Shown: piece after piece, positions 1-64,000 of the stretch | How positions within the stretch are numbered: the first letter of the stretch is position 1 | How the letters are laid out: every line of letters starts with the position of its first letter | NCBI GenBank assembly: GCA_002050165.1 | Contig: MWSW01000019.1 | Span: forward strand, 1-64,000 | Source of the DNA: Candidatus Tepidiaquacellales bacterium OLB4/UTCHB1 | Lineage (GTDB): Bacteria; Bacteroidota; Ignavibacteria; Tepidaquicellales; Tepidaquicellaceae | DNA length: 64,000 nt | Direction: 5' to 3' | Translations under genes and position numbers: made by a program | Notes under the pieces: generated by a model | What the model was told of the DNA's origin: nothing | Database searches by the model: none | Seen by the model: only the letters and a program-made list of their open reading frames with translations

Positions 1-996
1 GTCAAGTGTACCTGTACCCAGAGGTGTTGCAAGTGTCCTGTTGACTATCAGCGTATTGCTGTCAGCCCCGGCAGTGCGCCATTGATAGGTCGGCTGCGAC
101 GGTGAACCCGATGCGCCTGCTGTAGAGTTTGCAAAGAAGTAAAGATTGTCGCCTGTTTGTCCGTTATCACCGTAATTGGGGTTGGTTGCAGGTACAATTG
201 ATCCGTAAATTATAAAAGGCAAACCTTGTGGGTTACCTCCGGAAGTAGGATCAAGTACAGGCGCCCAAGTCCAGGTTGTTCCTGTTCGTTGATAACCGTT
301 ACCGGTAATTGGCGTACCGGGAATTGTTCTTGGCGGATTCCAGGGTCCAGAAGCTAATGATCCACCTGCGCAATAGTCAATCCAATAAGTACCCGTACCT
401 AAGGTGGTACCGGTCATTGAAACCTGACTTCTCATGATTGGCCTTTGACTATTTGTCAGTGTAGTAGCGGTAACCCTGTAAATATTACTGAAGTTTGATG
501 CGGTTAACCTGTTTGTAGTTGAATCACCCGCCACGATAGAACCTGTACCCGGAGTTGCACCGTCCCAAATCTGAAGGTTAATGTTGTTGATTGTGGACGT
601 TGTTGTTGAACCGGTTTGATAGTGGAAGAGGATGATTGAATCAATCTGCCAGGTTTCGCCGGACGGGATTGTAAAATCATCAGCCATTCTGTTATTTGCT
701 GTGATTTGATTCCCGTACCCGAAAGTAGTACCCGGTGAGGTAATTGCGCTTGCATCAGCGCCACCGAAACCTGCTCCGGGATTTGATACTAACTCGCTCT
801 GGTCATGCAAAACTACTGCGCTCCCGTCCGTTGTTTGAATTGTGCCGAGAGTGCTTAAATAAGTTTCGTATGAATTTGTCGGTGTTTCATCAACGATAAC
901 ATCACGATCGTCCTGAAATGATGTTAGCGTGAATCCTGCAAAAATTAAAAATACAAAGAGTGTTACTAACGGTGTGTAGTAAATTTTACTTTTCAT
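1..996 (-). CDS. Secreted surface protein, 3' end cut by window edge
   Basis: Translating the minus strand from ATG at 996 gives 332 codons with no stop down to base 1, so the gene continues beyond the window. The N-terminus (MKSKIYYTPLVTLFVFLIF) is a signal peptide. The mature part is rich in Thr, Ser, Gly and Asn, with the stretch MADDFTIPSGETWQIDSI, a pattern common in beta-sandwich surface proteins of this bacterial group. An AGGGGA ribosome site lies about 5 nt before the ATG. I do not recognise a catalytic domain. By analogy with the tagged proteins at 39386-43126 it may end in a type IX sorting domain, but that end is not visible. It diverges from the TonB receptor gene, and the 185-bp gap between them must hold both promoters. 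Confidence 0.8.
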   Translation of the reverse strand, partial: MKSKIYYTPLVTLFVFLIFAGFTLTSFQDDRDVIVDETPTNSYETYLSTLGTIQTTDGSAVVLHDQSELVSNPGAGFGGADASAITSPGTTFGYGNQITANNRMADDFTIPSGETWQIDSIILFHYQTGSTTTSTINNINLQIWDGATPGTGSIVAGDSTTNRLTASNFSNIYRVTATTLTNSQRPIMRSQVSMTGTTLGTGTYWIDYCAGGSLASGPWNPPRTIPGTPITGNGYQRTGTTWTWAPVLDPTSGGNPQGLPFIIYGSIVPATNPNYGDNGQTGDNLYFFANSTAGASGSPSQPTYQWRTAGADSNTLIVNRTLATPLGTGTLD

Positions 997-1181
997 TGTT
1001 TCCCCTATTTGATTGGTTTGTGTAAAGACGGTTCAACTTTTAACAAAAAAAAATTATAATCAAGTCAAATTTTGTATAGTAAAAATCAGGTAGAACAATA
1101 TGTAGTTATGATAGGCTCTCAACTGAAACTATTGTATATAAATATTCGTTATCTAACCTGACAAATTCAGTTGAACAAAGT

Positions 1182-3707
1182 TTGAAAAAGTTAATTTTTA
1201 TTGCACTTGTTACTTTAGCTTCTGACAGTATTTCCTCTCAGACAATTAGTGGAATTATAACATCTGACGTTAAAACCATATTACCTTATGTCCAGATTAC
1301 ATTTATTAATTCCAGAACAGGAAGAAGTATTAAAGAGAACTCAAAATATGATGGTACATTTTTGGTTAAACTATCACACGGAATATATTCCATTCGTTTT
1401 GAAAAGGAAGGGTACGAGTTATATGAGATAGAAGATTTAGTTTTACACGAGAACGAGTCCCGGACTTTGAAAATCGAAATGTTGCGCACCGGTTTTGTTA
1501 CTGAAGAAATCACGGTAGAAGGTAAATTCAGGCAAGCGCAGGATGACCTAAGAACAAGCTTAATAAACATTTCACCTAAAGACGTCAAGAAACTTCCGGG
1601 TGCAGTAGAAGACGTTTTGCGGTCACTTCAGTCGCTACCCGGTGTATCAACTCCGAATGATTTTACTTCTCAGCTTGTAATCCGCGGTTCAGGACCGGAC
1701 CAGAATTTAATAATTATGGATGATGTGGAAATATTTAATCCTTACAGGCTATATGGGCTTGTTAGCATGTTCAATCCTGAGACGCTCAATGATATTACGT
1801 TAATTACAGGTGGATTTCCTTCAATGTACGGCGATAGGTTATCCGCCGTCCTGGATGTAACAAACCGGGAAGGCAGGTCTGATGTTGACTTTGCACTTAC
1901 GTCGAACATAAATATTGCAAATGCGAACTTAATTGCAGAAGGGAGAAATCCGTTTAATCTCCCCGGCTCCTGGATGCTTTCCACAAGGAGAACGTATTAC
2001 GATCTGATTATAGGGCCGTTTGCTAAAAGTACCGGTTTGATAACGGAGGATTCCGCATTCCCGTCATTTGAAGATTTACAGATGAAGGTTGCCTTCGGTC
2101 CGTTTAAGAAGCATAAGTTTTTTATCAACGGTATTTTTTCCAAAGACGCGGTTGATATTATCCCGGGAGGTGATCGTAAGGACCCCGATAGTGTTAGTGT
2201 AACTGATGTAACCAATAACAATGTTATTTCGGCTTCCTGGCATTATTTTTTAAATTCGGATTTTGTGTCCAGAACTACACTTTCGCTTTACAATAATTCG
2301 GGCACAAATGAATTCGAAGGCGATATCCTCGATCCATTGATTGATAAGGAAAATCTTTCACCTGCTCAGAGGGATAGTCTTAAACAAATCGGCGCATTAC
2401 TTGGATTGGAATTTAATTCCGATTACGAATTCAAAAAGTATTCAGTTACGAACCGATCGTTTCTCCGCAATGATACGTATAATCTTCAATTCGGTGGTGG
2501 TCTGGACGTTGTCAAGACAGATCTTTCTTACGGGCTAATCCTTGATGAACAATTCAAAGCTTTGTTACAATCACTTCCGAATATGCTGGCGCTGTTGGAA
2601 GATTTTAATCTTGAAGGGAATTATAATTATCGTGGCCATACATTTATTCAATCCCGGTTCAGTATTGGGGAACGCTTTTATTATCAGCCATCGGTAAGAC
2701 TGGATTATTATTCGTTTCACAAAAAACTTTATCTTTCACCGAGATTAAATCTGGGTTATGTTATTAATCCGCTTACTGCATTGAGGTTCTCTACCGGTTT
2801 ATATTTTCAATCTCCCGGTTATGAAAAGCTAAGGGACGGTCAGACATTTTTTGATTTAACAGGTGACTCAGGGAGTAAACTGAAACCAGAGCGCGCAGTT
2901 CATTTTGTGCTCAGTCTTGAACGGTGGATAAATAATTCCTGGCTTGCAAAAGTTGAAGGGTATTACAAACGATTTGATAATTTAATTGTGCAGCAAAAGC
3001 TCACCGGCTACAAGTATAAATTTAAATTAGCAAATGAAAATAACACGTCCCCCGAATATATCAGTAACCCGCATAACTGGATAAGGTCAGATTTTAAAAT
3101 CCCGTATGATTCATTGACCTCATTACCGGTCAATGAGGGAAGCGGAAAAGCTGTTGGGATTGAGATTTCATTGGAAAAGAAATATTCAAATCCGGACGAT
3201 AAGTTTTACGGTTGGCTAAATTATTCTTATTCCTATTCAGACAGACAAAGAGGTGATATTGTCTTACCGTACAGGTTCGATCTACGGCATGTTTTTAAAC
3301 TTGTTTTGAATTACAGGATTAACAGTTGGCTTGAGCTTGGCGCACGATGGTCATATTCATCAAACTTTCCATATACCGAGCCTAAAGGTATAATCCCCAG
3401 AATTGTAAACGATTCTATAGTAGTTAATCCGCTTACAAATAAAGTTGTTTTCAACCTTGACTTTGGGGACGAATCGGATAAATATAAAAGTATCCGACCG
3501 GCTTATCATAGATTAGACCTGCGGTTGAGCGCATTTACAAAATTCTGGAATGCTGACTGGACTTTCTATCTTGACGTTATGAATGTTTATAACCGAAAAA
3601 ATATTATCGGATACGATTATTCATTAACCTCCGATTACGCAGTAAAGCGGAAGACTATCGGAATGATTCCCATATTACCGACAATTGGATTTAATGCGAG
3701 ATTCTGA
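1182..3707 (+). CDS. TonB-dependent outer-membrane receptor
   Basis: The 841-aa protein begins at TTG 1182, the only start that gives a full signal peptide (MKKLIFIALVTLASDSISSQ). Residues about 21-100 form a carboxypeptidase-D regulatory-like beta-sandwich. Residues about 134-231 form the plug domain, with DVKKLPGAVEDVLRSLQSLP and a VIRGSGPDQN motif. The rest is a beta-barrel rich in aromatic residues that ends in Phe, as outer-membrane barrels do. The family takes up large or scarce substrates using TonB energy. Which ligand is used here cannot be told, and no SusD partner or TonB gene is adjacent. No Shine-Dalgarno sequence is visible. It stands alone between a divergent secreted-protein gene and purN. 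Confidence 0.9.
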   Translation: MKKLIFIALVTLASDSISSQTISGIITSDVKTILPYVQITFINSRTGRSIKENSKYDGTFLVKLSHGIYSIRFEKEGYELYEIEDLVLHENESRTLKIEMLRTGFVTEEITVEGKFRQAQDDLRTSLINISPKDVKKLPGAVEDVLRSLQSLPGVSTPNDFTSQLVIRGSGPDQNLIIMDDVEIFNPYRLYGLVSMFNPETLNDITLITGGFPSMYGDRLSAVLDVTNREGRSDVDFALTSNINIANANLIAEGRNPFNLPGSWMLSTRRTYYDLIIGPFAKSTGLITEDSAFPSFEDLQMKVAFGPFKKHKFFINGIFSKDAVDIIPGGDRKDPDSVSVTDVTNNNVISASWHYFLNSDFVSRTTLSLYNNSGTNEFEGDILDPLIDKENLSPAQRDSLKQIGALLGLEFNSDYEFKKYSVTNRSFLRNDTYNLQFGGGLDVVKTDLSYGLILDEQFKALLQSLPNMLALLEDFNLEGNYNYRGHTFIQSRFSIGERFYYQPSVRLDYYSFHKKLYLSPRLNLGYVINPLTALRFSTGLYFQSPGYEKLRDGQTFFDLTGDSGSKLKPERAVHFVLSLERWINNSWLAKVEGYYKRFDNLIVQQKLTGYKYKFKLANENNTSPEYISNPHNWIRSDFKIPYDSLTSLPVNEGSGKAVGIEISLEKKYSNPDDKFYGWLNYSYSYSDRQRGDIVLPYRFDLRHVFKLVLNYRINSWLELGARWSYSSNFPYTEPKGIIPRIVNDSIVVNPLTNKVVFNLDFGDESDKYKSIRPAYHRLDLRLSAFTKFWNADWTFYLDVMNVYNRKNIIGYDYSLTSDYAVKRKTIGMIPILPTIGFNARF

Positions 3708-3833
3708 GCGGTTGTAAGTTAATTCTTTGTTACAGGGCTTTGAATTTAGCTACAGAATTTCAAAAAATACAATAAAACATAGATTGTAATAGAATTCTAA
3801 TCTGATTAATTTATCCCTCATAACCCTACGTCT

Positions 3834-4460
3834 TTGAATATTGCAGTATTCGCTTCCGGAGCAGGATCGAACTTCCATTCAATATTGAATTACTTTAAAG
3901 ATCATTGTAATGTCAGAGTTGTTACGCTCGTTTCAAACAATTCAAAATGCGGAGCGGTGCAAATTGCAATTGATAACGGTATCAGTTTCTTTCATTACAG
4001 CAAGTACGCCTTTTCCGGAAAATGCAGTAATATCGCGCTGAAGTTGATAGAGTATCTTAAGCATAAAGATGTATCAATGATTGTCCTTGCGGGTTATATG
4101 AAGCTTCTTGAACCGGAAGTTATTCGAAATTACAGCAACAGAATAGTAAATGTGCATCCGGCGCTCCTGCCTGCATTTGGCGGAAAAGGTATGTACGGTG
4201 ATATTGTTCAAAAAGCTGTAATTGATTCGGGTGTGAAAATTTCCGGTGTTACTGTTCATCTGGTGAATGAAAATTATGATGAAGGTCAGATAATTTTTCA
4301 AAAGCATTTCGCAGTTGAGTATTCGGATACAATCGAAACGCTTAGCCAAAAAGTAAAGGCTATAGAACATAAATATTACCCGAAAGTAATTGAACAAATA
4401 GCGCTCGGCAATATCCACAAAATTGACGACAGGATATTTTTAAAGAATAAAATTGAGTAG
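3834..4460 (+). CDS. purN: Phosphoribosylglycinamide formyltransferase (GAR transformylase)
   Basis: PurN transfers a formyl group from 10-formyl-tetrahydrofolate to GAR, the third step of purine synthesis. The 208-aa protein starts at TTG 3834 with MNIAVFASGAGSNFHSIL, the expected glycine-rich N-terminus, so there is no room for an earlier start. The catalytic signature NVHPALLPAFGG is present (Asn106, His108), and Asp149 lies in the HLVNENYDEG segment matching the third catalytic residue of the family. It is directly followed by purH: the two reading frames overlap by 8 bases if purH starts at 4453, or are 1 base apart if it starts at 4462. The pair therefore supplies the two folate-dependent formylations of the pathway. 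No ribosome site is visible upstream. Confidence 0.95.
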   Translation: MNIAVFASGAGSNFHSILNYFKDHCNVRVVTLVSNNSKCGAVQIAIDNGISFFHYSKYAFSGKCSNIALKLIEYLKHKDVSMIVLAGYMKLLEPEVIRNYSNRIVNVHPALLPAFGGKGMYGDIVQKAVIDSGVKISGVTVHLVNENYDEGQIIFQKHFAVEYSDTIETLSQKVKAIEHKYYPKVIEQIALGNIHKIDDRIFLKNKIE

Positions 4461-5997
4461 ATTGAAAAAAAGAGCAATTGTAAGTGTTTATGATAAAACC
4501 GGAATAATTGATTTTACCAAAGCGCTGGCTTCACTTAATGTAGAAATAATATCAACCGGTGGCACGTACAAATTTTTACGGGATAACGGCATTAACGTTA
4601 AATCTGTTGAATCGGAGACTGGCTTTCCTGAAATATTGAACGGCAGAGTTAAAACATTGCACCCGAAAATACTTGGTGCAATTTTAATTAACAGGGATTC
4701 GGAATCTGATATTAATCAAGCAACGTCACATGGGATTGAGCCGATTGACTTGGTTGTTGTTAATCTGTACCCGTTTTCTGAAACTGTCTCAAACCCTGAA
4801 GTTACAATAGCTGATGCGATAGAGGAAATTGATATCGGTGGTGTAACGTTAATAAGAGCGGCTGCAAAAAATTTTAAATTTGTGGATGTAATTGTTTCGC
4901 GTGATCAGTATGCAGATTACATTACTTCATTTAACAACCGTTCACCCGAAAAGTCCATGCAATATGCTTATAAAGCCTTCGAACACATTGCAAAATATGA
5001 TATAGATATCAAGAAGTATTTCTATAAAATAAACGGGAAAAATATTTTTGAAGACACATCATCAAACGATTTACATTTTGAGATTTTCTCAAACCTCAGG
5101 CAACTGAGATACGGTGAGAACCCGCATCAGAAAGCTGTAATGTTTTCGAATGAATTTGACGAAAGGTTTGAAGTATTGCACGGAAAGGAACTTTCATACA
5201 ATAATATTCTGGATATAAGTGCGGCTTACGATTTGATAGGCGAATTTAAAAATGAATCTCCCGCGTGTGCAATTATTAAACACGGTAATCCGTCCGGTGT
5301 TGCCGTAGCAACTGATCTGACTTCCGCATTTCAACGGGCATTTAATACCGATACCGTTTCCCCGTTTGGCGGAATAATTATTTTTAACAAGCCAATTGAC
5401 TTTAATACTTCAGTTGAAGTAGATAAATTGTTCACCGAAATAATTCTGGCTCCGGATTTTGATGATAAGTCACTTGAACTATTAACGAAAAAGAAGAACA
5501 GGAGACTGATAAAGTTCAGATATTTTGAACAAAGCAATGAACTGCGATCTTCATCAGGTGCTTATCTGTTGCAGCAAAAGGATAATTTACTTTTCAACCG
5601 CGAAACGCTGAAGGTCGTTACACAAAGGCAACCCGACAGCGCTGAGATGAATGATATGGAATTTGCTTTCAGGATAGTAAAACATTCGAAATCGAATGCG
5701 GTTGTGTTTGTTAAAGATAAAACGACACTTGGAATCGGGTGTGGTCAACCTTCCAGAATTGATTCTACAAAAATCGCAATCAGTAAAGCTAAGGAATTCG
5801 GGCATGATCTCGCGGAAAGCGTTGCTGCCTCGGATGCTTTTTTTCCGTTTGCAGATGGATTGATTGAGCTTGCTAAAGCCGGAGCTGTTGCCGTGATTCA
5901 GCCGGGAGGTTCAGTTAGGGATGAAGAGGTTATAAACGCAGCTAACGAAAATTCAATCTCTATGGTTTTTACCGGGATCAGACATTTTAAACATTAA
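4453..5997 (+). CDS. purH: Bifunctional AICAR transformylase / IMP cyclohydrolase
   Basis: PurH carries out the last two steps of IMP synthesis in the cytoplasm. The 514-aa length is normal for the family. The N-terminal cyclohydrolase (MGS-like) domain starts KKRAIVSVYDKTGI and carries NGRVKTLHPKI. The C-terminal transformylase domain carries LRYGENPHQKA, IIKHGNPSGVAV (the catalytic Lys-His pair) and GCGQPSRIDS. Two TTG starts are possible, at 4453 (overlapping the purN stop) and at 4462, which would give MKKRAIVSVYDKTG. The second looks more like other PurH proteins, and neither has a clear ribosome site. It is followed by mreB after 26 nt. Confidence 0.95.
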   Translation: MSRLKKRAIVSVYDKTGIIDFTKALASLNVEIISTGGTYKFLRDNGINVKSVESETGFPEILNGRVKTLHPKILGAILINRDSESDINQATSHGIEPIDLVVVNLYPFSETVSNPEVTIADAIEEIDIGGVTLIRAAAKNFKFVDVIVSRDQYADYITSFNNRSPEKSMQYAYKAFEHIAKYDIDIKKYFYKINGKNIFEDTSSNDLHFEIFSNLRQLRYGENPHQKAVMFSNEFDERFEVLHGKELSYNNILDISAAYDLIGEFKNESPACAIIKHGNPSGVAVATDLTSAFQRAFNTDTVSPFGGIIIFNKPIDFNTSVEVDKLFTEIILAPDFDDKSLELLTKKKNRRLIKFRYFEQSNELRSSSGAYLLQQKDNLLFNRETLKVVTQRQPDSAEMNDMEFAFRIVKHSKSNAVVFVKDKTTLGIGCGQPSRIDSTKIAISKAKEFGHDLAESVAASDAFFPFADGLIELAKAGAVAVIQPGGSVRDEEVINAANENSISMVFTGIRHFKH

Positions 5998-6023
5998 TTT
6001 TTTAAAACACTCAAAAAATATTT

Positions 6024-7040
6024 ATGCCATTTTTCGGAATGTTTGCCAATGATATTGCAATTGATCTGGGAACAGCAAATACTTTAATCTACATGAAAGG
6101 GAAAGGTATTGTTCTCAATGAGCCATCGGTAGTTACTTACGATGTTAATACAAAAAAAATAGTTGCAATCGGAGATGAGGCTAAAAGAATGTTGGGCAGG
6201 GTTCACAAAGAATTGAATGTAATCCGCCCGATGAAAGACGGTGTTATTGCCGATTTTGAAATCGCGGAAAACATGTTAAGGATGTTTATAAAGAAAATCA
6301 GTAATAGTTGGATGCCTGCGCGGAGAATAGTTATATGTGTTCCGAGCGGAATCACTGAAGTAGAAAAGCGAGCCGTCCGTGAGACTGCTGAACAAGCAGG
6401 TGCAAAGGAAGTCCACCTTATTTCTGAACCGATGGCAGCCGCGATTGGTATTGGTCTCGATGTTCATGCATCATACGGGAATATGATAGTGGATATCGGC
6501 GGTGGAACAACTGAAATTGCAGTTATAACATTGTCAGGTAACGCGAACGATGAATCAATTAAGACTGCAGGCGATGAGTTGACTGAAGCTATTGTAAGAT
6601 TTTTCAGATCAAATCACAACATCCTAATCGGTGAAAGAACGGCTGAAGAAATAAAGTGTCAGGTTGGTTCAGTGATGCCGATGAGCGAAGAGGTTATTAT
6701 CGAGGTTAAAGGGCGTGATCTTGTCGCTGGTGTCCCGAAGATAACCGAAGTAAGTTCACAGGAGATCAGGGAAGCGTTAAATCCTGTAGCGAGTCTTATG
6801 GTTGATGCAATTAAACTTGCTCTGGAAAAAACTGCACCTGAACTTTCATCCGATATTCTTGAACGTGGAATTTTTCTGACTGGTGGAGGCGCTTTAATAA
6901 AAGGACTTGACGAGAGGATCAGTACAGAGACCGGAGTTCCGGTTCACGTTGCAGAAGACCCGCTTACAGCTGTTGTCCGCGGAACGGGGAAAGTGCTAGA
7001 AAATATTGATAACTACAGAAAGGTAATGTTAAGAAGGTAA
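6024..7040 (+). CDS. mreB: Rod shape-determining actin-like protein MreB
   Basis: MreB is the bacterial actin that forms filaments under the inner membrane and directs lateral peptidoglycan synthesis. The 338-aa protein shows the actin-fold nucleotide motifs: IDLGTANTLIYMKGKGIVLN (phosphate 1), VDIGGGTTEIAV (phosphate 2), ISEPMAAAIGIGLD and LTGGGALIKGLD (adenosine loop). The N-terminus MPFFGMFANDIAIDLG is slightly longer than the E. coli form and could act as a membrane-binding segment. It heads the standard mreB-mreC-mreD-mrdA-rodA order, so this organism, or at least its elongasome, is likely rod-forming. Confidence 0.97.
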   Translation: MPFFGMFANDIAIDLGTANTLIYMKGKGIVLNEPSVVTYDVNTKKIVAIGDEAKRMLGRVHKELNVIRPMKDGVIADFEIAENMLRMFIKKISNSWMPARRIVICVPSGITEVEKRAVRETAEQAGAKEVHLISEPMAAAIGIGLDVHASYGNMIVDIGGGTTEIAVITLSGNANDESIKTAGDELTEAIVRFFRSNHNILIGERTAEEIKCQVGSVMPMSEEVIIEVKGRDLVAGVPKITEVSSQEIREALNPVASLMVDAIKLALEKTAPELSSDILERGIFLTGGGALIKGLDERISTETGVPVHVAEDPLTAVVRGTGKVLENIDNYRKVMLRR

Positions 7041-7062
7041 CCATTATCAGCCTCAATTAATA

Positions 7063-7893
7063 TTGAAATTTTTCGGAGAAATATTATTCTCTATCAAGGA
7101 GTACTTAGTTTTAACCCTTCTGGTAATTGTATCGCTCGTGCTGCTGTTTTCAAATGACAATTCACAGATTAGATTTATCCGTGCATTAACTATCGGAACA
7201 TTTGGTACGATTCAAAGCGGATTTAACGTAATTCCAAACGTTTTCGATCTTGAGAGCGAAAATAAATTCCTCAGGGAAAAAAACATCAGGCTTGCAAATG
7301 AACTCGCTGAATTCAAAGAAGCTAAGCTTGAAAATATACGGTTGACAAAGTTACTAAAACTGTCGCAAATTCCTGAACTGGATTTCATTAGTGCACGGAT
7401 TATTAACAAAAGTATGACACATTCCCGGAATTCAATTACACTTGATAGAGGGAAAAATGAAGGTATCGAAATTGGTATGCCGATTGTTACTGATGACGGT
7501 TTAGTAGGTCGGGTTGTAAGTGTCAGCAATAACTATTCTCTAGGTCAAATCTTATACAATAAATCGCTCAAAGTAAGTGTAAAGAACCAACGTTCAAGAG
7601 TTGATGGTATTCTGGAATATGACGGAAGTGAAAAAATCATGGTTTCACATGTACCCAAAAGTAGCGATGTAAAACAAGGAGATTTGTTTATTACGTCAAT
7701 GTACAGTAACCAATTCCCGCGCGGAATTCCCGTTGGGATTGTAATTGAGGAAGGTAATCTCGATAATATGTTCAAGAAAATTGTGCTGAAACCTGCTGTT
7801 GATTTCAATTTGCTCGAGGAGGTTTTTGTCCTTAAATTCATTCCCGATGAAGAGCGTAACTCTCTGGAAAATGCGTATTCCGAACAGCAATAA
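7063..7893 (+). CDS. mreC: Rod shape-determining protein MreC
   Basis: MreC is a membrane-anchored periplasmic scaffold that activates the PBP2-RodA pair. The 276-aa protein has a short cytoplasmic start, one membrane helix at about residues 12-29 (LVLTLLVIVSLVLLF), a coiled coil at about residues 62-100 (ENKFLREKNIRLANELAEFK) and the paired beta-barrel core with DDGLVGRVVSVSNNYS. Translation starts at TTG 7063, 22 nt after mreB, and no upstream in-frame start fits. The gene is in its normal operon position between mreB and mreD. Confidence 0.95.
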   Translation: MKFFGEILFSIKEYLVLTLLVIVSLVLLFSNDNSQIRFIRALTIGTFGTIQSGFNVIPNVFDLESENKFLREKNIRLANELAEFKEAKLENIRLTKLLKLSQIPELDFISARIINKSMTHSRNSITLDRGKNEGIEIGMPIVTDDGLVGRVVSVSNNYSLGQILYNKSLKVSVKNQRSRVDGILEYDGSEKIMVSHVPKSSDVKQGDLFITSMYSNQFPRGIPVGIVIEEGNLDNMFKKIVLKPAVDFNLLEEVFVLKFIPDEERNSLENAYSEQQ

Positions 7894-7909
7894 AACCGTG
7901 TAGAATAAG

Positions 7910-8407
7910 TTGATTTCCGAAATTGTAAAATACTCACTCGTCCTGCTGTTATTGATTACTGTTCAGAAAGCGTTTATTGAATTAATAAGTATCAGTGAAC
8001 ATAATATCCAGCCGGATATTGTTATAGTTGCTGTTGTTTACATCTCTGTCAGGCGCGGTCAGATTTTCGGCAGTATTTTCGGTTTCTCGGCTGGGCTTAT
8101 ACTCGATATCCTCGGCGGGTCGTTCCTTGGTTTACTGGCCTTATGTTACAGTATATCAGGTTTCATTGCCGGGTTTTTCAGCAGGGATGAGGGAAAGTAT
8201 CTTTATAAAATAAATTTCCTTTATGTATTATTATTTACAACGGCAATTAATTATTTTATTTACTTCATGGTTTACTTTCAGGGAGCGCCAATATCCTTTG
8301 GTGATATTCTCTTCAAGTTTGTAATATCAACTACGGTTTATACCGGCGTAATAAGTTTGTTGTACGTCTTCATGCCTCAAAAAACTAATATGCTGAAAGC
8401 AAGGTAA
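7910..8407 (+). CDS. mreD: Rod shape-determining membrane protein MreD
   Basis: This 165-aa integral membrane protein is made almost entirely of hydrophobic helices (five or so segments), with the short conserved stretch QPDIVIVAVVYISVRRGQ typical of MreD. It starts at TTG 7910, 16 nt after mreC, and is followed by the PBP2 gene. Sequence similarity within this family is low, so the call rests on size, topology, the short motif and its place between mreC and mrdA. The helical-bundle fold related to substrate-binding S components is known for the family and was not read from the sequence. Confidence 0.9.
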   Translation: MISEIVKYSLVLLLLITVQKAFIELISISEHNIQPDIVIVAVVYISVRRGQIFGSIFGFSAGLILDILGGSFLGLLALCYSISGFIAGFFSRDEGKYLYKINFLYVLLFTTAINYFIYFMVYFQGAPISFGDILFKFVISTTVYTGVISLLYVFMPQKTNMLKAR

Positions 8408-8420
8408 CAAATAGTTTTAG

Positions 8421-10217
8421 ATGTCTTTGGAAATCCGTCGAAATATTTTAATAGGTGTTACTCTCTCAATTGCATTAGTCCTGATTTTGCGATTGATACA
8501 GCTTCAACTGCTTGGTCAGGAAGAGTACGGTATGGAATCAAGACGGAATTCTATAAAAACAGTTACCATTGTTCCTGCTCGTGGACTGATGTATGACCGC
8601 AACGGGGTAATTGTAGTTGACAATAAACCGGCTTATCTTGTTTCAATTACACCATCGCAGTTTGACACTTTGCAAAAGGGTGAAATTGCGTCATTGCTGG
8701 AAATTGATCAGCAGGTAATTGATTCACTTTTAAAAAGTGCAAAGGGTACACACAGATTTAATCCGGTTCTCATAAAGCGCGACGTAGATTTTAAAGTTAT
8801 TTCGTACATAGCGGAAAATCAGGACAGGCTCAATGGTGTTGATTTTCAGGTTGAGGCAATCAGGTTGTATCCGAATGATTTTCGCGCGTCACATATCTTT
8901 GGATACACAAAGGAGATTTCACCCAAAATGCTTGAGGAACAGGTAGGTGACTACTATAAGCAGGGTGATCTTGTAGGGAAAAAAGGACTGGAAAAAACAT
9001 ACGAAGAATATCTTCGTGGAGAAAAAGGTTACGAACTAATTTCCGTTGATGTTAAGGGCAGGGAAATGGGCGCATACAACGATGGTAAAGATGATATAGA
9101 ACCGGTTAACGGTTCCGATTTGATTTTATCGCTTGATGGTGAGTTACAGTCGTACGCTGAAAAATTAATGGCAGGAAAGCGCGGTGCAATTATTGCAGTT
9201 GACCCGAGAAACGGGGAGGTACTGTGTATGGTATCAAAACCGGATTTTGATTTATCACTTTTCGCGGGTTCAACATCAGCGGCAGAACTCAACGCAATTG
9301 TGAATGATCCCGCAAAACCGCTGTTTAACAGGGTGACTCTAACGACTTATCCACCTGGTTCAACGTGGAAAATGATGATGGGTCTAGCTGGTCTCGCATC
9401 GGGAAAAATAACGACCAAATCAACAATTTTTTGCGGAGGTTCTTTTTCCCTCGGAAGTTATACTTGGCAGGATCATGGATCTTACGGATCAATACCGCTT
9501 CCGAAAGCATTGGAAGTTTCTTCAAATGTTTTCTTTTATAAGCTGGGTTATAATCTTGGAATTGACGACTTTCATAAATATTGTACTATGCTTGGGTTTG
9601 GTCAGAAAACGGGAATCGATATTTCCGAAGAAGGACAAGGCAGGTTGCCATCGAGGGAATATTACAATAAAATATTTGGTGACGGGAAATGGCCTGGCGG
9701 GGTAATGGTTAATCTTGGGATAGGACAAGGTGAACTCGGGGTAACACCTGTACAGATGGTCGCTTACACTGCGGCAATTGCAATGAACGGATTGTATTGT
9801 CAACCGCATTTCGTTGCAAAGATTATTAACTCAAATACCGGTGAAGTTACCATACCTGAATTTTATAAAAGGGATATTGATTTTCCGGATGAATACTGGG
9901 AGGTTGTTAAAAAAGGGATGTACCTTGTTGTAAATGGCGCAAGTGGCACTGCAAGAGGTATTAAGAACGAAGACTATATTCTCGCGGGTAAAACTGGTAC
10001 AGCTCAAACTCAGGGGAACAATCACTCGTGGTTTGTCGGATTCGCACCGTTTGACGACCCCAAAATAGCGATTTGCGTACTGGGTGAAAATGCAGGCTGG
10101 GGCTCGCAATTCGGCGCACCAGTTGCAGCAGCTATTATGATCCGGTATCTGAGCAATAACTCTGTTGATATGTTCAATCAAAATGAAAGTAAAATAACTC
10201 CTGTAATACAAGACTAA
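8421..10217 (+). CDS. mrdA: Peptidoglycan transpeptidase, penicillin-binding protein 2
   Basis: PBP2 cross-links peptidoglycan during cell elongation. The 598-aa protein has one N-terminal membrane helix (about residues 10-29), a PBP dimer (pedestal) domain with VPARGLMYDRNGVIV, and a transpeptidase domain. All three active-site motifs can be read: SxxK as Ser314-Thr-Trp-Lys317 in YPPGSTWKMM, SxN in EVSSNVFFYKLG, and KTG in ILAGKTGTAQTQ. Residue spacing is normal for an active enzyme. The gene starts at ATG 8421, 14 nt after mreD, and its stop overlaps the rodA start by one base (TAATG), implying coupled translation of the two partners. Confidence 0.95.
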   Translation: MSLEIRRNILIGVTLSIALVLILRLIQLQLLGQEEYGMESRRNSIKTVTIVPARGLMYDRNGVIVVDNKPAYLVSITPSQFDTLQKGEIASLLEIDQQVIDSLLKSAKGTHRFNPVLIKRDVDFKVISYIAENQDRLNGVDFQVEAIRLYPNDFRASHIFGYTKEISPKMLEEQVGDYYKQGDLVGKKGLEKTYEEYLRGEKGYELISVDVKGREMGAYNDGKDDIEPVNGSDLILSLDGELQSYAEKLMAGKRGAIIAVDPRNGEVLCMVSKPDFDLSLFAGSTSAAELNAIVNDPAKPLFNRVTLTTYPPGSTWKMMMGLAGLASGKITTKSTIFCGGSFSLGSYTWQDHGSYGSIPLPKALEVSSNVFFYKLGYNLGIDDFHKYCTMLGFGQKTGIDISEEGQGRLPSREYYNKIFGDGKWPGGVMVNLGIGQGELGVTPVQMVAYTAAIAMNGLYCQPHFVAKIINSNTGEVTIPEFYKRDIDFPDEYWEVVKKGMYLVVNGASGTARGIKNEDYILAGKTGTAQTQGNNHSWFVGFAPFDDPKIAICVLGENAGWGSQFGAPVAAAIMIRYLSNNSVDMFNQNESKITPVIQD

Positions 10218-11464
10218 TGTCAGCATCAGAATTTTTTAAAAAGTTTGATTTAACGCTTGTTCTCGCTACGATCTCGCTTATTACACTTGGCGTATTTGCG
10301 ATTTTCAGCGCTACCTCAAGCAGCGAGTTTTCTGAGCAGTTTTATGAACGACACATGATATTTGGTATTGCCGGAGTTGTAATGATGTTAGTTATTTCGT
10401 ATCTGCCACCAAAACACCTGGAGAAGGTATCTTCAGTTTTATATGTTTTATCGCTTTTGTTATTGGTAAGCGTTCTCATATTCGGAAAAAAAATATCTGG
10501 ACAGAGGAGTTGGTTTAGCTTTGGTGGATTTGGGATACAGCCCGCAGAATTTGCTAAAGTCGCAACCGTTATGATTGTTGCCTTTTTCCTCTCAAAGGAT
10601 TCAGAGGGTAGAAATTCAAAACTTGGTTTAAAAGATACACTGGTAATTGCCGGTTTGGTGCTTTTACCTGTGGCGTTGATTGCGCTTCAACCTGATACTG
10701 GAACAAATTTAGTATTTCTCTCAATCCTTATCCCGGTGTTCCTTTGGGCTGGTATGCCTGCATTTTTTATAGTCGCACTTATTGCGCCGGTAATCGTCGC
10801 AATCTCTGCATTCTTATCCGATATAGTAGGAAATTATTTGCTGTACGTGGTTCTTGCGATAACTGCGATCGGGATTTTTTTGTTTAAGGAAAAGCAGTAT
10901 CTGAAAATCGGAGTTATTGTACTTTGTCTGATTGCGGGTTTTGGTTCCGACTATGTTTATGACCATTTAGAGACGTACCAGCAAAAGCGGATAATGTCAG
11001 TATTTGATCCTACATCCGATCCGAGAGGGAGCGGTTACAATGTAATCCAGTCCAAAGTTGCTATTGGTTCCGGTGGATTGTTCGGTAAAGGTTATATGCA
11101 GGGGACTCAAACACAATTAAACTTTATTCCGGCACAATGGACGGATTTCATTTTTTGTATGGTGGGGGAAGAATTCGGGTTCATTGGCTCAGTTGTATTG
11201 ATTATTTTATATCTGGTTATCGTGATAAAATTAATAAATAATGGATACAATGCCCGGAGCCGGTTTTTAAGCCTTGCCTGTATTGGATTTGCGTCTGTGT
11301 TTCTGTTTCACCTTTTCATTAATATCGGGATGACAGTTGGAATATTACCGGTTATCGGGATTCCGCTGCCACTATTAAGTTATGGCGTTTCTTCATTGCT
11401 TTCGTTTACGATTATGCTCGGTATAGGAATGAATGCATATAGAAATCGTAATATCGTCTTTTAA
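10217..11464 (+). CDS. rodA: Peptidoglycan glycosyltransferase RodA (SEDS family)
   Basis: RodA polymerises lipid II into glycan strands and works as a pair with PBP2. The 415-aa protein is a multi-pass SEDS membrane protein. Family motifs seen are SGQRSWFSFGGFGIQPAEFAK, ALQPDTGTNLVF (containing the catalytic Asp), IGSGGLFGKGY, FIPAQWTDFIFCMVGEEFGF and GIPLPLLSYGVSSLL. The ATG at 10217 shares a base with the mrdA stop. A stretch of extra hydrophobic sequence around residues 185-240 is somewhat longer than in E. coli RodA. It ends the rod-shape block and is followed 12 nt later by dcd. Confidence 0.95.
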   Translation: MSASEFFKKFDLTLVLATISLITLGVFAIFSATSSSEFSEQFYERHMIFGIAGVVMMLVISYLPPKHLEKVSSVLYVLSLLLLVSVLIFGKKISGQRSWFSFGGFGIQPAEFAKVATVMIVAFFLSKDSEGRNSKLGLKDTLVIAGLVLLPVALIALQPDTGTNLVFLSILIPVFLWAGMPAFFIVALIAPVIVAISAFLSDIVGNYLLYVVLAITAIGIFLFKEKQYLKIGVIVLCLIAGFGSDYVYDHLETYQQKRIMSVFDPTSDPRGSGYNVIQSKVAIGSGGLFGKGYMQGTQTQLNFIPAQWTDFIFCMVGEEFGFIGSVVLIILYLVIVIKLINNGYNARSRFLSLACIGFASVFLFHLFINIGMTVGILPVIGIPLPLLSYGVSSLLSFTIMLGIGMNAYRNRNIVF

Positions 11465-11476
11465 AATATCTTGCAA

Positions 11477-12013
11477 ATGATACTCTCTGATAAAAAAATT
11501 CTCGAGGAAATTGAAAATAAAAATATTGTTATCGAGCCTTTTTCGATTGACTGCCTCGGCTCGAACAGTTACGATGTTCATTTAGGTGAATGGCTCGCCG
11601 TTTATGATGATGATGTTTTGGATGCGAGGAAGCACAACAAAATTTCTCATTTCAAAATAAATGAAGACGGATTTTTATTGCTCCCTACAAAATTATATCT
11701 CGGCGTTACATTGGAATACACTGAAACGTTGAATTGCGTACCGTTCCTAGAGGGCAAATCATCAGTTGGCAGGCTCGGGATTGACATTCACGCTACAGCC
11801 GGAAAAGGAGATGTCGGATTTAAAAATAACTGGACGTTGGAGATTTCGGTTAAACAACCTGTGCGGGTTTATAAAGGTATGCCGATTGGTCAGTTGATTT
11901 ACTTTAAGGTTGAAGGTGATGTTTTGACTTCTTATGATGAAAAACCTTCGGCAAAATATAATAAGAAAACAATTAAACCTGTTGAATCAATGATGTGGAA
12001 AAATAAATTCTAA
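11477..12013 (+). CDS. dcd: dCTP deaminase
   Basis: Dcd converts dCTP to dUTP, feeding dTMP synthesis. Starting at ATG 11477 the 178-aa protein opens MILSDKKILEEIE, the usual family start. A TTG two codons earlier (11471) is in frame and is less likely. Motifs seen are GSNSYDVHLGEW, EGKSSVGRLGIDIHATAG and NNWTLEIS, the last carrying the catalytic Glu. The C-terminal PSAKYNKK segment matches the nucleotide-covering tail. Whether the protein also has the dUTPase activity of some archaeal and other forms cannot be decided by eye. It overlaps pyrF by one base (TAATG), so two pyrimidine genes are coupled. Confidence 0.92.
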   Translation: MILSDKKILEEIENKNIVIEPFSIDCLGSNSYDVHLGEWLAVYDDDVLDARKHNKISHFKINEDGFLLLPTKLYLGVTLEYTETLNCVPFLEGKSSVGRLGIDIHATAGKGDVGFKNNWTLEISVKQPVRVYKGMPIGQLIYFKVEGDVLTSYDEKPSAKYNKKTIKPVESMMWKNKF

Positions 12014-12816
12014 TGAGTTATTCAGATTTATCGAAACATATAATTCAAAAAAAAAAATCACACCTCGTAGTTGGTCTTGATACAGATATTTCAAAAGTTC
12101 CGGAGTACTTCAGGGGATTTATAAACCCTGTTCTTGAATTCAATAAAAATGTAATTGATGCAACCAAGGATATAGTTGCGGGTTACAAAATGAACTCTGC
12201 ATTCTATGAGGCTGCCGGAGGAACAGGCTTGAATGCTTTATTACAGACGGCGGATTACATACCGGATAACTGTCTGAAGATAGTAGATGCAAAACGCTCG
12301 GATATTTCAAATTCTGCAGAGCAATATGCTAAGATATTTTTTGATAAAATGGATTTTGACAGTATTACAATCAATCCTTATATGGGTTATGATGCAGCAG
12401 CGCCGTTTTTGGAAAGAAACTCGCGTGGTATTTACGTACTTGCTTTAACTTCAAATCCAAGCGCTTCCGAATTCCAGAAGTTAAAAGTTGGGAATAAGTA
12501 TTTATTTGAATTAATTATTGATGTCGCAAGTAAATGGAAAAAAGGTTCAGTAGGTTTCGTGTTCGGAGCAAATCATTTAAAAGAGATTAAAAGTTTTTCA
12601 AAAAAGTATTCTGACATTCCCTTGCTTATTCCCGGCATAGGATTTCAGGGGAACGATTTAAATAACCTGCTAAAAAATCTGAATTCAGAAAATTTTTTGA
12701 TTAATTCCAGCAGGGGAATTATTTATGCTCCGGGTAAAAAAGTCAGTAATGAAGAATTTAAATCCATCATAATTAAAAAAGTTATATCGCTTAACAATTC
12801 TATAAATAAATTTTAA
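12013..12816 (+). CDS. pyrF: Orotidine 5'-phosphate decarboxylase
   Basis: PyrF decarboxylates OMP to UMP, the last step of UMP synthesis. The 267-aa length fits the longer type-2 subfamily. The catalytic charged network is visible as VDAKRSDISN (Asp92, Lys94, Asp97), with substrate-binding NPYMGYDAA and GFVFGANH downstream, and LIPGIGFQGND plus INSSRGIIYA near the phosphate-binding end. The start ATG at 12013 lies inside the dcd stop. Its pathway partner pyrE is in the same window on the other strand (30978-31556), so the last two steps of UMP synthesis are about 19 kb apart rather than linked. Confidence 0.95.
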   Translation: MSYSDLSKHIIQKKKSHLVVGLDTDISKVPEYFRGFINPVLEFNKNVIDATKDIVAGYKMNSAFYEAAGGTGLNALLQTADYIPDNCLKIVDAKRSDISNSAEQYAKIFFDKMDFDSITINPYMGYDAAAPFLERNSRGIYVLALTSNPSASEFQKLKVGNKYLFELIIDVASKWKKGSVGFVFGANHLKEIKSFSKKYSDIPLLIPGIGFQGNDLNNLLKNLNSENFLINSSRGIIYAPGKKVSNEEFKSIIIKKVISLNNSINKF

Positions 12817-12822
12817 ATCATA

Positions 12823-14568
12823 ATGATTATCAATCGCATTTTGAGTTATTTTACATTGTCGCTGATTTCAATATCCGCCTTATTCATTAGCTGTGGAAAA
12901 ACTACAGTTGAAAATTTCAGGGAGCTTAGCGGTGGAATTAAAGGCGGCGGTACGTACAGAACAAATGAGCTTGAGAATATCAGAAGCCTTGATCCGGTAG
13001 GTATTAACGATGTCGTCTCTCACCATGTTGCGCATCAGATATATGATAACCTTTTTGATCTTGATTCAAATCTTAAACTTGTACCAATGCTCGCTGAGTC
13101 CTACAAAGTGAGCGAAGACGGAACTACATATACGTTTAAAATCAGACAAGGTGTTTATTTCCACGACAACAAATGTTTTCCCGATGGTAAAGGCAGGGAA
13201 GTAACAGCGGAGGATGTTAAATATTCTTTTGACAGAATCTGCGATCCCAGAACCGGTTCAAAGACATTCAATTACTTCGTTAACTATGTTGTAGGTGCGA
13301 GGGAATATTATGATGGGATCAGCGAAGCACTTAAAAACGAACAGTCACCGAAACTGAAAGGTGTTTCGGGTTACAAAGCAAAAGGTAAATATGAATTTGA
13401 AATTAAACTCATCCAGCCTTTTGCACCTTTTATTTATTACACCACTCTTGCATCAACTTATGTTGTTCCTAAAGAAGCAGTGGTAATGTACGGTCAGGAT
13501 TTCTTTCAGAATCCTGTAGGAACCGGACCATTTATCTTTGGCGACTGGAAGCCGGACTTTGAGTTGAATCTGCATCGTAACCCGAACTATTGGATGAAAG
13601 ATGAACACGGCAATCAGCTTCCGTACGTTGATAATATCAAATTCAGCTTTCTTAAAGACAACTCACAGCAATTACTCGAATTCAAAAACGGTAATCTTGA
13701 CGAGTGCTACCGGATTCCAAATGAAATATTCAAGGAAGTTGTAAATGAAAACAAAGAGCTTACACCCGGTTGGTCGCAATTCGTTTTGCAACGGGTTCCG
13801 ACTTTAGCAATTCAGTATTATGGAATGTTAGTTACATCTGATTTATTTAAGGACAAGCGTGTACGGCAGGCAATTAACTATGCAATTGACCGCGATAAAA
13901 TCGTAAGGTTTGTTTTGAATGGCCAGGGTTATATGGGTGCTGTTTATGGAATTGTTCCCCCTTCTATGACAAACTACGATGTGGAAAAAATAGACGGATA
14001 CGAGTTCAATCTTCAGAAGGCGAAGGACTTAATGGCTGAAGCGGGATACCCTGATGGTAAAGGATTTCCCGAACTTTCGTTGCAGATTAACGCGGGCGGT
14101 GACAGAAATATTCAGATAGCAGAAGCAATACAGGCGATGCTCAAGGAAATTGGAATCACGATGAAACTGGAAATTGTACAATTTGCTCAACATCTTGATA
14201 ACATTGACGCGGGTAAAGCTCCATTTTATCGGCTCGGTTGGATTGGCGATTATCCAGATCCTGAAAACTTCCTGAATTTATATTACGGTAAAAACGTCCC
14301 CGCAGATCCAAATGCAATAAGTCCGATAAACAGTACAAGGTATAAAAATGAAAAGTTCGATGAAATATTTGAAGAAGCGCTCAGAACAATTGATGAAAAA
14401 AAGCGATATGAATTGTACCAGAAAGCAGAGCAAATAGCTGTATCTGATGCTCCAATGATGTACATTTATTATGATGAGGATTATTTATTGCTCCAACCTC
14501 ACGTAAGAGGGATAAAACTTGACCCGATGCACCGTGTAAATTTCAGACATTTATGGCTTGATAAATAA
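12823..14568 (+). CDS. Peptide/nickel-type ABC transporter substrate-binding lipoprotein
   Basis: This 581-aa protein is a family 5 extracellular solute-binding protein (DppA/OppA-like). The signal peptide ends in a lipobox (LFISC, Cys24), so it is probably lipid-anchored. The family signature region LAESYKVSEDGTTYTFKIRQ is followed by FHDNKCFPDGKGREVTAEDV. Later segments include GTGPFIFGDWKPD, DKRVRQAINYAIDRDKIV and FYRLGWIGDYPDPENF. Ligands in this family are usually oligopeptides, though some bind nickel, sugars or murein peptides. It starts 6 nt after pyrF. The matching permeases are at 15359-17349, separated by an NlpC/P60 gene and a terminator, and no ATPase gene is nearby. Confidence 0.92.
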   Translation: MIINRILSYFTLSLISISALFISCGKTTVENFRELSGGIKGGGTYRTNELENIRSLDPVGINDVVSHHVAHQIYDNLFDLDSNLKLVPMLAESYKVSEDGTTYTFKIRQGVYFHDNKCFPDGKGREVTAEDVKYSFDRICDPRTGSKTFNYFVNYVVGAREYYDGISEALKNEQSPKLKGVSGYKAKGKYEFEIKLIQPFAPFIYYTTLASTYVVPKEAVVMYGQDFFQNPVGTGPFIFGDWKPDFELNLHRNPNYWMKDEHGNQLPYVDNIKFSFLKDNSQQLLEFKNGNLDECYRIPNEIFKEVVNENKELTPGWSQFVLQRVPTLAIQYYGMLVTSDLFKDKRVRQAINYAIDRDKIVRFVLNGQGYMGAVYGIVPPSMTNYDVEKIDGYEFNLQKAKDLMAEAGYPDGKGFPELSLQINAGGDRNIQIAEAIQAMLKEIGITMKLEIVQFAQHLDNIDAGKAPFYRLGWIGDYPDPENFLNLYYGKNVPADPNAISPINSTRYKNEKFDEIFEEALRTIDEKKRYELYQKAEQIAVSDAPMMYIYYDEDYLLLQPHVRGIKLDPMHRVNFRHLWLDK

Positions 14569-14633
14569 TATTATAATGTTCATGTTTGCACTTGTGTTCT
14601 TTTATAATTCTCAAACTAAAGGGGAGAAATTAA

Positions 14634-15272
14634 ATGCATGTTTCCGGTAAGGGCTTAAAATCACTCTTGATTATACTGGGTATAGCAGTATTTTTAGGCG
14701 GATGTTCAAGCTCTCGAGAACTTTCAAGAGATAGGGATTTAACGGGTAATAGTGATGATAATTCTGAGGAATTAATTGCCAGTACTACCCTGACTTCAAA
14801 AAACCATATCTCTAAAGGAAATCTGGAGTCTCTTTCCAGTTCTTTGACAAGAATAGTCACCAAAGATGTAAGCACGACCAAAGAGATGGACGAAGTTATG
14901 TTTAAAGTAATTGAATATCTTAACACACCATACCTTTGGGGCGGTACAACGAAGCGGGGAATTGACTGCTCTGCGTTTGTTCAATCAGTAATGTATCAGG
15001 CGCTCGGCATAATGATTCCGCGGACTTCATACGAGCAATCAAGAGTCGGCGAACCGGTCGAAACTGAAAATCTTCAGTTCGGCGATCTTGTTTTCTTCGA
15101 TACAATGAATAAAGGTAGAGTTACACACGTTGGTATTTACCTTTCCGACGGGTACTTCGTGCACTCCGGTTCAAGAACGGGTGTAATTGTTGCATCGCTT
15201 GATTCGGATTATTACTCAAGGACTTTTCTTTTTGCAAAGAGAGTAATTGGATTAGACAACACTGATTTCTAA
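14634..15272 (+). CDS. NlpC/P60 (C40) cell-wall peptidase, lipoprotein
   Basis: Members of this family cut peptide bonds in peptidoglycan stems, typically gamma-D-Glu-diaminopimelate. The 212-aa protein has a lipoprotein signal peptide (AVFLGGC, Cys24), a linker of about 70 residues rich in Ser and Thr, then the catalytic domain. That domain shows YLWGGTTKRGIDCSAFVQ with Cys112, THVGIYLSDG with His165, and a third polar residue His177 in YFVHSGSRTG. An AGGGGAG ribosome site lies 9 nt before the ATG, one of few strong ones here. It lies between a peptide-binding lipoprotein and two peptide-type permeases, which suggests, but does not prove, a role in releasing murein peptides for uptake. Confidence 0.92.
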   Translation: MHVSGKGLKSLLIILGIAVFLGGCSSSRELSRDRDLTGNSDDNSEELIASTTLTSKNHISKGNLESLSSSLTRIVTKDVSTTKEMDEVMFKVIEYLNTPYLWGGTTKRGIDCSAFVQSVMYQALGIMIPRTSYEQSRVGEPVETENLQFGDLVFFDTMNKGRVTHVGIYLSDGYFVHSGSRTGVIVASLDSDYYSRTFLFAKRVIGLDNTDF

Positions 15273-15296
15273 AAATTTTCAAATATTTTTTTAGTT

Positions 15297-15330
15297 AAGT
15301 CCCGGGATGAAATACTTTCGGGACTTTTTT
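15297..15330 (+). terminator. Rho-independent terminator between NlpC/P60 gene and dppB-like gene
   Basis: An 8-bp perfect stem (AAGTCCCG, 15297-15304, with CGGGACTT, 15319-15326) closes a 14-nt loop and is followed by a run of six T (15325-15330). It lies 24 nt after the NlpC/P60 stop and only 28 nt before the start codon of the next gene on the same strand. Confidence 0.85.
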
Positions 15331-15358
15331 ATTTAAAATTCCGATTTCACCAATCCTG

Positions 15359-16285
15359 ATGTGGAAATTCATAGTTAAAAATTTTTTATATTCACTGCTT
15401 GTAATAATCGGAGTAATCACGGTTACGTTTGCGTTATTGTATATAGTTCCGGGTGACCCTGCGAGAATGTTACTCGGACAAAGGGCGGACGAGGAATCCG
15501 TGAAACGAGTTAAAGAAGAATTAGGATTAGACAAACCCATCACCACCCAGTATCTGAACTTTATCATGAAAGCCGCACAGGGTGACCTCGGGAGGTCTTA
15601 TGCGACCAACAGGGAAGTTGCGGCAATCATTATTGAAAAATTCCCTGCAACTGCTTTGCTTGCAATCAGCGCAATGTTACTCTCAAGTATTCTTGGGGTA
15701 ATTATCGGTGTAATCTCTGCTATTCGGTCTTATTCATTTACTGACAATGCTTCAATGGTTTTTGCACTTTTCGGTATTTCAATACCGCAATTTGTTTTTG
15801 CGCTGCTGATGGCTTTGGTCTTCGGGTCAATTTTGAAATGGTTACCGATTTCAGGGTACATAACAGATGGTTGGGATCACCTCATACTCCCGATGTTAAC
15901 TCTTGCACTCAGACCTTTGGCAATCATCGCAAGGATTACACGTTCATCAATGCTTGACGTACTCAATCAGGATTACATCAGAACCGCGAAGGCAAAAGGA
16001 CTTAGTGAAATGAAAGTAGTCTTCAAGCATTCGCTCAGAAATGCACTAACACCGGTTGTTACGACTTTGAGCGCTTCGCTTGCTGCTACTCTCGGAGGTG
16101 CATTCTTTATTGAATTTATCTTCAACTGGCCGGGAATCGGTTTGCTTGCGATTGATTCGATCCTGAAACTTGATTTTCCGATGATACAGGGAACGGTTTT
16201 GTTCAGTGCTATTATTTTCGTTCTGATTAATTTCCTTGTTGACATAATTTATGCCTTCCTCGATCCAAAAGTTAAACTTGCATGA
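15359..16285 (+). CDS. ABC transporter permease, DppB/OppB type
   Basis: The 308-aa inner-membrane protein has about six membrane helices and opens with the typical first helix followed by FALLYIVPGDPARMLLGQRA. The EAA loop that contacts the ATPase is visible around DYIRTAKAKGLSEMKVVFKH, followed by SLRNALTPVVT. The end DIIYAFLDPKVKLA is typical of DppB. It would form a heterodimer with the next gene product and accept substrate from a family 5 binding protein, most likely the one at 12823. It starts at ATG 15359 immediately after a terminator and overlaps the next gene by ATGA. Confidence 0.92.
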   Translation: MWKFIVKNFLYSLLVIIGVITVTFALLYIVPGDPARMLLGQRADEESVKRVKEELGLDKPITTQYLNFIMKAAQGDLGRSYATNREVAAIIIEKFPATALLAISAMLLSSILGVIIGVISAIRSYSFTDNASMVFALFGISIPQFVFALLMALVFGSILKWLPISGYITDGWDHLILPMLTLALRPLAIIARITRSSMLDVLNQDYIRTAKAKGLSEMKVVFKHSLRNALTPVVTTLSASLAATLGGAFFIEFIFNWPGIGLLAIDSILKLDFPMIQGTVLFSAIIFVLINFLVDIIYAFLDPKVKLA

Positions 16286-17349
16286 AAGCAGAGATAACCG
16301 GCAATAAAAATATTCAGGGTAAAAGTCTCTGGTATTACTCATGGAAGCGATTAAAGAAAAACAAGCTCGCGATGGCGGGCCTCGTTATAATTTTCATAAT
16401 GATTTTTATCGCTTTGCTTGCCGATGTAATATCACCTTATAACCCGAACGATCAAATTCTTGAATTCGCTACAAAGCCGGTGAACTTTGAAGGGACTGTT
16501 CTATTAAAAAAATCAGACAACAATGAGAGCGGTTTCGATTATTTGCCGATAAATAATTTTTTAAGAGAGGAAAACGATTCGGTTTATTACGAAGATTTTA
16601 ATAGGACAGAAAGGAGCATTAATACAAATGAACTAATAAGTCCTGACCGGAACGAGTACCTTACACGTTTAAATTTTCTATTGGGTACTGACAGGTTTGG
16701 ACGCGATGTGCTCAGTCGACTGATTTACGGGAGTCGGGTTAGTCTTTCGGTAGGTTTAATTTCAGAAAGTATTGCAATCATCATAGGGCTTATTCTTGGT
16801 GCACTCGCAGGTTATTTCCGTGGAGCAGCCGACAAAGGTATAATGTGGCTGATTAATGTCGTCTGGGCATTCCCGTCAATTTTGTTTGTTATTGCGATTT
16901 CAGTAGTTCTTGGAAAAGGATTCTGGCAGGCGTTCGTTGCTATTGGACTCACTGCATGGGTTGATATTGCAAGAATTGTCCGCGGACAATTTTTCTCTCT
17001 CCGTGAAATGGAATACATTGAGGCCACAAAAGCAATGGGCGCAAATCCTGCGAGGGTTATAATCCGCCACATCCTGCCTAATTGTCTGGGACCTGTGATT
17101 ATTACAGGTACTGTTGGGCTGGCTAATGCTATAATTTTTGAGGCAAGTTTAAGTTTCCTCGGACTCGGAGTTCAACCTCCTACTGCAAGTTGGGGGCAAA
17201 TGATATTTGACGGCTATAAATATATTATTGCCGGAACCAATTGGGGGCTTGCATTATTTCCTTCTCTCGCCATTATGATAGCGGTTTTCTCCGTTAACCT
17301 TTTCGGCGATGGTATTAGAGATGCACTTGATCCGAAACTTACCAAATAA
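16282..17349 (+). CDS. ABC transporter permease, DppC/OppC type, with enlarged periplasmic loop
   Basis: The 355-aa protein is the partner of the DppB-type permease and overlaps it by four bases (ATGA). An N-terminal OppC_N segment and first helix (LAMAGLVIIFIMIFIALLA) precede the conserved FLLGTDRFGRDVLSRLIYG and the EAA loop MEYIEATKAMGANPARVIIR, ending DGIRDALDPKLTK. The stretch between the first helix and GTDRFGRD is about 80 residues, with charged and Asn-rich sequence, roughly 50-60 longer than usual and explaining the extra length. The transporter's ATP-binding subunits (DppD/DppF) are not in this window. Confidence 0.92.
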   Translation: MKAEITGNKNIQGKSLWYYSWKRLKKNKLAMAGLVIIFIMIFIALLADVISPYNPNDQILEFATKPVNFEGTVLLKKSDNNESGFDYLPINNFLREENDSVYYEDFNRTERSINTNELISPDRNEYLTRLNFLLGTDRFGRDVLSRLIYGSRVSLSVGLISESIAIIIGLILGALAGYFRGAADKGIMWLINVVWAFPSILFVIAISVVLGKGFWQAFVAIGLTAWVDIARIVRGQFFSLREMEYIEATKAMGANPARVIIRHILPNCLGPVIITGTVGLANAIIFEASLSFLGLGVQPPTASWGQMIFDGYKYIIAGTNWGLALFPSLAIMIAVFSVNLFGDGIRDALDPKLTK

Positions 17350-17414
17350 AGATTTTTCTATTTCAAAAAATCCAATCTTAAACTAACTTTATTTCAAATA
17401 ATTATCGTTTTCAA

Positions 17415-18536
17415 TTGGATGAACTTAAGTATGTATATTTCTTAAAGTCAATTAAAGGACTTGGTGAAATCAAGATTAAAAAGCTAATCTCGCGGTGCAG
17501 AAATTTTGAACAGCTTAAAGATTTCTTAAACGAAAAGTTTCCTATAATTCAACTTCTCGGCCCGGTATTAGCCGGAAAACTTGAAAAATCGCTGTCTAAC
17601 ACGGCTGCATTTGAAAGAGAATTCGACTTGTTAAAGAAAAAACTTGAATCTTCGGGTATAAAATTCACAACGATAATATCAAAAAATTATCCGGAAAATT
17701 TAAAGCAAATTCCCGATCCACCGGTGATTTTATATTATAAAGGTAAATTGACACGTGAGGATAAATATTCTGTCGGTGTAGTCGGTACTCGTGCACCGAC
17801 GCAATACGGTCAACTTGTTTGTGAGAACTTGACAGAAGGATTATCGAAAAGTTCAGTGCCTGTTATTAGCGGGATGGCAATCGGTGTTGATTCAATAGCT
17901 CATTCGGTGGCTTTACGAAATTCAAATATCACGTATGCAGTACTTGGTAGTGGTGTAGATGTGGTTTATCCTTATGAAAATTCAAAACTGTATAAAGCAA
18001 TTATTGAGCATGGCGCTGTGATATCCGAATATGAGCCGGGTGTCCAGCCTGATAAAACGAATTTTCCGGCTAGGAACAGGATAATCAGCGGTATTAGCAT
18101 TGGGGTTTTAATAATCGAATCGGGTTTAAAAGGCGGTTCACTGATAACTGCAAACTTCGCATTAGACCAGAACAAGGAAGTATTTGCTGTACCGGGAAAT
18201 ATAACATCAAATGCCTCAAAAGGTACAAACGAACTTATCAAGCGGGGTATGGCAAAACCTGTAACTGAAGTTTCGGATATCTTTGAAGAACTTGAGGCGA
18301 AATTAAAGCCAATATTAAAAAAAGAAATTTTTGAAAATCAAGTTAAGGTTATAAAGACTCTTAATGAAAAAGAGAACAAACTATTCAGTGTAATTAATGA
18401 CGAGCCATTAAATATTGATCAGATATCGGAAGTGTCAGGATTCAATATCACCGATTGCCTTGTTAACTTATTATCACTTGAATTTAAAGGTGTAGTCAAA
18501 CAACTCCCCGGGAAAAACTTTATTCGCTCATGTTGA
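17415..18536 (+). CDS. dprA: DNA processing protein DprA (Smf)
   Basis: DprA binds incoming single-stranded DNA during natural transformation and loads RecA. The 373-aa protein has an N-terminal helix-hairpin-helix region (about residues 1-60, YFLKSIKGLGEIKIKKLI), a Rossmann-fold core (about 80-290) with GVVGTRAPTQYG, SGMAIGVDSIAHSVAL, AVLGSGVDVVYPYEN, FPARNRIISGIS and GGSLITANFAL, and a C-terminal winged-helix domain (about 305-373). The start is TTG 17415; the nearby ATG at 17419 is out of frame. It overlaps the DUF3109 gene by 7 bases. Competence genes other than this one are not seen here, and dprA is widely present in species not known to be transformable. Confidence 0.94.
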   Translation: MDELKYVYFLKSIKGLGEIKIKKLISRCRNFEQLKDFLNEKFPIIQLLGPVLAGKLEKSLSNTAAFEREFDLLKKKLESSGIKFTTIISKNYPENLKQIPDPPVILYYKGKLTREDKYSVGVVGTRAPTQYGQLVCENLTEGLSKSSVPVISGMAIGVDSIAHSVALRNSNITYAVLGSGVDVVYPYENSKLYKAIIEHGAVISEYEPGVQPDKTNFPARNRIISGISIGVLIIESGLKGGSLITANFALDQNKEVFAVPGNITSNASKGTNELIKRGMAKPVTEVSDIFEELEAKLKPILKKEIFENQVKVIKTLNEKENKLFSVINDEPLNIDQISEVSGFNITDCLVNLLSLEFKGVVKQLPGKNFIRSC

Positions 18537-19087
18537 AAGTTGACGATCTGATAATTGATACAAGGATTTTTGAGATAAAATTCGTGTGTGATTTAATTAA
18601 ATGCAAAGGTGCATGTTGTACTTTAAAGGGAACGCATGGCGCACCGGTTACCAAAAAAGAAATTGAGATCATAAAAAAAATTTTACCTGTCATTATTAAA
18701 TATCTACCGGAAAAGAATGTAAAGATTATTAAAAGTGACGGGATTTATTACCGTAATGGTAAAGAGTATTCTTTGAATACCGTTAATGATGATGATTGTG
18801 TATTTTCATATATTGAGGGGGGGATAGCAAAGTGTTCCTTTCAGACGGCGTTTCATAACAGGGAAACAGACTTCGTAAAACCGTTATCATGTCACCTTTT
18901 CCCGATTAGAATTTCAGGTAAAAGTAATGAAGTTATAAAATATGAAAAGCTTTATGAATGCGACTCTGCCCTTGATAAGGGAATTGAAGACAATATAACT
19001 TTGTTTGAATTTTCTGAAGAATCGCTCCGGAGAGCTTTTGGTCCGGAAATAGTTTCAGAATTGAAAAAATTGTATCAAAATGATTAA
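18530..19087 (+). CDS. DUF3109 family cysteine-rich protein
   Basis: The 185-aa cytoplasmic protein carries the DUF3109 pattern: CDLIKCKGACCTLKG near the N-terminus, DDCVFSYIEGGIAKCSFQTA in the middle and KPLSCHLFPIRI further on. The set of conserved cysteines suggests binding of zinc or an iron-sulfur cluster, and the family is distantly related to YkgJ-type proteins. Its biochemical role is not established. It overlaps dprA (7 bases) and rpoN (8 bases), so the three are probably translated from one message. DUF3109 is common in Bacteroidota and relatives, which fits the assignment of this genome. Confidence 0.85.
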   Translation: MLKVDDLIIDTRIFEIKFVCDLIKCKGACCTLKGTHGAPVTKKEIEIIKKILPVIIKYLPEKNVKIIKSDGIYYRNGKEYSLNTVNDDDCVFSYIEGGIAKCSFQTAFHNRETDFVKPLSCHLFPIRISGKSNEVIKYEKLYECDSALDKGIEDNITLFEFSEESLRRAFGPEIVSELKKLYQND

Positions 19088-20528
19088 ACAAACCCAAACC
19101 CAGAAGCTTTCACAAAAAATTTTACCACAGATCATTCAGCGACAGAATTTACTCGCGGTGCCAACTCTTGCGCTTGAGCAAATGATTAAAAGCGAACTTG
19201 AGGAAAATCCATTGCTGGAAGAAGTTAATGAAAGGGAGACTGACGATAATCAGGACGATGAACTAAAATCCGAACAGGAATTACTTGCCGATAAGATCAA
19301 AACCGAAGAATATAACTGGGATGATTATTATTCGGGCGAATATGAAGGCTATAAAACAATGGAATATGATCCTGATAATTTCCATTACGAGGATACATGG
19401 AAAGAAACGATAACAATGCATGATAACCTGTTAAATCAGCTTTATCACTCCACACTCGATGACAAGCAAATTTTCATAGGGGAAGAAATAATAGGAAATC
19501 TCGATAGCGACGGATACCTGCGGGAGAGCAATCTTGAATTACTTGAAGAACTTAACATTAGAAAATTTGGTACTGAATACGCCGATGAAAAATTTTCAGA
19601 AGAGGAAATTGAAACCGTTATTAAATATGTCCAACAGTTTGAACCTTCAGGTATCGCAGCCAGAAATCTGAAAGAATGTCTGCTCATTCAACTTGAAGAG
19701 TCAGCAATTGATACCGGATTGAAGAGAAGCTGCATAGACATAATTGAAAATTATTTTGAAGAATTAAGGTTACGCAATTATGAGAAAATCGGGAAAGATT
19801 TAAAGTTGTCGCGGGATAAAGTTGTAAATGCGTTTGAGCACATTTTAAAATTAAATCCAAAGCCCGGTTACAATGAATTTGAAGAAGACCATAATCTGAT
19901 ATATCCGGATTTAATTGTAACAAAAAAAGACAACGAATATGTAATTTCACTCAACGAGAAAATATTACCAAGTTTAAAAATCAACAAAGAATACGGACAG
20001 GTCATCTCCGGCAAAAATGCAGAGGTTAATGATGAAGCAAAGGAATTCCTTTCGAATAAAATGGAACGTGCGAAATGGTTCATAGACGCATTAAAATCGA
20101 GGCGGCAAACGATGTTGAAGGTAATGAATGTAATACTGATAAGACAGTTCAGTTTTTTTGAAAATAACGGTCAGGGTTTAAAACCGATGATTGAAAAAGA
20201 TGTAGCGGAGGATATTGATATGGATATTTCAACAGTGAGCAGAACTGTCCGTGGTAAGTATGTTCAGACGGATTTTGGAGTTTATGAATTGAAGTATTTT
20301 TTCAGTAACTCACTTACAACGGATGAAGGCGAGGATATTTCAACTAAAGAAATTAAACATAAGATGAGAGAAATTATAAATAGCGAAGATAAGAAAAAAC
20401 CACTAACTGATGATAAACTTGTAACAATTTTAAATGAGATGGGATTTCAGATTGCAAGGAGAACGGTTGCAAAATATCGTGAGGCAATGAAAATTCCAAA
20501 AGCAAGATTAAGGAGGAAGTTAAATTGA
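19080..20528 (+). CDS. rpoN: RNA polymerase sigma-54 factor
   Basis: RpoN directs polymerase to -24/-12 promoters that need an AAA+ activator. The 482-aa protein has the Gln-rich region I ([18 protein letters not shown] then LEENPLLEE), an acidic region II (about residues 55-110), the core-binding domain, a helix-turn-helix region with [20 protein letters not shown], and the RpoN box [15 protein letters not shown], in which [10 protein letters not shown] spans 459-468. All parts of a functional factor are present. It overlaps the upstream DUF3109 gene and, by a TTGA stop/start, the downstream hslV gene. No enhancer-binding activator is in the window, and I did not find a convincing -24/-12 promoter here. 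Confidence 0.96.
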
Positions 20529-21055
20529 AAATCAGATCAACGACGGTAATCGGGCTTATTAAGGACGGTAAAGCTGTAATCGGGAGCGACGGTCAGGTTA
20601 CAATGGGAAATACAATAATGAAACACACAACCAGAAAGGTTAGAAAGATTTTTAATGAATCAGTATTAGTTGGATTTGCAGGTGCTACATCAGATGCATT
20701 TACTTTATTTGAGAAATTTGAAGCGAAACTTGAACAGTACAAAGGTAACCTACAGCGAGCTGCAGTTGAACTAGCAAAGGATTGGAGGACTGATAAGTAT
20801 CTGAGACGACTTGAAGCGCTTTTAGCGGTTGTGGATAAGGAAACTGCATTAGTGATTTCCGGTAACGGTGATGTAATCGAACCGGACGATGGTATCGTTG
20901 CAATCGGCTCCGGTGGACCTTATGCCCTAAGTGCAGCGAGAATGTTGGTTAAATACTCAAAACTTGATGCAAAAAGAATAGTAGAGGAAGCACTAAAACA
21001 AGCAGCGGATATTTGTATTTATACAAACTCCAATATTAGCATTGAACAATTGTAA
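20525..21055 (+). CDS. hslV: ATP-dependent protease peptidase subunit HslV
   Basis: HslV forms the dodecameric threonine-protease core of the HslUV protease. The 176-aa product starts at TTG 20525, which overlaps the rpoN stop (TTGA). Its first residues are MKIRS followed by [20 protein letters not shown], so removal of five residues would expose the N-terminal catalytic Thr6. [35 protein letters not shown] and [14 protein letters not shown] are well conserved family segments. The partner hslU follows after 23 nt. Confidence 0.96.
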
Positions 21056-21078
21056 ATTATAAAAGAATTGTAAACCAG

Positions 21079-22509
21079 ATGAAGAAAAATATCAAGCAGG
21101 AAACGGAATCAATCGGTGTGATAAATAATGAGGAACAGCTCACCCCGTCACAAATTGTTAATGAGTTAGATAAATTTATTATCGGCCAAAAGAATGCAAA
21201 GAAATCTGTGGCAATTGCATTACGTAACAGGTGGCGAAGGTTACAGGTGAAAGATTTACTGCGCGATGAAATTATGCCGAACAATATTATAATGATAGGA
21301 CCAACAGGTGTGGGTAAAACTGAAATTGCAAGAAGGATATCAAGGTTATCAAATGCACCGTTCGTAAAAGTAGAGGCTTCGAAGTTTACTGAGGTCGGTT
21401 ATGTCGGTCGTGATGTTGAGTCAATGATTCGTGAGTTGACAGACCTCTCAGTAAATATGGTTAAGCGCGATAAACTTGCGGAAGTACAGGAAAAAGCGGA
21501 GTTGAACACGGAAGAAAAACTTCTCGATATATTGTTACCCCCGATCAAGAAATCACAGGCGGCTGATCCGGATGGGGAGAGCGGTAACGCAAACGCAACC
21601 ATAGATGCCCAGAAGGAAATGACGGCTACTCGTGAAAAACTAAGGTTAAAACTTAAGGAAGGAAAATTCGATGACAGGATAATCGAACTTGATCTGATGC
21701 AGAACGGTTCACCGATGATGCAAATATTTGGTCCGATTGGTTTAGATGATATGGGGATAAATATTCGCGACATTCTCGGAAATATGATGCCTCAAAAATC
21801 AAAGAAGCGTAAATTGCCTCTAAGAGAAGCACGTAAATATCTTATTCAGGAAGAGTCGAACAAGTTAATTGACATGGATCAGGTCATTAAACTTGCAATT
21901 GAAAAAGTAGAAAACTCAGGGATAGTTTTCATAGATGAAATTGATAAAATTGCCGGTGGTGATGTAAAAGGCGGCGCCGGCCCGGATGTCTCAAGACAAG
22001 GGGTTCAGCGTGATTTGCTCCCTATTGTCGAAGGTTCAACTGTAATGACAAAATACGGCGGTGTGAGAACTGACCATATTTTGTTTGTTGCTTCAGGCGC
22101 GTTTCACATGTCAAAACCAAGCGACCTGATTCCGGAATTGCAGGGGCGCTTTCCTATTCGTGTAGAGCTCGATAGCCTCGGTAAAGATGAATTTTATAAG
22201 ATTCTCACTCAACCGAAAAATGCATTAATTAAACAATACAAAGCCCTCCTTGCATCGGAAAATGTTACTTTGGAGTTTGAAGAAGATGCAATAAACGAAA
22301 TTGCAAAAATTGCAGCAGAGGTTAATGAAAAAGTAGAAAATATTGGCGCCCGCAGGCTACATACGATTCTTACTACATTGTTGGAAGATATTATGTTTGA
22401 TATTCCCGACAGATCAAAAGTTAAACACATCAAGATTAGTAAAAATCTTGTTACAAAAAAATTAAGTGTAATTACAAAGGACAGAGATCTGAGCAGATAT
22501 ATTTTATAA
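21079..22509 (+). CDS. hslU: ATP-dependent protease ATPase subunit HslU
   Basis: HslU is the AAA+ unfoldase that feeds HslV. In this 476-aa protein Walker A is GPTGVGKT at residues 74-81 and Walker B is IVFIDEIDK with Asp286 and Glu287. The intermediate (I) domain lies between them, with a divergent, partly low-complexity stretch (about residues 155-190). The pore motif falls in [19 protein letters not shown]. The C-terminus (LSRYIL) matches the tail that docks into HslV. The start is ATG 21079. The dprA-DUF3109-rpoN-hslV-hslU order suggests one transcript. Confidence 0.96.
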
Positions 22510-22536
22510 AACCGTGAACTCCAAACTTTGATTAAA

Positions 22537-23256
22537 ATGAAATCCATAATTTTTTCTACGTCAATTTTTTTCCTATTTTCATTTCAAGCCGATGCTCAGA
22601 TTTCCGAGCGTTCAAGCGGATATTCGTATGTCGGACTTGGTTATTCATTAGTGGCGTTTACTGATGGTGTTGTGAGCGATATTTACCCGTTTCTCAATTT
22701 CAGGAACGGTAGTTTCATGACCGATTTAAACCTTTTTTATGGTTACAGAATAAATGATGACATTGCAATTGAACTTTCACCGTCAATGATTTTCACCACA
22801 GGATACGATTTGCCTGGTTACAATTACGAAGAAAACGGTGTAACTAAATATCATATTCCGCAGGATGCACGGCTTTTCATGGCACCCTTGAACATTAATT
22901 TGAAATATTTTCCATTCAGTTCATCCGAAAGAGGTGATGCGATTAAATCAGCTTACTTAACTATTGGTGGTGGAGGAACGTACATCAGGGAAGAATATAC
23001 AAATTTCATCTATTCGGGAAATCCGGTAAATCCGCAGGGTACTTACGAAGATACGAAGACATATACTGAGTCAGCCTGGGCGCCGGATATTGTGTTCGGT
23101 GCAGGTATCCTTTCAACCGGGGTTTTCGGTTACGGTGTTGAAGTCAATTACCGAATGGTATTTACATCTCGTGATAACAGTACTCCGCTTGCACTTTCAA
23201 GGGCAAATAATTTCAACTCGATTAACTTTACCCTCAAGGGAACTTTCTCCTTTTAA
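22537..23256 (+). CDS. Outer-membrane beta-barrel protein, function unknown
   Basis: Reading from ATG 22537 gives 239 aa starting with a clear signal peptide (MKSIIFSTSIFFLFSFQADA, cut before QIS). A TTG at 22528 in the same frame would add three residues and is less likely. The mature protein alternates polar and aromatic residues in strands such as GYSYVGLGYSLVAF and FGYGVEVNYRMVF and ends FTLKGTFSF with terminal Phe, the usual signal for outer-membrane insertion. This fits a small 8- to 10-strand barrel of the OmpA/OprF-like or porin-family type, without an OmpA peptidoglycan-binding domain. The role is unknown. It lies 27 nt after hslU. Confidence 0.75.
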   Translation: MKSIIFSTSIFFLFSFQADAQISERSSGYSYVGLGYSLVAFTDGVVSDIYPFLNFRNGSFMTDLNLFYGYRINDDIAIELSPSMIFTTGYDLPGYNYEENGVTKYHIPQDARLFMAPLNINLKYFPFSSSERGDAIKSAYLTIGGGGTYIREEYTNFIYSGNPVNPQGTYEDTKTYTESAWAPDIVFGAGILSTGVFGYGVEVNYRMVFTSRDNSTPLALSRANNFNSINFTLKGTFSF

Positions 23257-23294
23257 CCTGAGGGAAATTTCTGGAAATATTTAAATCTCAGGTT
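23255..23294 (+). terminator. Possible weak terminator or long hairpin after the barrel gene
   Basis: AACCTGAG (23255-23262) is complementary to CTCAGGTT (23287-23294), an 8-bp stem with a 24-nt loop that starts inside the stop codon of the upstream gene. The following bases are T/A rich but give no true run of T. It may be a weak terminator or a 3' stabilising hairpin. Confidence 0.3.
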
Positions 23295-23390
23295 TAATAT
23301 TCAGAAGCTTTAGGATTTTCTACATAACTGCATTTTATGTTTGAGCATATAAAATTATCTTAGTTTTTTGTATTAAACCTAATTTTCTAC

Positions 23391-25793
23391 ATGTCAAAAT
23401 CCAAATATACTTCAGAACAAATCGGGGAAATATTGGCAGATTTCAGGTTAGCCAATGAAAGCAGGGAAGCATCATTGCTCGGGAGAAAAGAGGTTTTAAC
23501 CGGGAAGGCGAAATTCGGTATCTTCGGAGACGGAAAGGAAATTCCTCAAATAGCGATGGCAAAAGTTTTTGATAACGGTGATTTTAGGTCAGGATATTAC
23601 AGGGATCAGACTTTTGCTATGGCAACCGGAACGCTTACAATTAAAGGCTTTTTTGCACAATTATACGCCGACCCAGATGTTTACCGCGAACCTGCATCCG
23701 GTGGGAGAATGATGAATTGCCATTTCTCGACAAGGTCGCTCGATGAGAACGGTAATTGGCTGGATTTAACTAAGCAGAAAAATTTATCAGCGGACATTTC
23801 GCCAACCGCAGGTCAGATGCAGCGACTTCTCGGTTTAGCTTACGCATCGAAATATTACAGATTAAATCAAAAACTCCACAATGACGGGAATAAATTTTCA
23901 GTAAACGGTAATGAAATTGCTTTCGGTACAATCGGTAATGCAAGTTGCGCTGAAGGTATATTCTGGGAGACTATAAACGCCGGTGGAGTTTTGATGGTGC
24001 CAATGCTCATATCAATCTGGGATGATGGCTATGGAATCTCGGTTCCAAATGAATATCAGGTAGCTAAATCAAATATTTCAGAGTTGTTAAAAGGGTTTGA
24101 ATACGACAAAAAAACCGGACAGGGTTACAATATCTTCTCCGTGAAAGCCTGGGATTACGAATCATTAATTGATGTTTACAAACATGCGGCAACTTCAGTC
24201 CGAACTGACCACATTCCTTCAATTATTCACGTTACTGAAGTTACTCAACCTCAGGGTCATTCAACCTCGGGCTCTCATGAGAGATATAAATCGAAAGAAA
24301 GGTTAGACTGGGAAAAGGAATATTGCTGTATAAACCAAATGAAGCTCTGGATTGTAAATGAGGAAATTGCATCGAAGGAGGAAGTTGAAACTATCGAGAA
24401 GGAAGCAAAAGAAAAGGTTCATTCAGATCAAAAAGAAGCTTGGGATGAATTCCTTTCGCCGATTTTAAAAGATCGTTCAGAGCTTGAGTCTATCATTGAA
24501 AGCATTGCACAGGGTTCGGAAAATCGGGATGCATTGAGAAAAGTAAAAGACGAGATGTTGAAAGACCTTGATATTAACAGGAAGGTTATTGCACAGTCCG
24601 TTCTCAAGTCGTTTATAATTCTGAAAGATGATAAAAAAGAATACAGAGATAGATTAACCGGGTGGTATTCGAATTTTAAAACCGAAAATGAAGACAGATA
24701 TAGTTCAACATTAATGATGGAGGGTGCTGGCAGCGCACTGAATGTAAAGGAAGTTAAGCCGGTTTATTCGGATAATTCACCTTCGATAAATGGTAGCGAG
24801 ATATTGAAAACATTTTTTGATAAAACTTTTGAAAGTGATGAGAGAGTCTTTGCGATTGGTGAAGATGTAGGAAAGATTGGCGATGTTAATCAAGGGATGG
24901 CAGGTTTACAGGAGAAGTACGGTGAATTAAGGGTTACTGATACGGGAATCAGGGAATCGACCATAATCGGTCAGGGTATAGGTGCAGCCATGAGGGGTTT
25001 AAAGCCTATTGTTGAAATTCAATATCTCGATTACCTTTTGTTCGGGTTACAACCAATGAGCGATGATATTGCAACTTTGCTTTACAGAACTAAAGCAGGA
25101 CAGAAGTGTCCGGTTATAGTAAGAACCCGCGGACATCGTCTTGAAGGTATCTGGCATACCGGTTCACCAATGGGTATGATAATAAATTCACTACGCGGGA
25201 TGCATGTTTGTGTGCCGAGAAATATGACGCAAGCTGCAGGAATGTATAAAACCATACTTCAATCAGATGACCCGGCACTTATCGTAGAAAGGTTAAATGC
25301 TTACAGATTGAAAGAAAAGTTAGCTGATAATATTGGTGAATATAATGTACCGCTTGGTGTTCCCGAAATAATAACTGAAGGCGAAGATATAACCATTGTA
25401 ACTTATGGTGCGTGTGTTGACATTGCCAAAGATGCGATAAGAAAATTATCTGATGTCGGGGTATCCTGTGAATTAATTGATGTACAAACTTTATTGCCTT
25501 TTGATGTAAACCGGATAATTCTCGAATCATTAAAGAAAACCAACAGAATTTTATTTCTTGACGAAGATGTTCCTGGTGGCGCTTCGGCATACATGTTGCA
25601 TAATGTATTGGATGTCCAAGGCGGATATCAATATCTTGATTCAAAACCTGTTTGTCTGGCGGCAAAGGAACATAGATCCGCTTATGGAACCGATGGTGAT
25701 TATTTTTCTAAACCAAACGCAGAAGATGTATTCCGTACAGTTTATAACATTATGCATGAAACCAATCCCGAATTGTTCAGTTTATTCTTTTAA
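23391..25793 (+). CDS. Fused 2-oxoacid dehydrogenase E1 component, alpha and beta subunits in one chain
   Basis: The 800-aa protein joins an E1 alpha domain (about residues 1-390) with an E1 beta domain (about 460-800). In the alpha part, GTIGNASCAEGIFWETIN and ISIWDDGYGISVPNE form the thiamine diphosphate site. In the beta part, FAIGEDVGKIGDVNQGM, TGIRESTIIGQGIGAAMRG and QYLDYLLFGLQPM match the transketolase pyrimidine-binding and C-terminal domains. Such fusions are known in Bacteroidota and relatives. They would decarboxylate pyruvate or a branched-chain 2-oxo acid, and the substrate cannot be told. E2 and E3 genes are not adjacent. In databases related proteins are sometimes mislabelled as tungsten formylmethanofuran dehydrogenase. 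Confidence 0.9.
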   Translation: MSKSKYTSEQIGEILADFRLANESREASLLGRKEVLTGKAKFGIFGDGKEIPQIAMAKVFDNGDFRSGYYRDQTFAMATGTLTIKGFFAQLYADPDVYREPASGGRMMNCHFSTRSLDENGNWLDLTKQKNLSADISPTAGQMQRLLGLAYASKYYRLNQKLHNDGNKFSVNGNEIAFGTIGNASCAEGIFWETINAGGVLMVPMLISIWDDGYGISVPNEYQVAKSNISELLKGFEYDKKTGQGYNIFSVKAWDYESLIDVYKHAATSVRTDHIPSIIHVTEVTQPQGHSTSGSHERYKSKERLDWEKEYCCINQMKLWIVNEEIASKEEVETIEKEAKEKVHSDQKEAWDEFLSPILKDRSELESIIESIAQGSENRDALRKVKDEMLKDLDINRKVIAQSVLKSFIILKDDKKEYRDRLTGWYSNFKTENEDRYSSTLMMEGAGSALNVKEVKPVYSDNSPSINGSEILKTFFDKTFESDERVFAIGEDVGKIGDVNQGMAGLQEKYGELRVTDTGIRESTIIGQGIGAAMRGLKPIVEIQYLDYLLFGLQPMSDDIATLLYRTKAGQKCPVIVRTRGHRLEGIWHTGSPMGMIINSLRGMHVCVPRNMTQAAGMYKTILQSDDPALIVERLNAYRLKEKLADNIGEYNVPLGVPEIITEGEDITIVTYGACVDIAKDAIRKLSDVGVSCELIDVQTLLPFDVNRIILESLKKTNRILFLDEDVPGGASAYMLHNVLDVQGGYQYLDSKPVCLAAKEHRSAYGTDGDYFSKPNAEDVFRTVYNIMHETNPELFSLFF

Positions 25794-25806
25794 AAGAAAT
25801 TAAACT

Positions 25807-26697
25807 GTGAAATTTTTCCGGCAACTATCGTTTATTCTGCTCTTTCTCATTTCAGTACAATCGGATCTTTATCCGGTTCCGGATTCTTATGTTTATGAGA
25901 AAGCAATTAAATCCATCGGACTTTTAACAGATAAAAATGGTTCCGTTGCAAGTGCATTTTTTATTAACAATAATATTATCGTTACAAACTGGCACGTTTC
26001 TGAATCGCTTCACCTATCTTCTGCAAAAGTTACCATGAAATCCGGTAGCGTATTTGAGGTAAAACGAATAATTCTGGAGGATAAACTGAGTGATTTGTCA
26101 GTACTGGAAGTATCCGGCTCAAATGAAAACTATCTGACATTCGCAGATAATAACACCATCTCAAAAGGTGATAACGTATATTCAATTGGAAATCCGACAA
26201 ATTCATCTTATGAGGTGTCTAAGTTTAAAATGACAAAAGGAAAGATTAAATTTATAAGAGAAGAAGATTGGTTCTACGATGATGGTTCAGATCACCTCGC
26301 TTATACTATTCAACACACTGCAACTATAAAACCTGGTAACAGCGGCGGTCCGTTACTTGATGAGAACGGTAACGTTGTTGGTGTAAACACTTTCTTTTAT
26401 AGTTATACAAGAAATTATGCAGTACATATTGATGAATTGATGTCATTGTTGGAAAAAGAGCATATCACTTACAGCAGCCTGGATTCAGATGGTTCGGTTG
26501 ATACGAGATATGCGAAAAAAGTTTCTGAAAAAATTGAAAAAGACAGGTGGGATTATAACAACCTCGGTTTGATTATACTTTTGATTGTTGTCTTTTATGC
26601 AGGAACGATGATAATAATTGCTATCGGTATAAGTACATTTGTCAGTTTCTCACGCCGGTCTAATAACAACTCCTCTGACCGGTGGAGTCAATATTAA
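25807..26697 (+). CDS. Trypsin-like serine protease with C-terminal membrane anchor
   Basis: The 296-aa protein starts at GTG 25807. A signal peptide (about residues 1-19) is followed by a chymotrypsin-fold domain with the full triad: His63 in VTNWHVSE, Asp96 in LSDLSVLEV and Ser179 in KPGNSGGPLLDE. This resembles DegP/HtrA-type (S1C) catalytic domains, but no PDZ domain follows. Instead there is one membrane helix near the C-terminus (LIILLIVVFYAGTMIIIAIG) and a basic tail. The predicted layout is a periplasmic protease tethered to the inner membrane. It lies 13 nt after the E1 gene and only 10 bases from the convergent mutL. A periplasmic quality-control or signalling role is possible but unproven. 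Confidence 0.85.
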   Translation: MKFFRQLSFILLFLISVQSDLYPVPDSYVYEKAIKSIGLLTDKNGSVASAFFINNNIIVTNWHVSESLHLSSAKVTMKSGSVFEVKRIILEDKLSDLSVLEVSGSNENYLTFADNNTISKGDNVYSIGNPTNSSYEVSKFKMTKGKIKFIREEDWFYDDGSDHLAYTIQHTATIKPGNSGGPLLDENGNVVGVNTFFYSYTRNYAVHIDELMSLLEKEHITYSSLDSDGSVDTRYAKKVSEKIEKDRWDYNNLGLIILLIVVFYAGTMIIIAIGISTFVSFSRRSNNNSSDRWSQY

Positions 26698-26707
26698 AAT
26701 AATAAAG

Positions 26708-28552
26708 CTAAGTTCTGCTGAAACGTTTATCAAGTTCTTCGGTAGTAATGCGTATTATGGTAGGTCGGCCGTGAGGACAGACGTAAGGCATTTTAGCTGC
26801 AAATAATTCGTCAATCAAAGAGATCATTTCTTTGTCTTTCAATCGGTCACCGGTTTTTATCGCACTTCTACAGGCGAAGGATGCTGCAAGATTATCTCTT
26901 TTCTCAAGGTTCAGCTTCAGTTCGTACTCTTTGTACTGGTCAATCAATTCCTGAAATATTTTGGTCTCGTTTCCAATTCTGACATCGGAGGGCAACCCGA
27001 GGATTTCAACTATTCCATTATCCCGAAATTTAATATTGAACCCGAGATTGCTAATTTCTTTTTCAAGCGATAATGCAATTTGATAATCTATCTTTGTAAG
27101 TTCAACATTGATGGGATATAATAATTGTTGTGAGAATGGTGATTGCGATTCTAACCATATCAAAGCTCGTTCGTACAGTATTCTCTCGTGTGCTGCGTGC
27201 TGGTCAATTATCATGAGCCCGGCTTCTGTCTGACACATAATATATTTCAATTTGAACTGCCATACGTTGAATTTATCATCTTCGGTCAGATTTTTATGTT
27301 CAAACTTGTTCGTCTTTGAATCGTCAAGTGAAGTATTTTCTTCTTTATCTTTAATTTGATCTGTGATATCTAAAATTGTGTGAACTTCTGATGTGGATTT
27401 AGTCTTACTAAATCCGGTTGAAAATTTATCTTTCGGAAATGAAATACAGGAAAGATTTGTTGGGGCTGACGCGGGTTTTCTGTAATCGGAATGCTGAAGT
27501 CCTGAAAACTCTCCTTGAAAACCGAGGTCATTTTGAAATTTTACATCAAAGGTGAGATCGTTTTTCCTCAGCGCTTCTTTCACGGCATTTACAATCATCC
27601 CGAAAATAGCGCTTTCATTTTCAAACTTTACTTCCATTTTTGACGGATGTACATTAACATCAACTTTTCGCTGGTCAATAGTAATGAAAAGGAAAAATGA
27701 CGGATAGTCACCTTTTTCAATCAGATCGCCATATCCTGTATATACAGCGAAGTTGAGGCTTTTCGAACCGAAATAGCGATTGTTGAGATAGAAGTATTGG
27801 TCCTGTTTAGAACGTTTTGTAAAACCCGGTTTGGAAATATATCCGGTAATATTGACAATGTTGTTTCCGTGATTAACTTCAATCAATGACTCAGCGAACT
27901 TTGAAGTAAACAGGTTTGACAATCTCTCTTTGAGGGAACCTGCTTTCAAACTGAAAATTTCCTCATCACCGTTAATGAGCTCAAACGCAATTTCGGGATG
28001 TGAAATAGCAAGCCGGATAAACGTTTCGTAGATGTGACGAAACTCCGTTTGATTGGACTTTAAGAAATTTCGTCTCGCTGGTGTATTAAAAAAAAGGTTT
28101 TTTACCGCAATTGAAGTTCCTCTGTCAGTCTGTAATTTTGAAACCTGAACAATCTCGCTACCGTCAATTTTCAGGAGAGTACCAACTTCATCATCTTCGG
28201 TTTTGGTTTTAAGTTCAATCTGAGAGATTGAACAAATTGATGCAAGTGCTTCCCCCCTGAATCCAAGAGTTTTTATATTCTCAAGGTCATTGTAAGTTTC
28301 AATCTTGCTTGTAGAGTGGCGTTGAAAAGCAAGAATTGCATCGTCTTCGCTCATCCCCGGACCGTTATCAATAACCTGAATTAAGGATTTTCCGGCATCT
28401 TTTATAAGCAATGTTATCTTGTCAGCTCCGGCATCGATTGAGTTCTCTATAAGTTCTTTCACGGCGGATTCGGGTCTGTTTACAACCTCACCAGCGGCGA
28501 TTTTATTTGATAATGCTTGTGGTAATATTTTTATTTTAGAATTACCTGCCAT
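26708..28552 (-). CDS. mutL: DNA mismatch repair protein MutL
   Basis: MutL links mismatch recognition by MutS to strand removal. The 614-aa protein has the GHKL ATPase N-terminal domain with ELIENSIDAGADKI, IDNGPGMSEDDA and TLGFRGEALASICS. The C-terminal domain holds the endonuclease motif DQHAAHERILYE, with ACRSAIKTGDRL and CPHGRPTII, so this is a nicking MutL, as in organisms that lack MutH. It starts at ATG 28552, two bases after the ftsY stop, and so is probably co-transcribed with ftsY. It converges with the protease gene. Confidence 0.96.
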   Translation of the reverse strand: MAGNSKIKILPQALSNKIAAGEVVNRPESAVKELIENSIDAGADKITLLIKDAGKSLIQVIDNGPGMSEDDAILAFQRHSTSKIETYNDLENIKTLGFRGEALASICSISQIELKTKTEDDEVGTLLKIDGSEIVQVSKLQTDRGTSIAVKNLFFNTPARRNFLKSNQTEFRHIYETFIRLAISHPEIAFELINGDEEIFSLKAGSLKERLSNLFTSKFAESLIEVNHGNNIVNITGYISKPGFTKRSKQDQYFYLNNRYFGSKSLNFAVYTGYGDLIEKGDYPSFFLFITIDQRKVDVNVHPSKMEVKFENESAIFGMIVNAVKEALRKNDLTFDVKFQNDLGFQGEFSGLQHSDYRKPASAPTNLSCISFPKDKFSTGFSKTKSTSEVHTILDITDQIKDKEENTSLDDSKTNKFEHKNLTEDDKFNVWQFKLKYIMCQTEAGLMIIDQHAAHERILYERALIWLESQSPFSQQLLYPINVELTKIDYQIALSLEKEISNLGFNIKFRDNGIVEILGLPSDVRIGNETKIFQELIDQYKEYELKLNLEKRDNLAASFACRSAIKTGDRLKDKEMISLIDELFAAKMPYVCPHGRPTIIRITTEELDKRFSRT

Positions 28553-28554
28553 AA

Positions 28555-29499
28555 TCAGTTCTCAAAAAGTGCTTTAATAAAAGAATCCTTGTCAAAAATC
28601 TGCAAGTCTTCAATTTTTTCACCAACCCCGATAAATCTCACGGGGACCTTCATGTCGTTTGCTATTTTCATTACGATTCCGCCTTTTGCAGTTCCATCAA
28701 GTTTTGTAAGTATTATACCGGTCAATCCGCCCATTGTATTGGAAAATTCCTTTGCCTGATTGAGACCGTTTTGACCAGTTGTTGCGTCAATTGCAATGAA
28801 AATTTCGTGTGGTGCATCAGGTACAACTTTTTGCATAACCCTCTTAATCTTTTTAAGCTCTTCCATCAGGTGAGATTTATTATGCAGTCTGCCTGCAGTA
28901 TCTATTAGTACGACGTCATAACCTTTTGCGATTGCAATATTGACTGTTTCATAAGCAACGGAAGCCGGGTCTTTAGCATCGGGACGCTGAATAATTTCAA
29001 CTTCAGCCCTCTGAGCCCATACTTCAAGTTGATCGTTTGCTGCAGCCCGGAATGTATCCGCAGATCCGATTAACACTTTCTTCCCGGCTTTCCTGAAATT
29101 GTATGCGAGTTTACCGATGGAAGTAGTTTTACCAACACCATTGACCCCGACAATCATGATTACAAAAGGTTTTTGCGTGACATTTAAATCGAAACTTTTA
29201 AATTCCGAGAGATTGTCAGCAAGTATTTTTTTCATCTCCTCGGTTATAATTGTGTTCAGTTCACTTTGGTCGAAAAACTTGTCTCTCCCCGCACGTTCCT
29301 TTATATTGGTAATAAGCAGGTCTGTTGTTTCGTACCCCATATCAGCGGAAATGAAAATTGCTTCGAGCTGTTCGAGAAAGTCATCGTCAATTTTACTGCT
29401 GGCATTAACGAGACGGTTTACCTTATTAAAAAGGTCATCTTTGGTTTTCGTTAAACCTTCTTTAAGTCGATTGAATTTCAGTTTATCAAAAAAAGACAT
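28555..29499 (-). CDS. ftsY: Signal recognition particle receptor FtsY
   Basis: FtsY is the membrane receptor for SRP and targets ribosomes making membrane proteins to SecYEG. The 314-aa protein is the short form, lacking the long acidic N-terminal domain of E. coli FtsY. The N domain (about residues 1-95) is followed by the G domain with GVNGVGKTTSIGKLA (G1), DTFRAAANDQLEVWAQ, IDTAGR (G3) and TKLDGTAKGG (G4). It lies first in a two-gene unit with mutL. Its start codon is only 32 nt below the terminator of the acyl-CoA dehydrogenase gene. Confidence 0.96.
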   Translation of the reverse strand: MSFFDKLKFNRLKEGLTKTKDDLFNKVNRLVNASSKIDDDFLEQLEAIFISADMGYETTDLLITNIKERAGRDKFFDQSELNTIITEEMKKILADNLSEFKSFDLNVTQKPFVIMIVGVNGVGKTTSIGKLAYNFRKAGKKVLIGSADTFRAAANDQLEVWAQRAEVEIIQRPDAKDPASVAYETVNIAIAKGYDVVLIDTAGRLHNKSHLMEELKKIKRVMQKVVPDAPHEIFIAIDATTGQNGLNQAKEFSNTMGGLTGIILTKLDGTAKGGIVMKIANDMKVPVRFIGVGEKIEDLQIFDKDSFIKALFEN

Positions 29500-29531
29500 T
29501 TAAAAAATAGGAAATTTTAAAATACGAAATG

Positions 29532-29563
29532 AAAAAAGCCAACCTGATAAAGCAAGGTCGGCT
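29532..29563 (-). terminator. Rho-independent terminator after the acyl-CoA dehydrogenase gene
   Basis: Read on the minus strand, AGCCGACCT (29563-29555) pairs with AGGTTGGCT (29545-29537) over 9 bp with one G-U wobble, followed by a run of six T (29537-29532). On the plus strand the same site would have an A-C mismatch and no T run, so it acts on minus-strand transcripts. It lies 21 nt beyond the stop of the gene at 29585. Confidence 0.85.
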
Positions 29564-29584
29564 ATTGTTTTCAAACCGGGATTA

Positions 29585-30730
29585 TTAAAATTGATTAATA
29601 ATGTGTCGGGCAATGATTAATTTCTGAACTTCCGAAGTCCCTTCACCGATTGTCATTAATTTTACATCTCGGTAGAGTTTTTCAACCGGAAATTCTTTAA
29701 TAAACCCGTATCCACCGTGAATCTGTATTGCCTCGTTTGTAGCTTTTGTTGCAATCTCGCTTGCGAAATACTTGGCCATTGATGCGGCGAGGTTGATATC
29801 TTTACCATGCTCTTTCAGGTAAGCGGCTTTATATGTAAGCAATCGGGCAGCTTCTATTTCAGTTGCCATATCGGATAGCTTGAACTGTGTTGACTGAAAC
29901 TTGGATAGGCTTTGACCGAATTGTTTGCGTTCAAGCGAATATTTCAGTGAATGTTCAAAAGCGCCTTGCGCGATACCGACTGACAGTGCAGCAATTGCAA
30001 TCCGACCGCCATCAAGTATTTGCAGAGCTTGTTTAAAGCCTGCTCCTTCTTCCCCGATTAAATTTTCAGCCGGGACTTCGAGATTTTCAAAAATCAACTC
30101 GGCTGTATCAGAGGCTCTCATACCGAGTTTGTTTTCCTTTTTCCCAACTTTAAAACCGCTCCATCCTTTTTCCACGATGAATGCGGAAATTCCTTTGTTA
30201 CCCAACGACTTGTCGGTTACTGCCATTACAACCGCAGTTTCCCCAACGTTTCCGTGCGTAATGAAAATTTTACTTCCATTCAAAACATAGTGCCCGTTCC
30301 TGCGTTCAGCTGTTGTTGCCATAGCTCCCGCATCGCTACCTGAAACATTTTCAGTTAACCCCCAAGCTCCAAGTTTATTACCTGAAGTAAGATCGGGCAG
30401 ATATTTCTTTTTCAAATCATCATTTGAAAATGAATAAATATGATTCGTACAAAGACCATTGTGAGCTGCGATTGTTAAGCCCATCGAGGGATCAACCTTT
30501 GAAATTTCTTCTATGATTATTGCATATTCGGTAATAGAAAAACCGGATCCTCCATACTCTTCAGGGAAAATTATTCCGAGGAAACCTATATCGCCGAGTT
30601 TTTTGGCAATTTCCATCGGAAATTCCTGTGATTCATCGAAATCCATTACAACCGGTGCAATTTCGTTTTGTGCGAAATCCCTCGCAAGCTTTTGTACTTC
30701 GAGTTCTCTTTCTGTAAGTTTAAAGTTCAT
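29585..30730 (-). CDS. Acyl-CoA dehydrogenase
   Basis: This FAD enzyme oxidises acyl-CoA to enoyl-CoA in fatty-acid or amino-acid breakdown. The 381-aa protein has the normal three-part fold: an N-terminal helical domain, a beta middle domain with WGLTENVSGSDAGAMATT (FAD site), and a C-terminal helical domain with RKQFGQSLSKFQ and QIHGGYGFIKEFPVEKLYRD. The catalytic glutamate is expected in MTIGEGTSEVQK, close to the place used by butyryl- and short-chain enzymes. Chain-length preference cannot be fixed by eye. It appears to be a single-gene unit with its own terminator. The thiolase (35792) and acs are about 2 to 6 kb away and may act in the same metabolism. Confidence 0.93.
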   Translation of the reverse strand: MNFKLTERELEVQKLARDFAQNEIAPVVMDFDESQEFPMEIAKKLGDIGFLGIIFPEEYGGSGFSITEYAIIIEEISKVDPSMGLTIAAHNGLCTNHIYSFSNDDLKKKYLPDLTSGNKLGAWGLTENVSGSDAGAMATTAERRNGHYVLNGSKIFITHGNVGETAVVMAVTDKSLGNKGISAFIVEKGWSGFKVGKKENKLGMRASDTAELIFENLEVPAENLIGEEGAGFKQALQILDGGRIAIAALSVGIAQGAFEHSLKYSLERKQFGQSLSKFQSTQFKLSDMATEIEAARLLTYKAAYLKEHGKDINLAASMAKYFASEIATKATNEAIQIHGGYGFIKEFPVEKLYRDVKLMTIGEGTSEVQKLIIARHIINQF

Positions 30731-30977
30731 TTAGATGTGTTTGCATTAAATAGATTTCCAATATATTGATTGTAAAAATTTATTTATAGCTATAATGATT
30801 TGACATTTTAAAATCTTAAAATTGTCGTGAAACCGGAGAAATTGCCCTTTGATAAGATCTCAATCTGCCATTATTGCAGGTAACAAGAAGTAAAGTGGGA
30901 AATTGAAAAAATGTTTAAGTTTTGAAAATAAATCTATCGGGGAATACGGAAAGTTTTATGTGTTTTCTTAAATTTTG

Positions 30978-31556
30978 TTAATTTTTTAGTCTACGGCTTC
31001 CGGGTTTTGAGACGGGAATTGCCTTTAACCATGCGGGAATTTCGTTTTCATGGAACTTGATTATCTCTACCTTTGCGAGCGATTGATAATCACAACCGAA
31101 ATTAATTCGAGAGTTGCTGCGGTCGATAATAACACCAACGCCAACCGGACGTGCTCCCAATTGTCTTACCAATTCGATAACTTCAATTACACTGCCCCCG
31201 GTTGTAATTACGTCTTCAACCACAAATACATTTTCACCTTTAGAAATATTGAAACCGCGACGAAGCGTCATTTCTCCATTTTCACGTTCCGCGAATATTG
31301 TCCTGCACCCAAGTTGCCTGCCCACTTCTGTTCCGAATACAATTCCTCCTACTGCAGGTGAGATGACTACATCAGGTTTCAAATCCGGAAAACGTTTAAT
31401 GACTTCTGATGAAAAGCAAGTATTGTACTTAGGATATTGTAGCACCTTCGCGCATTGAAAATAATGAGGACTATGCAATCCCGAAGTCAGAATAAAATGA
31501 CCCTCGAGCATTGCGCCGGTTTCTTTGAAAATTTGCAATACATCCTTACTGTCCAT
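30978..31556 (-). CDS. pyrE: Orotate phosphoribosyltransferase
   Basis: PyrE joins orotate to PRPP to form OMP, the substrate of PyrF. The 192-aa protein shows GHFILTSGLHSPHYFQCAKV near the N-terminus and the PRPP-binding signature VFVVEDVITTGGSVIEVIE, with AVGGIVFGTEVGRQLGC between them. The active-site region FAERENGEMTLRRGF is conserved. Its start overlaps the murI stop by one base (TAATG on the minus strand), so it is the second gene of a murI-pyrE unit. The 247-bp gap beyond its stop, up to the acyl-CoA dehydrogenase gene, is AT-rich and shows no gene. Confidence 0.95.
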   Translation of the reverse strand: MDSKDVLQIFKETGAMLEGHFILTSGLHSPHYFQCAKVLQYPKYNTCFSSEVIKRFPDLKPDVVISPAVGGIVFGTEVGRQLGCRTIFAERENGEMTLRRGFNISKGENVFVVEDVITTGGSVIEVIELVRQLGARPVGVGVIIDRSNSRINFGCDYQSLAKVEIIKFHENEIPAWLKAIPVSKPGSRRLKN

Positions 31557-32374
31557 TAACTGATTTTAATTTTGTTAACTTGAGTAATTTTCTCTTCGAG
31601 AAATCTTTCAGCCACAACATGGAAATTGTTTGGAGTATCCGTTACATAGAATTTCCGGTATCCCTTCTTTTTACTTTTGTTCAATAGATTTTTCTTTTGT
31701 AAAATAGCGCGTGCATATTTGGCAGTTTCAATTCCCGGATCAATGAGTGTTATTTTCTTTCCCATTACATTTGAGATTGTTTTTTTTAGTATCGGGTAAT
31801 GAGTGCAACCCATTATCAAAGTATCAATTCTGCTTTCTCTCAAAGGTGTCAGGTACTCCTTAGCAGTCAGTTTAGCGATTTTATTATCCGCCCATCCGTC
31901 CTCTGCAATTTGCACAAACAGGCTGCAAGCTTTTGAATAAATTTTTGCTTCGGGGAGTTTTCGTTTAATTTTTCTCGCATATGAACCGCTTCTCACAGTT
32001 CCAGCAGTGCCGATTATTCCGATGTGATTATTTGAAGTGTTTGATACAGCAGCATTTGCACCCGGCTCGATTACTCCGATTACTGGTATTTTGGTTAGGC
32101 GTGAGATAAAAGGTAAAGCGTATGAAGAAGCTGTATTGCAAGCGACTATGACAATTTTAACCTTTTTCTTTAACAAAAATTTCAAACACTCAATCGAATA
32201 AGAAATTACCGTTTCCTTCGATTTTGTCCCGTAAGGAAGACGAGCGTTATCGCCTAAATAAATTATATTCTCATTCGGCATTAACTGCGATACTGAATGC
32301 ATCACAGTCAGACCGCCGACACCTGAATCAAATATGCCTACCGGACTTGTTGATGTGAATTGAGGTTTAAACAA
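31556..32374 (-). CDS. murI: Glutamate racemase
   Basis: MurI makes D-glutamate for peptidoglycan. The 272-aa protein has both catalytic cysteines: Cys79 in IVIVACNTASSYALP and Cys190 in TLIMGCTHYPIL. The N-terminal GIFDSGVGGLTVMHSV (Asp16) and YLGDNARLPYGTKS are the other family blocks. It is the first gene of a minus-strand pair with pyrE and diverges from acs across about 250 bp. The two-cysteine arrangement indicates an active racemase rather than a homologous decarboxylase. Confidence 0.95.
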   Translation of the reverse strand: MFKPQFTSTSPVGIFDSGVGGLTVMHSVSQLMPNENIIYLGDNARLPYGTKSKETVISYSIECLKFLLKKKVKIVIVACNTASSYALPFISRLTKIPVIGVIEPGANAAVSNTSNNHIGIIGTAGTVRSGSYARKIKRKLPEAKIYSKACSLFVQIAEDGWADNKIAKLTAKEYLTPLRESRIDTLIMGCTHYPILKKTISNVMGKKITLIDPGIETAKYARAILQKKNLLNKSKKKGYRKFYVTDTPNNFHVVAERFLEEKITQVNKIKIS

Positions 32375-32628
32375 GGATAATTTTGTTCTGCAAAATAATC
32401 TATGTTCATGACGTATTAAATGGAATTTTGAATTCAGCTAATAATAATTGATGAAATCTGAGTATGAAGATTAAAACTCAAGCAAATGTTTATAACTGAC
32501 GAAAAAAATCGAACACTTTTTTTAACCGAAAGAACAAACACAGTTTGAAATTCAAGCTGAATCTATGTTTATATTTTAATCTGTTATTGGTATTTTTCTC
32601 AATTAATTTAATAACAAATATTCATCAA

Positions 32629-34590
32629 ATGGCCAAAGCCGAATCGCAAAAAATTACATCGCTCTCAAAAGAGAGAAGGACATTCAAGCCCTCTCAGTCA
32701 TTTTCAAAAAATGCAATTATAAGTTCGATGGCACAGTACAAAAAAATGTATAGGGAATCTATTAAGAATCCCGATAAGTTCTGGGCAAAGATTGCATCTG
32801 AAATTCACTGGTTTAAGAAATGGAAGAAAGTATCCCAATGGAAAGCGCCACATTCAAAGTGGTTTATTGGCGGGAAGTTGAATATGTCATACAACTGTCT
32901 TGACAGGCATATTGTAACACACAGACGTAATAAGGTTGCAATATTTTTCGAGGGTGAAAAGGGCGATTCAATTTCATTAACCTATCATCAGTTATATATT
33001 CAGGTCAATAAATTTGCAAACGTTCTGAAAGGTAATGGGATTAAAAAGGGGGACCGTGTTTGCCTCTATATGCCGTTAATACCTGAAGCAATTATTGCTA
33101 TGCTTGCATGTACAAGGATAGGCGCAATTCACTCAATAGTTTTCGGCGGGTTTTCATCGCAAGCTTTAATTGACAGGATAAATGACGCTAAAGCAAAATT
33201 GGTTGTTACCGCTGATGGCTGTTCAAGACGTGGAAAAATTATAAAGCTCAAAGATGCGGTTGATAAAGCAATAATTGAATGTCCGTCAGTTCAGAATGTA
33301 ATAGTAGTTAAACGTGCGTCTAATCCTATCAAATTTAATGAAATGATGGATAAATGGTATCACGTAGAGATGGAAGATGCCGAAGAATACTGTAAACCTG
33401 CGGAACTTGATTCGGAACATCCATTGTATATTTTATACACAAGCGGAACAACTGGTAAGCCTAAAGGAATACTCCACACAACCGGCGGTTATTCTGTATT
33501 TACTTACATAACGACAAAGTATGTTTTTGATTTAAAAGATGAAGATGTCTTTTGGTGTACCGCTGATGTCGGTTGGGTTACCGGGCATAGTTATGTTACA
33601 TACGGTCCGCTTCAAAATGGCGCAACCGTGGTAATATACGAAGGTGCTCCCAATTACCCTGAACCCGACCGTTTCTGGAAGATAATTGACAAATATAAAG
33701 TAACTATATTTTATACCGCTCCTACTGCCATCAGAGCTTTTATAAAATGGGGAGATCACTGGGTTGAAAGGCACAAACTCGACTCGCTTAGATTGCTTGG
33801 TACAGTTGGTGAACCGATAAATCCCGAAGCCTGGATGTGGTATCATAAAGTAGTCGGGAAAAAACGATGTCCGATAGTTGATACATGGTGGCAAACTGAA
33901 ACCGGTGTGATCATGATTTCACCATTACCCGGTGCAATTCCGACTAAACCGGGTTCAGCTACATTGCCATTTTTTGGAGTTGAACCGATGGTTGTTGATA
34001 AGCAGGGTAAACCCGTACCGAAAGGTACAGGTGGTTTTTTAATAATTAAGAAACACTGGCCCTCTATTTTGAGGACGATCTATGGAGATGATGCACGGTT
34101 TAAGAAACAATATTTCAGTGATTATCCTGGACTATATTTTTCCGGTGACGGTGCAAGGCAGGATAAAGACGGATATTTCTGGGTAATGGGAAGGGTTGAC
34201 GATGTGATAAACGTAAGTGGTCACCGTCTCGGAACAGCCGAGATTGAATCTGCATTGGTGTCACATCAGAAAGTTGCTGAAGCGGCAGTTGTTGGAAAAC
34301 CGGATGAAATTAAAGGGAGCTCGATTTGTGCATTTGTAACCCTTGAAGCTAGCCACACTCCGTCTAATGAATTGAAGGAAGAGCTCAAACAATGGGTTGT
34401 AACAGAAATCGGAGCGCTTGCTAGACCGGATGAAATACGATTTACAGATGGATTACCGAAAACACGAAGCGGAAAAATTATGAGAAGGTTGCTAAGGGAA
34501 CTTGCATCAAGCGGTGTAGTGAAGGGTGATACAACCACATTAGAGGATTTCAGTGTACTTGAAAAACTCCGTCAGGAAGAAGAAGATTGA
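32629..34590 (+). CDS. acs: Acetyl-CoA synthetase (AMP-forming)
   Basis: Acs activates acetate to acetyl-CoA through acetyl-AMP. From ATG 32629 the protein is 653 aa, the normal family size. The frame is open back to TTG 32545, which would add 28 hydrophobic residues resembling a signal peptide. That is unlikely for a cytosolic enzyme. Motifs seen are [20 protein letters not shown] (phosphate loop), [43 protein letters not shown] and the C-terminal [15 protein letters not shown] with the lysine that is acetylated in regulated Acs enzymes. Its stop overlaps the start of a small lipoprotein gene (TTGA). Confidence 0.94.
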
Positions 34591-35120
34591 AATTAATTTA
34601 TTTTATTCTCCCGATAATTTTGCTGTTTTGCAGTTGCTCATCCCTCCACGAAGAGGAAGAAATTGTATCTGTTGCGGATTCGACAGAATCCGACTCTCGT
34701 GATATTATGACCGAAACGATAGCTCCATTTAGGGTTGAAGATAAAATTCTGCAGTTATTTCTTGATGACCTCAAGTTTTCTGTTGAATCCAGCAACTGGG
34801 AACGGGTAATTATGTTTTTCAATTCGGATATTACAGGGAATACCGGGATACACAAATCTCAACTTCAGGGGACAATTCTCAAAGGTTTTAACCTCGACGG
34901 ACAAAATGAGCCGGCAAATAAATCAGGGGATAATTCTGAAATGTCAATTTTGAATAATATCAGGGAATTTAATTATTCGGAAATTTCAAATCTCGAAACA
35001 AAAATGATGATGATGGTTGTAAATGGCAAAGTGAAATTTCACACTGGCAATGACCGGAAATTCTCATTTTACTTGTACCGGAGCGGGAATAGTTTTAAAA
35101 TATTATCGCCGACTAAGTAA
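34587..35120 (+). CDS. Putative lipoprotein, unknown function
   Basis: The 177-aa product starts at TTG 34587, inside the acs stop codon. The N-terminus [19 protein letters not shown] is a lipoprotein-type signal peptide with candidate lipid-bearing cysteines at 15 and 17. An acidic, Ser-rich linker ([18 protein letters not shown]) follows. The C-terminal half ([18 protein letters not shown] and [17 protein letters not shown]) looks like a small alpha+beta domain, possibly of the DUF4440/NTF2-like kind, but I do not recognise it with confidence. Its coupling to acs is surprising and may only reflect gene packing. Confidence 0.6.
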
Positions 35121-35189
35121 AAAATTTGATTGGAAAACGATAGCTAGTTAAAAAAACTAACCAAAGGTTATTAAATACAAAAATCAAAA

Positions 35190-35795
35190 ATGAAATTCTT
35201 TTTTCCTGTTATTACATTTCTGAGTATAATTTTTTGTTCAGTGTCATTTGCTGATTCACCCATAACTTCAACGACATTTTATGAAGTTTATTTATACAAT
35301 TCAATGATAGACGAAGCTAAACATTGCGGATATATGTCAAAGGAAAATGCAAAATATTTAAACAATGATTCCAATCCTGTCGAGATGAAAGCCGCTCTGA
35401 TAAATGCACTTGGATGGGATGAATCAGGTAAGAATAATGCAAATCTTTACAGTAAGTATATTTACGGTAAAAACTGGGATGAGCTTGATTTAGAGCAAAT
35501 GTCTGCGCCTCAGCTAATGGTTCTGGGTTATCTCGTGGTTATGGATGATTATTTCAAACCGGAAGTGGCTTTACCGATTCTGGAGAAAGCGCTTCAAAAG
35601 GACAAATATAGTTATACAATTAATGTCATACATTCCTTAATCAAAGCACAGTTGGTTATGAACGAAGATTTTTGTGAAGTCTGGAAGGTTTACTATAATG
35701 TAAATTCAAATAAGAATCTATTACCTGATTTAACTCCACAGGCTAAAGAGATTATATATAATTACATGTTAGTATATAAATCTTATTGCCAATGA
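35190..35795 (+). CDS. Putative exported helical protein, unknown function
   Basis: The 201-aa protein has a signal peptide (MKFFFPVITFLSIIFCSVSFA, cut before DSP) and a mature part that looks mainly helical, with FKPEVALPILEKALQKDKYS reminiscent of a TPR-like unit. Four cysteines are spread through the mature protein, which may form disulfides in the periplasm. I do not recognise a family. The last codons overlap the thiolase start (ATGA at 35792-35795), so the two are translated together. There is no visible link in function. Confidence 0.6.
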   Translation: MKFFFPVITFLSIIFCSVSFADSPITSTTFYEVYLYNSMIDEAKHCGYMSKENAKYLNNDSNPVEMKAALINALGWDESGKNNANLYSKYIYGKNWDELDLEQMSAPQLMVLGYLVVMDDYFKPEVALPILEKALQKDKYSYTINVIHSLIKAQLVMNEDFCEVWKVYYNVNSNKNLLPDLTPQAKEIIYNYMLVYKSYCQ

Positions 35796-36997
35796 AACCA
35801 AGGGAAGTATTTATAATTGATGCAATCCGAACACCGATCGGGAAATTTGCAGGATCGTTAAGCACGGTGAGACCGGATGACCTTGAGACTTTGCTGATAA
35901 AAGAAATCGTTAAACGGAATTTCAACGGAGTTCCTTTGTCAGAAATTGAAGATGTAATCTTAGGGAATGCAAATGGCGCCGGAGAGGAAAACAGGAATAT
36001 TGCGAGAATGTGTGTTTTACTTTCAGGATTGGATATTAAAACTTCCGGTGTAACTGTAAACCGTTTATGCGGTTCGGGCATGCAGGCGTTTATTGACGGA
36101 GTACGGGCGATACGGAATAACGATGGCGATTGTTATCTCGTCGGTGGGGTTGAATCAATGTCACGGGCTCCTTTTGTTATTGCAAAAAATAAAGATCCGT
36201 TCGGACGAAATGCAGAAATGTACGATACAACCATTGGGTGGAGATTTACAAACCCTGTCCTTGCAAAATTACACTATCCGTTTTCAATGGGTGAAACTGC
36301 CGAAAATGTTGCGGAAAAGTATTCGGTGTCGCGGGAAAGACAAGATAAGTTTGCATATAATTCACAGATGAAGGCAAAAGCTGCAATTGAAGCCGGAAAG
36401 TTCAAGCCGGAGATTGTTCCTGTAGAAATAAAGGGGAAGAGGGAAACTGTAATTTTTGATACGGATGAATTTCCGAGGTTTGACACAACTATTGAAGCAT
36501 TGGCAAAACTTAAGCCTGCATTCAGGGAGGGGGGAACTGTTACAGCAGGAAATTCGAGCGGGATAAACGACGGCGCCAGTTTGCTAATGATTGCATCGGA
36601 AGAATTTGTCTCGAAATATAATTTGAAACCACGAGCAAGATATGTATCGTCTGCAGTTGTAGGTGTTGATCCGTCATGTATGGGAATCGGTCCAGTCCCG
36701 GCAACTAAAAAAGCTCTTTCCAAAGCCGGATTAAACCTTAGCGACATTAATCTTATTGAACTAAATGAAGCTTTTGCTGCTCAGTCCATTGCCTGTATTG
36801 ACCTCCTGGGTCTTGAACCGGAAAAAATTAACGTAAATGGAGGAGCAATTGCGCTCGGACATCCGTTGGGAAGCACTGGTTCAAGAATTATCGTAACATT
36901 ACTGAATGAACTTGAGAGGAAACAGGCGCGGTATGGTTTGGCAACGATGTGTATCGGCGTCGGCCAAGGGATTGCTTCAATTATTGAACGGATATAA
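35792..36997 (+). CDS. Acetyl-CoA acetyltransferase / 3-ketoacyl-CoA thiolase
   Basis: Thiolases cleave or form 3-ketoacyl-CoA. From ATG 35792, which overlaps the upstream stop as ATGA, the protein is 401 aa. A TTG at 35786 would add two residues. The acylated cysteine is Cys93 in VNRLCGSGMQAF. The other catalytic residues lie in ALGHPLGSTGSR (His) and TMCIGVGQGIA (Cys387). The N-terminal IIDAIRTPIGKFAGSL is the classical start. The SGMQAF and GNSSGINDGAS blocks fit the degradative AtoB/PcaF/FadA group, but the substrate length is undecided. It fits with the nearby acyl-CoA dehydrogenase and Acs in acyl-CoA metabolism. Confidence 0.92.
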   Translation: MKPREVFIIDAIRTPIGKFAGSLSTVRPDDLETLLIKEIVKRNFNGVPLSEIEDVILGNANGAGEENRNIARMCVLLSGLDIKTSGVTVNRLCGSGMQAFIDGVRAIRNNDGDCYLVGGVESMSRAPFVIAKNKDPFGRNAEMYDTTIGWRFTNPVLAKLHYPFSMGETAENVAEKYSVSRERQDKFAYNSQMKAKAAIEAGKFKPEIVPVEIKGKRETVIFDTDEFPRFDTTIEALAKLKPAFREGGTVTAGNSSGINDGASLLMIASEEFVSKYNLKPRARYVSSAVVGVDPSCMGIGPVPATKKALSKAGLNLSDINLIELNEAFAAQSIACIDLLGLEPEKINVNGGAIALGHPLGSTGSRIIVTLLNELERKQARYGLATMCIGVGQGIASIIERI

Positions 36998-37004
36998 CTT
37001 AGTA

Positions 37005-37577
37005 ATGACCTACCCTAACCAATTATCTTTATTAAGGATTATACTTGCCCCGGTTTTTCTTGTTTTGTATATGATTGACGGAATGTTTTACAAAGAAATT
37101 GCCATTGCAGTTTTTTTTGTTGCGGTTTTAACTGATTGGTATGACGGAGTTATTGCCAGAAGATACGGAATGACGTCAAGATTAGGCGTGTTTTTAGACC
37201 CGCTCGCTGATAAGGTTTTAACGTCTTTCGCGTTCTTGCTTTTTTACATTATCGGGATTATGCCACTTTGGATGCTCATTGTAATTATAGTCCGCGATAT
37301 AGGAATCACACTGTTGAGGTCGCTTCAGGAATATAAGGGTAAAACCTTACCCACAAAGTTTTCAGCTAAAGTCAAAACCTTTATCCAGATGTCATACATT
37401 TTTTTAATACTGTTGATTCTACTTATGATTGAACTGTTTCCACAAAGTGAAATTGTAAAAATTTCAGAAGGGTTTTTAAATTCTGATTTGAATTATGTAT
37501 TACTTTTTGGCATAACGATAATTACTTTATATACAGGTTTGCAATATCTGTTTGACTTAAGAAAGTATTCAGGATGA
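37005..37577 (+). CDS. pgsA: CDP-diacylglycerol-glycerol-3-phosphate 3-phosphatidyltransferase
   Basis: PgsA makes phosphatidylglycerol phosphate at the inner membrane. Reading from ATG 37005 gives 190 aa beginning MTYPNQLSLLRIILAP, the normal family start. The frame is open another 33 codons upstream, but that region lies inside the thiolase gene and looks like an out-of-frame shadow. The CDP-alcohol phosphotransferase signature is complete: DWYDGVIARRYGMTSRLG followed by VFLDPLADKV, giving the D-G-A-R-G-D-D pattern. About five membrane helices are visible. It overlaps pgpA by ATGA, so the two consecutive steps of phosphatidylglycerol synthesis are coupled. Confidence 0.94.
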   Translation: MTYPNQLSLLRIILAPVFLVLYMIDGMFYKEIAIAVFFVAVLTDWYDGVIARRYGMTSRLGVFLDPLADKVLTSFAFLLFYIIGIMPLWMLIVIIVRDIGITLLRSLQEYKGKTLPTKFSAKVKTFIQMSYIFLILLILLMIELFPQSEIVKISEGFLNSDLNYVLLFGITIITLYTGLQYLFDLRKYSG

Positions 37578-38107
37578 GGTTTCATAAAAAAAGACTCGTC
37601 GTAAACCCGGAACATAAAGTCGGACTTATTAACAATATTATCGGATCGGGATTATTCACCGGATATTTTCCGTTCGCAAGTGGTACAGTGGCAAGCCTGG
37701 TTGCTTGTATCGTATTTTTTATCCCGGGAATAAATATCTTTATACTTGGGTCAATAATTTTAGTTTTTTTTATTCTCGGTATTTATTCTGCAAACGATAT
37801 GATGAAAAAATACGGCAGCGATCCACATGAGGTTGTTATAGATGAGTTCGTTGGAATGTGGGTTTCAGGATTATTCATTGTTTTTTATTTTGACGCGGCT
37901 GAATTTGATGTTAAAATATTGATGACCGGAGTTGCATTTATTAGTTTCAGAATTTTCGATATTATAAAACTCGCTCCCGCAAAATATTTTGATAAAATAG
38001 ATTCACCAGTCGGTATAATGATGGATGATGTTATAGCTGCAATATATGCAGGGATTGTAACTTTTATTGTTAACGGATTTATAACAGGTTATTTGATAAA
38101 TCAATAG
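37574..38107 (+). CDS. pgpA: Phosphatidylglycerophosphatase A
   Basis: PgpA removes phosphate from phosphatidylglycerol phosphate, the step after PgsA. The 177-aa membrane protein shows the family blocks FPFASGTVASLVAC, DPHEVVIDEFVGMW (metal-binding acidic residues), FRIFDIIKLAPAKYFD and MDDVIAAIYAG. It overlaps pgsA by four bases (ATGA) and lies 8 nt before cinA. The gene pair pgsA-pgpA explains most of the anionic phospholipid pathway in one place. Confidence 0.93.
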   Translation: MRFHKKRLVVNPEHKVGLINNIIGSGLFTGYFPFASGTVASLVACIVFFIPGINIFILGSIILVFFILGIYSANDMMKKYGSDPHEVVIDEFVGMWVSGLFIVFYFDAAEFDVKILMTGVAFISFRIFDIIKLAPAKYFDKIDSPVGIMMDDVIAAIYAGIVTFIVNGFITGYLINQ

Positions 38108-38115
38108 AACCCGCC

Positions 38116-39375
38116 TTGCCAATAGCTAAAGTTCTTTCAATCGGTGATGAATTACTCATAGGACAGATTACAAATTCAAATTCAGCATATATCGGAAGTG
38201 TATTGCGCGAAATTGGTATTCCCGTAACACGGATGGTTTGTGTAGGCGACGTTGAAGAAGACATTTTAAATGAGTTTGAGGACAGTATAAAGAATTTTGA
38301 TATTACAATTATAACCGGGGGGCTTGGCCCGACTCATGATGACCTTACTAAACCGCTTCTCGTTAAATTTTATAATGACCGTTTAATTTTAAATGAAGAT
38401 GTTTTAGCTCAAGTCGAGTCGCTCTTCGCAAAAAGGCAGATACCTATGCCTGAAATAAACAAACACCAGGCGGAAGTACCTTCAAAATGTAAAGTGATTC
38501 CAAACAAGAATGGAACTGCTCCTGGGATGTGGTTTGAAGAACATGGGAAAATTGTTATATCACTTCCGGGTGTACCGTATGAAATGAAAGAGATGATGTC
38601 TGAAATTGTAATTCCGATGTTGAAGAGAAAATTTAATGATAAAGGTTTACAATTTTTCAGAAGCAAGACTTTGGTTACTACCGGGATTTCCGAATCTGCC
38701 TTGTATGAACTAATTGGCGATAAATCATCTTTGTTAAAAGGTGGAAAACTTGCTTATCTTCCAGATGCTACAGGAGTCCGGTTGAGAATTGATGTATCAG
38801 GTAGCGATGAAACACTGCTTGAACGGAATTTAAATATATTAACCGAAAATCTAAAAAGTGAACTCGGGATATATTACGTCGGTGAAGATGTCCGCAATGA
38901 AGTTGTTATCGGTAATCTGTTAAGATCGTTAGGTAAAACCATATCAGTAGCGGAATCGTGTACCGGTGGTATGATATCCGAAAAAATTGTAAGCGTTGCT
39001 GGAAGTTCAGATTATTATCTGGGAGGGGTTTGCGCTTATTCGAATGAATCAAAAGTGAAAATACTTGGTGTGAATGAAGAGACAATAAAGAGTTTCGGTG
39101 CAGTAAGCGAACAAACGGCAAAGGAGATGGCAATTGGTTGTTTGAAAAAATTCGGGACAGATTTTGCGATTTCTACAACCGGAATTGCAGGTCCGACAGG
39201 CGGTTCAGATGAAAAACCGATAGGTTTAGTTTGGATAGGATTTGTTTCGGAATATGATAGTTTTACCAAAAAGTTTATTTTCGGAAATAACAGACAGAGG
39301 GTCATTGAACGTGCTACTCAGAATGCACTGAATATTCTCCGGCTGAAGCTATTAAAAAATTCACCCAAAAATTAA
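38116..39375 (+). CDS. cinA: CinA-family protein with nicotinamide-nucleotide amidase domain
   Basis: The 419-aa protein combines an N-terminal MoCF-type domain (COG1058, about residues 1-250, with SIGDELLIGQITNSNS, ITGGLGPTHDDLTK and SLPGVPYEMKEM) with a C-terminal CinA domain (about 255-415, with VAESCTGGMISEKIVSVAGS, GVCAYSNESKVKILGV and STTGIAGPTGGSDEKPIG). The C-terminal domain in the family deamidates NMN in pyridine nucleotide salvage, and the N-terminal domain has ADP-ribose or NMN-related phosphatase activity in some members. The start is TTG 38116. It is followed, across only 10 bases, by a secreted-protein gene. Confidence 0.92.
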   Translation: MPIAKVLSIGDELLIGQITNSNSAYIGSVLREIGIPVTRMVCVGDVEEDILNEFEDSIKNFDITIITGGLGPTHDDLTKPLLVKFYNDRLILNEDVLAQVESLFAKRQIPMPEINKHQAEVPSKCKVIPNKNGTAPGMWFEEHGKIVISLPGVPYEMKEMMSEIVIPMLKRKFNDKGLQFFRSKTLVTTGISESALYELIGDKSSLLKGGKLAYLPDATGVRLRIDVSGSDETLLERNLNILTENLKSELGIYYVGEDVRNEVVIGNLLRSLGKTISVAESCTGGMISEKIVSVAGSSDYYLGGVCAYSNESKVKILGVNEETIKSFGAVSEQTAKEMAIGCLKKFGTDFAISTTGIAGPTGGSDEKPIGLVWIGFVSEYDSFTKKFIFGNNRQRVIERATQNALNILRLKLLKNSPKN

Positions 39376-39385
39376 ATTAAAAAAC

Positions 39386-41938
39386 ATGAAAAAAAGTAAA
39401 CACAACTTTAAGGTAATGCACTTTGTTTTCGTATTTGCCTTGGTTTCCGTTATCAGTTTTTCTATCGGGTTTAATAACAATCCGTGGGATGCTGATCCAA
39501 ACTTCGACGGTATCCCGCAGGAAGTTTTAGATAATTTGAATCAACACCCTCAAACTCCTGATAACTTTATGTCGGATCCGGTTACAGATGCCGATGGTTA
39601 CGACAATTTTTATCTTGGGGTGGATTTTGCGGAAGGTCACATTTCGATGAACCCGAATAATCCGCAACAGATGTTCGTCGCATACAACATCAATAATACA
39701 TGGTACACAAACAACGGGCACGACTGGTACAGAAACAATCCTTCGTTTCCAAGCTCTTCAGGTGACCCGGTTACTGCTTACGATGGTGCCGGAAATTTGT
39801 ACTACGACAATATGAAAAGTCCTATATCCGGTACATGGGTTGTAAAATCAACAAACAATAGCACAACATGGTCAAGTGCGCTTACATTCAATACAGGTAA
39901 CGATAAGAACTGGATTGCAGCAGACCAAACTAACGGGAGTTATCAAAACTATGTTTATGGTGTTATGACGAACAGCGGTACTGCAAGTTTCTCCAGAAGT
40001 ACTAACCAAGGCGCTTCTTTTTCATTTGTGCAAAGTATGTCGCCACATAGTTTACCTGGTGCAATGGTTGCAGTTGGACCATACGGCTCAACTAACGGTG
40101 GAGCAGTTTATGCTGTAACAAACTCCGGCAGCGCTTTCTCTTCCACGTATACTTTTTTCAGATCAACAAACGGTGGAGCTAGTCTGACTTCGATGTCATC
40201 GCAAAATTTCTCAAATTACGTCGGCACTAATGTAAACGGAAGGAATTCGGTTCAGAACATGAGGACACGACCGTACCCGTTCATTGCTGCTGACAACAGC
40301 TCAGGGACTTACAGGGGTCGGCTCTATATCGTCTATGCCTCAAATCAGCCTGCAGGTAATGGAAATAAACCAGATATATTTTGCCGGTACTCAACCAATG
40401 GCGGTACAACGTTTTCAAGCGAAGTAAGAGTAAATGACGATGCAAATTCCCAAAATCACAATCAGTGGCACCCGGCAATTTGGTGTGATGTTCAAACCGG
40501 GAGATTGTACGTACAATGGATGGATACAAGGGATACGCCTACCAGTGATAGCGCCTTGATTTACGCAAGTTATTCAGACGATGGAGGTCAGACATTTGTA
40601 ACCAATCAGAAAATATCAAATAAAAAAATGAGGATAAATTGTTCCTCATGCGGAGGTGGCGGAACACCGCGCTACCAGGGGGATTACAACGGGATAGTCT
40701 CAAATTCCAAGGTGTCAGCATTAACATGGGCAGATTTCAGGAATAATAATTTTGCATCATACGTTGCATATTTCCCGGATTACGCAATGAAATTATCCAC
40801 TGCTTCAATTACTATCCCCGGATCCGGTGGTAATCAAACAGTCCAAATGCAGGTTCCAAGCGTAAAATTGTATTCAGATAACGTTCAGGTTTCGCATTCA
40901 ATTTCACCTACACCAGGTGCCGGTAATATAAATATTGGCTACCCGTCAGGTCAGACTTTATCGTCTCCTCCGGGGAATTTACCAATTCAGATTACAACTT
41001 CCGGTGGAGTTCCAAACGGAAATTATACGCTAACTGTTACCTCACAAGGTCCTAACGGGACGCCGGTTCATAAAAGGGAACTTACAATAAACGTTGGTGG
41101 CGGCGGTGGCAGTTCAGCATTTCCGGAATCTTTTGAAAGTGTAACATTCCCGCCTCCGGGCTGGGGTAAACTAAATCCTGATGGTGGTCCTGGCTGGAAC
41201 AGACAAACTGTTGGAACTTCGCCACTGCCGGGTTGGACAGGTGGTGTTATTACAGCTCCTCCGGGAGGTGAAAACGCAGTTGCATTCTGCACTTGGAATA
41301 CCGGCGGTTCTTCCGATAACGATCAATGGATATATACACCGCAAATCTCCGGTATCACGAGCTCCGATTCGCTCACATTCTGGATGAAGCGGACATATTC
41401 GGCCTACTTAGATGAAGTGCAGGTAAGGCTTTCAACCACTACGCCAACTGTTGGCGGTTTCTCAAACCTGCTTCTGACGAAGACATATCAGGCTGGTAAT
41501 GATGATTCAAACTGGACGAGGTATTCTATTCCGCTTGGCGCATACGCAGGTCAGAGTGTTTACATTGCCTGGCGAGAGAAAGTAACGGATAATTTTACGA
41601 ACGGAGCAGCCATTTCGCTTGACCTCGTGAATATTACCGGAACTGTCCTTAACGTTTCAGGTGAAGAGATTCCGTTGACTTATTCACTTTCGCAGAATTT
41701 CCCTAATCCGTTCAACCCGATGACGACAATCAAGTATTCAGTTGCCTCGGAAACTTTGGTAACATTGAAGATCTTTGATATTACGGGTCGTGAAGTTGCG
41801 ACGCTCGTTAACTCTCCGAAGATGCCCGGAAACTATGAAGTGAACTTCAATGCATCGAATCTTTCGAGTGGAGTTTATTTTTATAAACTTGAAGCGGGTG
41901 ATTTCATTGATACTAAGAGGATGTTGTTGGTGAAGTAG
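39386..41938 (+). CDS. Large secreted beta-propeller protein with anchor-J domain and type IX sorting tag
   Basis: The 850-aa protein starts at ATG 39386 with a signal peptide (MKKSKHNFKVMHFVFVFALV). Residues about 70-480 contain sialidase/BNR-like repeats such as TFFRSTNGGAS, FSRSTNQGASF and YSDDGGQTF, likely a beta-propeller. I see no clear sialidase catalytic set. A beta-sandwich follows (about 480-570), then a Gly linker (GGGGGSS), a choice-of-anchor-J-like domain (about 577-760) and a C-terminal sorting domain (from about 762) with SQNFPNPFNPMTTIKYS and SSGVYFYKLEAGDF. The last 274 codons are nearly identical to those of the next gene. It is probably exported by a type IX system and either released or attached at the surface. 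Confidence 0.88.
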   Translation: MKKSKHNFKVMHFVFVFALVSVISFSIGFNNNPWDADPNFDGIPQEVLDNLNQHPQTPDNFMSDPVTDADGYDNFYLGVDFAEGHISMNPNNPQQMFVAYNINNTWYTNNGHDWYRNNPSFPSSSGDPVTAYDGAGNLYYDNMKSPISGTWVVKSTNNSTTWSSALTFNTGNDKNWIAADQTNGSYQNYVYGVMTNSGTASFSRSTNQGASFSFVQSMSPHSLPGAMVAVGPYGSTNGGAVYAVTNSGSAFSSTYTFFRSTNGGASLTSMSSQNFSNYVGTNVNGRNSVQNMRTRPYPFIAADNSSGTYRGRLYIVYASNQPAGNGNKPDIFCRYSTNGGTTFSSEVRVNDDANSQNHNQWHPAIWCDVQTGRLYVQWMDTRDTPTSDSALIYASYSDDGGQTFVTNQKISNKKMRINCSSCGGGGTPRYQGDYNGIVSNSKVSALTWADFRNNNFASYVAYFPDYAMKLSTASITIPGSGGNQTVQMQVPSVKLYSDNVQVSHSISPTPGAGNINIGYPSGQTLSSPPGNLPIQITTSGGVPNGNYTLTVTSQGPNGTPVHKRELTINVGGGGGSSAFPESFESVTFPPPGWGKLNPDGGPGWNRQTVGTSPLPGWTGGVITAPPGGENAVAFCTWNTGGSSDNDQWIYTPQISGITSSDSLTFWMKRTYSAYLDEVQVRLSTTTPTVGGFSNLLLTKTYQAGNDDSNWTRYSIPLGAYAGQSVYIAWREKVTDNFTNGAAISLDLVNITGTVLNVSGEEIPLTYSLSQNFPNPFNPMTTIKYSVASETLVTLKIFDITGREVATLVNSPKMPGNYEVNFNASNLSSGVYFYKLEAGDFIDTKRMLLVK
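41114..41937 (+). repeat. Copy 1 of an 824-bp near-identical direct repeat
   Basis: Aligned without gaps to 42302-43125 at an offset of 1188 bases. I count 8 substitutions in the 824 positions (about 99% identity), three of which change the protein. The left edge is at the Gly-linker/domain junction and the right edge is within the stop codon (TAG here, TAA in copy 2). Flanking sequences are unrelated. Confidence 0.97.
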
Positions 41939-41974
41939 GTTAGCTGAGTAGTTAAATTTAATCTTTGTAGTTAT

Positions 41975-42001
41975 AACCCCGGTAAACGCCGGGGTTTTTT
42001 T
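41975..42001 (+). terminator. Rho-independent terminator after the large secreted-protein gene
   Basis: An 8-bp perfect stem (AACCCCGG, 41975-41982, with CCGGGGTT, 41989-41996), a 6-nt loop and a run of seven T (41995-42001). It lies 36 nt after the stop codon. Confidence 0.95.
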
Positions 42002-42205
42002 ATGTTGCTTTACAATTTTATGTAATATAAACCACTCTGATTAATATTTATATTATACCCCCCTGTGAATATTTTTAACTTTTAGCTTAGAAATTTAGCA
42101 TACAAATTAATTGGTACATTAATTTCAAAATTAAAATATCAAATCATTTTTTATTTCAGATTTTAAAATTATATTACATATAAATCCCAAAAATAAAACC
42201 AATAT

Positions 42206-42211
42206 GGAGGA
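42206..42211 (+). promoter_or_regulatory. Strong Shine-Dalgarno sequence of the anchor-J/tag gene
   Basis: GGAGGA (within TATGGAGGAGAA) lies just upstream of ATG 42215. It is a near-consensus ribosome site, unlike the AT-rich, motif-free leaders of most genes in this window, and fixes the start codon. Confidence 0.8.
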
Positions 42212-42214
42212 GAA

Positions 42215-43126
42215 ATGAAGTACTTTGTATTATCAGTAATCTTATTTTTCGCTTTGCTCACATTCGACGCAAGCGATAGTTATTCACAAACTGATGGGGG
42301 ATCAGCGTTTCCGGAATCTTTTGAAAGTGTAACATTCCCGCCTCCGGGCTGGAGTAAACTAAATCCTGATGGTGGTCCTGGCTGGAACAGACAAACTGTT
42401 GGAACTTCGCCACTGCCGGGTTGGACAGGTGGTGTTATTACAGCTCCTCCGGGAGGTGAAAACGCAGTTGCATTCTGCACTTGGAATACCGGCGGTTCTT
42501 CCGATAACGATCAATGGTTATATACACCGCAAATCTCCGGTATCACGAGCTCCGATTCGCTCACATTCTGGATGAAGCGGACGTATTCGGCCTACTTAGA
42601 TGAAGTGCAGGTAAGACTTTCAACCACTACGCCAACTGTTGGCGGTTTCTCAAACCTGCTTCTGACGAAGACATATCAGGCTGGTAATGATGATTCAAAC
42701 TGGACGAGGTATTCTATTCCGCTTGGCGCATACGCAGGTCAGAGTGTTTACATTGCCTGGCGAGAGAAAGTAACGGATAATTTTACGAACGGAGCAGCCA
42801 TTTCGCTTGACCTCGTGAATATTACCGGAACTGTCCTTAATGTTTCAGGTGAAGAGATTCCGTTGACTTATTCACTTTCGCAGAATTTCCCTAATCCGTT
42901 CAACCCGATGACGACAATCAAGTATTCAGTTGCCTCGGAAACTTTGGTAACATTGAAGATCTTTGATATTACGGGTCATGAAGTTGCGACGCTCGTTAAC
43001 TCTCCGAAGATGCCCGGGAACTATGAAGTGAACTTCAATGCATCGAATCTTTCGAGTGGAGTTTATTTTTATAAACTTGAAGCGGGTGATTTCATTGATA
43101 CTAAGAGGATGTTGTTGGTGAAGTAA
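42215..43126 (+). CDS. Small secreted protein: anchor-J domain plus type IX sorting tag
   Basis: The 303-aa protein is a signal peptide (about residues 1-25, ending DSYSQ) joined by a short Gly-Gly-Ser link directly to the anchor-J-like domain and sorting tag found at the end of the 850-aa protein upstream. Over the shared 274 residues only three differ: Gly to Ser in GWSKLN, Ile to Leu in QWLYTP and Arg to His in DITGHEVAT. It has its own 5' region, a strong ribosome site and its own terminator, so it is probably expressed separately. A tagged anchor-J domain without any other functional domain is unusual. It could be a binding or adhesion module. Confidence 0.88.
   Translation: MKYFVLSVILFFALLTFDASDSYSQTDGGSAFPESFESVTFPPPGWSKLNPDGGPGWNRQTVGTSPLPGWTGGVITAPPGGENAVAFCTWNTGGSSDNDQWLYTPQISGITSSDSLTFWMKRTYSAYLDEVQVRLSTTTPTVGGFSNLLLTKTYQAGNDDSNWTRYSIPLGAYAGQSVYIAWREKVTDNFTNGAAISLDLVNITGTVLNVSGEEIPLTYSLSQNFPNPFNPMTTIKYSVASETLVTLKIFDITGHEVATLVNSPKMPGNYEVNFNASNLSSGVYFYKLEAGDFIDTKRMLLVK
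42302..43125 (+). repeat. Copy 2 of an 824-bp near-identical direct repeat
   Basis: Partner of 41114-41937, covering everything in this gene except the signal peptide and short linker. See copy 1 for mismatch count and borders. The spacer between copies is 364 bases (41938-42301) and contains a terminator, a promoter region and the new signal peptide. Confidence 0.97.
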
Positions 43127-43156
43127 CGTTGTTATATTAAGCTACTAACTATTTTT

Positions 43157-43183
43157 AAAGCCCCGTTTATGCGGGGTTTTTTT
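43157..43183 (+). terminator. Rho-independent terminator after the anchor-J/tag gene
   Basis: Stem AAAGCCCCG (43157-43165) with CGGGGTTTT (43172-43180), 9 bp including one G-T wobble, a 6-nt loop and a run of seven T. It lies 30 nt after the stop. Its sequence is not homologous to the terminator at 41975, showing that the duplication did not include it. Confidence 0.92.
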
Positions 43184-43354
43184 ATTGATGTATCTGACTT
43201 TTGTCTTTTAAAATTCATTGTTTTTGAATTAACATCAGTGCTAAATCACATATTATTTTCTAATTTTAAATTTACAACTTAAAATGATAATCTATACTAT
43301 ACATAAATTCCTTTTAATCTCAGCCGTTCATCATGTAATAGTATGTTCCAAAAC

Positions 43355-43362
43355 TAAATTTG
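43355..43362 (+). promoter_or_regulatory. Possible Bacteroidota-type -7 promoter element
   Basis: TAAATTTG matches the TAnnTTTG element used by the primary sigma factor in Bacteroidota, and lies 24 nt before ATG 43386. No clear -33 TTTG is present, so this is tentative. Confidence 0.25.
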
Positions 43363-43385
43363 TAAACCTAACCGTCTGAGGCATA

Positions 43386-43739
43386 ATGAAAAATCTTTTA
43401 ACAATTCTATTTGTCTTATCTCAACTCACGCTACTTGTGCCGGAGAATGTAGTGTCACAATCCGTTGAGCAGGAGTGGGTAGTGAGAACGCAGCATCAAT
43501 ATGATACTTATCCATCTAAAATAGAGCTGGATGGTGAAGGGAATGTAATTATAGTTGGATATGAGAGGATACCTGATGGAACTAGATTTTTAATATTAAA
43601 ATATTCTTCTAATGATAATTTGATTTGGAAGAGATATATGAATGATTCACCAAATGTATATGGTTATACACGGGATTTAAGCTTAGATGATTCAAACAAC
43701 ATATATGTTCTGGGAAATACTTCAACGGCATTACCGTAA
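43386..43739 (+). CDS. Truncated secreted SBBP-type beta-propeller protein, probably decaying
   Basis: The 117-aa frame has a signal peptide (MKNLLTILFVLSQLTLLVPE, cut near SQS) and starts a repeat protein: EWVVRTQHQYDTYPSKIELD, NVIIVGYERIPDG, FLILKYSSNDNLIWKRYM, then DLSLDDSNNIYVLGNTS. This is the pattern of SBBP-like beta-propeller repeats in secreted proteins that are normally several hundred residues long. Here the frame stops after about one and a half repeats and no sorting tag follows. GAGG lies 7 nt before the ATG. Just downstream another frame encodes a further repeat fragment, so this looks like a gene truncated by frameshift and deletion. Confidence 0.6.
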   Translation: MKNLLTILFVLSQLTLLVPENVVSQSVEQEWVVRTQHQYDTYPSKIELDGEGNVIIVGYERIPDGTRFLILKYSSNDNLIWKRYMNDSPNVYGYTRDLSLDDSNNIYVLGNTSTALP

Positions 43740-43743
43740 GTAA

Positions 43744-43773
43744 ATAAAATATGATCCTCTTGGAAATATAAAA
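43744..43773 (+). pseudogene. Remnant of an SBBP-type repeat downstream of the truncated gene
   Basis: In the frame one base shifted from the upstream gene, 43744-43773 reads IKYDPLGNIK, bounded by stops TAA (43741) and TAG (43774). This is the typical end of one propeller repeat (compare LKYSSNDNLIW in the gene before it). It supports the view that the reading frame was broken and the rest lost. Confidence 0.45.
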
Positions 43774-43825
43774 TAGATAATAGCAGATTCTTTAGCTGGT
43801 GGCTTATTATGCAAGATCAATAAAG

Positions 43826-44593
43826 CTAAAATGAATTCTTTTTCAGTTCGTATAAAGTAATTGCTGTTGCAGCTGCGACATTCAAAGATTCACAATTTGA
43901 ATAGGACTGAATTTTGTAATTTGTAAATCCGGTTTCAGCTTTAATTTCATTGTTAACACCATGAGATTCATTCCCGAATGTGAATATACACTTATCTGAA
44001 ATGTGCAGGTGAGAAAGTATATTGTGTGAATGTGGTGTAGAAATATAAACTGAATATCCAACATTTTTCAAGGTGACCAAATCTTTAAGTAGATTGTCAG
44101 AACGATGGATATTAACATGGAATACTGCTCCCTGTGAAGATCGCAGCACTTTTGGATTGTAAACGTCTGCAGAGTTACCGGAAATGATTATTGATTTAAT
44201 GTTAAACCAGTAAGCGGTTCTTATAATTGTTCCCAGATTACCGGGGTCATTGATACGGTCGAGGGCAATAATTACGGGTTCTTTCAATAATCCCGGTTTT
44301 TCCGGTATTGATAAATGCGCAAAAATGCCTTGCGGATTTTTAGAGTCAGCTATCTTTTGAATGAACCTTCTCGAGATGACCTCAACAGGTAGGTTTAATA
44401 CATTAAGTTTTTCAATTAATTCAGTATCAGGAAAATCTACTGTACGATAAATCTTATTTAATAAAGGAAGATATCGGTTACTCCGGATAGCTTCGCTAAT
44501 CATGTGCGCTCCTTCAATGATAAACGACTTTGACTCATACCGGAATTTCTTCTGTTTTAATGAGCTCAGAAATTTAACTTCGCTTGTAGTCAA
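43826..44593 (-). CDS. TrmH/SpoU family RNA 2'-O-methyltransferase
   Basis: The family methylates ribose 2'-OH groups in tRNA or rRNA using SAM through a trefoil-knot fold. The 255-aa protein has an N-terminal substrate-binding domain and the three SPOUT motifs: ALDRINDPGNLGTIIRTAYW, FTFGNESHGVN and YSNCESLNVAAATAITLYEL. The catalytic Arg of motif 1 and the Asn/Glu of motif 2 are present. The target base cannot be assigned from sequence alone. It follows queD by 8 nt on the minus strand, so two RNA-modification genes probably share a transcript. Confidence 0.93.
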   Translation of the reverse strand: MTTSEVKFLSSLKQKKFRYESKSFIIEGAHMISEAIRSNRYLPLLNKIYRTVDFPDTELIEKLNVLNLPVEVISRRFIQKIADSKNPQGIFAHLSIPEKPGLLKEPVIIALDRINDPGNLGTIIRTAYWFNIKSIIISGNSADVYNPKVLRSSQGAVFHVNIHRSDNLLKDLVTLKNVGYSVYISTPHSHNILSHLHISDKCIFTFGNESHGVNNEIKAETGFTNYKIQSYSNCESLNVAAATAITLYELKKNSF

Positions 44594-44601
44594 TTTATTA
44601 T

Positions 44602-45006
44602 CTATTTTCCAAAATATTCGAAAAAGTTCTTTTCTGTTTCATAAAGTCTGATTGAATATAGTCTCACATTATCACGATTAATTTTAGGTTCAAGAACTTC
44701 CCAGAATTTCATTGCCATATTTTCAGTCGTTGGTATCAGGTTTTTAAACATATCAACTTCGTTCAGGAACTTATGGTCAACATGGATTAAAATTTCATCA
44801 CGAATAATTTTCTTCAGAAGCTTAAGATCCATAACGTATCCACTTTCGGGATCAGGTGTACCCTCAAGAGTAACCTCAATGTAGTAGTTATGACCATGAA
44901 AATTGTTACATTTCCCGAAGATTTCCAAGTTTCGTTCTTTTGAAAGATTGATATTCTCGAGGGAATGAGATGAAGAGAAATGCTCTTTCCTTGTTATCAA
45001 TATCAT
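44602..45006 (-). CDS. queD: 6-carboxy-tetrahydropterin synthase (QueD/PTPS family)
   Basis: QueD converts dihydroneopterin triphosphate to 6-carboxytetrahydropterin in the queuosine pathway. The 134-aa protein has the zinc-binding histidines His15 (FSSSHSLEN), His37 and His39 (NNFHGHNYYIEV), with the catalytic cysteine at Cys33 in FGKCNNFHG, in the spacing expected for QueD. The central VDHKFLNEV carries the conserved Asp-His pair. No other queuosine genes (queC, queE, queF) are in the window. A pyruvoyl-tetrahydropterin synthase role is the alternative. Confidence 0.9.
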   Translation of the reverse strand: MILITRKEHFSSSHSLENINLSKERNLEIFGKCNNFHGHNYYIEVTLEGTPDPESGYVMDLKLLKKIIRDEILIHVDHKFLNEVDMFKNLIPTTENMAMKFWEVLEPKINRDNVRLYSIRLYETEKNFFEYFGK

Positions 45007-45168
45007 TGAATTTTTTTATTAAAAATAAAAACCTTTTTAGAGAATTTTCAGTCATAATATTATAAAGGATGAAAAAATCCGTTTTAATACATTCACTGAA
45101 AATTTAAATTAATGTAACTCAAAACCATTTTTTACGTTTCATTAACTTATAAACCTAACATCCCCAAA

Positions 45169-46515
45169 ATGCTGAAAAAATTATTATGCCTGTTTGCAAT
45201 TGTTGTTTTATATCCTGATGGAGCAGATGCACAAAAAACATATACTCTTGATGATGCCGTGAAAACTGCAATTGCGAACGATCCTGTAATAAAGAATTTC
45301 AAAAACAATCTCGAAATTCAGAAACTAAATATAAGCACTTCAAAAGGATCATTGCTTCCTACTTTGAGTTTAACCGGAAATTATACACGGTCTCACGTTT
45401 TTACTGAAAGCGGTGTAACTATAATTCAGGGGGTTCCTATTACCAGACCGCGTCAGGATATTACAAGGAACAACTTTAATTTTAGCCTGAATTCCGATGT
45501 TGTACTTTTCGATGGTTTTGCAAATACACGGAAGATTGACCTCGCGGAAGAGCAAGTGGATGTTTTGAAATTCAATCTGGAAAATGCAAAGAATAATATT
45601 GTACTTTCGGTAAATCAAAAATTCTTTCAGGTTTTAAAGTCTGAACAGATTGTTAAACAAAATGAAGAGAACCTTGCTGATTCAAAAGCACAGTTAGATA
45701 AAATTAAAGAGATTGTTAACGTTGGCAGAGGAACCATCGGCGATGTTTACCGTCAGGATGTACAGGTTGCACAAAATGAATTAGCTCTTGAACGCGCAAA
45801 AAATGATTTGCGGAAATCAAAAGTTGACCTTCAGGCGGCAATGTACGATGAGATAGGTAAAGATATCAATGTAGCTCAGGGTGATATAAAAAGTGATTAT
45901 GAAACAGCTGAACTCGAAATGATTCTTAGGGGGATCGGTACGCTCGATGAACTATCTGATATTGCCTTAAAAAACAGATACGATTATAAAGCCGGCTTGA
46001 AAGAAATTGAGCTCAATAAAATTAATGTTGATATATATAAAAAGAACTTCATCTTCCCTACCCTGTCAGCGTTTGGTTCGTACAATTTAAACTCAACCTC
46101 AATTGGAGAAATTTTCGATAACCGGACTGCATCTTACGGGCTGACATTGTCATATCCGATTTTTCAAGGGTTCAGTCTCGACAATAATGTGCAGATTGCT
46201 GAAGTTCAGGTGAAAGTAAAAGAGGAAGAAATACGGGAACTGGAGCAATCTATCAGATCAAATATTCAAAAGTCATTGCTTGATCTTGAAACAGCATTCA
46301 AACAAATTGAAATTATTGATCGTAATATTGTATCAGCAGAGCAGGATAAGCTACTGGCTGATGAAAGCTACAGAATTGGTATCGGAACATTGCTTGATGC
46401 ACAAATTGCCACAACTTCATTGAATAACTTGCGTATTGAAAGAATAAATGCTGTCTATAATTTCCTGATTGCGAAGAGAGTTCTCGATTATTATACAGGA
46501 ATTTTAAAATATTAA
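45169..46515 (+). CDS. TolC-type outer-membrane efflux protein
   Basis: The 448-aa protein has a signal peptide (about residues 1-21) and the long coiled-coil repeats of the outer-membrane factor family: YTLDDAVKTAIANDPVIKN and LSDIALKNRYDYKAG mark the two internal halves. SLNSDVVLFDGFANTRKI and GLTLSYPIFQGFSLDNNVQ are the beta-strand parts that sit in the outer membrane. It would form the exit duct of a tripartite pump with the next four genes. It diverges from queD. No ribosome site is seen. Confidence 0.92.
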   Translation: MLKKLLCLFAIVVLYPDGADAQKTYTLDDAVKTAIANDPVIKNFKNNLEIQKLNISTSKGSLLPTLSLTGNYTRSHVFTESGVTIIQGVPITRPRQDITRNNFNFSLNSDVVLFDGFANTRKIDLAEEQVDVLKFNLENAKNNIVLSVNQKFFQVLKSEQIVKQNEENLADSKAQLDKIKEIVNVGRGTIGDVYRQDVQVAQNELALERAKNDLRKSKVDLQAAMYDEIGKDINVAQGDIKSDYETAELEMILRGIGTLDELSDIALKNRYDYKAGLKEIELNKINVDIYKKNFIFPTLSAFGSYNLNSTSIGEIFDNRTASYGLTLSYPIFQGFSLDNNVQIAEVQVKVKEEEIRELEQSIRSNIQKSLLDLETAFKQIEIIDRNIVSAEQDKLLADESYRIGIGTLLDAQIATTSLNNLRIERINAVYNFLIAKRVLDYYTGILKY

Positions 46516-46516
46516 A

Positions 46517-47836
46517 ATGGCTGAAACAAAAGTACAAACCAAAATCACACCTCCTAAAAGGAAGAAGAGCAAGAAAAAAGTAATCTGGATTGTAATTATC
46601 GTTCTCACCGCGCTGATAATTACTGCCATTGTCTTTTCAGGTGGAAAGGATCAAGCTATTACAGTACAGACTGAACAGATAAGGCGTATGACAATTACTC
46701 AGGTTGTAACCGCAACCGGAAAGATTCAATCAGAGACAGAAGTTAATATCAGTGCTGAAGTCAGTGGTGAGATAGCGGCATTACCGTTTAAAGAAGGTGA
46801 TATGGTTAAAAAGGGTGACCTTGTGGTACGGATAAAACCGGATGCATATTATCCTCAGTTACAGCAACAAGTTGCCGGACTTAAAGTGCAGCAAAGCGAA
46901 TTAAAAACTCAGGAGATTAATATTGCAAAGCTCGAACTAGATTTTAACAGATCGAAGGATTTGGTGGAAAAAGGTCTTGCTCCGCAAAGTGAACTTGATG
47001 AGATTCGCGCTAACCTCGAGGCTGCAGTTGCAAACCTGAATACTCTTCGTGCGCGTATTAATCAGCAAAAAGCTGCTCTCTCTTCAGTCCAATATGATAT
47101 TTCAAAAACAACAATTGTTGCACCGATTGACGGGACAATTACTCAACTTAATAATGAAGTCGGAGAGAAAGTGCTTGGGACAAGTTTTAATATTGGAACC
47201 AATATTTTAACAATATCAGATTTGAATAATATGGAGTGTCAAGTGGAAGTTGGTGAGACAGATGTAAACCAAATATCAATCGGAGATACAGCCAGAATAC
47301 AGGTTGATGCTATAGATGATCGTATACTTAGCGGAGTTGTTTATGAAATCGGAAACTCTGCACAAACTACAGGAGTAGGGATGCAGGATGAAGTAGTAAA
47401 TTTTATCGTGAAAATCAGAGTCCTTGATAAAGATGTCAAACTACGACCGGGAATGAGCTGCAACGTTGATATTGAGGTAGAAACTAAATTCAACGTATTG
47501 GGAGTTCCTATACAGTCAGTTACAACCAGAGATAACAGCGATGAGGATAGTGTCAGTACTGAAAATGAAAATCTGACTAAACTTCAGAGCAATCGTGTGA
47601 ATATGAAGAAACCGGATGAAATAGTTTTTACGGTTAAAGAGAATCACGCAAAACTTAACATTGTCAAAACAGGTATCAGCGATGATCAATACATTGAGAT
47701 TATCGAAGGTGTTTCAGAAGGTGATGAGGTTGTTAAAGGGACCTTTAAAGCAATCAACCGGGAGTTGGAAGATAACTCTTTGGTGAAAATTGACAATGAA
47801 ACGAAAACTCGCTTTAAACAGGACGGTAGCGAATGA
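46517..47836 (+). CDS. Periplasmic adaptor (MacA/HlyD-type membrane fusion protein)
   Basis: The 439-aa protein starts one base after the TolC-type gene. It has one N-terminal membrane helix (about residues 22-39), a split biotinyl-lipoyl domain ([20 protein letters not shown] and [20 protein letters not shown]), a coiled-coil hairpin (about 120-190) and a beta-barrel region with [20 protein letters not shown]. The C-terminal part is extended, with a charged Asn/Asp/Glu-rich insert around residues 340-365 ([17 protein letters not shown]). This architecture connects MacB-type permeases to TolC. It overlaps the ATPase gene by ATGA. Confidence 0.93.
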
Positions 47837-48552
47837 GTTCGCTGATAGAATTAAAAGATATCGTGAAGTTGTATATAATGGGCGCCGAACAACTGTATGC
47901 GTTGAATGGTGTAAGTCTGGGCATTGACCGAAATGAATACGTTGCAATTATGGGACCGTCAGGGTCAGGGAAGTCCACATTGATGAACATTATCGGTTGT
48001 CTTGATACTCCGACCAGTGGCGAATATTTACTTAATGGTAGAAACGTGAGTGAAATGGAAGATGACGAACTTGCAGATATCAGAAACAAGGAGATTGGCT
48101 TCGTCTTTCAGACGTTTAATTTATTACCAAGAATCAATGCGCTTTATAATGTTGAGCTCCCTTTAATTTATTCAGGAATACCAAAAAGTAAACGGATAGA
48201 AATGGCTGAACAGGCACTTGTAAGTGTGGGGCTTGCAGATAGGATGCTTCACAAGCCAAACGAACTAAGCGGTGGACAAAGACAACGTGTTGCCATCGCA
48301 CGTGCGCTCGTAAACAATCCGTCCATAATTCTTGCCGATGAACCTACCGGAAACCTTGATACTAAAACGGGTGATGAAATTATGATGTTACTTAGCGATC
48401 TCCATGAGAAAGGTAATACGATTATCCTCGTTACTCATGAAGAGGATATTGCAAATCATGCGGACAGGATTATAAAAATCCGGGACGGTGTCATTGATGA
48501 AGATTGCGCAAGTGTAAAGTCTGTTAAGAGTTCAACAGGGACAAGTGAGTAG
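47833..48552 (+). CDS. ABC transporter ATPase, MacB/LolD type
   Basis: The 239-aa ATPase has all motifs: [15 protein letters not shown] (Walker A), [14 protein letters not shown] (Q-loop), [15 protein letters not shown] (signature), [11 protein letters not shown] (Walker B) and ILVTHEED (H-loop). The family (LolD, MacB, FtsE) powers mechanotransmission exporters that do not move substrate through the membrane helices. It overlaps the adaptor gene by ATGA and the first permease gene by 8 bases. Confidence 0.95.
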
Positions 48553-49774
48553 GTTTTCCGAAATAATAGAGAGCATTTCATTTGCATACAAATCAATTGT
48601 TGCAAACAAGCTCCGGTCGTTATTGGCAACACTTGGAATTGTAATTGGCATTTCTGCAGTAACGCTGATGCAAACTGCAATCGAAGGAATAAATCGGGCA
48701 TTTGAAAGCAGTATATCTTCAATTGGTGCTGATTTACTTTACGTTCAGAAGTTTGAATGGTTCGGAAATGAAGACTGGAGCGTTTACAGAAACAGAAAAG
48801 ATATTGATTTCCGTCAGTTCAATTTTCTCAAGAAGAATTTGCAAAGCGCAGTCGGGATGTCAGCTTCAATCGGATCACCACAGACTCTGAAATATCGCGA
48901 CCTGATGCTTCAGAATGTTCTGGTTTACGGTACTGACGCCGAATATCAATTCGTTACAGGTTCCAACATGGAATCCGGGCGATTCTTCACTACGCGCGAG
49001 GCAACAGGAGGTTATCCAGTTTGTGTAATCGGAATGGATATAAAAGAAGCTTTCTTCCCAAATTCTGACCCGCTTGAAAAGAACATAAAAATTGCGAATC
49101 AGACTTACCGAATAATCGGCGTACTTGAAAAACAGGGAAGTATGTTAGGTTTGTTCAGCCTCGATAATCAGGTATTAATTCCAATTGAAAGATACATTCA
49201 ATATATTAGTGGTTGGAACACGAGTTTATCAATTACCGTGAAAGCTGCAAACGTTGATAAACTTGAAGAAACAAAGGATGAAATAATTTCGATCATGCGT
49301 AAAGTAAGAAAAGTCCCTTACGGCGAAAGAAATGATTTCGGTGTAAATCAACAGGAACTATTCAAAAGCACTTACGATCAACTGACATCACTAATAAAAA
49401 TAATCGGAACGTTAATTACTTTAATGGCTTTGATTGTAGGTTCGATTGGAATTGCAAACATTATGTTCGTTTCTGTAAAAGAACGTACAAAAGAAATTGG
49501 GGTACGAAAAGCATTAGGGGCAAAAAGGTCTTCAATACTAATGCAGTTTCTTATTGAGTCAAGTGTTGTTTGTCTGTTAGGTGGTTTTATTGGATTGTTG
49601 ATATCATTCCCGGTTAGTTTAATAATTGATGCTTTAGTTTTACCGACTGTCATGCCAATTTGGGTTATAGTTTTAGCTTTGTTCATTTCATTGCTTTTCG
49701 GTGTACTGGCGGGATTTTTCCCAGCATTGAAAGCATCTAAATTAGACCCGGTAGATTCCTTAAGATACGAATAA
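48545..49774 (+). CDS. MacB/FtsX-type ABC permease, first copy
   Basis: The 409-aa protein starts at GTG 48545 inside the ATPase stop region. It has a first membrane helix with [20 protein letters not shown], a large periplasmic MacB_PCD domain (about residues 50-270) and three C-terminal helices in the FtsX domain with [20 protein letters not shown]. The ABC-coupling helix [10 protein letters not shown] is well kept. The ATPase is separate, unlike E. coli MacB, in which it is fused. It shares a base with the next permease (TAATG). Confidence 0.94.
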
Positions 49775-51003
49775 TGTTAACTGAAAATTTGAAAATTGCA
49801 CTTGAAACTTTAAGCAACAACAAGTTGCGGGCATCGTTAACTTTGCTCGGAATTGTCATCGGTGTATTTTCCATAATTTCAATTATGACATTGCTGAGTG
49901 CGCTTCAATTGGGAATTGAACAAGGGTTGAGCAGTTTGGGAAGTAATACCTATCAGGTTCAGAAATATCCCGCAATACAAGTCGGCGGTCCGGGAAGTAT
50001 GCGCAAATACAGAAATCGTCCGGATATTACTTACGATCAAGGTTTGAGATTAAAGGAAAGAGCAAGTATTTATAATTTCATCTCGCTTGAAGATTACGTA
50101 AACGAAAAGGTGTTCAGATATAAAGGTATTCATACAAATCCTAATAATACTATAGGCGGAGTAACCCCGGAGTATCTCCCGACAAACAACAGACAGATTC
50201 AATATGGAAGGTTCATAACCGAAACAGATGTACAAAACAACAGGCGGGTTGCTGTTCTGGGAATGGACGTAATTGAAAAATTGTTTCGGTTTGCGGATCC
50301 GATCGGGCAAAAGATTATTTTAGATAATAACGAATTTGAAGTGATTGGAGTGTTTGAGAGAAAAGGTGAAGGCTTCGGGCAGAGCAATGATAATTTCGCT
50401 TTGATACCAATAACAACAATGCAAACGCTTTATGGAAAAAATATACGTTCGTTAAATATTGCGATTCAGGCTCAGGATAAAGAATCTTTTGAAGCATCAA
50501 AAGAAAATATAATTAGCGTTCTGAGGGTAATTAGAAAAGTGAAACCCGGAGAAGAAAACAATTTTGAGATTTTCTCGAATGAATCGTTGATTGTTGAAGT
50601 CAATAAGTTTACTCAATATTTCAAATATGGTGCAGGATTCATTTCGTTTATTTCACTTATCGCCGCAGGTGTTGGCATTATGAATATTATGTTGGTATCG
50701 GTAACCGAACGAACGCGTGAGATTGGTGTACGAAAAGCAATTGGAGCGAAAAGTAAATCAATCCTGATACAGTTCCTTGTCGAAGCGATAATACTTTGTC
50801 AAATTGGCGGAATTATCGGAATTTTACTTGGTATCCTTAGCGGTAATGTACTCGGACTTTACCTGAATTCGCCCGTGGTAATACCATACGACTGGGTGAT
50901 AATTGGTTTTGTGGTTTGTTTTTCGGTAGGTATAATTTTTGGGGTTTACCCAGCGTACAAAGCTGCAAAACTAAATCCGATTGATGCGCTTAGATTTGAA
51001 TGA
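49774..51003 (+). CDS. MacB/FtsX-type ABC permease, second copy
   Basis: This second 409-aa permease has the same layout as the preceding one: first helix with LRASLTLLGIVIGVFSIISI, a periplasmic core and an FtsX domain with VSVTERTREIGVRKAIGAKS. The two differ strongly in the periplasmic part, so they are old paralogues and not a recent duplication. They most likely form a heterodimer driven by one ATPase dimer. Its stop TGA is joined directly to the stop of the convergent minus-strand gene (TGATCA). Confidence 0.94.
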   Translation: MLTENLKIALETLSNNKLRASLTLLGIVIGVFSIISIMTLLSALQLGIEQGLSSLGSNTYQVQKYPAIQVGGPGSMRKYRNRPDITYDQGLRLKERASIYNFISLEDYVNEKVFRYKGIHTNPNNTIGGVTPEYLPTNNRQIQYGRFITETDVQNNRRVAVLGMDVIEKLFRFADPIGQKIILDNNEFEVIGVFERKGEGFGQSNDNFALIPITTMQTLYGKNIRSLNIAIQAQDKESFEASKENIISVLRVIRKVKPGEENNFEIFSNESLIVEVNKFTQYFKYGAGFISFISLIAAGVGIMNIMLVSVTERTREIGVRKAIGAKSKSILIQFLVEAIILCQIGGIIGILLGILSGNVLGLYLNSPVVIPYDWVIIGFVVCFSVGIIFGVYPAYKAAKLNPIDALRFE

Positions 51004-51993
51004 TCAGCATTTCCGGTTAATTAGAATTCCTCTACACGCACTTGCAATTTTCTCATCGAAACAATGGTCTTTGATAAATTCGAGATTTCCATAAGCAACC
51101 TCAAACTTTGACTCTACCCAGTCTTTTTTGTTTTCTGTTATCGAAAAAGAGTAACTCCCCAATAACTGAATTATCCTGAGCAATCCCATACTGTAAAAAT
51201 ATTTATTGAAATTGGTTTCATCCAAATTACCCGAAATAATTGTAGCATATTTATCAATCAACATCTCCTTAATATCATTGTCAACTTTGAAACTTCCTGA
51301 TAAAATAAATGAGGCTGCATCGTAGTACAAAGGACCTCGCCTGCCTGATTGAAAATCAATAAAATAAATTTCATCACTCTTCAGCATGACATTTCTCGGT
51401 TGAAAATCTCGGTATAAAAAATAATCTGTTTTCAGTTCATTCAAAATTGAAATAAAAAATTGTCTGAGTTGTGTAAAATTGATTCCGTCTAGCGACCCGA
51501 ATTTTGGATAATATTTAATGAACTTATCCATATCGTAATCTATGACTTCCGGATTAAATTCTCCGGTTTGATAGCAGTAACTATAGTCAATTTTATCGGC
51601 AAGTTTCAGTTGTAATTCATGGAGAAGTTCGAGAACCGTAGAGGCGAGTTTTATTATATCAGATTCACCAGCAACAGTAATTATGTCACTTAAGATTAAA
51701 TCTCCGAGATCCTCTTCAATGTAAAATTTTTTATCGTCGCTTACTCCGTATATTTCCGGGACGTTGAATCCACAATCTCTAAACACACTTGCAAAATAAA
51801 TGAATGCCAGGTTTTCGGATACATTATCGTTTATTACACCAATTGCTGAAACGCTACCGGATTTCAATCTGTAGATTTTCCTGTTTGAAGCACCCGGATT
51901 GATCTGGTTAATGCTTTCTATGTTTAACCCAAATCGTTGATGAAATAATCCCTGAAAGGTGTATTGTAATATTTCCAATTGATAGTTACTCAT
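51004..51993 (-). CDS. Aminoglycoside phosphotransferase-fold kinase, possibly sugar kinase of AmgK type
   Basis: The 329-aa protein has the APH kinase fold. The catalytic loop is YRDFQPRNVMLKSDEIYFID (Asp and Asn of the HxDxxxxN type) and the metal-binding DFQSGRRGPLYYDAASFI follows. The DFQ-RRGP-YD pattern resembles AmgK, which phosphorylates the anomeric hydroxyl of N-acetylmuramate in cell-wall recycling. Choline or other small-molecule kinases are alternatives. Its start overlaps the epimerase gene by ATGA on the minus strand, and its stop abuts the permease stop with no gap. A MurU-type nucleotidyltransferase, which would support the AmgK reading, is not adjacent. Confidence 0.8.
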   Translation of the reverse strand: MSNYQLEILQYTFQGLFHQRFGLNIESINQINPGASNRKIYRLKSGSVSAIGVINDNVSENLAFIYFASVFRDCGFNVPEIYGVSDDKKFYIEEDLGDLILSDIITVAGESDIIKLASTVLELLHELQLKLADKIDYSYCYQTGEFNPEVIDYDMDKFIKYYPKFGSLDGINFTQLRQFFISILNELKTDYFLYRDFQPRNVMLKSDEIYFIDFQSGRRGPLYYDAASFILSGSFKVDNDIKEMLIDKYATIISGNLDETNFNKYFYSMGLLRIIQLLGSYSFSITENKKDWVESKFEVAYGNLEFIKDHCFDEKIASACRGILINRKC

Positions 51994-52889
51994 TGAGTTA
52001 GCAGGTTTGATAATGCAGGATGAAGTGACGGAAATTGAAAACGGAAATTGTGCCGGTTTAGTTTCTCAGGTATAACTTTCTGACCCGATAAAATAGAATT
52101 TGAAAATTCACCTAAACGTAACCATAATGCAAATTTCGGAACAGGGAAGTAACATGGCCGTGAAATTATATTCGCTAATGTTTTTGAAAACTCTTTATTG
52201 GTAACTGTATCCGGGCTTGCTGCATTAACAGCGCCTGTTATATTTTCGTTTTCAACGATTAATTTAAAAATTGAAACGATATCGTTAATATGAATCCAGG
52301 GGAAATACTGTTTGCCAGTCCCAAACCATCCTCCGATAAAGAATTTAAAAGGTTTCAATAGTCGTGGTAATGCGCCTTTTCTGGCATCAAGAACAGTTGC
52401 TAATCTTATTACCGATACTCTGGTAAATCTCTCCGCAGATAATGCGGTTTTCTCCCAGTCATTGCATAATTTTGCAAGGAAATCACTTCCCGGATTTGAT
52501 TTCTCTGTTACAGCATTTTCAGTGTTCCCGTAATAACCTACACCTGAAACGCTAATGAAACATTCCGGTTTGATTTCTGCCAATTCAATTGCATTTACAA
52601 TAAACCGTGTTGTAACAATTCTAGATTCATAAATTTCATTTTTAAAACTTTCATTCCACCGCTTAGCTCCCAAAGAATTACCCGTGAGGTTAATAACTGC
52701 TTTGTTGCCGCTAATAATTTTCGCAACAGTTTCCGCATTACCATAGTTGGAATAATTTATTAATTCAGAATTATTATACTTATCAGAAAACCGGCTGAAA
52801 ATATTTACACGATAATCGTTTTGAATAAATAGTGATGCGAGTGAAGAGCCAATCATTCCTGTACCACCAAAAATGGAAACCTTATTCAT
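51990..52889 (-). CDS. TIGR01777 family NAD-dependent epimerase-like protein
   Basis: The 299-aa protein begins MNKVSIFGGTGMIGSSLASL, an extended SDR Rossmann motif (GxxGxxG). VINLTGNSLGAKRWNESFK, SVSGVGYYGNTENAV and WEKTALSAERFTRVSVIRLATV follow and give the YfcH-type signature, and ALPRLLKPFKFFIGGWFG is typical of TIGR01777 proteins. The C-terminal DUF1731 segment (FPVPKFALWLRLGEFSNSIL) is present. The physiological substrate of the family is not known. It overlaps the kinase gene by four bases. Confidence 0.9.
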   Translation of the reverse strand: MNKVSIFGGTGMIGSSLASLFIQNDYRVNIFSRFSDKYNNSELINYSNYGNAETVAKIISGNKAVINLTGNSLGAKRWNESFKNEIYESRIVTTRFIVNAIELAEIKPECFISVSGVGYYGNTENAVTEKSNPGSDFLAKLCNDWEKTALSAERFTRVSVIRLATVLDARKGALPRLLKPFKFFIGGWFGTGKQYFPWIHINDIVSIFKLIVENENITGAVNAASPDTVTNKEFSKTLANIISRPCYFPVPKFALWLRLGEFSNSILSGQKVIPEKLNRHNFRFQFPSLHPALSNLLTQ

Positions 52890-52989
52890 GTTTGTTAGTT
52901 GAATTGAATGATTATGTAATAATAATTAAATTACATGTTTTCAATTTAAAACTTATTTACAGTAAATTAAAATCAAAAACGAGGTTTAA

Positions 52990-53796
52990 ATGTTAAGATT
53001 AAAATATTTTGTTTCATTCTCTCTAATGTTCATCTTTGCAGTAATGATATCGTTCCAGGGTTGTCAGGAATCTTCGATTGATCCGGAACCAGTCGGTCAG
53101 GATACGTCTTACTCTTATATAAGGTTCATTAATTCAAGCTACAATGCAGGATCTTTTACCGATGCAGGCGGTTATGTTGACGTTTGGATAAACGGTGAGA
53201 AAGTGCTCACTAGTTTTGATTACACCGCAGAATCAGGACCATTATACAATACATCTCAATATATTAAACTGCGATCTGATTCCTCTATAATTGTAATTTC
53301 CGAAATGAACAGTACTGCTTCAAGTATTGACACAATTGTAAAATTTACACCAACACTTGATTCAGCAGGTAAATATACACTCGTGATCCCCGGTAACAAA
53401 ACTGATTGGCAAAATCTTCCAAGTGGTTTAATATTAAAGGAAGATACAACTGTAGTGCCGACTACATCGAATATCTGGATTCGGGGAATTCAGGCATACA
53501 ATTCAAACGGCGTTATTCCAAACGATACGAGAGTAGATATTCACATTGATTCAGACCCGAACTTTACACCGAATAGTTCAACCAAGGCTGCTACACTCCA
53601 ATTCAGAGGCGTAAGCAATTACATGCAATATCCCGTAGGTAACTGGACTGTAAAGATTACAAAGGCAAATGATTTTACAACGCTGCTTTCATTAACAATT
53701 AATGGGGTAGGTGGCAAAATCTATTCAGTAGTCCCGAGCGGTTTCAGTGATGTCGGCCCAGGAGCACCGAGGATTGACAGTTATTTGGATAATTAG
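52990..53796 (+). CDS. DUF4397 domain lipoprotein
   Basis: The 268-aa protein has a lipoprotein signal peptide (ending FQGC, Cys25) and a mature region with SYIRFINSSYNAG, YVDVWINGEKVLTSFDYTAE and AGKYTLVIPGN, the pattern of DUF4397 (beta-sandwich surface protein of unknown role). A second, similar unit appears toward the C-terminus (TRVDIHIDSDP and GVSNYMQYPVGNWTVKITKA), so it may hold two domains. A GAGG ribosome site lies 7 nt before the ATG. It has its own terminator at 53822. Confidence 0.82.
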   Translation: MLRLKYFVSFSLMFIFAVMISFQGCQESSIDPEPVGQDTSYSYIRFINSSYNAGSFTDAGGYVDVWINGEKVLTSFDYTAESGPLYNTSQYIKLRSDSSIIVISEMNSTASSIDTIVKFTPTLDSAGKYTLVIPGNKTDWQNLPSGLILKEDTTVVPTTSNIWIRGIQAYNSNGVIPNDTRVDIHIDSDPNFTPNSSTKAATLQFRGVSNYMQYPVGNWTVKITKANDFTTLLSLTINGVGGKIYSVVPSGFSDVGPGAPRIDSYLDN

Positions 53797-53821
53797 AATT
53801 AGTTAATTCAAAGACAATACT

Positions 53822-53852
53822 AATCCCGGTTTATTCGACCGGGATTTTTTTT
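53822..53852 (+). terminator. Rho-independent terminator after the DUF4397 gene
   Basis: A 9-bp perfect stem (AATCCCGGT, 53822-53830, with ACCGGGATT, 53838-53846), a 7-nt loop and eight T (53845-53852). It lies 25 nt after the stop and before the convergent hydrolase gene. There is no A-run on the left, so it acts on the plus strand only. Confidence 0.95.
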
Positions 53853-53960
53853 GAGTGAATGAAAAATATGTCTGGTGTCGAAAAGATAATGATGAAAAAC
53901 TAAACTCACTTAGTGTTATTTCACAAGGTTCTTTGGGAATTAATTTCGGATTGTGTCATT

Positions 53961-54767
53961 TTAACTTTGATATTCAGGCAAAGAACTTAAGAAGCCGGAC
54001 AATATCCTATTGAATTCATCCGGTTGTTCCACTGCCGTTAAATGACCGGCATTATTAATCACAGAAAAAGCCGATAATGCAATTTTTTCACTCAATTCTG
54101 ATAACGAATCCGGAGGAGTAAGTTTATCTTCACTACCTGCGATTAGTTGTACGGGGACATTAATTGTATCAAGCATATCAGTACAATCAGTTCTGGTTGC
54201 AAGTGCAAGTATTGCCCCTGCAACGCCTTTCGTATCCTGTGACGAAATGGTATGTTCGATTTCAGCCAAAAGTTCGTCATTTTGAATTCCACTTTCAGAA
54301 AGTAGTTTGCGTGGAAATTCTTTTGACAATTTCTCGAGTCCCGAACTTAAGACTTCCTTAAGCATATTCGCTCTGTTAATTAATCCATCATTGGAATCCC
54401 TATCAGCCTTTGTATTAGAGAGTGTCAACGATAAAAATCGATTTGGATACTTTTGGAAAGTCCTGAATATAATATACCCACCTATTGATAGGCCGCATAC
54501 ATGTGCTTTCAAAATGTTCAATGAATCCATCAGCATAATCAGATCATCGCAATAGCTTTCCATTGTAAAGAAAAAATAATCCGACTGTTTTGAGTTTCCA
54601 AGTCCTCTCAAATCGTAAGTTATAACCCTGAACTTATCCACAAAAAAAGGAACCTGCCTGTCCCACATTCGGCTGCTTAGCGGGAATGCGTGGATGAAGA
54701 TTAACGGTTCATTGTTACCACCGTAATCGTTATATGCAATTCCATTGATATATTTGTTACCTGTCAT
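53961..54767 (-). CDS. Alpha/beta-fold hydrolase
   Basis: The 268-aa protein shows the classical alpha/beta-hydrolase order: oxyanion region IFIHAFPLSSRMWD, nucleophile elbow CGLSIGGY with Ser94, acid residue in LIAGSEDKLTPPD and His in NNAGHLTAVEQPDEF. The set resembles 3-oxoadipate enol-lactonase or homoserine acetyltransferase-like esterases, but the substrate is not decidable. It directly follows the DUF2461 gene (its ATG abuts that gene's stop), so they form a two-gene unit. Confidence 0.88.
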   Translation of the reverse strand: MTGNKYINGIAYNDYGGNNEPLIFIHAFPLSSRMWDRQVPFFVDKFRVITYDLRGLGNSKQSDYFFFTMESYCDDLIMLMDSLNILKAHVCGLSIGGYIIFRTFQKYPNRFLSLTLSNTKADRDSNDGLINRANMLKEVLSSGLEKLSKEFPRKLLSESGIQNDELLAEIEHTISSQDTKGVAGAILALATRTDCTDMLDTINVPVQLIAGSEDKLTPPDSLSELSEKIALSAFSVINNAGHLTAVEQPDEFNRILSGFLSSLPEYQS

Positions 54768-55475
54768 TTATAAAGCTGCTTCGTAAAGAAATTTATTGAA
54801 ATCGTAAGTTATTCTGATATTACTAAGAATCAAACCTGTGATGTCCGGTTCAAAGATAACTTCAACGGGATATTCTTTAAAAACGTAATATTGTTTCATT
54901 TTCAAAAATCCGGCAAGCTCGCAATCGGTAATTCGTTCTGCTTGAAATACTTTAGGCAAATTTGTAAGCGAATCACCGCAAACCTCATTGAACTCACTAT
55001 AAAAATTTCTTTCGTTAATAATCTTTTTAAAGGGATTAAAATTTTTGTAAATGTATGCCCGGATTTTTTTCAGCTTATCGGGATCAGACGAATATTGGCC
55101 GGCTGCGAATAAAAATTCAGATTTATTGAAATGGAAATAAAACTGAGGAACTTCAGCGGACTTTACTTTATTGAACGCGAAAGCCGCTGAGTACTGGTCT
55201 TTGTAAGGTGTTTTATTTTTGCTGAACCTGATATCGCGATTAATACGAAAGATAGATTTATAATTTGCTACAATGTTTTTATCAATTTTTTTTAGTTCGG
55301 GAGCAAGACTATCAATTAATTTTCTCATTGGTTGCTTTAAATACTTTTCATAGCGATTACGGTGTTTATCAAACCATTCTTTATTGTTATTTTTTGTGCT
55401 GGATAATGCTTTAAGAAAGATAATCGCGTTTCGGTCGAATCCGGGAAATGGTTCAGATATTAATTCTGCAAGCAT
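54768..55475 (-). CDS. DUF2461 family protein
   Basis: The 235-aa protein carries the DUF2461 (TIGR02453) pattern: FDRNAIIFLKALSSTKNN and EWFDKHRNRYEKYLKQPMRK, then FRINRDIRFSKNKTPYKDQY and FYFHFNKSEFLFAAGQYSS. The family is widespread and of unknown function. It diverges from the alpha-2-macroglobulin gene, and the 157-bp gap contains both start regions. A start at 55475 gives a complete N-terminus (MLAELISEPFPGFDR). Confidence 0.86.
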   Translation of the reverse strand: MLAELISEPFPGFDRNAIIFLKALSSTKNNNKEWFDKHRNRYEKYLKQPMRKLIDSLAPELKKIDKNIVANYKSIFRINRDIRFSKNKTPYKDQYSAAFAFNKVKSAEVPQFYFHFNKSEFLFAAGQYSSDPDKLKKIRAYIYKNFNPFKKIINERNFYSEFNEVCGDSLTNLPKVFQAERITDCELAGFLKMKQYYVFKEYPVEVIFEPDITGLILSNIRITYDFNKFLYEAAL

Positions 55476-55632
55476 GAGCTGGGAGTTTCAATTTCGAAAT
55501 TAAATCTAATCAACTTCTTCTGAAAAATGCAGCCATATTTTCCAATGAATCAACTAAAATTGGAACTACTTGTTGATTACTGATATATAACAAACAACCG
55601 TTCATTTAAAAAGATATCAAAAAATATATAAA

Positions 55633-58600
55633 ATGAAAACGAAAAGTTCAGTCATTGCCATCGCCAACTTAATTATCGCAATGCTTGTGTTTATCAATGT
55701 TGACACACATTCTACAGAGAAAAACAATTTCAATTTTAATGTGTCAACTTCAAATATTTATTCTCCCGGTGATCAAGTAACTTTATCGCTGTATTCTTAT
55801 ACTTATCAGGAAGATTTAAAAACCGTAAAGTTTAACTTTGATATCTTTGTTTATAGAATAATGGATATCCATAGGTTTTATTCATTGCTAAAGGCAAAAT
55901 CAAGTTACGATATTTTAGGTGCCGATAGCAGCAATCTTCTATTTCTCACCAAGGAAGTTGAAACATTAGGTAGGACTTACACAGACAATAGTAATTACGA
56001 GTACAAATCAATATACGAAACTATAACTCTGAATACTTCGGATAAAGGTGCATATCTTGTAAAGGTAATTTCAGGACAAAAAGTTGCATACTGTGGCTTC
56101 ATTATATCCGAACTCGGGTTAATAACAAAGGCAGGCAACAATTCATTGTTAGCGTTTGCAGTTGACAGAAAATCAGGTAATCCGGTTAATAACGCAAAAC
56201 TGGATTTTTACATCGGGTCACGAAAAATTGGCTCAAGTGTTACAAATGAAGGAATAGCTTATCAATCGTTCAGTCAATCCGATCTTACCGGTGAGTTCAA
56301 GTCACCTTTAGTGATCGGTGAAATGGGTGAAAATGTGATTATCTCTGATCCGTACCTGTACTTCAATCAGATTGGAAATAAATATTATGTTTATACCTAT
56401 ACAAACCAACCGGTTTATAGAACGAATTCTCAGGTTGAATTCAAAGGTACAATCAGAACACTATCATCGGGGGAATACCAACCGTATTCATCGAAGGAAA
56501 TTTCAGTGATCATTAAAGATGCTAGTAATGCTGAGATTTACAAAAGTAATTTACAAACTAACTCGAACGGAAGCTACAATGGTTCATTCAAGCTTGATGC
56601 GAATGCAGCTCTTGGAACTTATCATATTTATACAATTATCGATGACAAGAATACTTATAGTTCATCTTTTACGGTCGAACAATATAAAAAGCCGGAATAT
56701 AAAGTTGAAGTCAGCACGGATAAAGCACAATATCTCGGTAACGATCAATTAACTGGAACCGTAAAAGCTGCTTATTATTTTGGAAGTCCGCTAAACGGCG
56801 GTGATGTTGAATATAATATTTACCGGATCAGATACTACAGGCCATGGTGGTTAAACACTAAATATGCGTGGTGGTATGAAGATTATTACAGTTCGTTAGA
56901 TGAAAATCAGCAATTCAGCGGAGCGGAACAAATTTATACCGGACACGGGAAGTTGGATAGTGAGGGTAAATTTAATTTTGATTACACAATCAATCAGTTA
57001 TTTACCGAGGATAATTACAACTATTGGTACTGGCGACGAGGAGAGAGCGATTATAAGTACATTATTCAAGCTAAGGTAACAGATAAATCAAGACGAGAGA
57101 TATCTGGTACAACAACAGTGTTCGTAACAAGGGGAGCATTCACTATAAGTGCAAGAACCGGAAAGTATTGGTATAAGCCGGGTGAGTCTGTTAAAATCAG
57201 TGTGAATGCAACTGATTTTGGTAATAACCCGGTTTCTACTGATTTTAAAGCGGAAGTTTATAAAATTTTGTACACTCCGAAATATAATCATGAATCTGAT
57301 AAAAAGTTGATTACAACCCTGCATGGTAGTACAAATGAAGCAGGTGACGGAACCGTCAGTTACAACTTACCGTCGGATGAGGAAGGTTCGTTTATAATTA
57401 AAATTATTGCGACTGACAGTAAAGGAAATGAAATTACTACCGATGTATATTTTTATGTATCCTCCGGTGATTTTTCATGGTGGAATCATAATGAGTCCAC
57501 TGATATATCCCTCATGACCGATAAAGAGTCTTACAAGGTTGGCGAAAAATGCGGAGTTTTCATATTTACACCTGTTCCCGATCCAAATATTTTAGTGACA
57601 ACGGAGAATGACGATATCATTGATTATAAAGTTGTGAAACTTACAGGTACAACTTATTTTTATGAATTCGCTGTAACTGAAAATTACGGTACGAATTTTA
57701 ATGTTTCCGTAAATTTTGTTCACGATGGTGATTATTACACGAATTCAATTATCGTTCCGGTAATCCGTGAAGACAAATTTCTCAATGTAAATATTGAGAC
57801 AACAGCGGATATTTTCAAACCTAAGGATAAGGAGTTCTTTCGAATTAGAGTTACTGACTATAAAGGTGCACCTGTAAAAAACGCTGAGGTTTCTGTTGGC
57901 ATCATTGACGAATCAATTTATGCTATAAAGCCCGACAACACAAAAGACGTCAGAAAATTTTTCTATGGTCCGGAGTATTCGGGATTAGTAACCAGGTATT
58001 CCTCCGGTCAAATGATTAGCAATCATTCCAGATTTTTAAATCTGATGGAAGCTTATAACATAAGGAGTTTTAATGATCCTGAATTGGCAACTGTCTTCGG
58101 ACGGATAACCGATGCAAATGGAAACCCGGTAATCGGAATGTCAATCGTAATTGATAATAGTTTTATTGTAAGCACAACAAATAACGATGGGAATTTTTCA
58201 TTTAAAATTCCGGAGGGTGAATATGAGCTCGGATATGGATTACCCGGTTTGGAGTATTTCAAATTAAAGGAGATTGAACTTGATGAAAGATCCAGCCTTA
58301 AGATTGATTTCAAAATCAATGCTGAAAATGTAGCAATTATAAAAGAGGAGCAATTATTCAAAGATGGCGACTTGAGTGCCCCCCGATTAAGCGATTTCAA
58401 CGGGCGAGATGGCAGTGAGGTTCCAATGGAAGAATCTACAATGAAGACAAAAAGTCTGTCAACCGAAACGGTGGAACCCGATGTCAGATCCGATTTTCGT
58501 GATGCAATATTATGGTCTCCAAATACAATAACTGATGAGAACGGATATGCTGATCTTGAAATCCAATTTCCGGATAACCTTACAGAATGGCGAATAACAT

Positions 58601-60612
58601 CACGCGTAATAACTGCTGATACCAAAGTTGGGCAGAACGTTCGTACGGTCATAACCAGAAAGGATCTTCTTGTACGGATGGAAACTCCGAGATTTTTCAG
58701 ACAGGGAGATGAGGTAACTATTTCAGCCATTGTTCATAATTATTTAGCCGATGCCAAGGAAACCGCAGTCAGGTTTAAAACTGAAAATCTGATTTTTAAC
58801 GGAGAAAGTGAAAAGACTATTACTCTCCAGCCAAATCAGGATACGAGGATAGATTGGAAAGTCCGTGTTGATCAACCAACGGGTGAAGCGAAATTATATG
58901 TAGAAGCGCTAACTGATGAAGAATCAGACGCTGTTGAACTGAAGGTACCTCTCCAGCCAAGAGGACTTAGAGTTACACAATCCGCGATAGTGGATTTCGA
59001 TGACCTGAATAAAACAGAATTTGAATATATTAACATTCCTGAACATGCGGATATACGTACAACCCGGATGAAGTTTACTGTTTCACCATCACTCGCTTCA
59101 ACCATATTGAGCTCGCTTGATGAGCTTGCCGGATATCCGTACGGTTGCGTTGAACAAACTATGAGCAGATTCTTACCGACAGTTGTTGTTGCCAAAGCAT
59201 TCAGGGAATTGAACGCACCTTTGAATGAGGTTACGCAGAAAAACTTACCTGAATTCGTCAGCGTCGGTTTACAACGCCTGTACGGATTTCAGAAAAATGA
59301 TGGAAGCTGGGGCTGGTGGTATAACGATGATATGAACCCGTTCATGACTGCATATGTTTTGTATGGTTTCTCGATTGCAAATGAAAGTGGCTATAATGTA
59401 AATCACACTTCGTTCAGCAAGGGAATTAATGCATTAAAAGTAAGCTTAAAATCGGACATGGATCCGACTACACGGGCGTATGTCAATTACGTTCTTGCTT
59501 ACAGTGGGAATTCGGATTTAAAAACGCTTGAAGGTGAATACAATAAGATTTCCGGTAATAAGTCTGATTACACTTTAAGCCTGATGGCGCTGGCGTTTGA
59601 ATTGGCCGGGGACCACAACCGCGCTCTCGAATTGGTAAATTTACTAGAATCTCAGGTACAGTACTCAGGTGAAGGCGCTGCATATTGGGAAACCATGAAC
59701 CCGGGATTCAGGTGGCAAGACGATAAAGTTCAAGCAACTGCAATGGCGTTGAAAGCTTTAATGAACATAAAGTCTGATTCGGAATTGAAGAACAAGGTTG
59801 TCAGATGGTTGATGACTCAAAGGCGCGGATTATCTTGGAGGAGCACACAGGAAACAGCTTTCATAATTTTTGCTATGGTTGATTATCTGAAGAATTCAGA
59901 TGAACTCAGTCCGGATTATGAGGTCAAGGTTTTTGTTAACAATGTACTTAAATATGAAAAGCAAATGACCGAATCGGATGTATTTTCGAAAGAGAATGTA
60001 ATATTATTAGATTATAATAGTCTCGTAAACGGTGCAAATGAAATTAGAATTGAAAAATCCGGAAAAGGTAAAGTTTACTTCTCATCAGGCATTGATTATT
60101 ATTTGAACGATGCTTCTGTTCTCTCAAGAGAAAATGGTTTCAGGGTAGAACGTGAATATTATAAACTTGAAAAGTATGAAGCATATAACTCGGATAAAAT
60201 TACTTACAGGAAAAAATATTTTGACGGTACTTTGAAATCAGGTGATTATGTGTTGGTGAAATTAAAAGTAAGTGCCAAAGAACCTAATACCCAATATTTC
60301 ATGATTGAAGATCCGATTCCTTCTGGAACTGAAGTGATAAAAGATGACTGGCAATTTACAATTGAGGAGGAAACAAATTATGCGGGATACGATCATTACT
60401 GGTGGAGATGGTGGTATGCGGATAAGGATATTTGGGATGATAGGGTTACTTTTTTTGCAACATATTTGTACGGCGACACTTACGAATTCAGCTATATTTT
60501 AAGAGCTCAGATACCCGGCGAATACAGCGTTAATCCTTCACAGGGGATGTTGATGTATTACCCTGAAGTTTACGGAAGCACTGACGAATTTAAACTTAGT
60601 ATTATTGATTGA
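55633..60612 (+). CDS. Bacterial alpha-2-macroglobulin family protein with thioester
   Basis: The 1659-aa protein has a signal peptide (about residues 1-28) with no lipobox cysteine. It has many MG-type beta domains, an A2M_N-like region with TNQPVYRTNSQVEFKG, a bait-type region (about 615-740), an inserted carboxypeptidase regulatory-like domain (about 820-905, GRITDANGNPVIGMSIVID), the A2M core (about 954-1050, AILWSPNTITDENGYADLEI) and a thioester domain with YGCVEQTMSRFLP (Cys1172 to Gln1175). Such proteins trap proteases in the periplasm or at the surface. Usual partner PBP1C is absent here. Tryptophan/tyrosine clusters occur at about 400-430 and 1585-1600. Two unrelated single genes flank it. 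Confidence 0.9.
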   Translation: MKTKSSVIAIANLIIAMLVFINVDTHSTEKNNFNFNVSTSNIYSPGDQVTLSLYSYTYQEDLKTVKFNFDIFVYRIMDIHRFYSLLKAKSSYDILGADSSNLLFLTKEVETLGRTYTDNSNYEYKSIYETITLNTSDKGAYLVKVISGQKVAYCGFIISELGLITKAGNNSLLAFAVDRKSGNPVNNAKLDFYIGSRKIGSSVTNEGIAYQSFSQSDLTGEFKSPLVIGEMGENVIISDPYLYFNQIGNKYYVYTYTNQPVYRTNSQVEFKGTIRTLSSGEYQPYSSKEISVIIKDASNAEIYKSNLQTNSNGSYNGSFKLDANAALGTYHIYTIIDDKNTYSSSFTVEQYKKPEYKVEVSTDKAQYLGNDQLTGTVKAAYYFGSPLNGGDVEYNIYRIRYYRPWWLNTKYAWWYEDYYSSLDENQQFSGAEQIYTGHGKLDSEGKFNFDYTINQLFTEDNYNYWYWRRGESDYKYIIQAKVTDKSRREISGTTTVFVTRGAFTISARTGKYWYKPGESVKISVNATDFGNNPVSTDFKAEVYKILYTPKYNHESDKKLITTLHGSTNEAGDGTVSYNLPSDEEGSFIIKIIATDSKGNEITTDVYFYVSSGDFSWWNHNESTDISLMTDKESYKVGEKCGVFIFTPVPDPNILVTTENDDIIDYKVVKLTGTTYFYEFAVTENYGTNFNVSVNFVHDGDYYTNSIIVPVIREDKFLNVNIETTADIFKPKDKEFFRIRVTDYKGAPVKNAEVSVGIIDESIYAIKPDNTKDVRKFFYGPEYSGLVTRYSSGQMISNHSRFLNLMEAYNIRSFNDPELATVFGRITDANGNPVIGMSIVIDNSFIVSTTNNDGNFSFKIPEGEYELGYGLPGLEYFKLKEIELDERSSLKIDFKINAENVAIIKEEQLFKDGDLSAPRLSDFNGRDGSEVPMEESTMKTKSLSTETVEPDVRSDFRDAILWSPNTITDENGYADLEIQFPDNLTEWRITSRVITADTKVGQNVRTVITRKDLLVRMETPRFFRQGDEVTISAIVHNYLADAKETAVRFKTENLIFNGESEKTITLQPNQDTRIDWKVRVDQPTGEAKLYVEALTDEESDAVELKVPLQPRGLRVTQSAIVDFDDLNKTEFEYINIPEHADIRTTRMKFTVSPSLASTILSSLDELAGYPYGCVEQTMSRFLPTVVVAKAFRELNAPLNEVTQKNLPEFVSVGLQRLYGFQKNDGSWGWWYNDDMNPFMTAYVLYGFSIANESGYNVNHTSFSKGINALKVSLKSDMDPTTRAYVNYVLAYSGNSDLKTLEGEYNKISGNKSDYTLSLMALAFELAGDHNRALELVNLLESQVQYSGEGAAYWETMNPGFRWQDDKVQATAMALKALMNIKSDSELKNKVVRWLMTQRRGLSWRSTQETAFIIFAMVDYLKNSDELSPDYEVKVFVNNVLKYEKQMTESDVFSKENVILLDYNSLVNGANEIRIEKSGKGKVYFSSGIDYYLNDASVLSRENGFRVEREYYKLEKYEAYNSDKITYRKKYFDGTLKSGDYVLVKLKVSAKEPNTQYFMIEDPIPSGTEVIKDDWQFTIEEETNYAGYDHYWWRWWYADKDIWDDRVTFFATYLYGDTYEFSYILRAQIPGEYSVNPSQGMLMYYPEVYGSTDEFKLSIID

Positions 60613-60646
60613 GGCTATCGCTGGTCATCACCAAATAGTATGTTGC

Positions 60647-60682
60647 AGAGAATCCTGCGTAACATTTGCAGGATTCTTTTTT
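60647..60682 (+). terminator. Rho-independent terminator after the alpha-2-macroglobulin gene
   Basis: Stem AGAATCCTGC (60649-60658) with GCAGGATTCT (60668-60677), 10 bp, 9-nt loop, and a run of six T (60677-60682). It can be extended at its base by one wobble and one A-T pair. It lies about 35 nt after the stop. Confidence 0.95.
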
Positions 60683-60748
60683 ATATTTTGTTTTTGAGGT
60701 CTTAACGGATATTGTGATAAATGAATTGAATGCTATAAGTATTATCAA

Positions 60749-60756
60749 TATCTTTG
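60749..60756 (+). promoter_or_regulatory. Possible Bacteroidota-type promoter of gcvH
   Basis: TATCTTTG matches TAnnTTTG, with TTG at 60726-60728 twenty bases upstream as a partial -33 element (TTTG). The position, 27 nt before ATG 60783 and after a terminator, is right for a promoter. The match was made by eye only. Confidence 0.4.
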
Positions 60757-60782
60757 TTGTCCTTAAAATAATATAAATTGAA

Positions 60783-61166
60783 ATGAATATTCCATCTGAT
60801 TTAAAATACACAAAAGATCATGAATGGATCAGAGTTGAGGGTGATATTGCGACTGTCGGGATTACTGATTACGCGCAAAATGAGCTTGGGGATATTATTT
60901 TCCTTGATATTACTTCAACATTGGGCGATTCAATTAAAGCCGGAGTTGAACTTGGTACAATCGAGGCGGTTAAAACGGTTTCGGAAATAATTTCTCCTGC
61001 TGACGGACTTATCACCGGAATCAACGAACAGATAAATGAAAATCCTTCAGTTGTAAATACCGATCCATACAATGAAGGGTGGATGGTGAAGATTAAACTA
61101 GATAACAAGTTTGACCGAAGTTCATTTCTAAGCGATTCCGAGTATAAGGAATTGATTGGTATTTAA
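60783..61166 (+). CDS. gcvH: Glycine cleavage system H protein
   Basis: GcvH carries the aminomethyl group on a lipoyl arm between the other glycine cleavage proteins. The 127-aa protein has the lipoyl attachment lysine at Lys64 in GTIEAVKTVSEIISP, in the usual place, and the start MNIPSDLKYTKDHEWI matches the family. gcvT, gcvP and lipoate ligase genes are not in the window, so H must work with partners encoded elsewhere, or serve lipoate transfer. It heads an operon running through rpmB. I examined 60613-60782 for a glycine riboswitch and saw none. Confidence 0.95.
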   Translation: MNIPSDLKYTKDHEWIRVEGDIATVGITDYAQNELGDIIFLDITSTLGDSIKAGVELGTIEAVKTVSEIISPADGLITGINEQINENPSVVNTDPYNEGWMVKIKLDNKFDRSSFLSDSEYKELIGI

Positions 61167-61198
61167 ATCCGGATTAAAAGTTCTTTAAATAAATTGTT

Positions 61199-61708
61199 AT
61201 GGTACGGATTAACATCAGTGCATTAAGGGAGGGTGAACACTGTTTTGATTTTGATGAGCCTGCGGAAGATTTCGATATTGCTGATAATGTATTGATTTCA
61301 CCTGTTATCATTAAAGTCAAAGTTGATAAAGTATCAACTCAGATTAATTTACAAATTAATGTAACCGGGAGGTTTTCGCTTAGCTGTGACAGATGTCTGA
61401 AGAATTATGATGACGATTTCGAATCGTCATTTGCTTTAATATTGAAGTATGATTATACAGGCGAGCTTGTCGGTAAAGACAGTTCCGATCCGGAGTTAAA
61501 TTATATTTCGAAAGACCAGCATTATTACGATCTAACGAATGATTTAAGAGATTTTATAATTCTGTCAATCCCGATGAGAACTGTTCCGGACGAAGTTAAT
61601 GGTGAATGTATAGAGTGCGGTAAAAAGGTGGAGAAATTATACAATCAGTATAAAGATACTGAAATAAATCCGGTTTGGGAAAAATTGTTAACAAAAAAGA
61701 AAATATAA
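61199..61708 (+). CDS. DUF177 (YceD-like) protein
   Basis: The 169-aa protein has the DUF177 cysteines: CDRC at residues 63-66 and CIEC at 137-140, with [16 protein letters not shown] between them. Members are almost always encoded next to rpmF, as here (10 nt apart), and have been linked to 23S rRNA maturation in plants and bacteria. The exact role is unproven. Zinc binding by the four cysteines is likely. It starts at ATG 61199, 32 nt after gcvH. Confidence 0.9.
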
Positions 61709-61718
61709 TTTATATATA

Positions 61719-61901
61719 ATGGCACATCCTAAAAGAAGACAATCTAAAACCAGAGGAAGAAAGCGCCGAACTCATTACAAATCAACTGTACCATCACTAA
61801 TGTCATGTCCGAATTGTGGTGAGATGAAAATGCCACACAAGGTTTGTTTATCGTGCGGTTTTTATGACGGTAAAAGTATACTATTACCCAAAAATAAATA
61901 A
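61719..61901 (+). CDS. rpmF: Ribosomal protein L32
   Basis: The 60-aa protein starts [20 protein letters not shown] and contains a zinc ribbon with Cys30, Cys33, Cys43 and Cys46 ([19 protein letters not shown]), so it is the zinc-binding (C+) form. The position between DUF177 and plsX is the standard bacterial arrangement and links ribosome production with fatty-acid and phospholipid synthesis. Confidence 0.97.
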
Positions 61902-61912
61902 TTCTTTAATCG

Positions 61913-62938
61913 GTGAAAAAGGGAATCAGAGTCGCTGTTGATGCGATGGGTGGCGACTTCGCTCCCGGTAATGAAATTGAAGGCGCCGTATTGGCACTTA
62001 ATAGCAACAGTTCTTTGAAAATTGTATTGGTTGGGAATAAATCCGAAATCGAAAGTAAACTTCGGACTTTCAATAATTCTTACACAAATATTGAAATAGT
62101 GAATTCAACCGAAGTAATTACAATGAACGATTCTCCCACCGAAGCATTTAAGTCTAAACCTGATTCATCGTTGAACGTTTCGCTTGAACTGATGAAGCGC
62201 AATGAAGTTGATGCCATTGTAAGCGCCGGCAACACTGGAGCGGTTCTTACTCACTCGGTACTTAAATTAGGCAGAATAAACGGGGTCGGCAGACCAACAA
62301 TTGGTTCTTTGTTTCCTACACAGCGTAGAATGACGATGGTTTTCGATATTGGTGCCTCGGTTGATTGTAAACCTGTACATCTTGTTGAATATGCAAAAAT
62401 GGGATCAATTTTTTTCGAGCACGTATTTAAAATACCGAACCCGAAAATCGGCCTACTTAACGTAGGTGAAGAAGATTCGAAAGGAAACGATCTCACAATT
62501 GAAACTAACGGCTTATTGAAATCATCAGGACTTAATTTTATTGGCAATATTGAAGGGAGAGACGTTCTGAAGGGTGATGTGGATATCATAGTATGTGATG
62601 GATTTGTTGGAAATGTAATTCTTAAATTCGCGGAAGGTGTACTCGATCTTTTGAAAGCGAAGTTTAAAGAATTTGCTTCAACGAGTGTTTTGAACAAAAT
62701 TAGAATGGGAATGGCATACGGTACACTGAAGAATATTATGAAGGACTTTGATTATCAGGAATACGGTGGTGTTCCACTGCTTGGCGTGAACGGAGTAGTT
62801 ATTATCGGACATGGAAAATCATCCCCGCTGGCGTTGAAAAATATGATTATTCGTGCAGTGAATGTAGTTCAAAACGAGGTGAACCTCAAAATTAAAAATG
62901 CTTTCAGTTTAAATAAACAAAATAAAGAAAATCAATAA
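61913..62938 (+). CDS. plsX: Phosphate acyltransferase PlsX
   Basis: PlsX converts acyl-ACP to acyl-phosphate, the donor for PlsY, in phospholipid synthesis. The 341-aa protein starts at GTG 61913 (MKKGIRVAVDAMGGDFAPGN), with AIVSAGNTGAVLTHSV, MVFDIGASVDCKP, KIGLLNVGEEDSKGND and VDIIVCDGFVGNVILKFAEG. fabH often follows plsX in other bacteria, but here it is replaced by an unknown small gene. It works together with PgsA/PgpA encoded at 37005-38107. Confidence 0.95.
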   Translation: MKKGIRVAVDAMGGDFAPGNEIEGAVLALNSNSSLKIVLVGNKSEIESKLRTFNNSYTNIEIVNSTEVITMNDSPTEAFKSKPDSSLNVSLELMKRNEVDAIVSAGNTGAVLTHSVLKLGRINGVGRPTIGSLFPTQRRMTMVFDIGASVDCKPVHLVEYAKMGSIFFEHVFKIPNPKIGLLNVGEEDSKGNDLTIETNGLLKSSGLNFIGNIEGRDVLKGDVDIIVCDGFVGNVILKFAEGVLDLLKAKFKEFASTSVLNKIRMGMAYGTLKNIMKDFDYQEYGGVPLLGVNGVVIIGHGKSSPLALKNMIIRAVNVVQNEVNLKIKNAFSLNKQNKENQ

Positions 62939-62948
62939 AAATATATAA

Positions 62949-63155
62949 ATGGCTAAGCAATTATCGTTTGCTGATAAAATAAAAAAGGGCGGTAAAACCC
63001 AGGAGTTTATCGTAATGTGTCCCGATACTAATAAAGAGACCAAGGTGATTACGGTGAGACTTGTTGAATCTATCAAAACAGAGAAAGGGAATTATAAGTA
63101 TCAGGACAGAATCATGAAGGTGTATGAATCAACTTACAAACCTTATAAAGGTTAA
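62949..63155 (+). CDS. Small basic protein of unknown function
   Basis: The 68-aa protein is lysine-rich, starts [20 protein letters not shown] and ends [10 protein letters not shown]. Its single cysteine lies in [13 protein letters not shown], a CP-x-x-x-E spacing that recalls the first half of a zinc ribbon without the second cysteine. I do not recognise a family. It lies 10 nt after plsX and 14 nt before rpmB, and the basic composition suggests RNA or ribosome association. An A/T-rich leader without Shine-Dalgarno precedes ATG 62949. It is a probable real gene because it is well placed between co-directional core genes. Confidence 0.7.
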
Positions 63156-63169
63156 AGAAAGGAATTAAT

Positions 63170-63382
63170 ATGTCAAAAGTTTGTCAAGTAACGGGTAAAA
63201 GACCACTAAGCGGAAACAATGTATCTCACGCGAACAATAAGACGCGTCGTCGTCAGTTGCCAAATTTACAGAAAAAGAGGATTTGGCTTGAAGAAGAAAA
63301 AAGGTGGGTTACGGTTAAATTATCTGCGAAAGCGCTAAAAACTCTCGACAAGAAAGGCACAAAGGGATTAATTAAGGTTTAA
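63170..63382 (+). CDS. rpmB: Ribosomal protein L28
   Basis: The 70-aa protein begins [20 protein letters not shown] and has [20 protein letters not shown] and [17 protein letters not shown], all typical of L28. It has only Cys5 rather than the paired CxxC of zinc-binding L28, so it is a zinc-free form. An AAGGAA ribosome site lies 6 nt before the ATG. Its stop overlaps the next gene start (TAATG). The usual neighbour rpmG (L33) is not here. Confidence 0.96.
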
Positions 63383-64000
63383 TGCAACCGGATACCGGTA
63401 CGACTAAACTTAGCATTATTATCCCGACTCTCAATGAAGAGAAGCTTATTTCAAACATCCTGAATATTTTCAATAAAGAATTCAAAGAAAAATTCAGGGC
63501 AGAGTTAATTATAAGTGATGGAGGCAGTTCAGATGAAACCTTAAATTTAATAACAGATAATGTTGATAAGGTAATCCGGCACGACGGTGAATTTAAACAG
63601 AACATCTCCCGGGGAAGGAATCAGGGGGCAAAGTCTTCCAAGGGTGATGTTCTTGTTTTTTTAAATGCTGATACTTTTATATACAACCCTGATGAGCTTT
63701 TTGAAGAAGCGCTGGAGTTACTGAATCATCCGGACAACGTCGCAATCGCTTTCCCGATACGGGTTTTCAAGGATGAAGAAAAATTATTCGATAAAATCTT
63801 TCACGGTTTCTACAACTTGTACGTCAAAATGCTTAATAACGTTGGAATCGGGATGGGTAGAGGTGAATGTCACATGGTTAAACGAGATTATTTTGAAATA
63901 CTAAACGGTTACAATGAAAATTTATACGCCGGTGAAGATTATGACCTTTACAAAAGGTTAAGGAAGAAAGGGAAAATTGTTTTCGCAAATAAACTCGTAG
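63382..64000 (+). CDS. Family 2 glycosyltransferase, 3' end cut by window edge
   Basis: 206 codons of an open frame from ATG 63382 to the window end, sharing a base with the rpmB stop. The N-terminal GT-A fold is clear: LSIIIPTLNEEKLISNIL, AELIISDGGSSDETL, FLNADTFI (the DxD-like metal site, here Asn-Ala-Asp) and YAGEDYDLYKRLRKKG (the acceptor-side ED motif). No membrane helix appears in the visible part. The sugar and acceptor are unknown, but the family makes polysaccharide, lipid-linked or surface glycans. Confidence 0.85.
   Translation, partial: MQPDTGTTKLSIIIPTLNEEKLISNILNIFNKEFKEKFRAELIISDGGSSDETLNLITDNVDKVIRHDGEFKQNISRGRNQGAKSSKGDVLVFLNADTFIYNPDELFEEALELLNHPDNVAIAFPIRVFKDEEKLFDKIFHGFYNLYVKMLNNVGIGMGRGECHMVKRDYFEILNGYNENLYAGEDYDLYKRLRKKGKIVFANKLV

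What the first reader, a model, noticed from the sequence alone, without database searches (positions are those of the whole stretch)
55633..60612. Non-lipoprotein alpha-2-macroglobulin with embedded carboxypeptidase-like domain and no PBP1C partner
The thioester (Cys1172-Val-Glu-Gln1175) is intact, yet the signal peptide lacks a lipobox and the usual pbpC neighbour is missing. A regulatory-like domain is inserted before the A2M core, and two Trp/Tyr-rich clusters occur. This may be a surface or released protease trap rather than a periplasmic one.
Basis: partly seen in the sequence, partly recalled or inferred. Interest (0 to 1): 0.5.

Follow-up and report, generated by a model that had tools for sequence, protein, structure and literature searches.

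The report
Protease trap with receptor-like bait insert
The gene encodes a large bacterial protein that looks like a protease trap related to human alpha-2-macroglobulin; its odd extra domain sits at the trap's cleavable bait, and relatives show that this stretch carries pieces of outer-membrane nutrient receptors, which may hint at what the trap protects.

Summary
In detail: 55633-60612 encodes a 1659-aa alpha-2-macroglobulin (A2M) with an intact Cys1172-Val-Glu-Gln1175 thioester motif, a signal peptide without lipobox, and no PBP1C gene over cut-off in the genome. For its lineage this is ordinary: relatives in two Ignavibacteria families share the architecture (CarboxypepD_reg in 19 of 19 aligned). 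The genome has 115 type IX tail matches and this A2M has none, so a soluble periplasmic trap is likelier than a surface or released one.

The interesting part is the 'carboxypeptidase-like' domain. It lies inside the A2M core, between A2M_BRD and A2M (PF00207), where the bait belongs. It resembles the N-terminal domain of TonB-dependent receptors (TBDTs) and precedes a disordered, hypervariable linker, the likely bait. In 10 of 40 A2Ms from related genomes the bait stretch matches TonB-box/plug sequence of one conserved receptor (0 of 200 shuffles each); in two paralogs about 95-99 aa are 71-73% identical to it, with synonymous sites at background. A different A2M type elsewhere in Bacteroidota shows a TonB-box motif in 14 of 30 baits (0.26 expected; post hoc motif). 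The window's own linker shows no such piece. Receptor-derived baits are my reading; their function is inferred, untested.

The parts
55633..60612 (+). alpha-2-macroglobulin gene, 1659 aa
55633..55710 (+). signal peptide, Sec type, no lipobox (residues 1-26, boundary approximate, by eye)
   Evidence: no signal-peptide program was run
56389..56673 (+). MG2 domain (residues 253-347)
56842..56892 (+). first Trp/Tyr-rich cluster (residues 404-420), W405, W406, W414 invariant in 19
57508..57924 (+). A2M_BRD, up to the first half of MG6 (residues 626-764)
   Evidence: MG6 naming from knowledge of C3/A2M
58090..58314 (+). CarboxypepD_reg domain (residues 820-894) inserted between A2M_BRD and A2M; resembles the N-terminal domain of TonB-dependent receptors
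58345..58464 (+). predicted bait linker (residues 905-944), pLDDT below 50, hypervariable in relatives
58507..58773 (+). A2M domain PF00207 (residues 959-1047)
59092..59895 (+). all-helical thioester domain (residues about 1154-1421)
59146..59157 (+). thioester motif Cys1172-Val-Glu-Gln1175
60136..60567 (+). bMG10 domain (residues 1502-1645), holds the second Trp-rich cluster (residues 1589-1598)

Best explanation
A soluble periplasmic thioester A2M of a stand-alone Ignavibacteria subfamily. A protease that gets into the periplasm cuts the exposed linker at residues about 905-944; the A2M then collapses and the Cys1172-Gln1175 thioester couples to the attacker (mechanism taken from known A2Ms, not tested here). 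The segment at the bait site (residues about 818-950) is a TTR-like domain of the kind that begins TonB-dependent receptors, followed by the linker. In relatives the linker carries TonB-box and plug pieces of such receptors, so the bait segment of this group is most likely made of, or topped up from, receptor N-termini; in the window protein only the TTR-like domain is still recognisable. Shown: domains, motif, disorder prediction, distribution, receptor pieces in relatives. Inferred: protease trapping, periplasmic place, receptor origin of the window's own insert.
For: Domains and fold; Foldseek best hits ECAM 5a42 (E 5e-33, N-half) and A2ML1 7q1y and ECAM 5a42 (E 2e-49, 4e-49, C-half). Insert at the bait site present in 51 of 61 aligned sequences, 8 without it and 2 intermediate (16 of 77 ORFs dropped as shorter than 1300 aa); the 10 without it show no Pfam family there. 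Linker 899-946: 8% mean pairwise identity, lengths 35-92, against 27% for the domain before and 52% after it; pLDDT below 50 for 910-954 and 905-944 in the two models. Window insert aligns to receptor N-terminal domains, 0 of 100 shuffles reach it. Receptor pieces in baits of related genomes: 10 of 40 at 0 of 200 shuffles, 3 more at 1 of 200. No PBP1C in 44 of 44 family/order genomes; the 7 class genomes that have it all carry an A2M match on the same contig, of another subtype.
Against: The window's own linker does not match the receptor plug panel (122 of 200 and 160 of 200 shuffles reach its score) and by chance was the one bait of 39 to beat 100 shuffles against a barrel control. The TTR-like domain alone is a widespread fold: in 21 of 30 window-type inserts it scores higher to 4 other receptors than to 30 copies of the one receptor that gave the plug pieces, 1 tie, so its source is unsettled. 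Location and activity are untested.
Confidence: 0.65

Rival explanations
1. An ordinary bacterial A2M whose bait site merely picked up a common TTR-like domain as a spacer; the receptor pieces seen in relatives are chance recombination debris without a role.
For: CarboxypepD_reg is a common fold; the window's linker has no receptor piece; 30 of 40 baits do not reach 0 of 200; receptor pieces differ from bait to bait.
Against: In paralogs 69 of 95 and 70 of 99 residues equal the receptor while codons of identical residues agree in only 32 of 69 and 30 of 70, about the 0.44 expected from codon usage: old captures still similar in protein. The same kind of piece recurs in another A2M type across Bacteroidota.
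Confidence: 0.3
2. A surface-exposed or released protease trap.
For: No lipobox, so not anchored by a lipid.
Against: No type IX tail in the protein in a genome with 115 matches to that tail; no other export signal seen beyond the N-terminal one.
Confidence: 0.1
3. A type I A2M (ECAM/YfhM kind) that lost lipobox and pbpC.
For: Thioester, MG2, A2M_BRD, TED and bMG10 shared.
Against: The core tree separates the window clade from the pbpC-linked A2Ms and from YfhM (quick search, YfhM on a long branch); bMG3 is under cut-off and bMG5, bMG6, bMG1 are not matched at E 1; best solved match is CD109, not YfhM.
Confidence: 0.1

Closest known systems
E. coli/Salmonella type I A2M (ECAM/YfhM; 5a42, 4u48)
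   Same: CXEQ thioester, MG domains, bait site before PF00207, bMG10 end, overall fold
   Different: no lipobox, no pbpC, no bMG5/bMG6 match, extra CarboxypepD_reg at the bait site
P. aeruginosa type II A2M (MagD)
   Same: bacterial A2M not tied to PBP1C
   Different: MagD lacks the thioester and lies in a six-gene operon (PMC5764988, abstract and introduction read); the window gene has CVEQ and is flanked by unrelated genes
Metazoan CD109 / TEP1 / A2ML1
   Same: best sequence matches among solved structures (CD109 E 1.6e-45); an inserted segment in MG6 is where bait or anaphylatoxin lie (recalled)
   Different: bacterial C-terminal bMG10 domain; TTR-like domain in the insert
Large (about 2000-aa) Bacteroidota A2Ms with CarboxypepD_reg and Plug at the bait site
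   Same: same insertion site, same kinds of receptor-derived sequence
   Different: another A2M subtype (YPYECxEQ motif; separate clade); some keep TonB box and plug, which the window protein does not
TonB-dependent receptor of the same genome (G000:C8:511960-512445, 946-aa frame)
   Same: CarboxypepD_reg N-terminal domain
   Different: has a Plug match (38.7 bits) and no A2M domain; no barrel family matched at E 0.1

Membership tests
alpha-2-macroglobulin superfamily | MG2, A2M_BRD, A2M (PF00207), TED domains | tested here: met
   all over Pfam cut-off; fold matches
alpha-2-macroglobulin superfamily | CXEQ thioester | tested here: met
   CVEQ 1172-1175; GCVEQ in 30 of 30 loci not chosen for it
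alpha-2-macroglobulin superfamily | bait cleavage, thioester coupling, protease trapping | not testable with these tools
   needs protein
Type I bacterial A2M (ECAM/YfhM) | lipobox after the signal sequence | tested here: not met
   lipobox of ECAM from PMC3328433 (passages)
Type I bacterial A2M (ECAM/YfhM) | pbpC next to it (in many species) | tested here: not met
Type I bacterial A2M (ECAM/YfhM) | bMG1, bMG3, bMG5, bMG6 domains | tested here: not met
   bMG3 19 bits, cut-off 34.9; the others not listed at E 1
Type II bacterial A2M (MagD) | no thioester, mag operon | tested here: not met
   thioester present; neighbours unrelated
CarboxypepD_reg domain | Pfam match over cut-off | tested here: met
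   50.2 bits, cut-off 32.3
A2M with receptor-derived bait | TonB box or plug sequence in the bait of this protein | tested here: not met
   122 of 200 and 160 of 200 shuffles reach the score
Type IX secreted protein | C-terminal sorting domain | tested here: not met

The most novel reading that the evidence does not exclude
Bacteroidota and Ignavibacteria A2Ms repeatedly build their bait from the periplasmic face of the cell's own TonB-dependent receptors (N-terminal domain, TonB box, plug), and keep it similar in protein over long times, so that proteases which attack or mimic access to those receptors are caught by the trap; or the TonB box in the bait couples the trap to TonB itself. The window protein would be a member that has kept only the N-terminal domain.
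Probability: 0.3. Interest if true: 0.8.

Novelty: new variant of a known kind. Interest (0 to 1): 0.55.

Why it matters
Bacterial A2Ms are thought to guard the periplasm, but what they guard against is unknown. If baits are drawn from the cell's own receptors, the bait sequence itself names the likely target of the attacking protease (or a TonB link), which can be tested directly. It would also be a clear case of a bait segment acquired from another protein, parallel to the anaphylatoxin in complement C3.

Tried and rejected
Lipoprotein or PBP1C partnership: rejected. Type IX export: rejected. Conserved operon partner: none common to the subgroups; DUF2461 at -1 in 13 and the hydrolase at -2 in 14 of 77 loci, other groups have other divergent neighbours (many loci are cut short by contig ends; the other neighbours were named by eye only). 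Recent gene conversion from receptor to A2M: not supported, synonymous sites look saturated. The insert taken as a whole from the one receptor 'TBDT-A': not supported for the TTR-like domain. Lineage tracking of receptor type by all window-type baits: 16 of 18 in the first family but only 1 of 12 in the second, and the panel was uneven, 22 to 8, so not claimed. Pfam on 14 A2Ms of other types: CarboxypepD_reg in 5 of 14 at E 0.01, in the one shown (L113) outside the bait site; Plug was not among the 25 of 29 families shown, although L119 in that set has a plug-like bait by alignment. In the trait count on the tree (2 changes) A2Ms of other types were coded as lacking the insert without a domain scan of each, and two rows were left out. 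The phylum search scored two candidates a genome, so its 14 of 395 is a lower bound. Motifs were written after reading the sequences, and related sequences were counted singly, so the shuffle figures overstate the evidence; one of the 14 TonB-box matches (L217) looks like chance.

Full report
What is there. The ORF 55633-60612 codes for 1659 aa. Pfam finds MG2, A2M_BRD, CarboxypepD_reg, A2M, TED_complement and bMG10 over their cut-offs. Residues 1172-1175 are CVEQ. Among solved structures the best sequence match is human CD109 (E 3.5e-33 alone, 1.6e-45 with a profile of 19 relatives), ahead of YfhM (1.1e-21, 1.8e-32). Two AlphaFold models (residues 26-960, mean pLDDT 83.5; residues 520-1659, 83.0) match A2Ms: the N-half ECAM best (E 5e-33), the C-half A2ML1 and ECAM (2e-49 and 4e-49).

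Ordinary for its lineage. Read, a match of 600 bits or more lies in 36 of the 43 other genomes of the same family and order (G001-G043); the seven without are G005, G007, G014, G019, G026, G027, G028. The 30 loci kept by that search all read GCVEQ. In 19 aligned relatives CarboxypepD_reg, MG2, A2M_BRD, A2M, TED and bMG10 are found in 19 of 19 and the Trp clusters are invariant. None of 62 N-terminally complete proteins has a lipobox-like motif. Named relatives are Ignavibacteria and neighbours (the search patterns there included the thioester, so its loci say nothing on how often it is kept).

PBP1C. The genome has one Transgly domain; PBP1C pieces score 170.7 and 151.0 bits, cut-off 494.2. 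Of 59 genomes searched, own included, 7 pass the cut-off, none among the 44 of the family and order. Those 7 (G044, G045, G049, G050, G054, G055, G057) each have an A2M match on the same contig. Six of these A2Ms were placed on a tree and fall outside the window's clade (quick search; G057's was not placed). So the missing pbpC marks a different A2M branch, not a lost partner.

Place in the cell. No sorting tail was found in the protein. The genome has 115 matches to the type IX tail model, 113 over cut-off; none is at this gene. I infer a soluble periplasmic protein; no signal-peptide program was available.

The insert. Between A2M_BRD (to 764) and PF00207 (from 959) lies the site where bait regions and, in C3, the anaphylatoxin are found (recalled). 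Of 61 aligned sequences (16 of 77 ORFs dropped for length) 51 have about 80-95 aa there, 8 have 20 or fewer, 2 are intermediate. CarboxypepD_reg matches 37 of the 51 stretches at E 0.01 and no Pfam family matches any of the 10 others. After it comes a linker with 8% mean pairwise identity and lengths 35-92, between regions of 27% and 52%, with pLDDT under 50 at 910-954 or 905-944: the expected look of a bait.

Receptor pieces. In paralogs of two related genomes (L126, L127) this site holds two TTR-like domains and a stretch that is 64% identical over 159 aa to the N-terminus of a 980-aa frame in the same genome. The orthologous frame in the window's genome (C8:511960-512445) has CarboxypepD_reg and Plug over cut-off, no barrel family at E 0.1; I call it TBDT-A, a receptor by these two domains and its length. 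In the L126 insert itself Plug scores 22.6 bits, just under the cut-off of 23.9. Baits were scored against 30 TBDT-A plug regions with 200 shuffles each: 10 of 75 stretches from the named and other loci reach 0 of 200, and 10 of 40 from the related genomes (four of 44 loci gave no anchor). With 39 baits, own included, and 100 shuffles, 11 beat all shuffles for the plug and 1 for a barrel control, that one being the window's own. The ten positives all scored higher to TBDT-A than to other receptors (five sequences, two of them the same gene). They belong to three A2M kinds: window type, the paralogs, and the 2000-aa type.

Age and direction. L126 and L127 match TBDT-A of their genomes in 69 of 95 and 70 of 99 residues, L119 in 48 of 64, L125 in 44 of 66, while codons of identical residues agree in 32 of 69, 30 of 70, 18 of 48 and 17 of 44; codon usage alone gives about 0.44 (computed for L126). 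So the captures look old and the protein similarity looks kept by selection. In a tree the L126/L127 pieces lie within the TBDT-A clade of their own genus (support 100/100 for the clade); L125 joins its own genome's copy with 91/69; L119 and L073 lie on long branches and are not placed with their own genus with confidence. The best-scoring receptor was from the own genus in 5 of 9 testable positives (29 of 100000 random draws reach this; L126 and L127 are not independent).

Beyond the lineage. Another A2M type is found in 47 of 247 sampled genomes of the phylum, one of them the window's own through its A2M. In 30 bait stretches read, a TonB-box motif occurs in 14 (0.26 expected), a plug N-half motif in 7 (0.89), a plug C-half motif in 5 (0.00); Pfam at E 0.01 gives CarboxypepD_reg in 11 and Plug in 5 of 30. 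The clearest, L226, has CarbopepD_reg_2 and Plug over cut-off and is 46-47% identical to frames of about 1030-1050 aa in its own genome (not scanned for domains).

Against the reading. The window's own linker gives no receptor match. Its TTR-like domain does match receptor N-terminal domains (0 of 100 shuffles), but as well or better to other receptors than to TBDT-A (100 against 91); over 30 inserts the other receptors win in 21, TBDT-A in 8, one tie. So for the window protein a receptor origin of the insert is an inference from orthologs such as L003, whose insert aligns with TBDT-A from the TTR-like domain to 'GIDVEQSGRVIT'.

Literature. Ten searches of the open PMC library. I read the abstract, introduction and start of the results of PMC5764988 and passages of PMC3328433; others only as listings. 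No paper held macroglobulin with 'TonB-dependent receptor' and 'bait', nor alpha-2-macroglobulin with Bacteroidota and TonB; the one with macroglobulin, plug domain and TonB is about a zinc receptor. I recall, from no call, that domain databases list Bacteroidetes A2Ms with a Plug domain, so the architecture is probably visible there even if not discussed. Subscription journals were not searched.

Verdict. The finding as stated is real and ordinary. What lies behind its odd domain is a variant of a known kind: A2Ms whose bait site holds receptor-like sequence. Interest 0.55, because the window's own copy keeps only part of it.

Noticed in passing
own genome C8, L167:2784-14514: TBDT-A lies in a conserved cluster with a secreted protein with type IX tail and BNR match, a 1123-aa protein without Pfam match, a PorV-like protein, a GWxTD protein and a YbbR protein; five of these genes recur beside it in relatives.
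   Followed up: partly
L125, L126, L127: Second, longer A2M paralogs in the sister family with bait sites of 260-344 aa; L126 and L127 carry two TTR-like domains.
   Followed up: partly
genomes G007, G019, G026, G027, G028 (one genus): No window-type A2M over 80 bits, but A2Ms of the 2000-aa type.
   Followed up: no
window:41699-41926 and 42887-43114: Two type IX secretion tails at the ends of the genes 39386-41938 and 42215-43126.
   Followed up: no
window:52990-53796: DUF4397 protein with a lipobox-like FQGC after its signal sequence (by eye), so lipoproteins occur next to the non-lipoprotein A2M.
   Followed up: no
L082, L085: A2Ms on contigs titled Thalassobius and Thalassovita group with Bacteroidota ones; possibly mis-binned contigs.
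   Followed up: no
L105, L109: Verrucomicrobia-like A2Ms with about 60 aa at the insert site that match no Pfam family.
   Followed up: no
window:51004-51993: Kinase-like protein with weak matches to AmgK (37.7 bits, cut-off 550).
   Followed up: no
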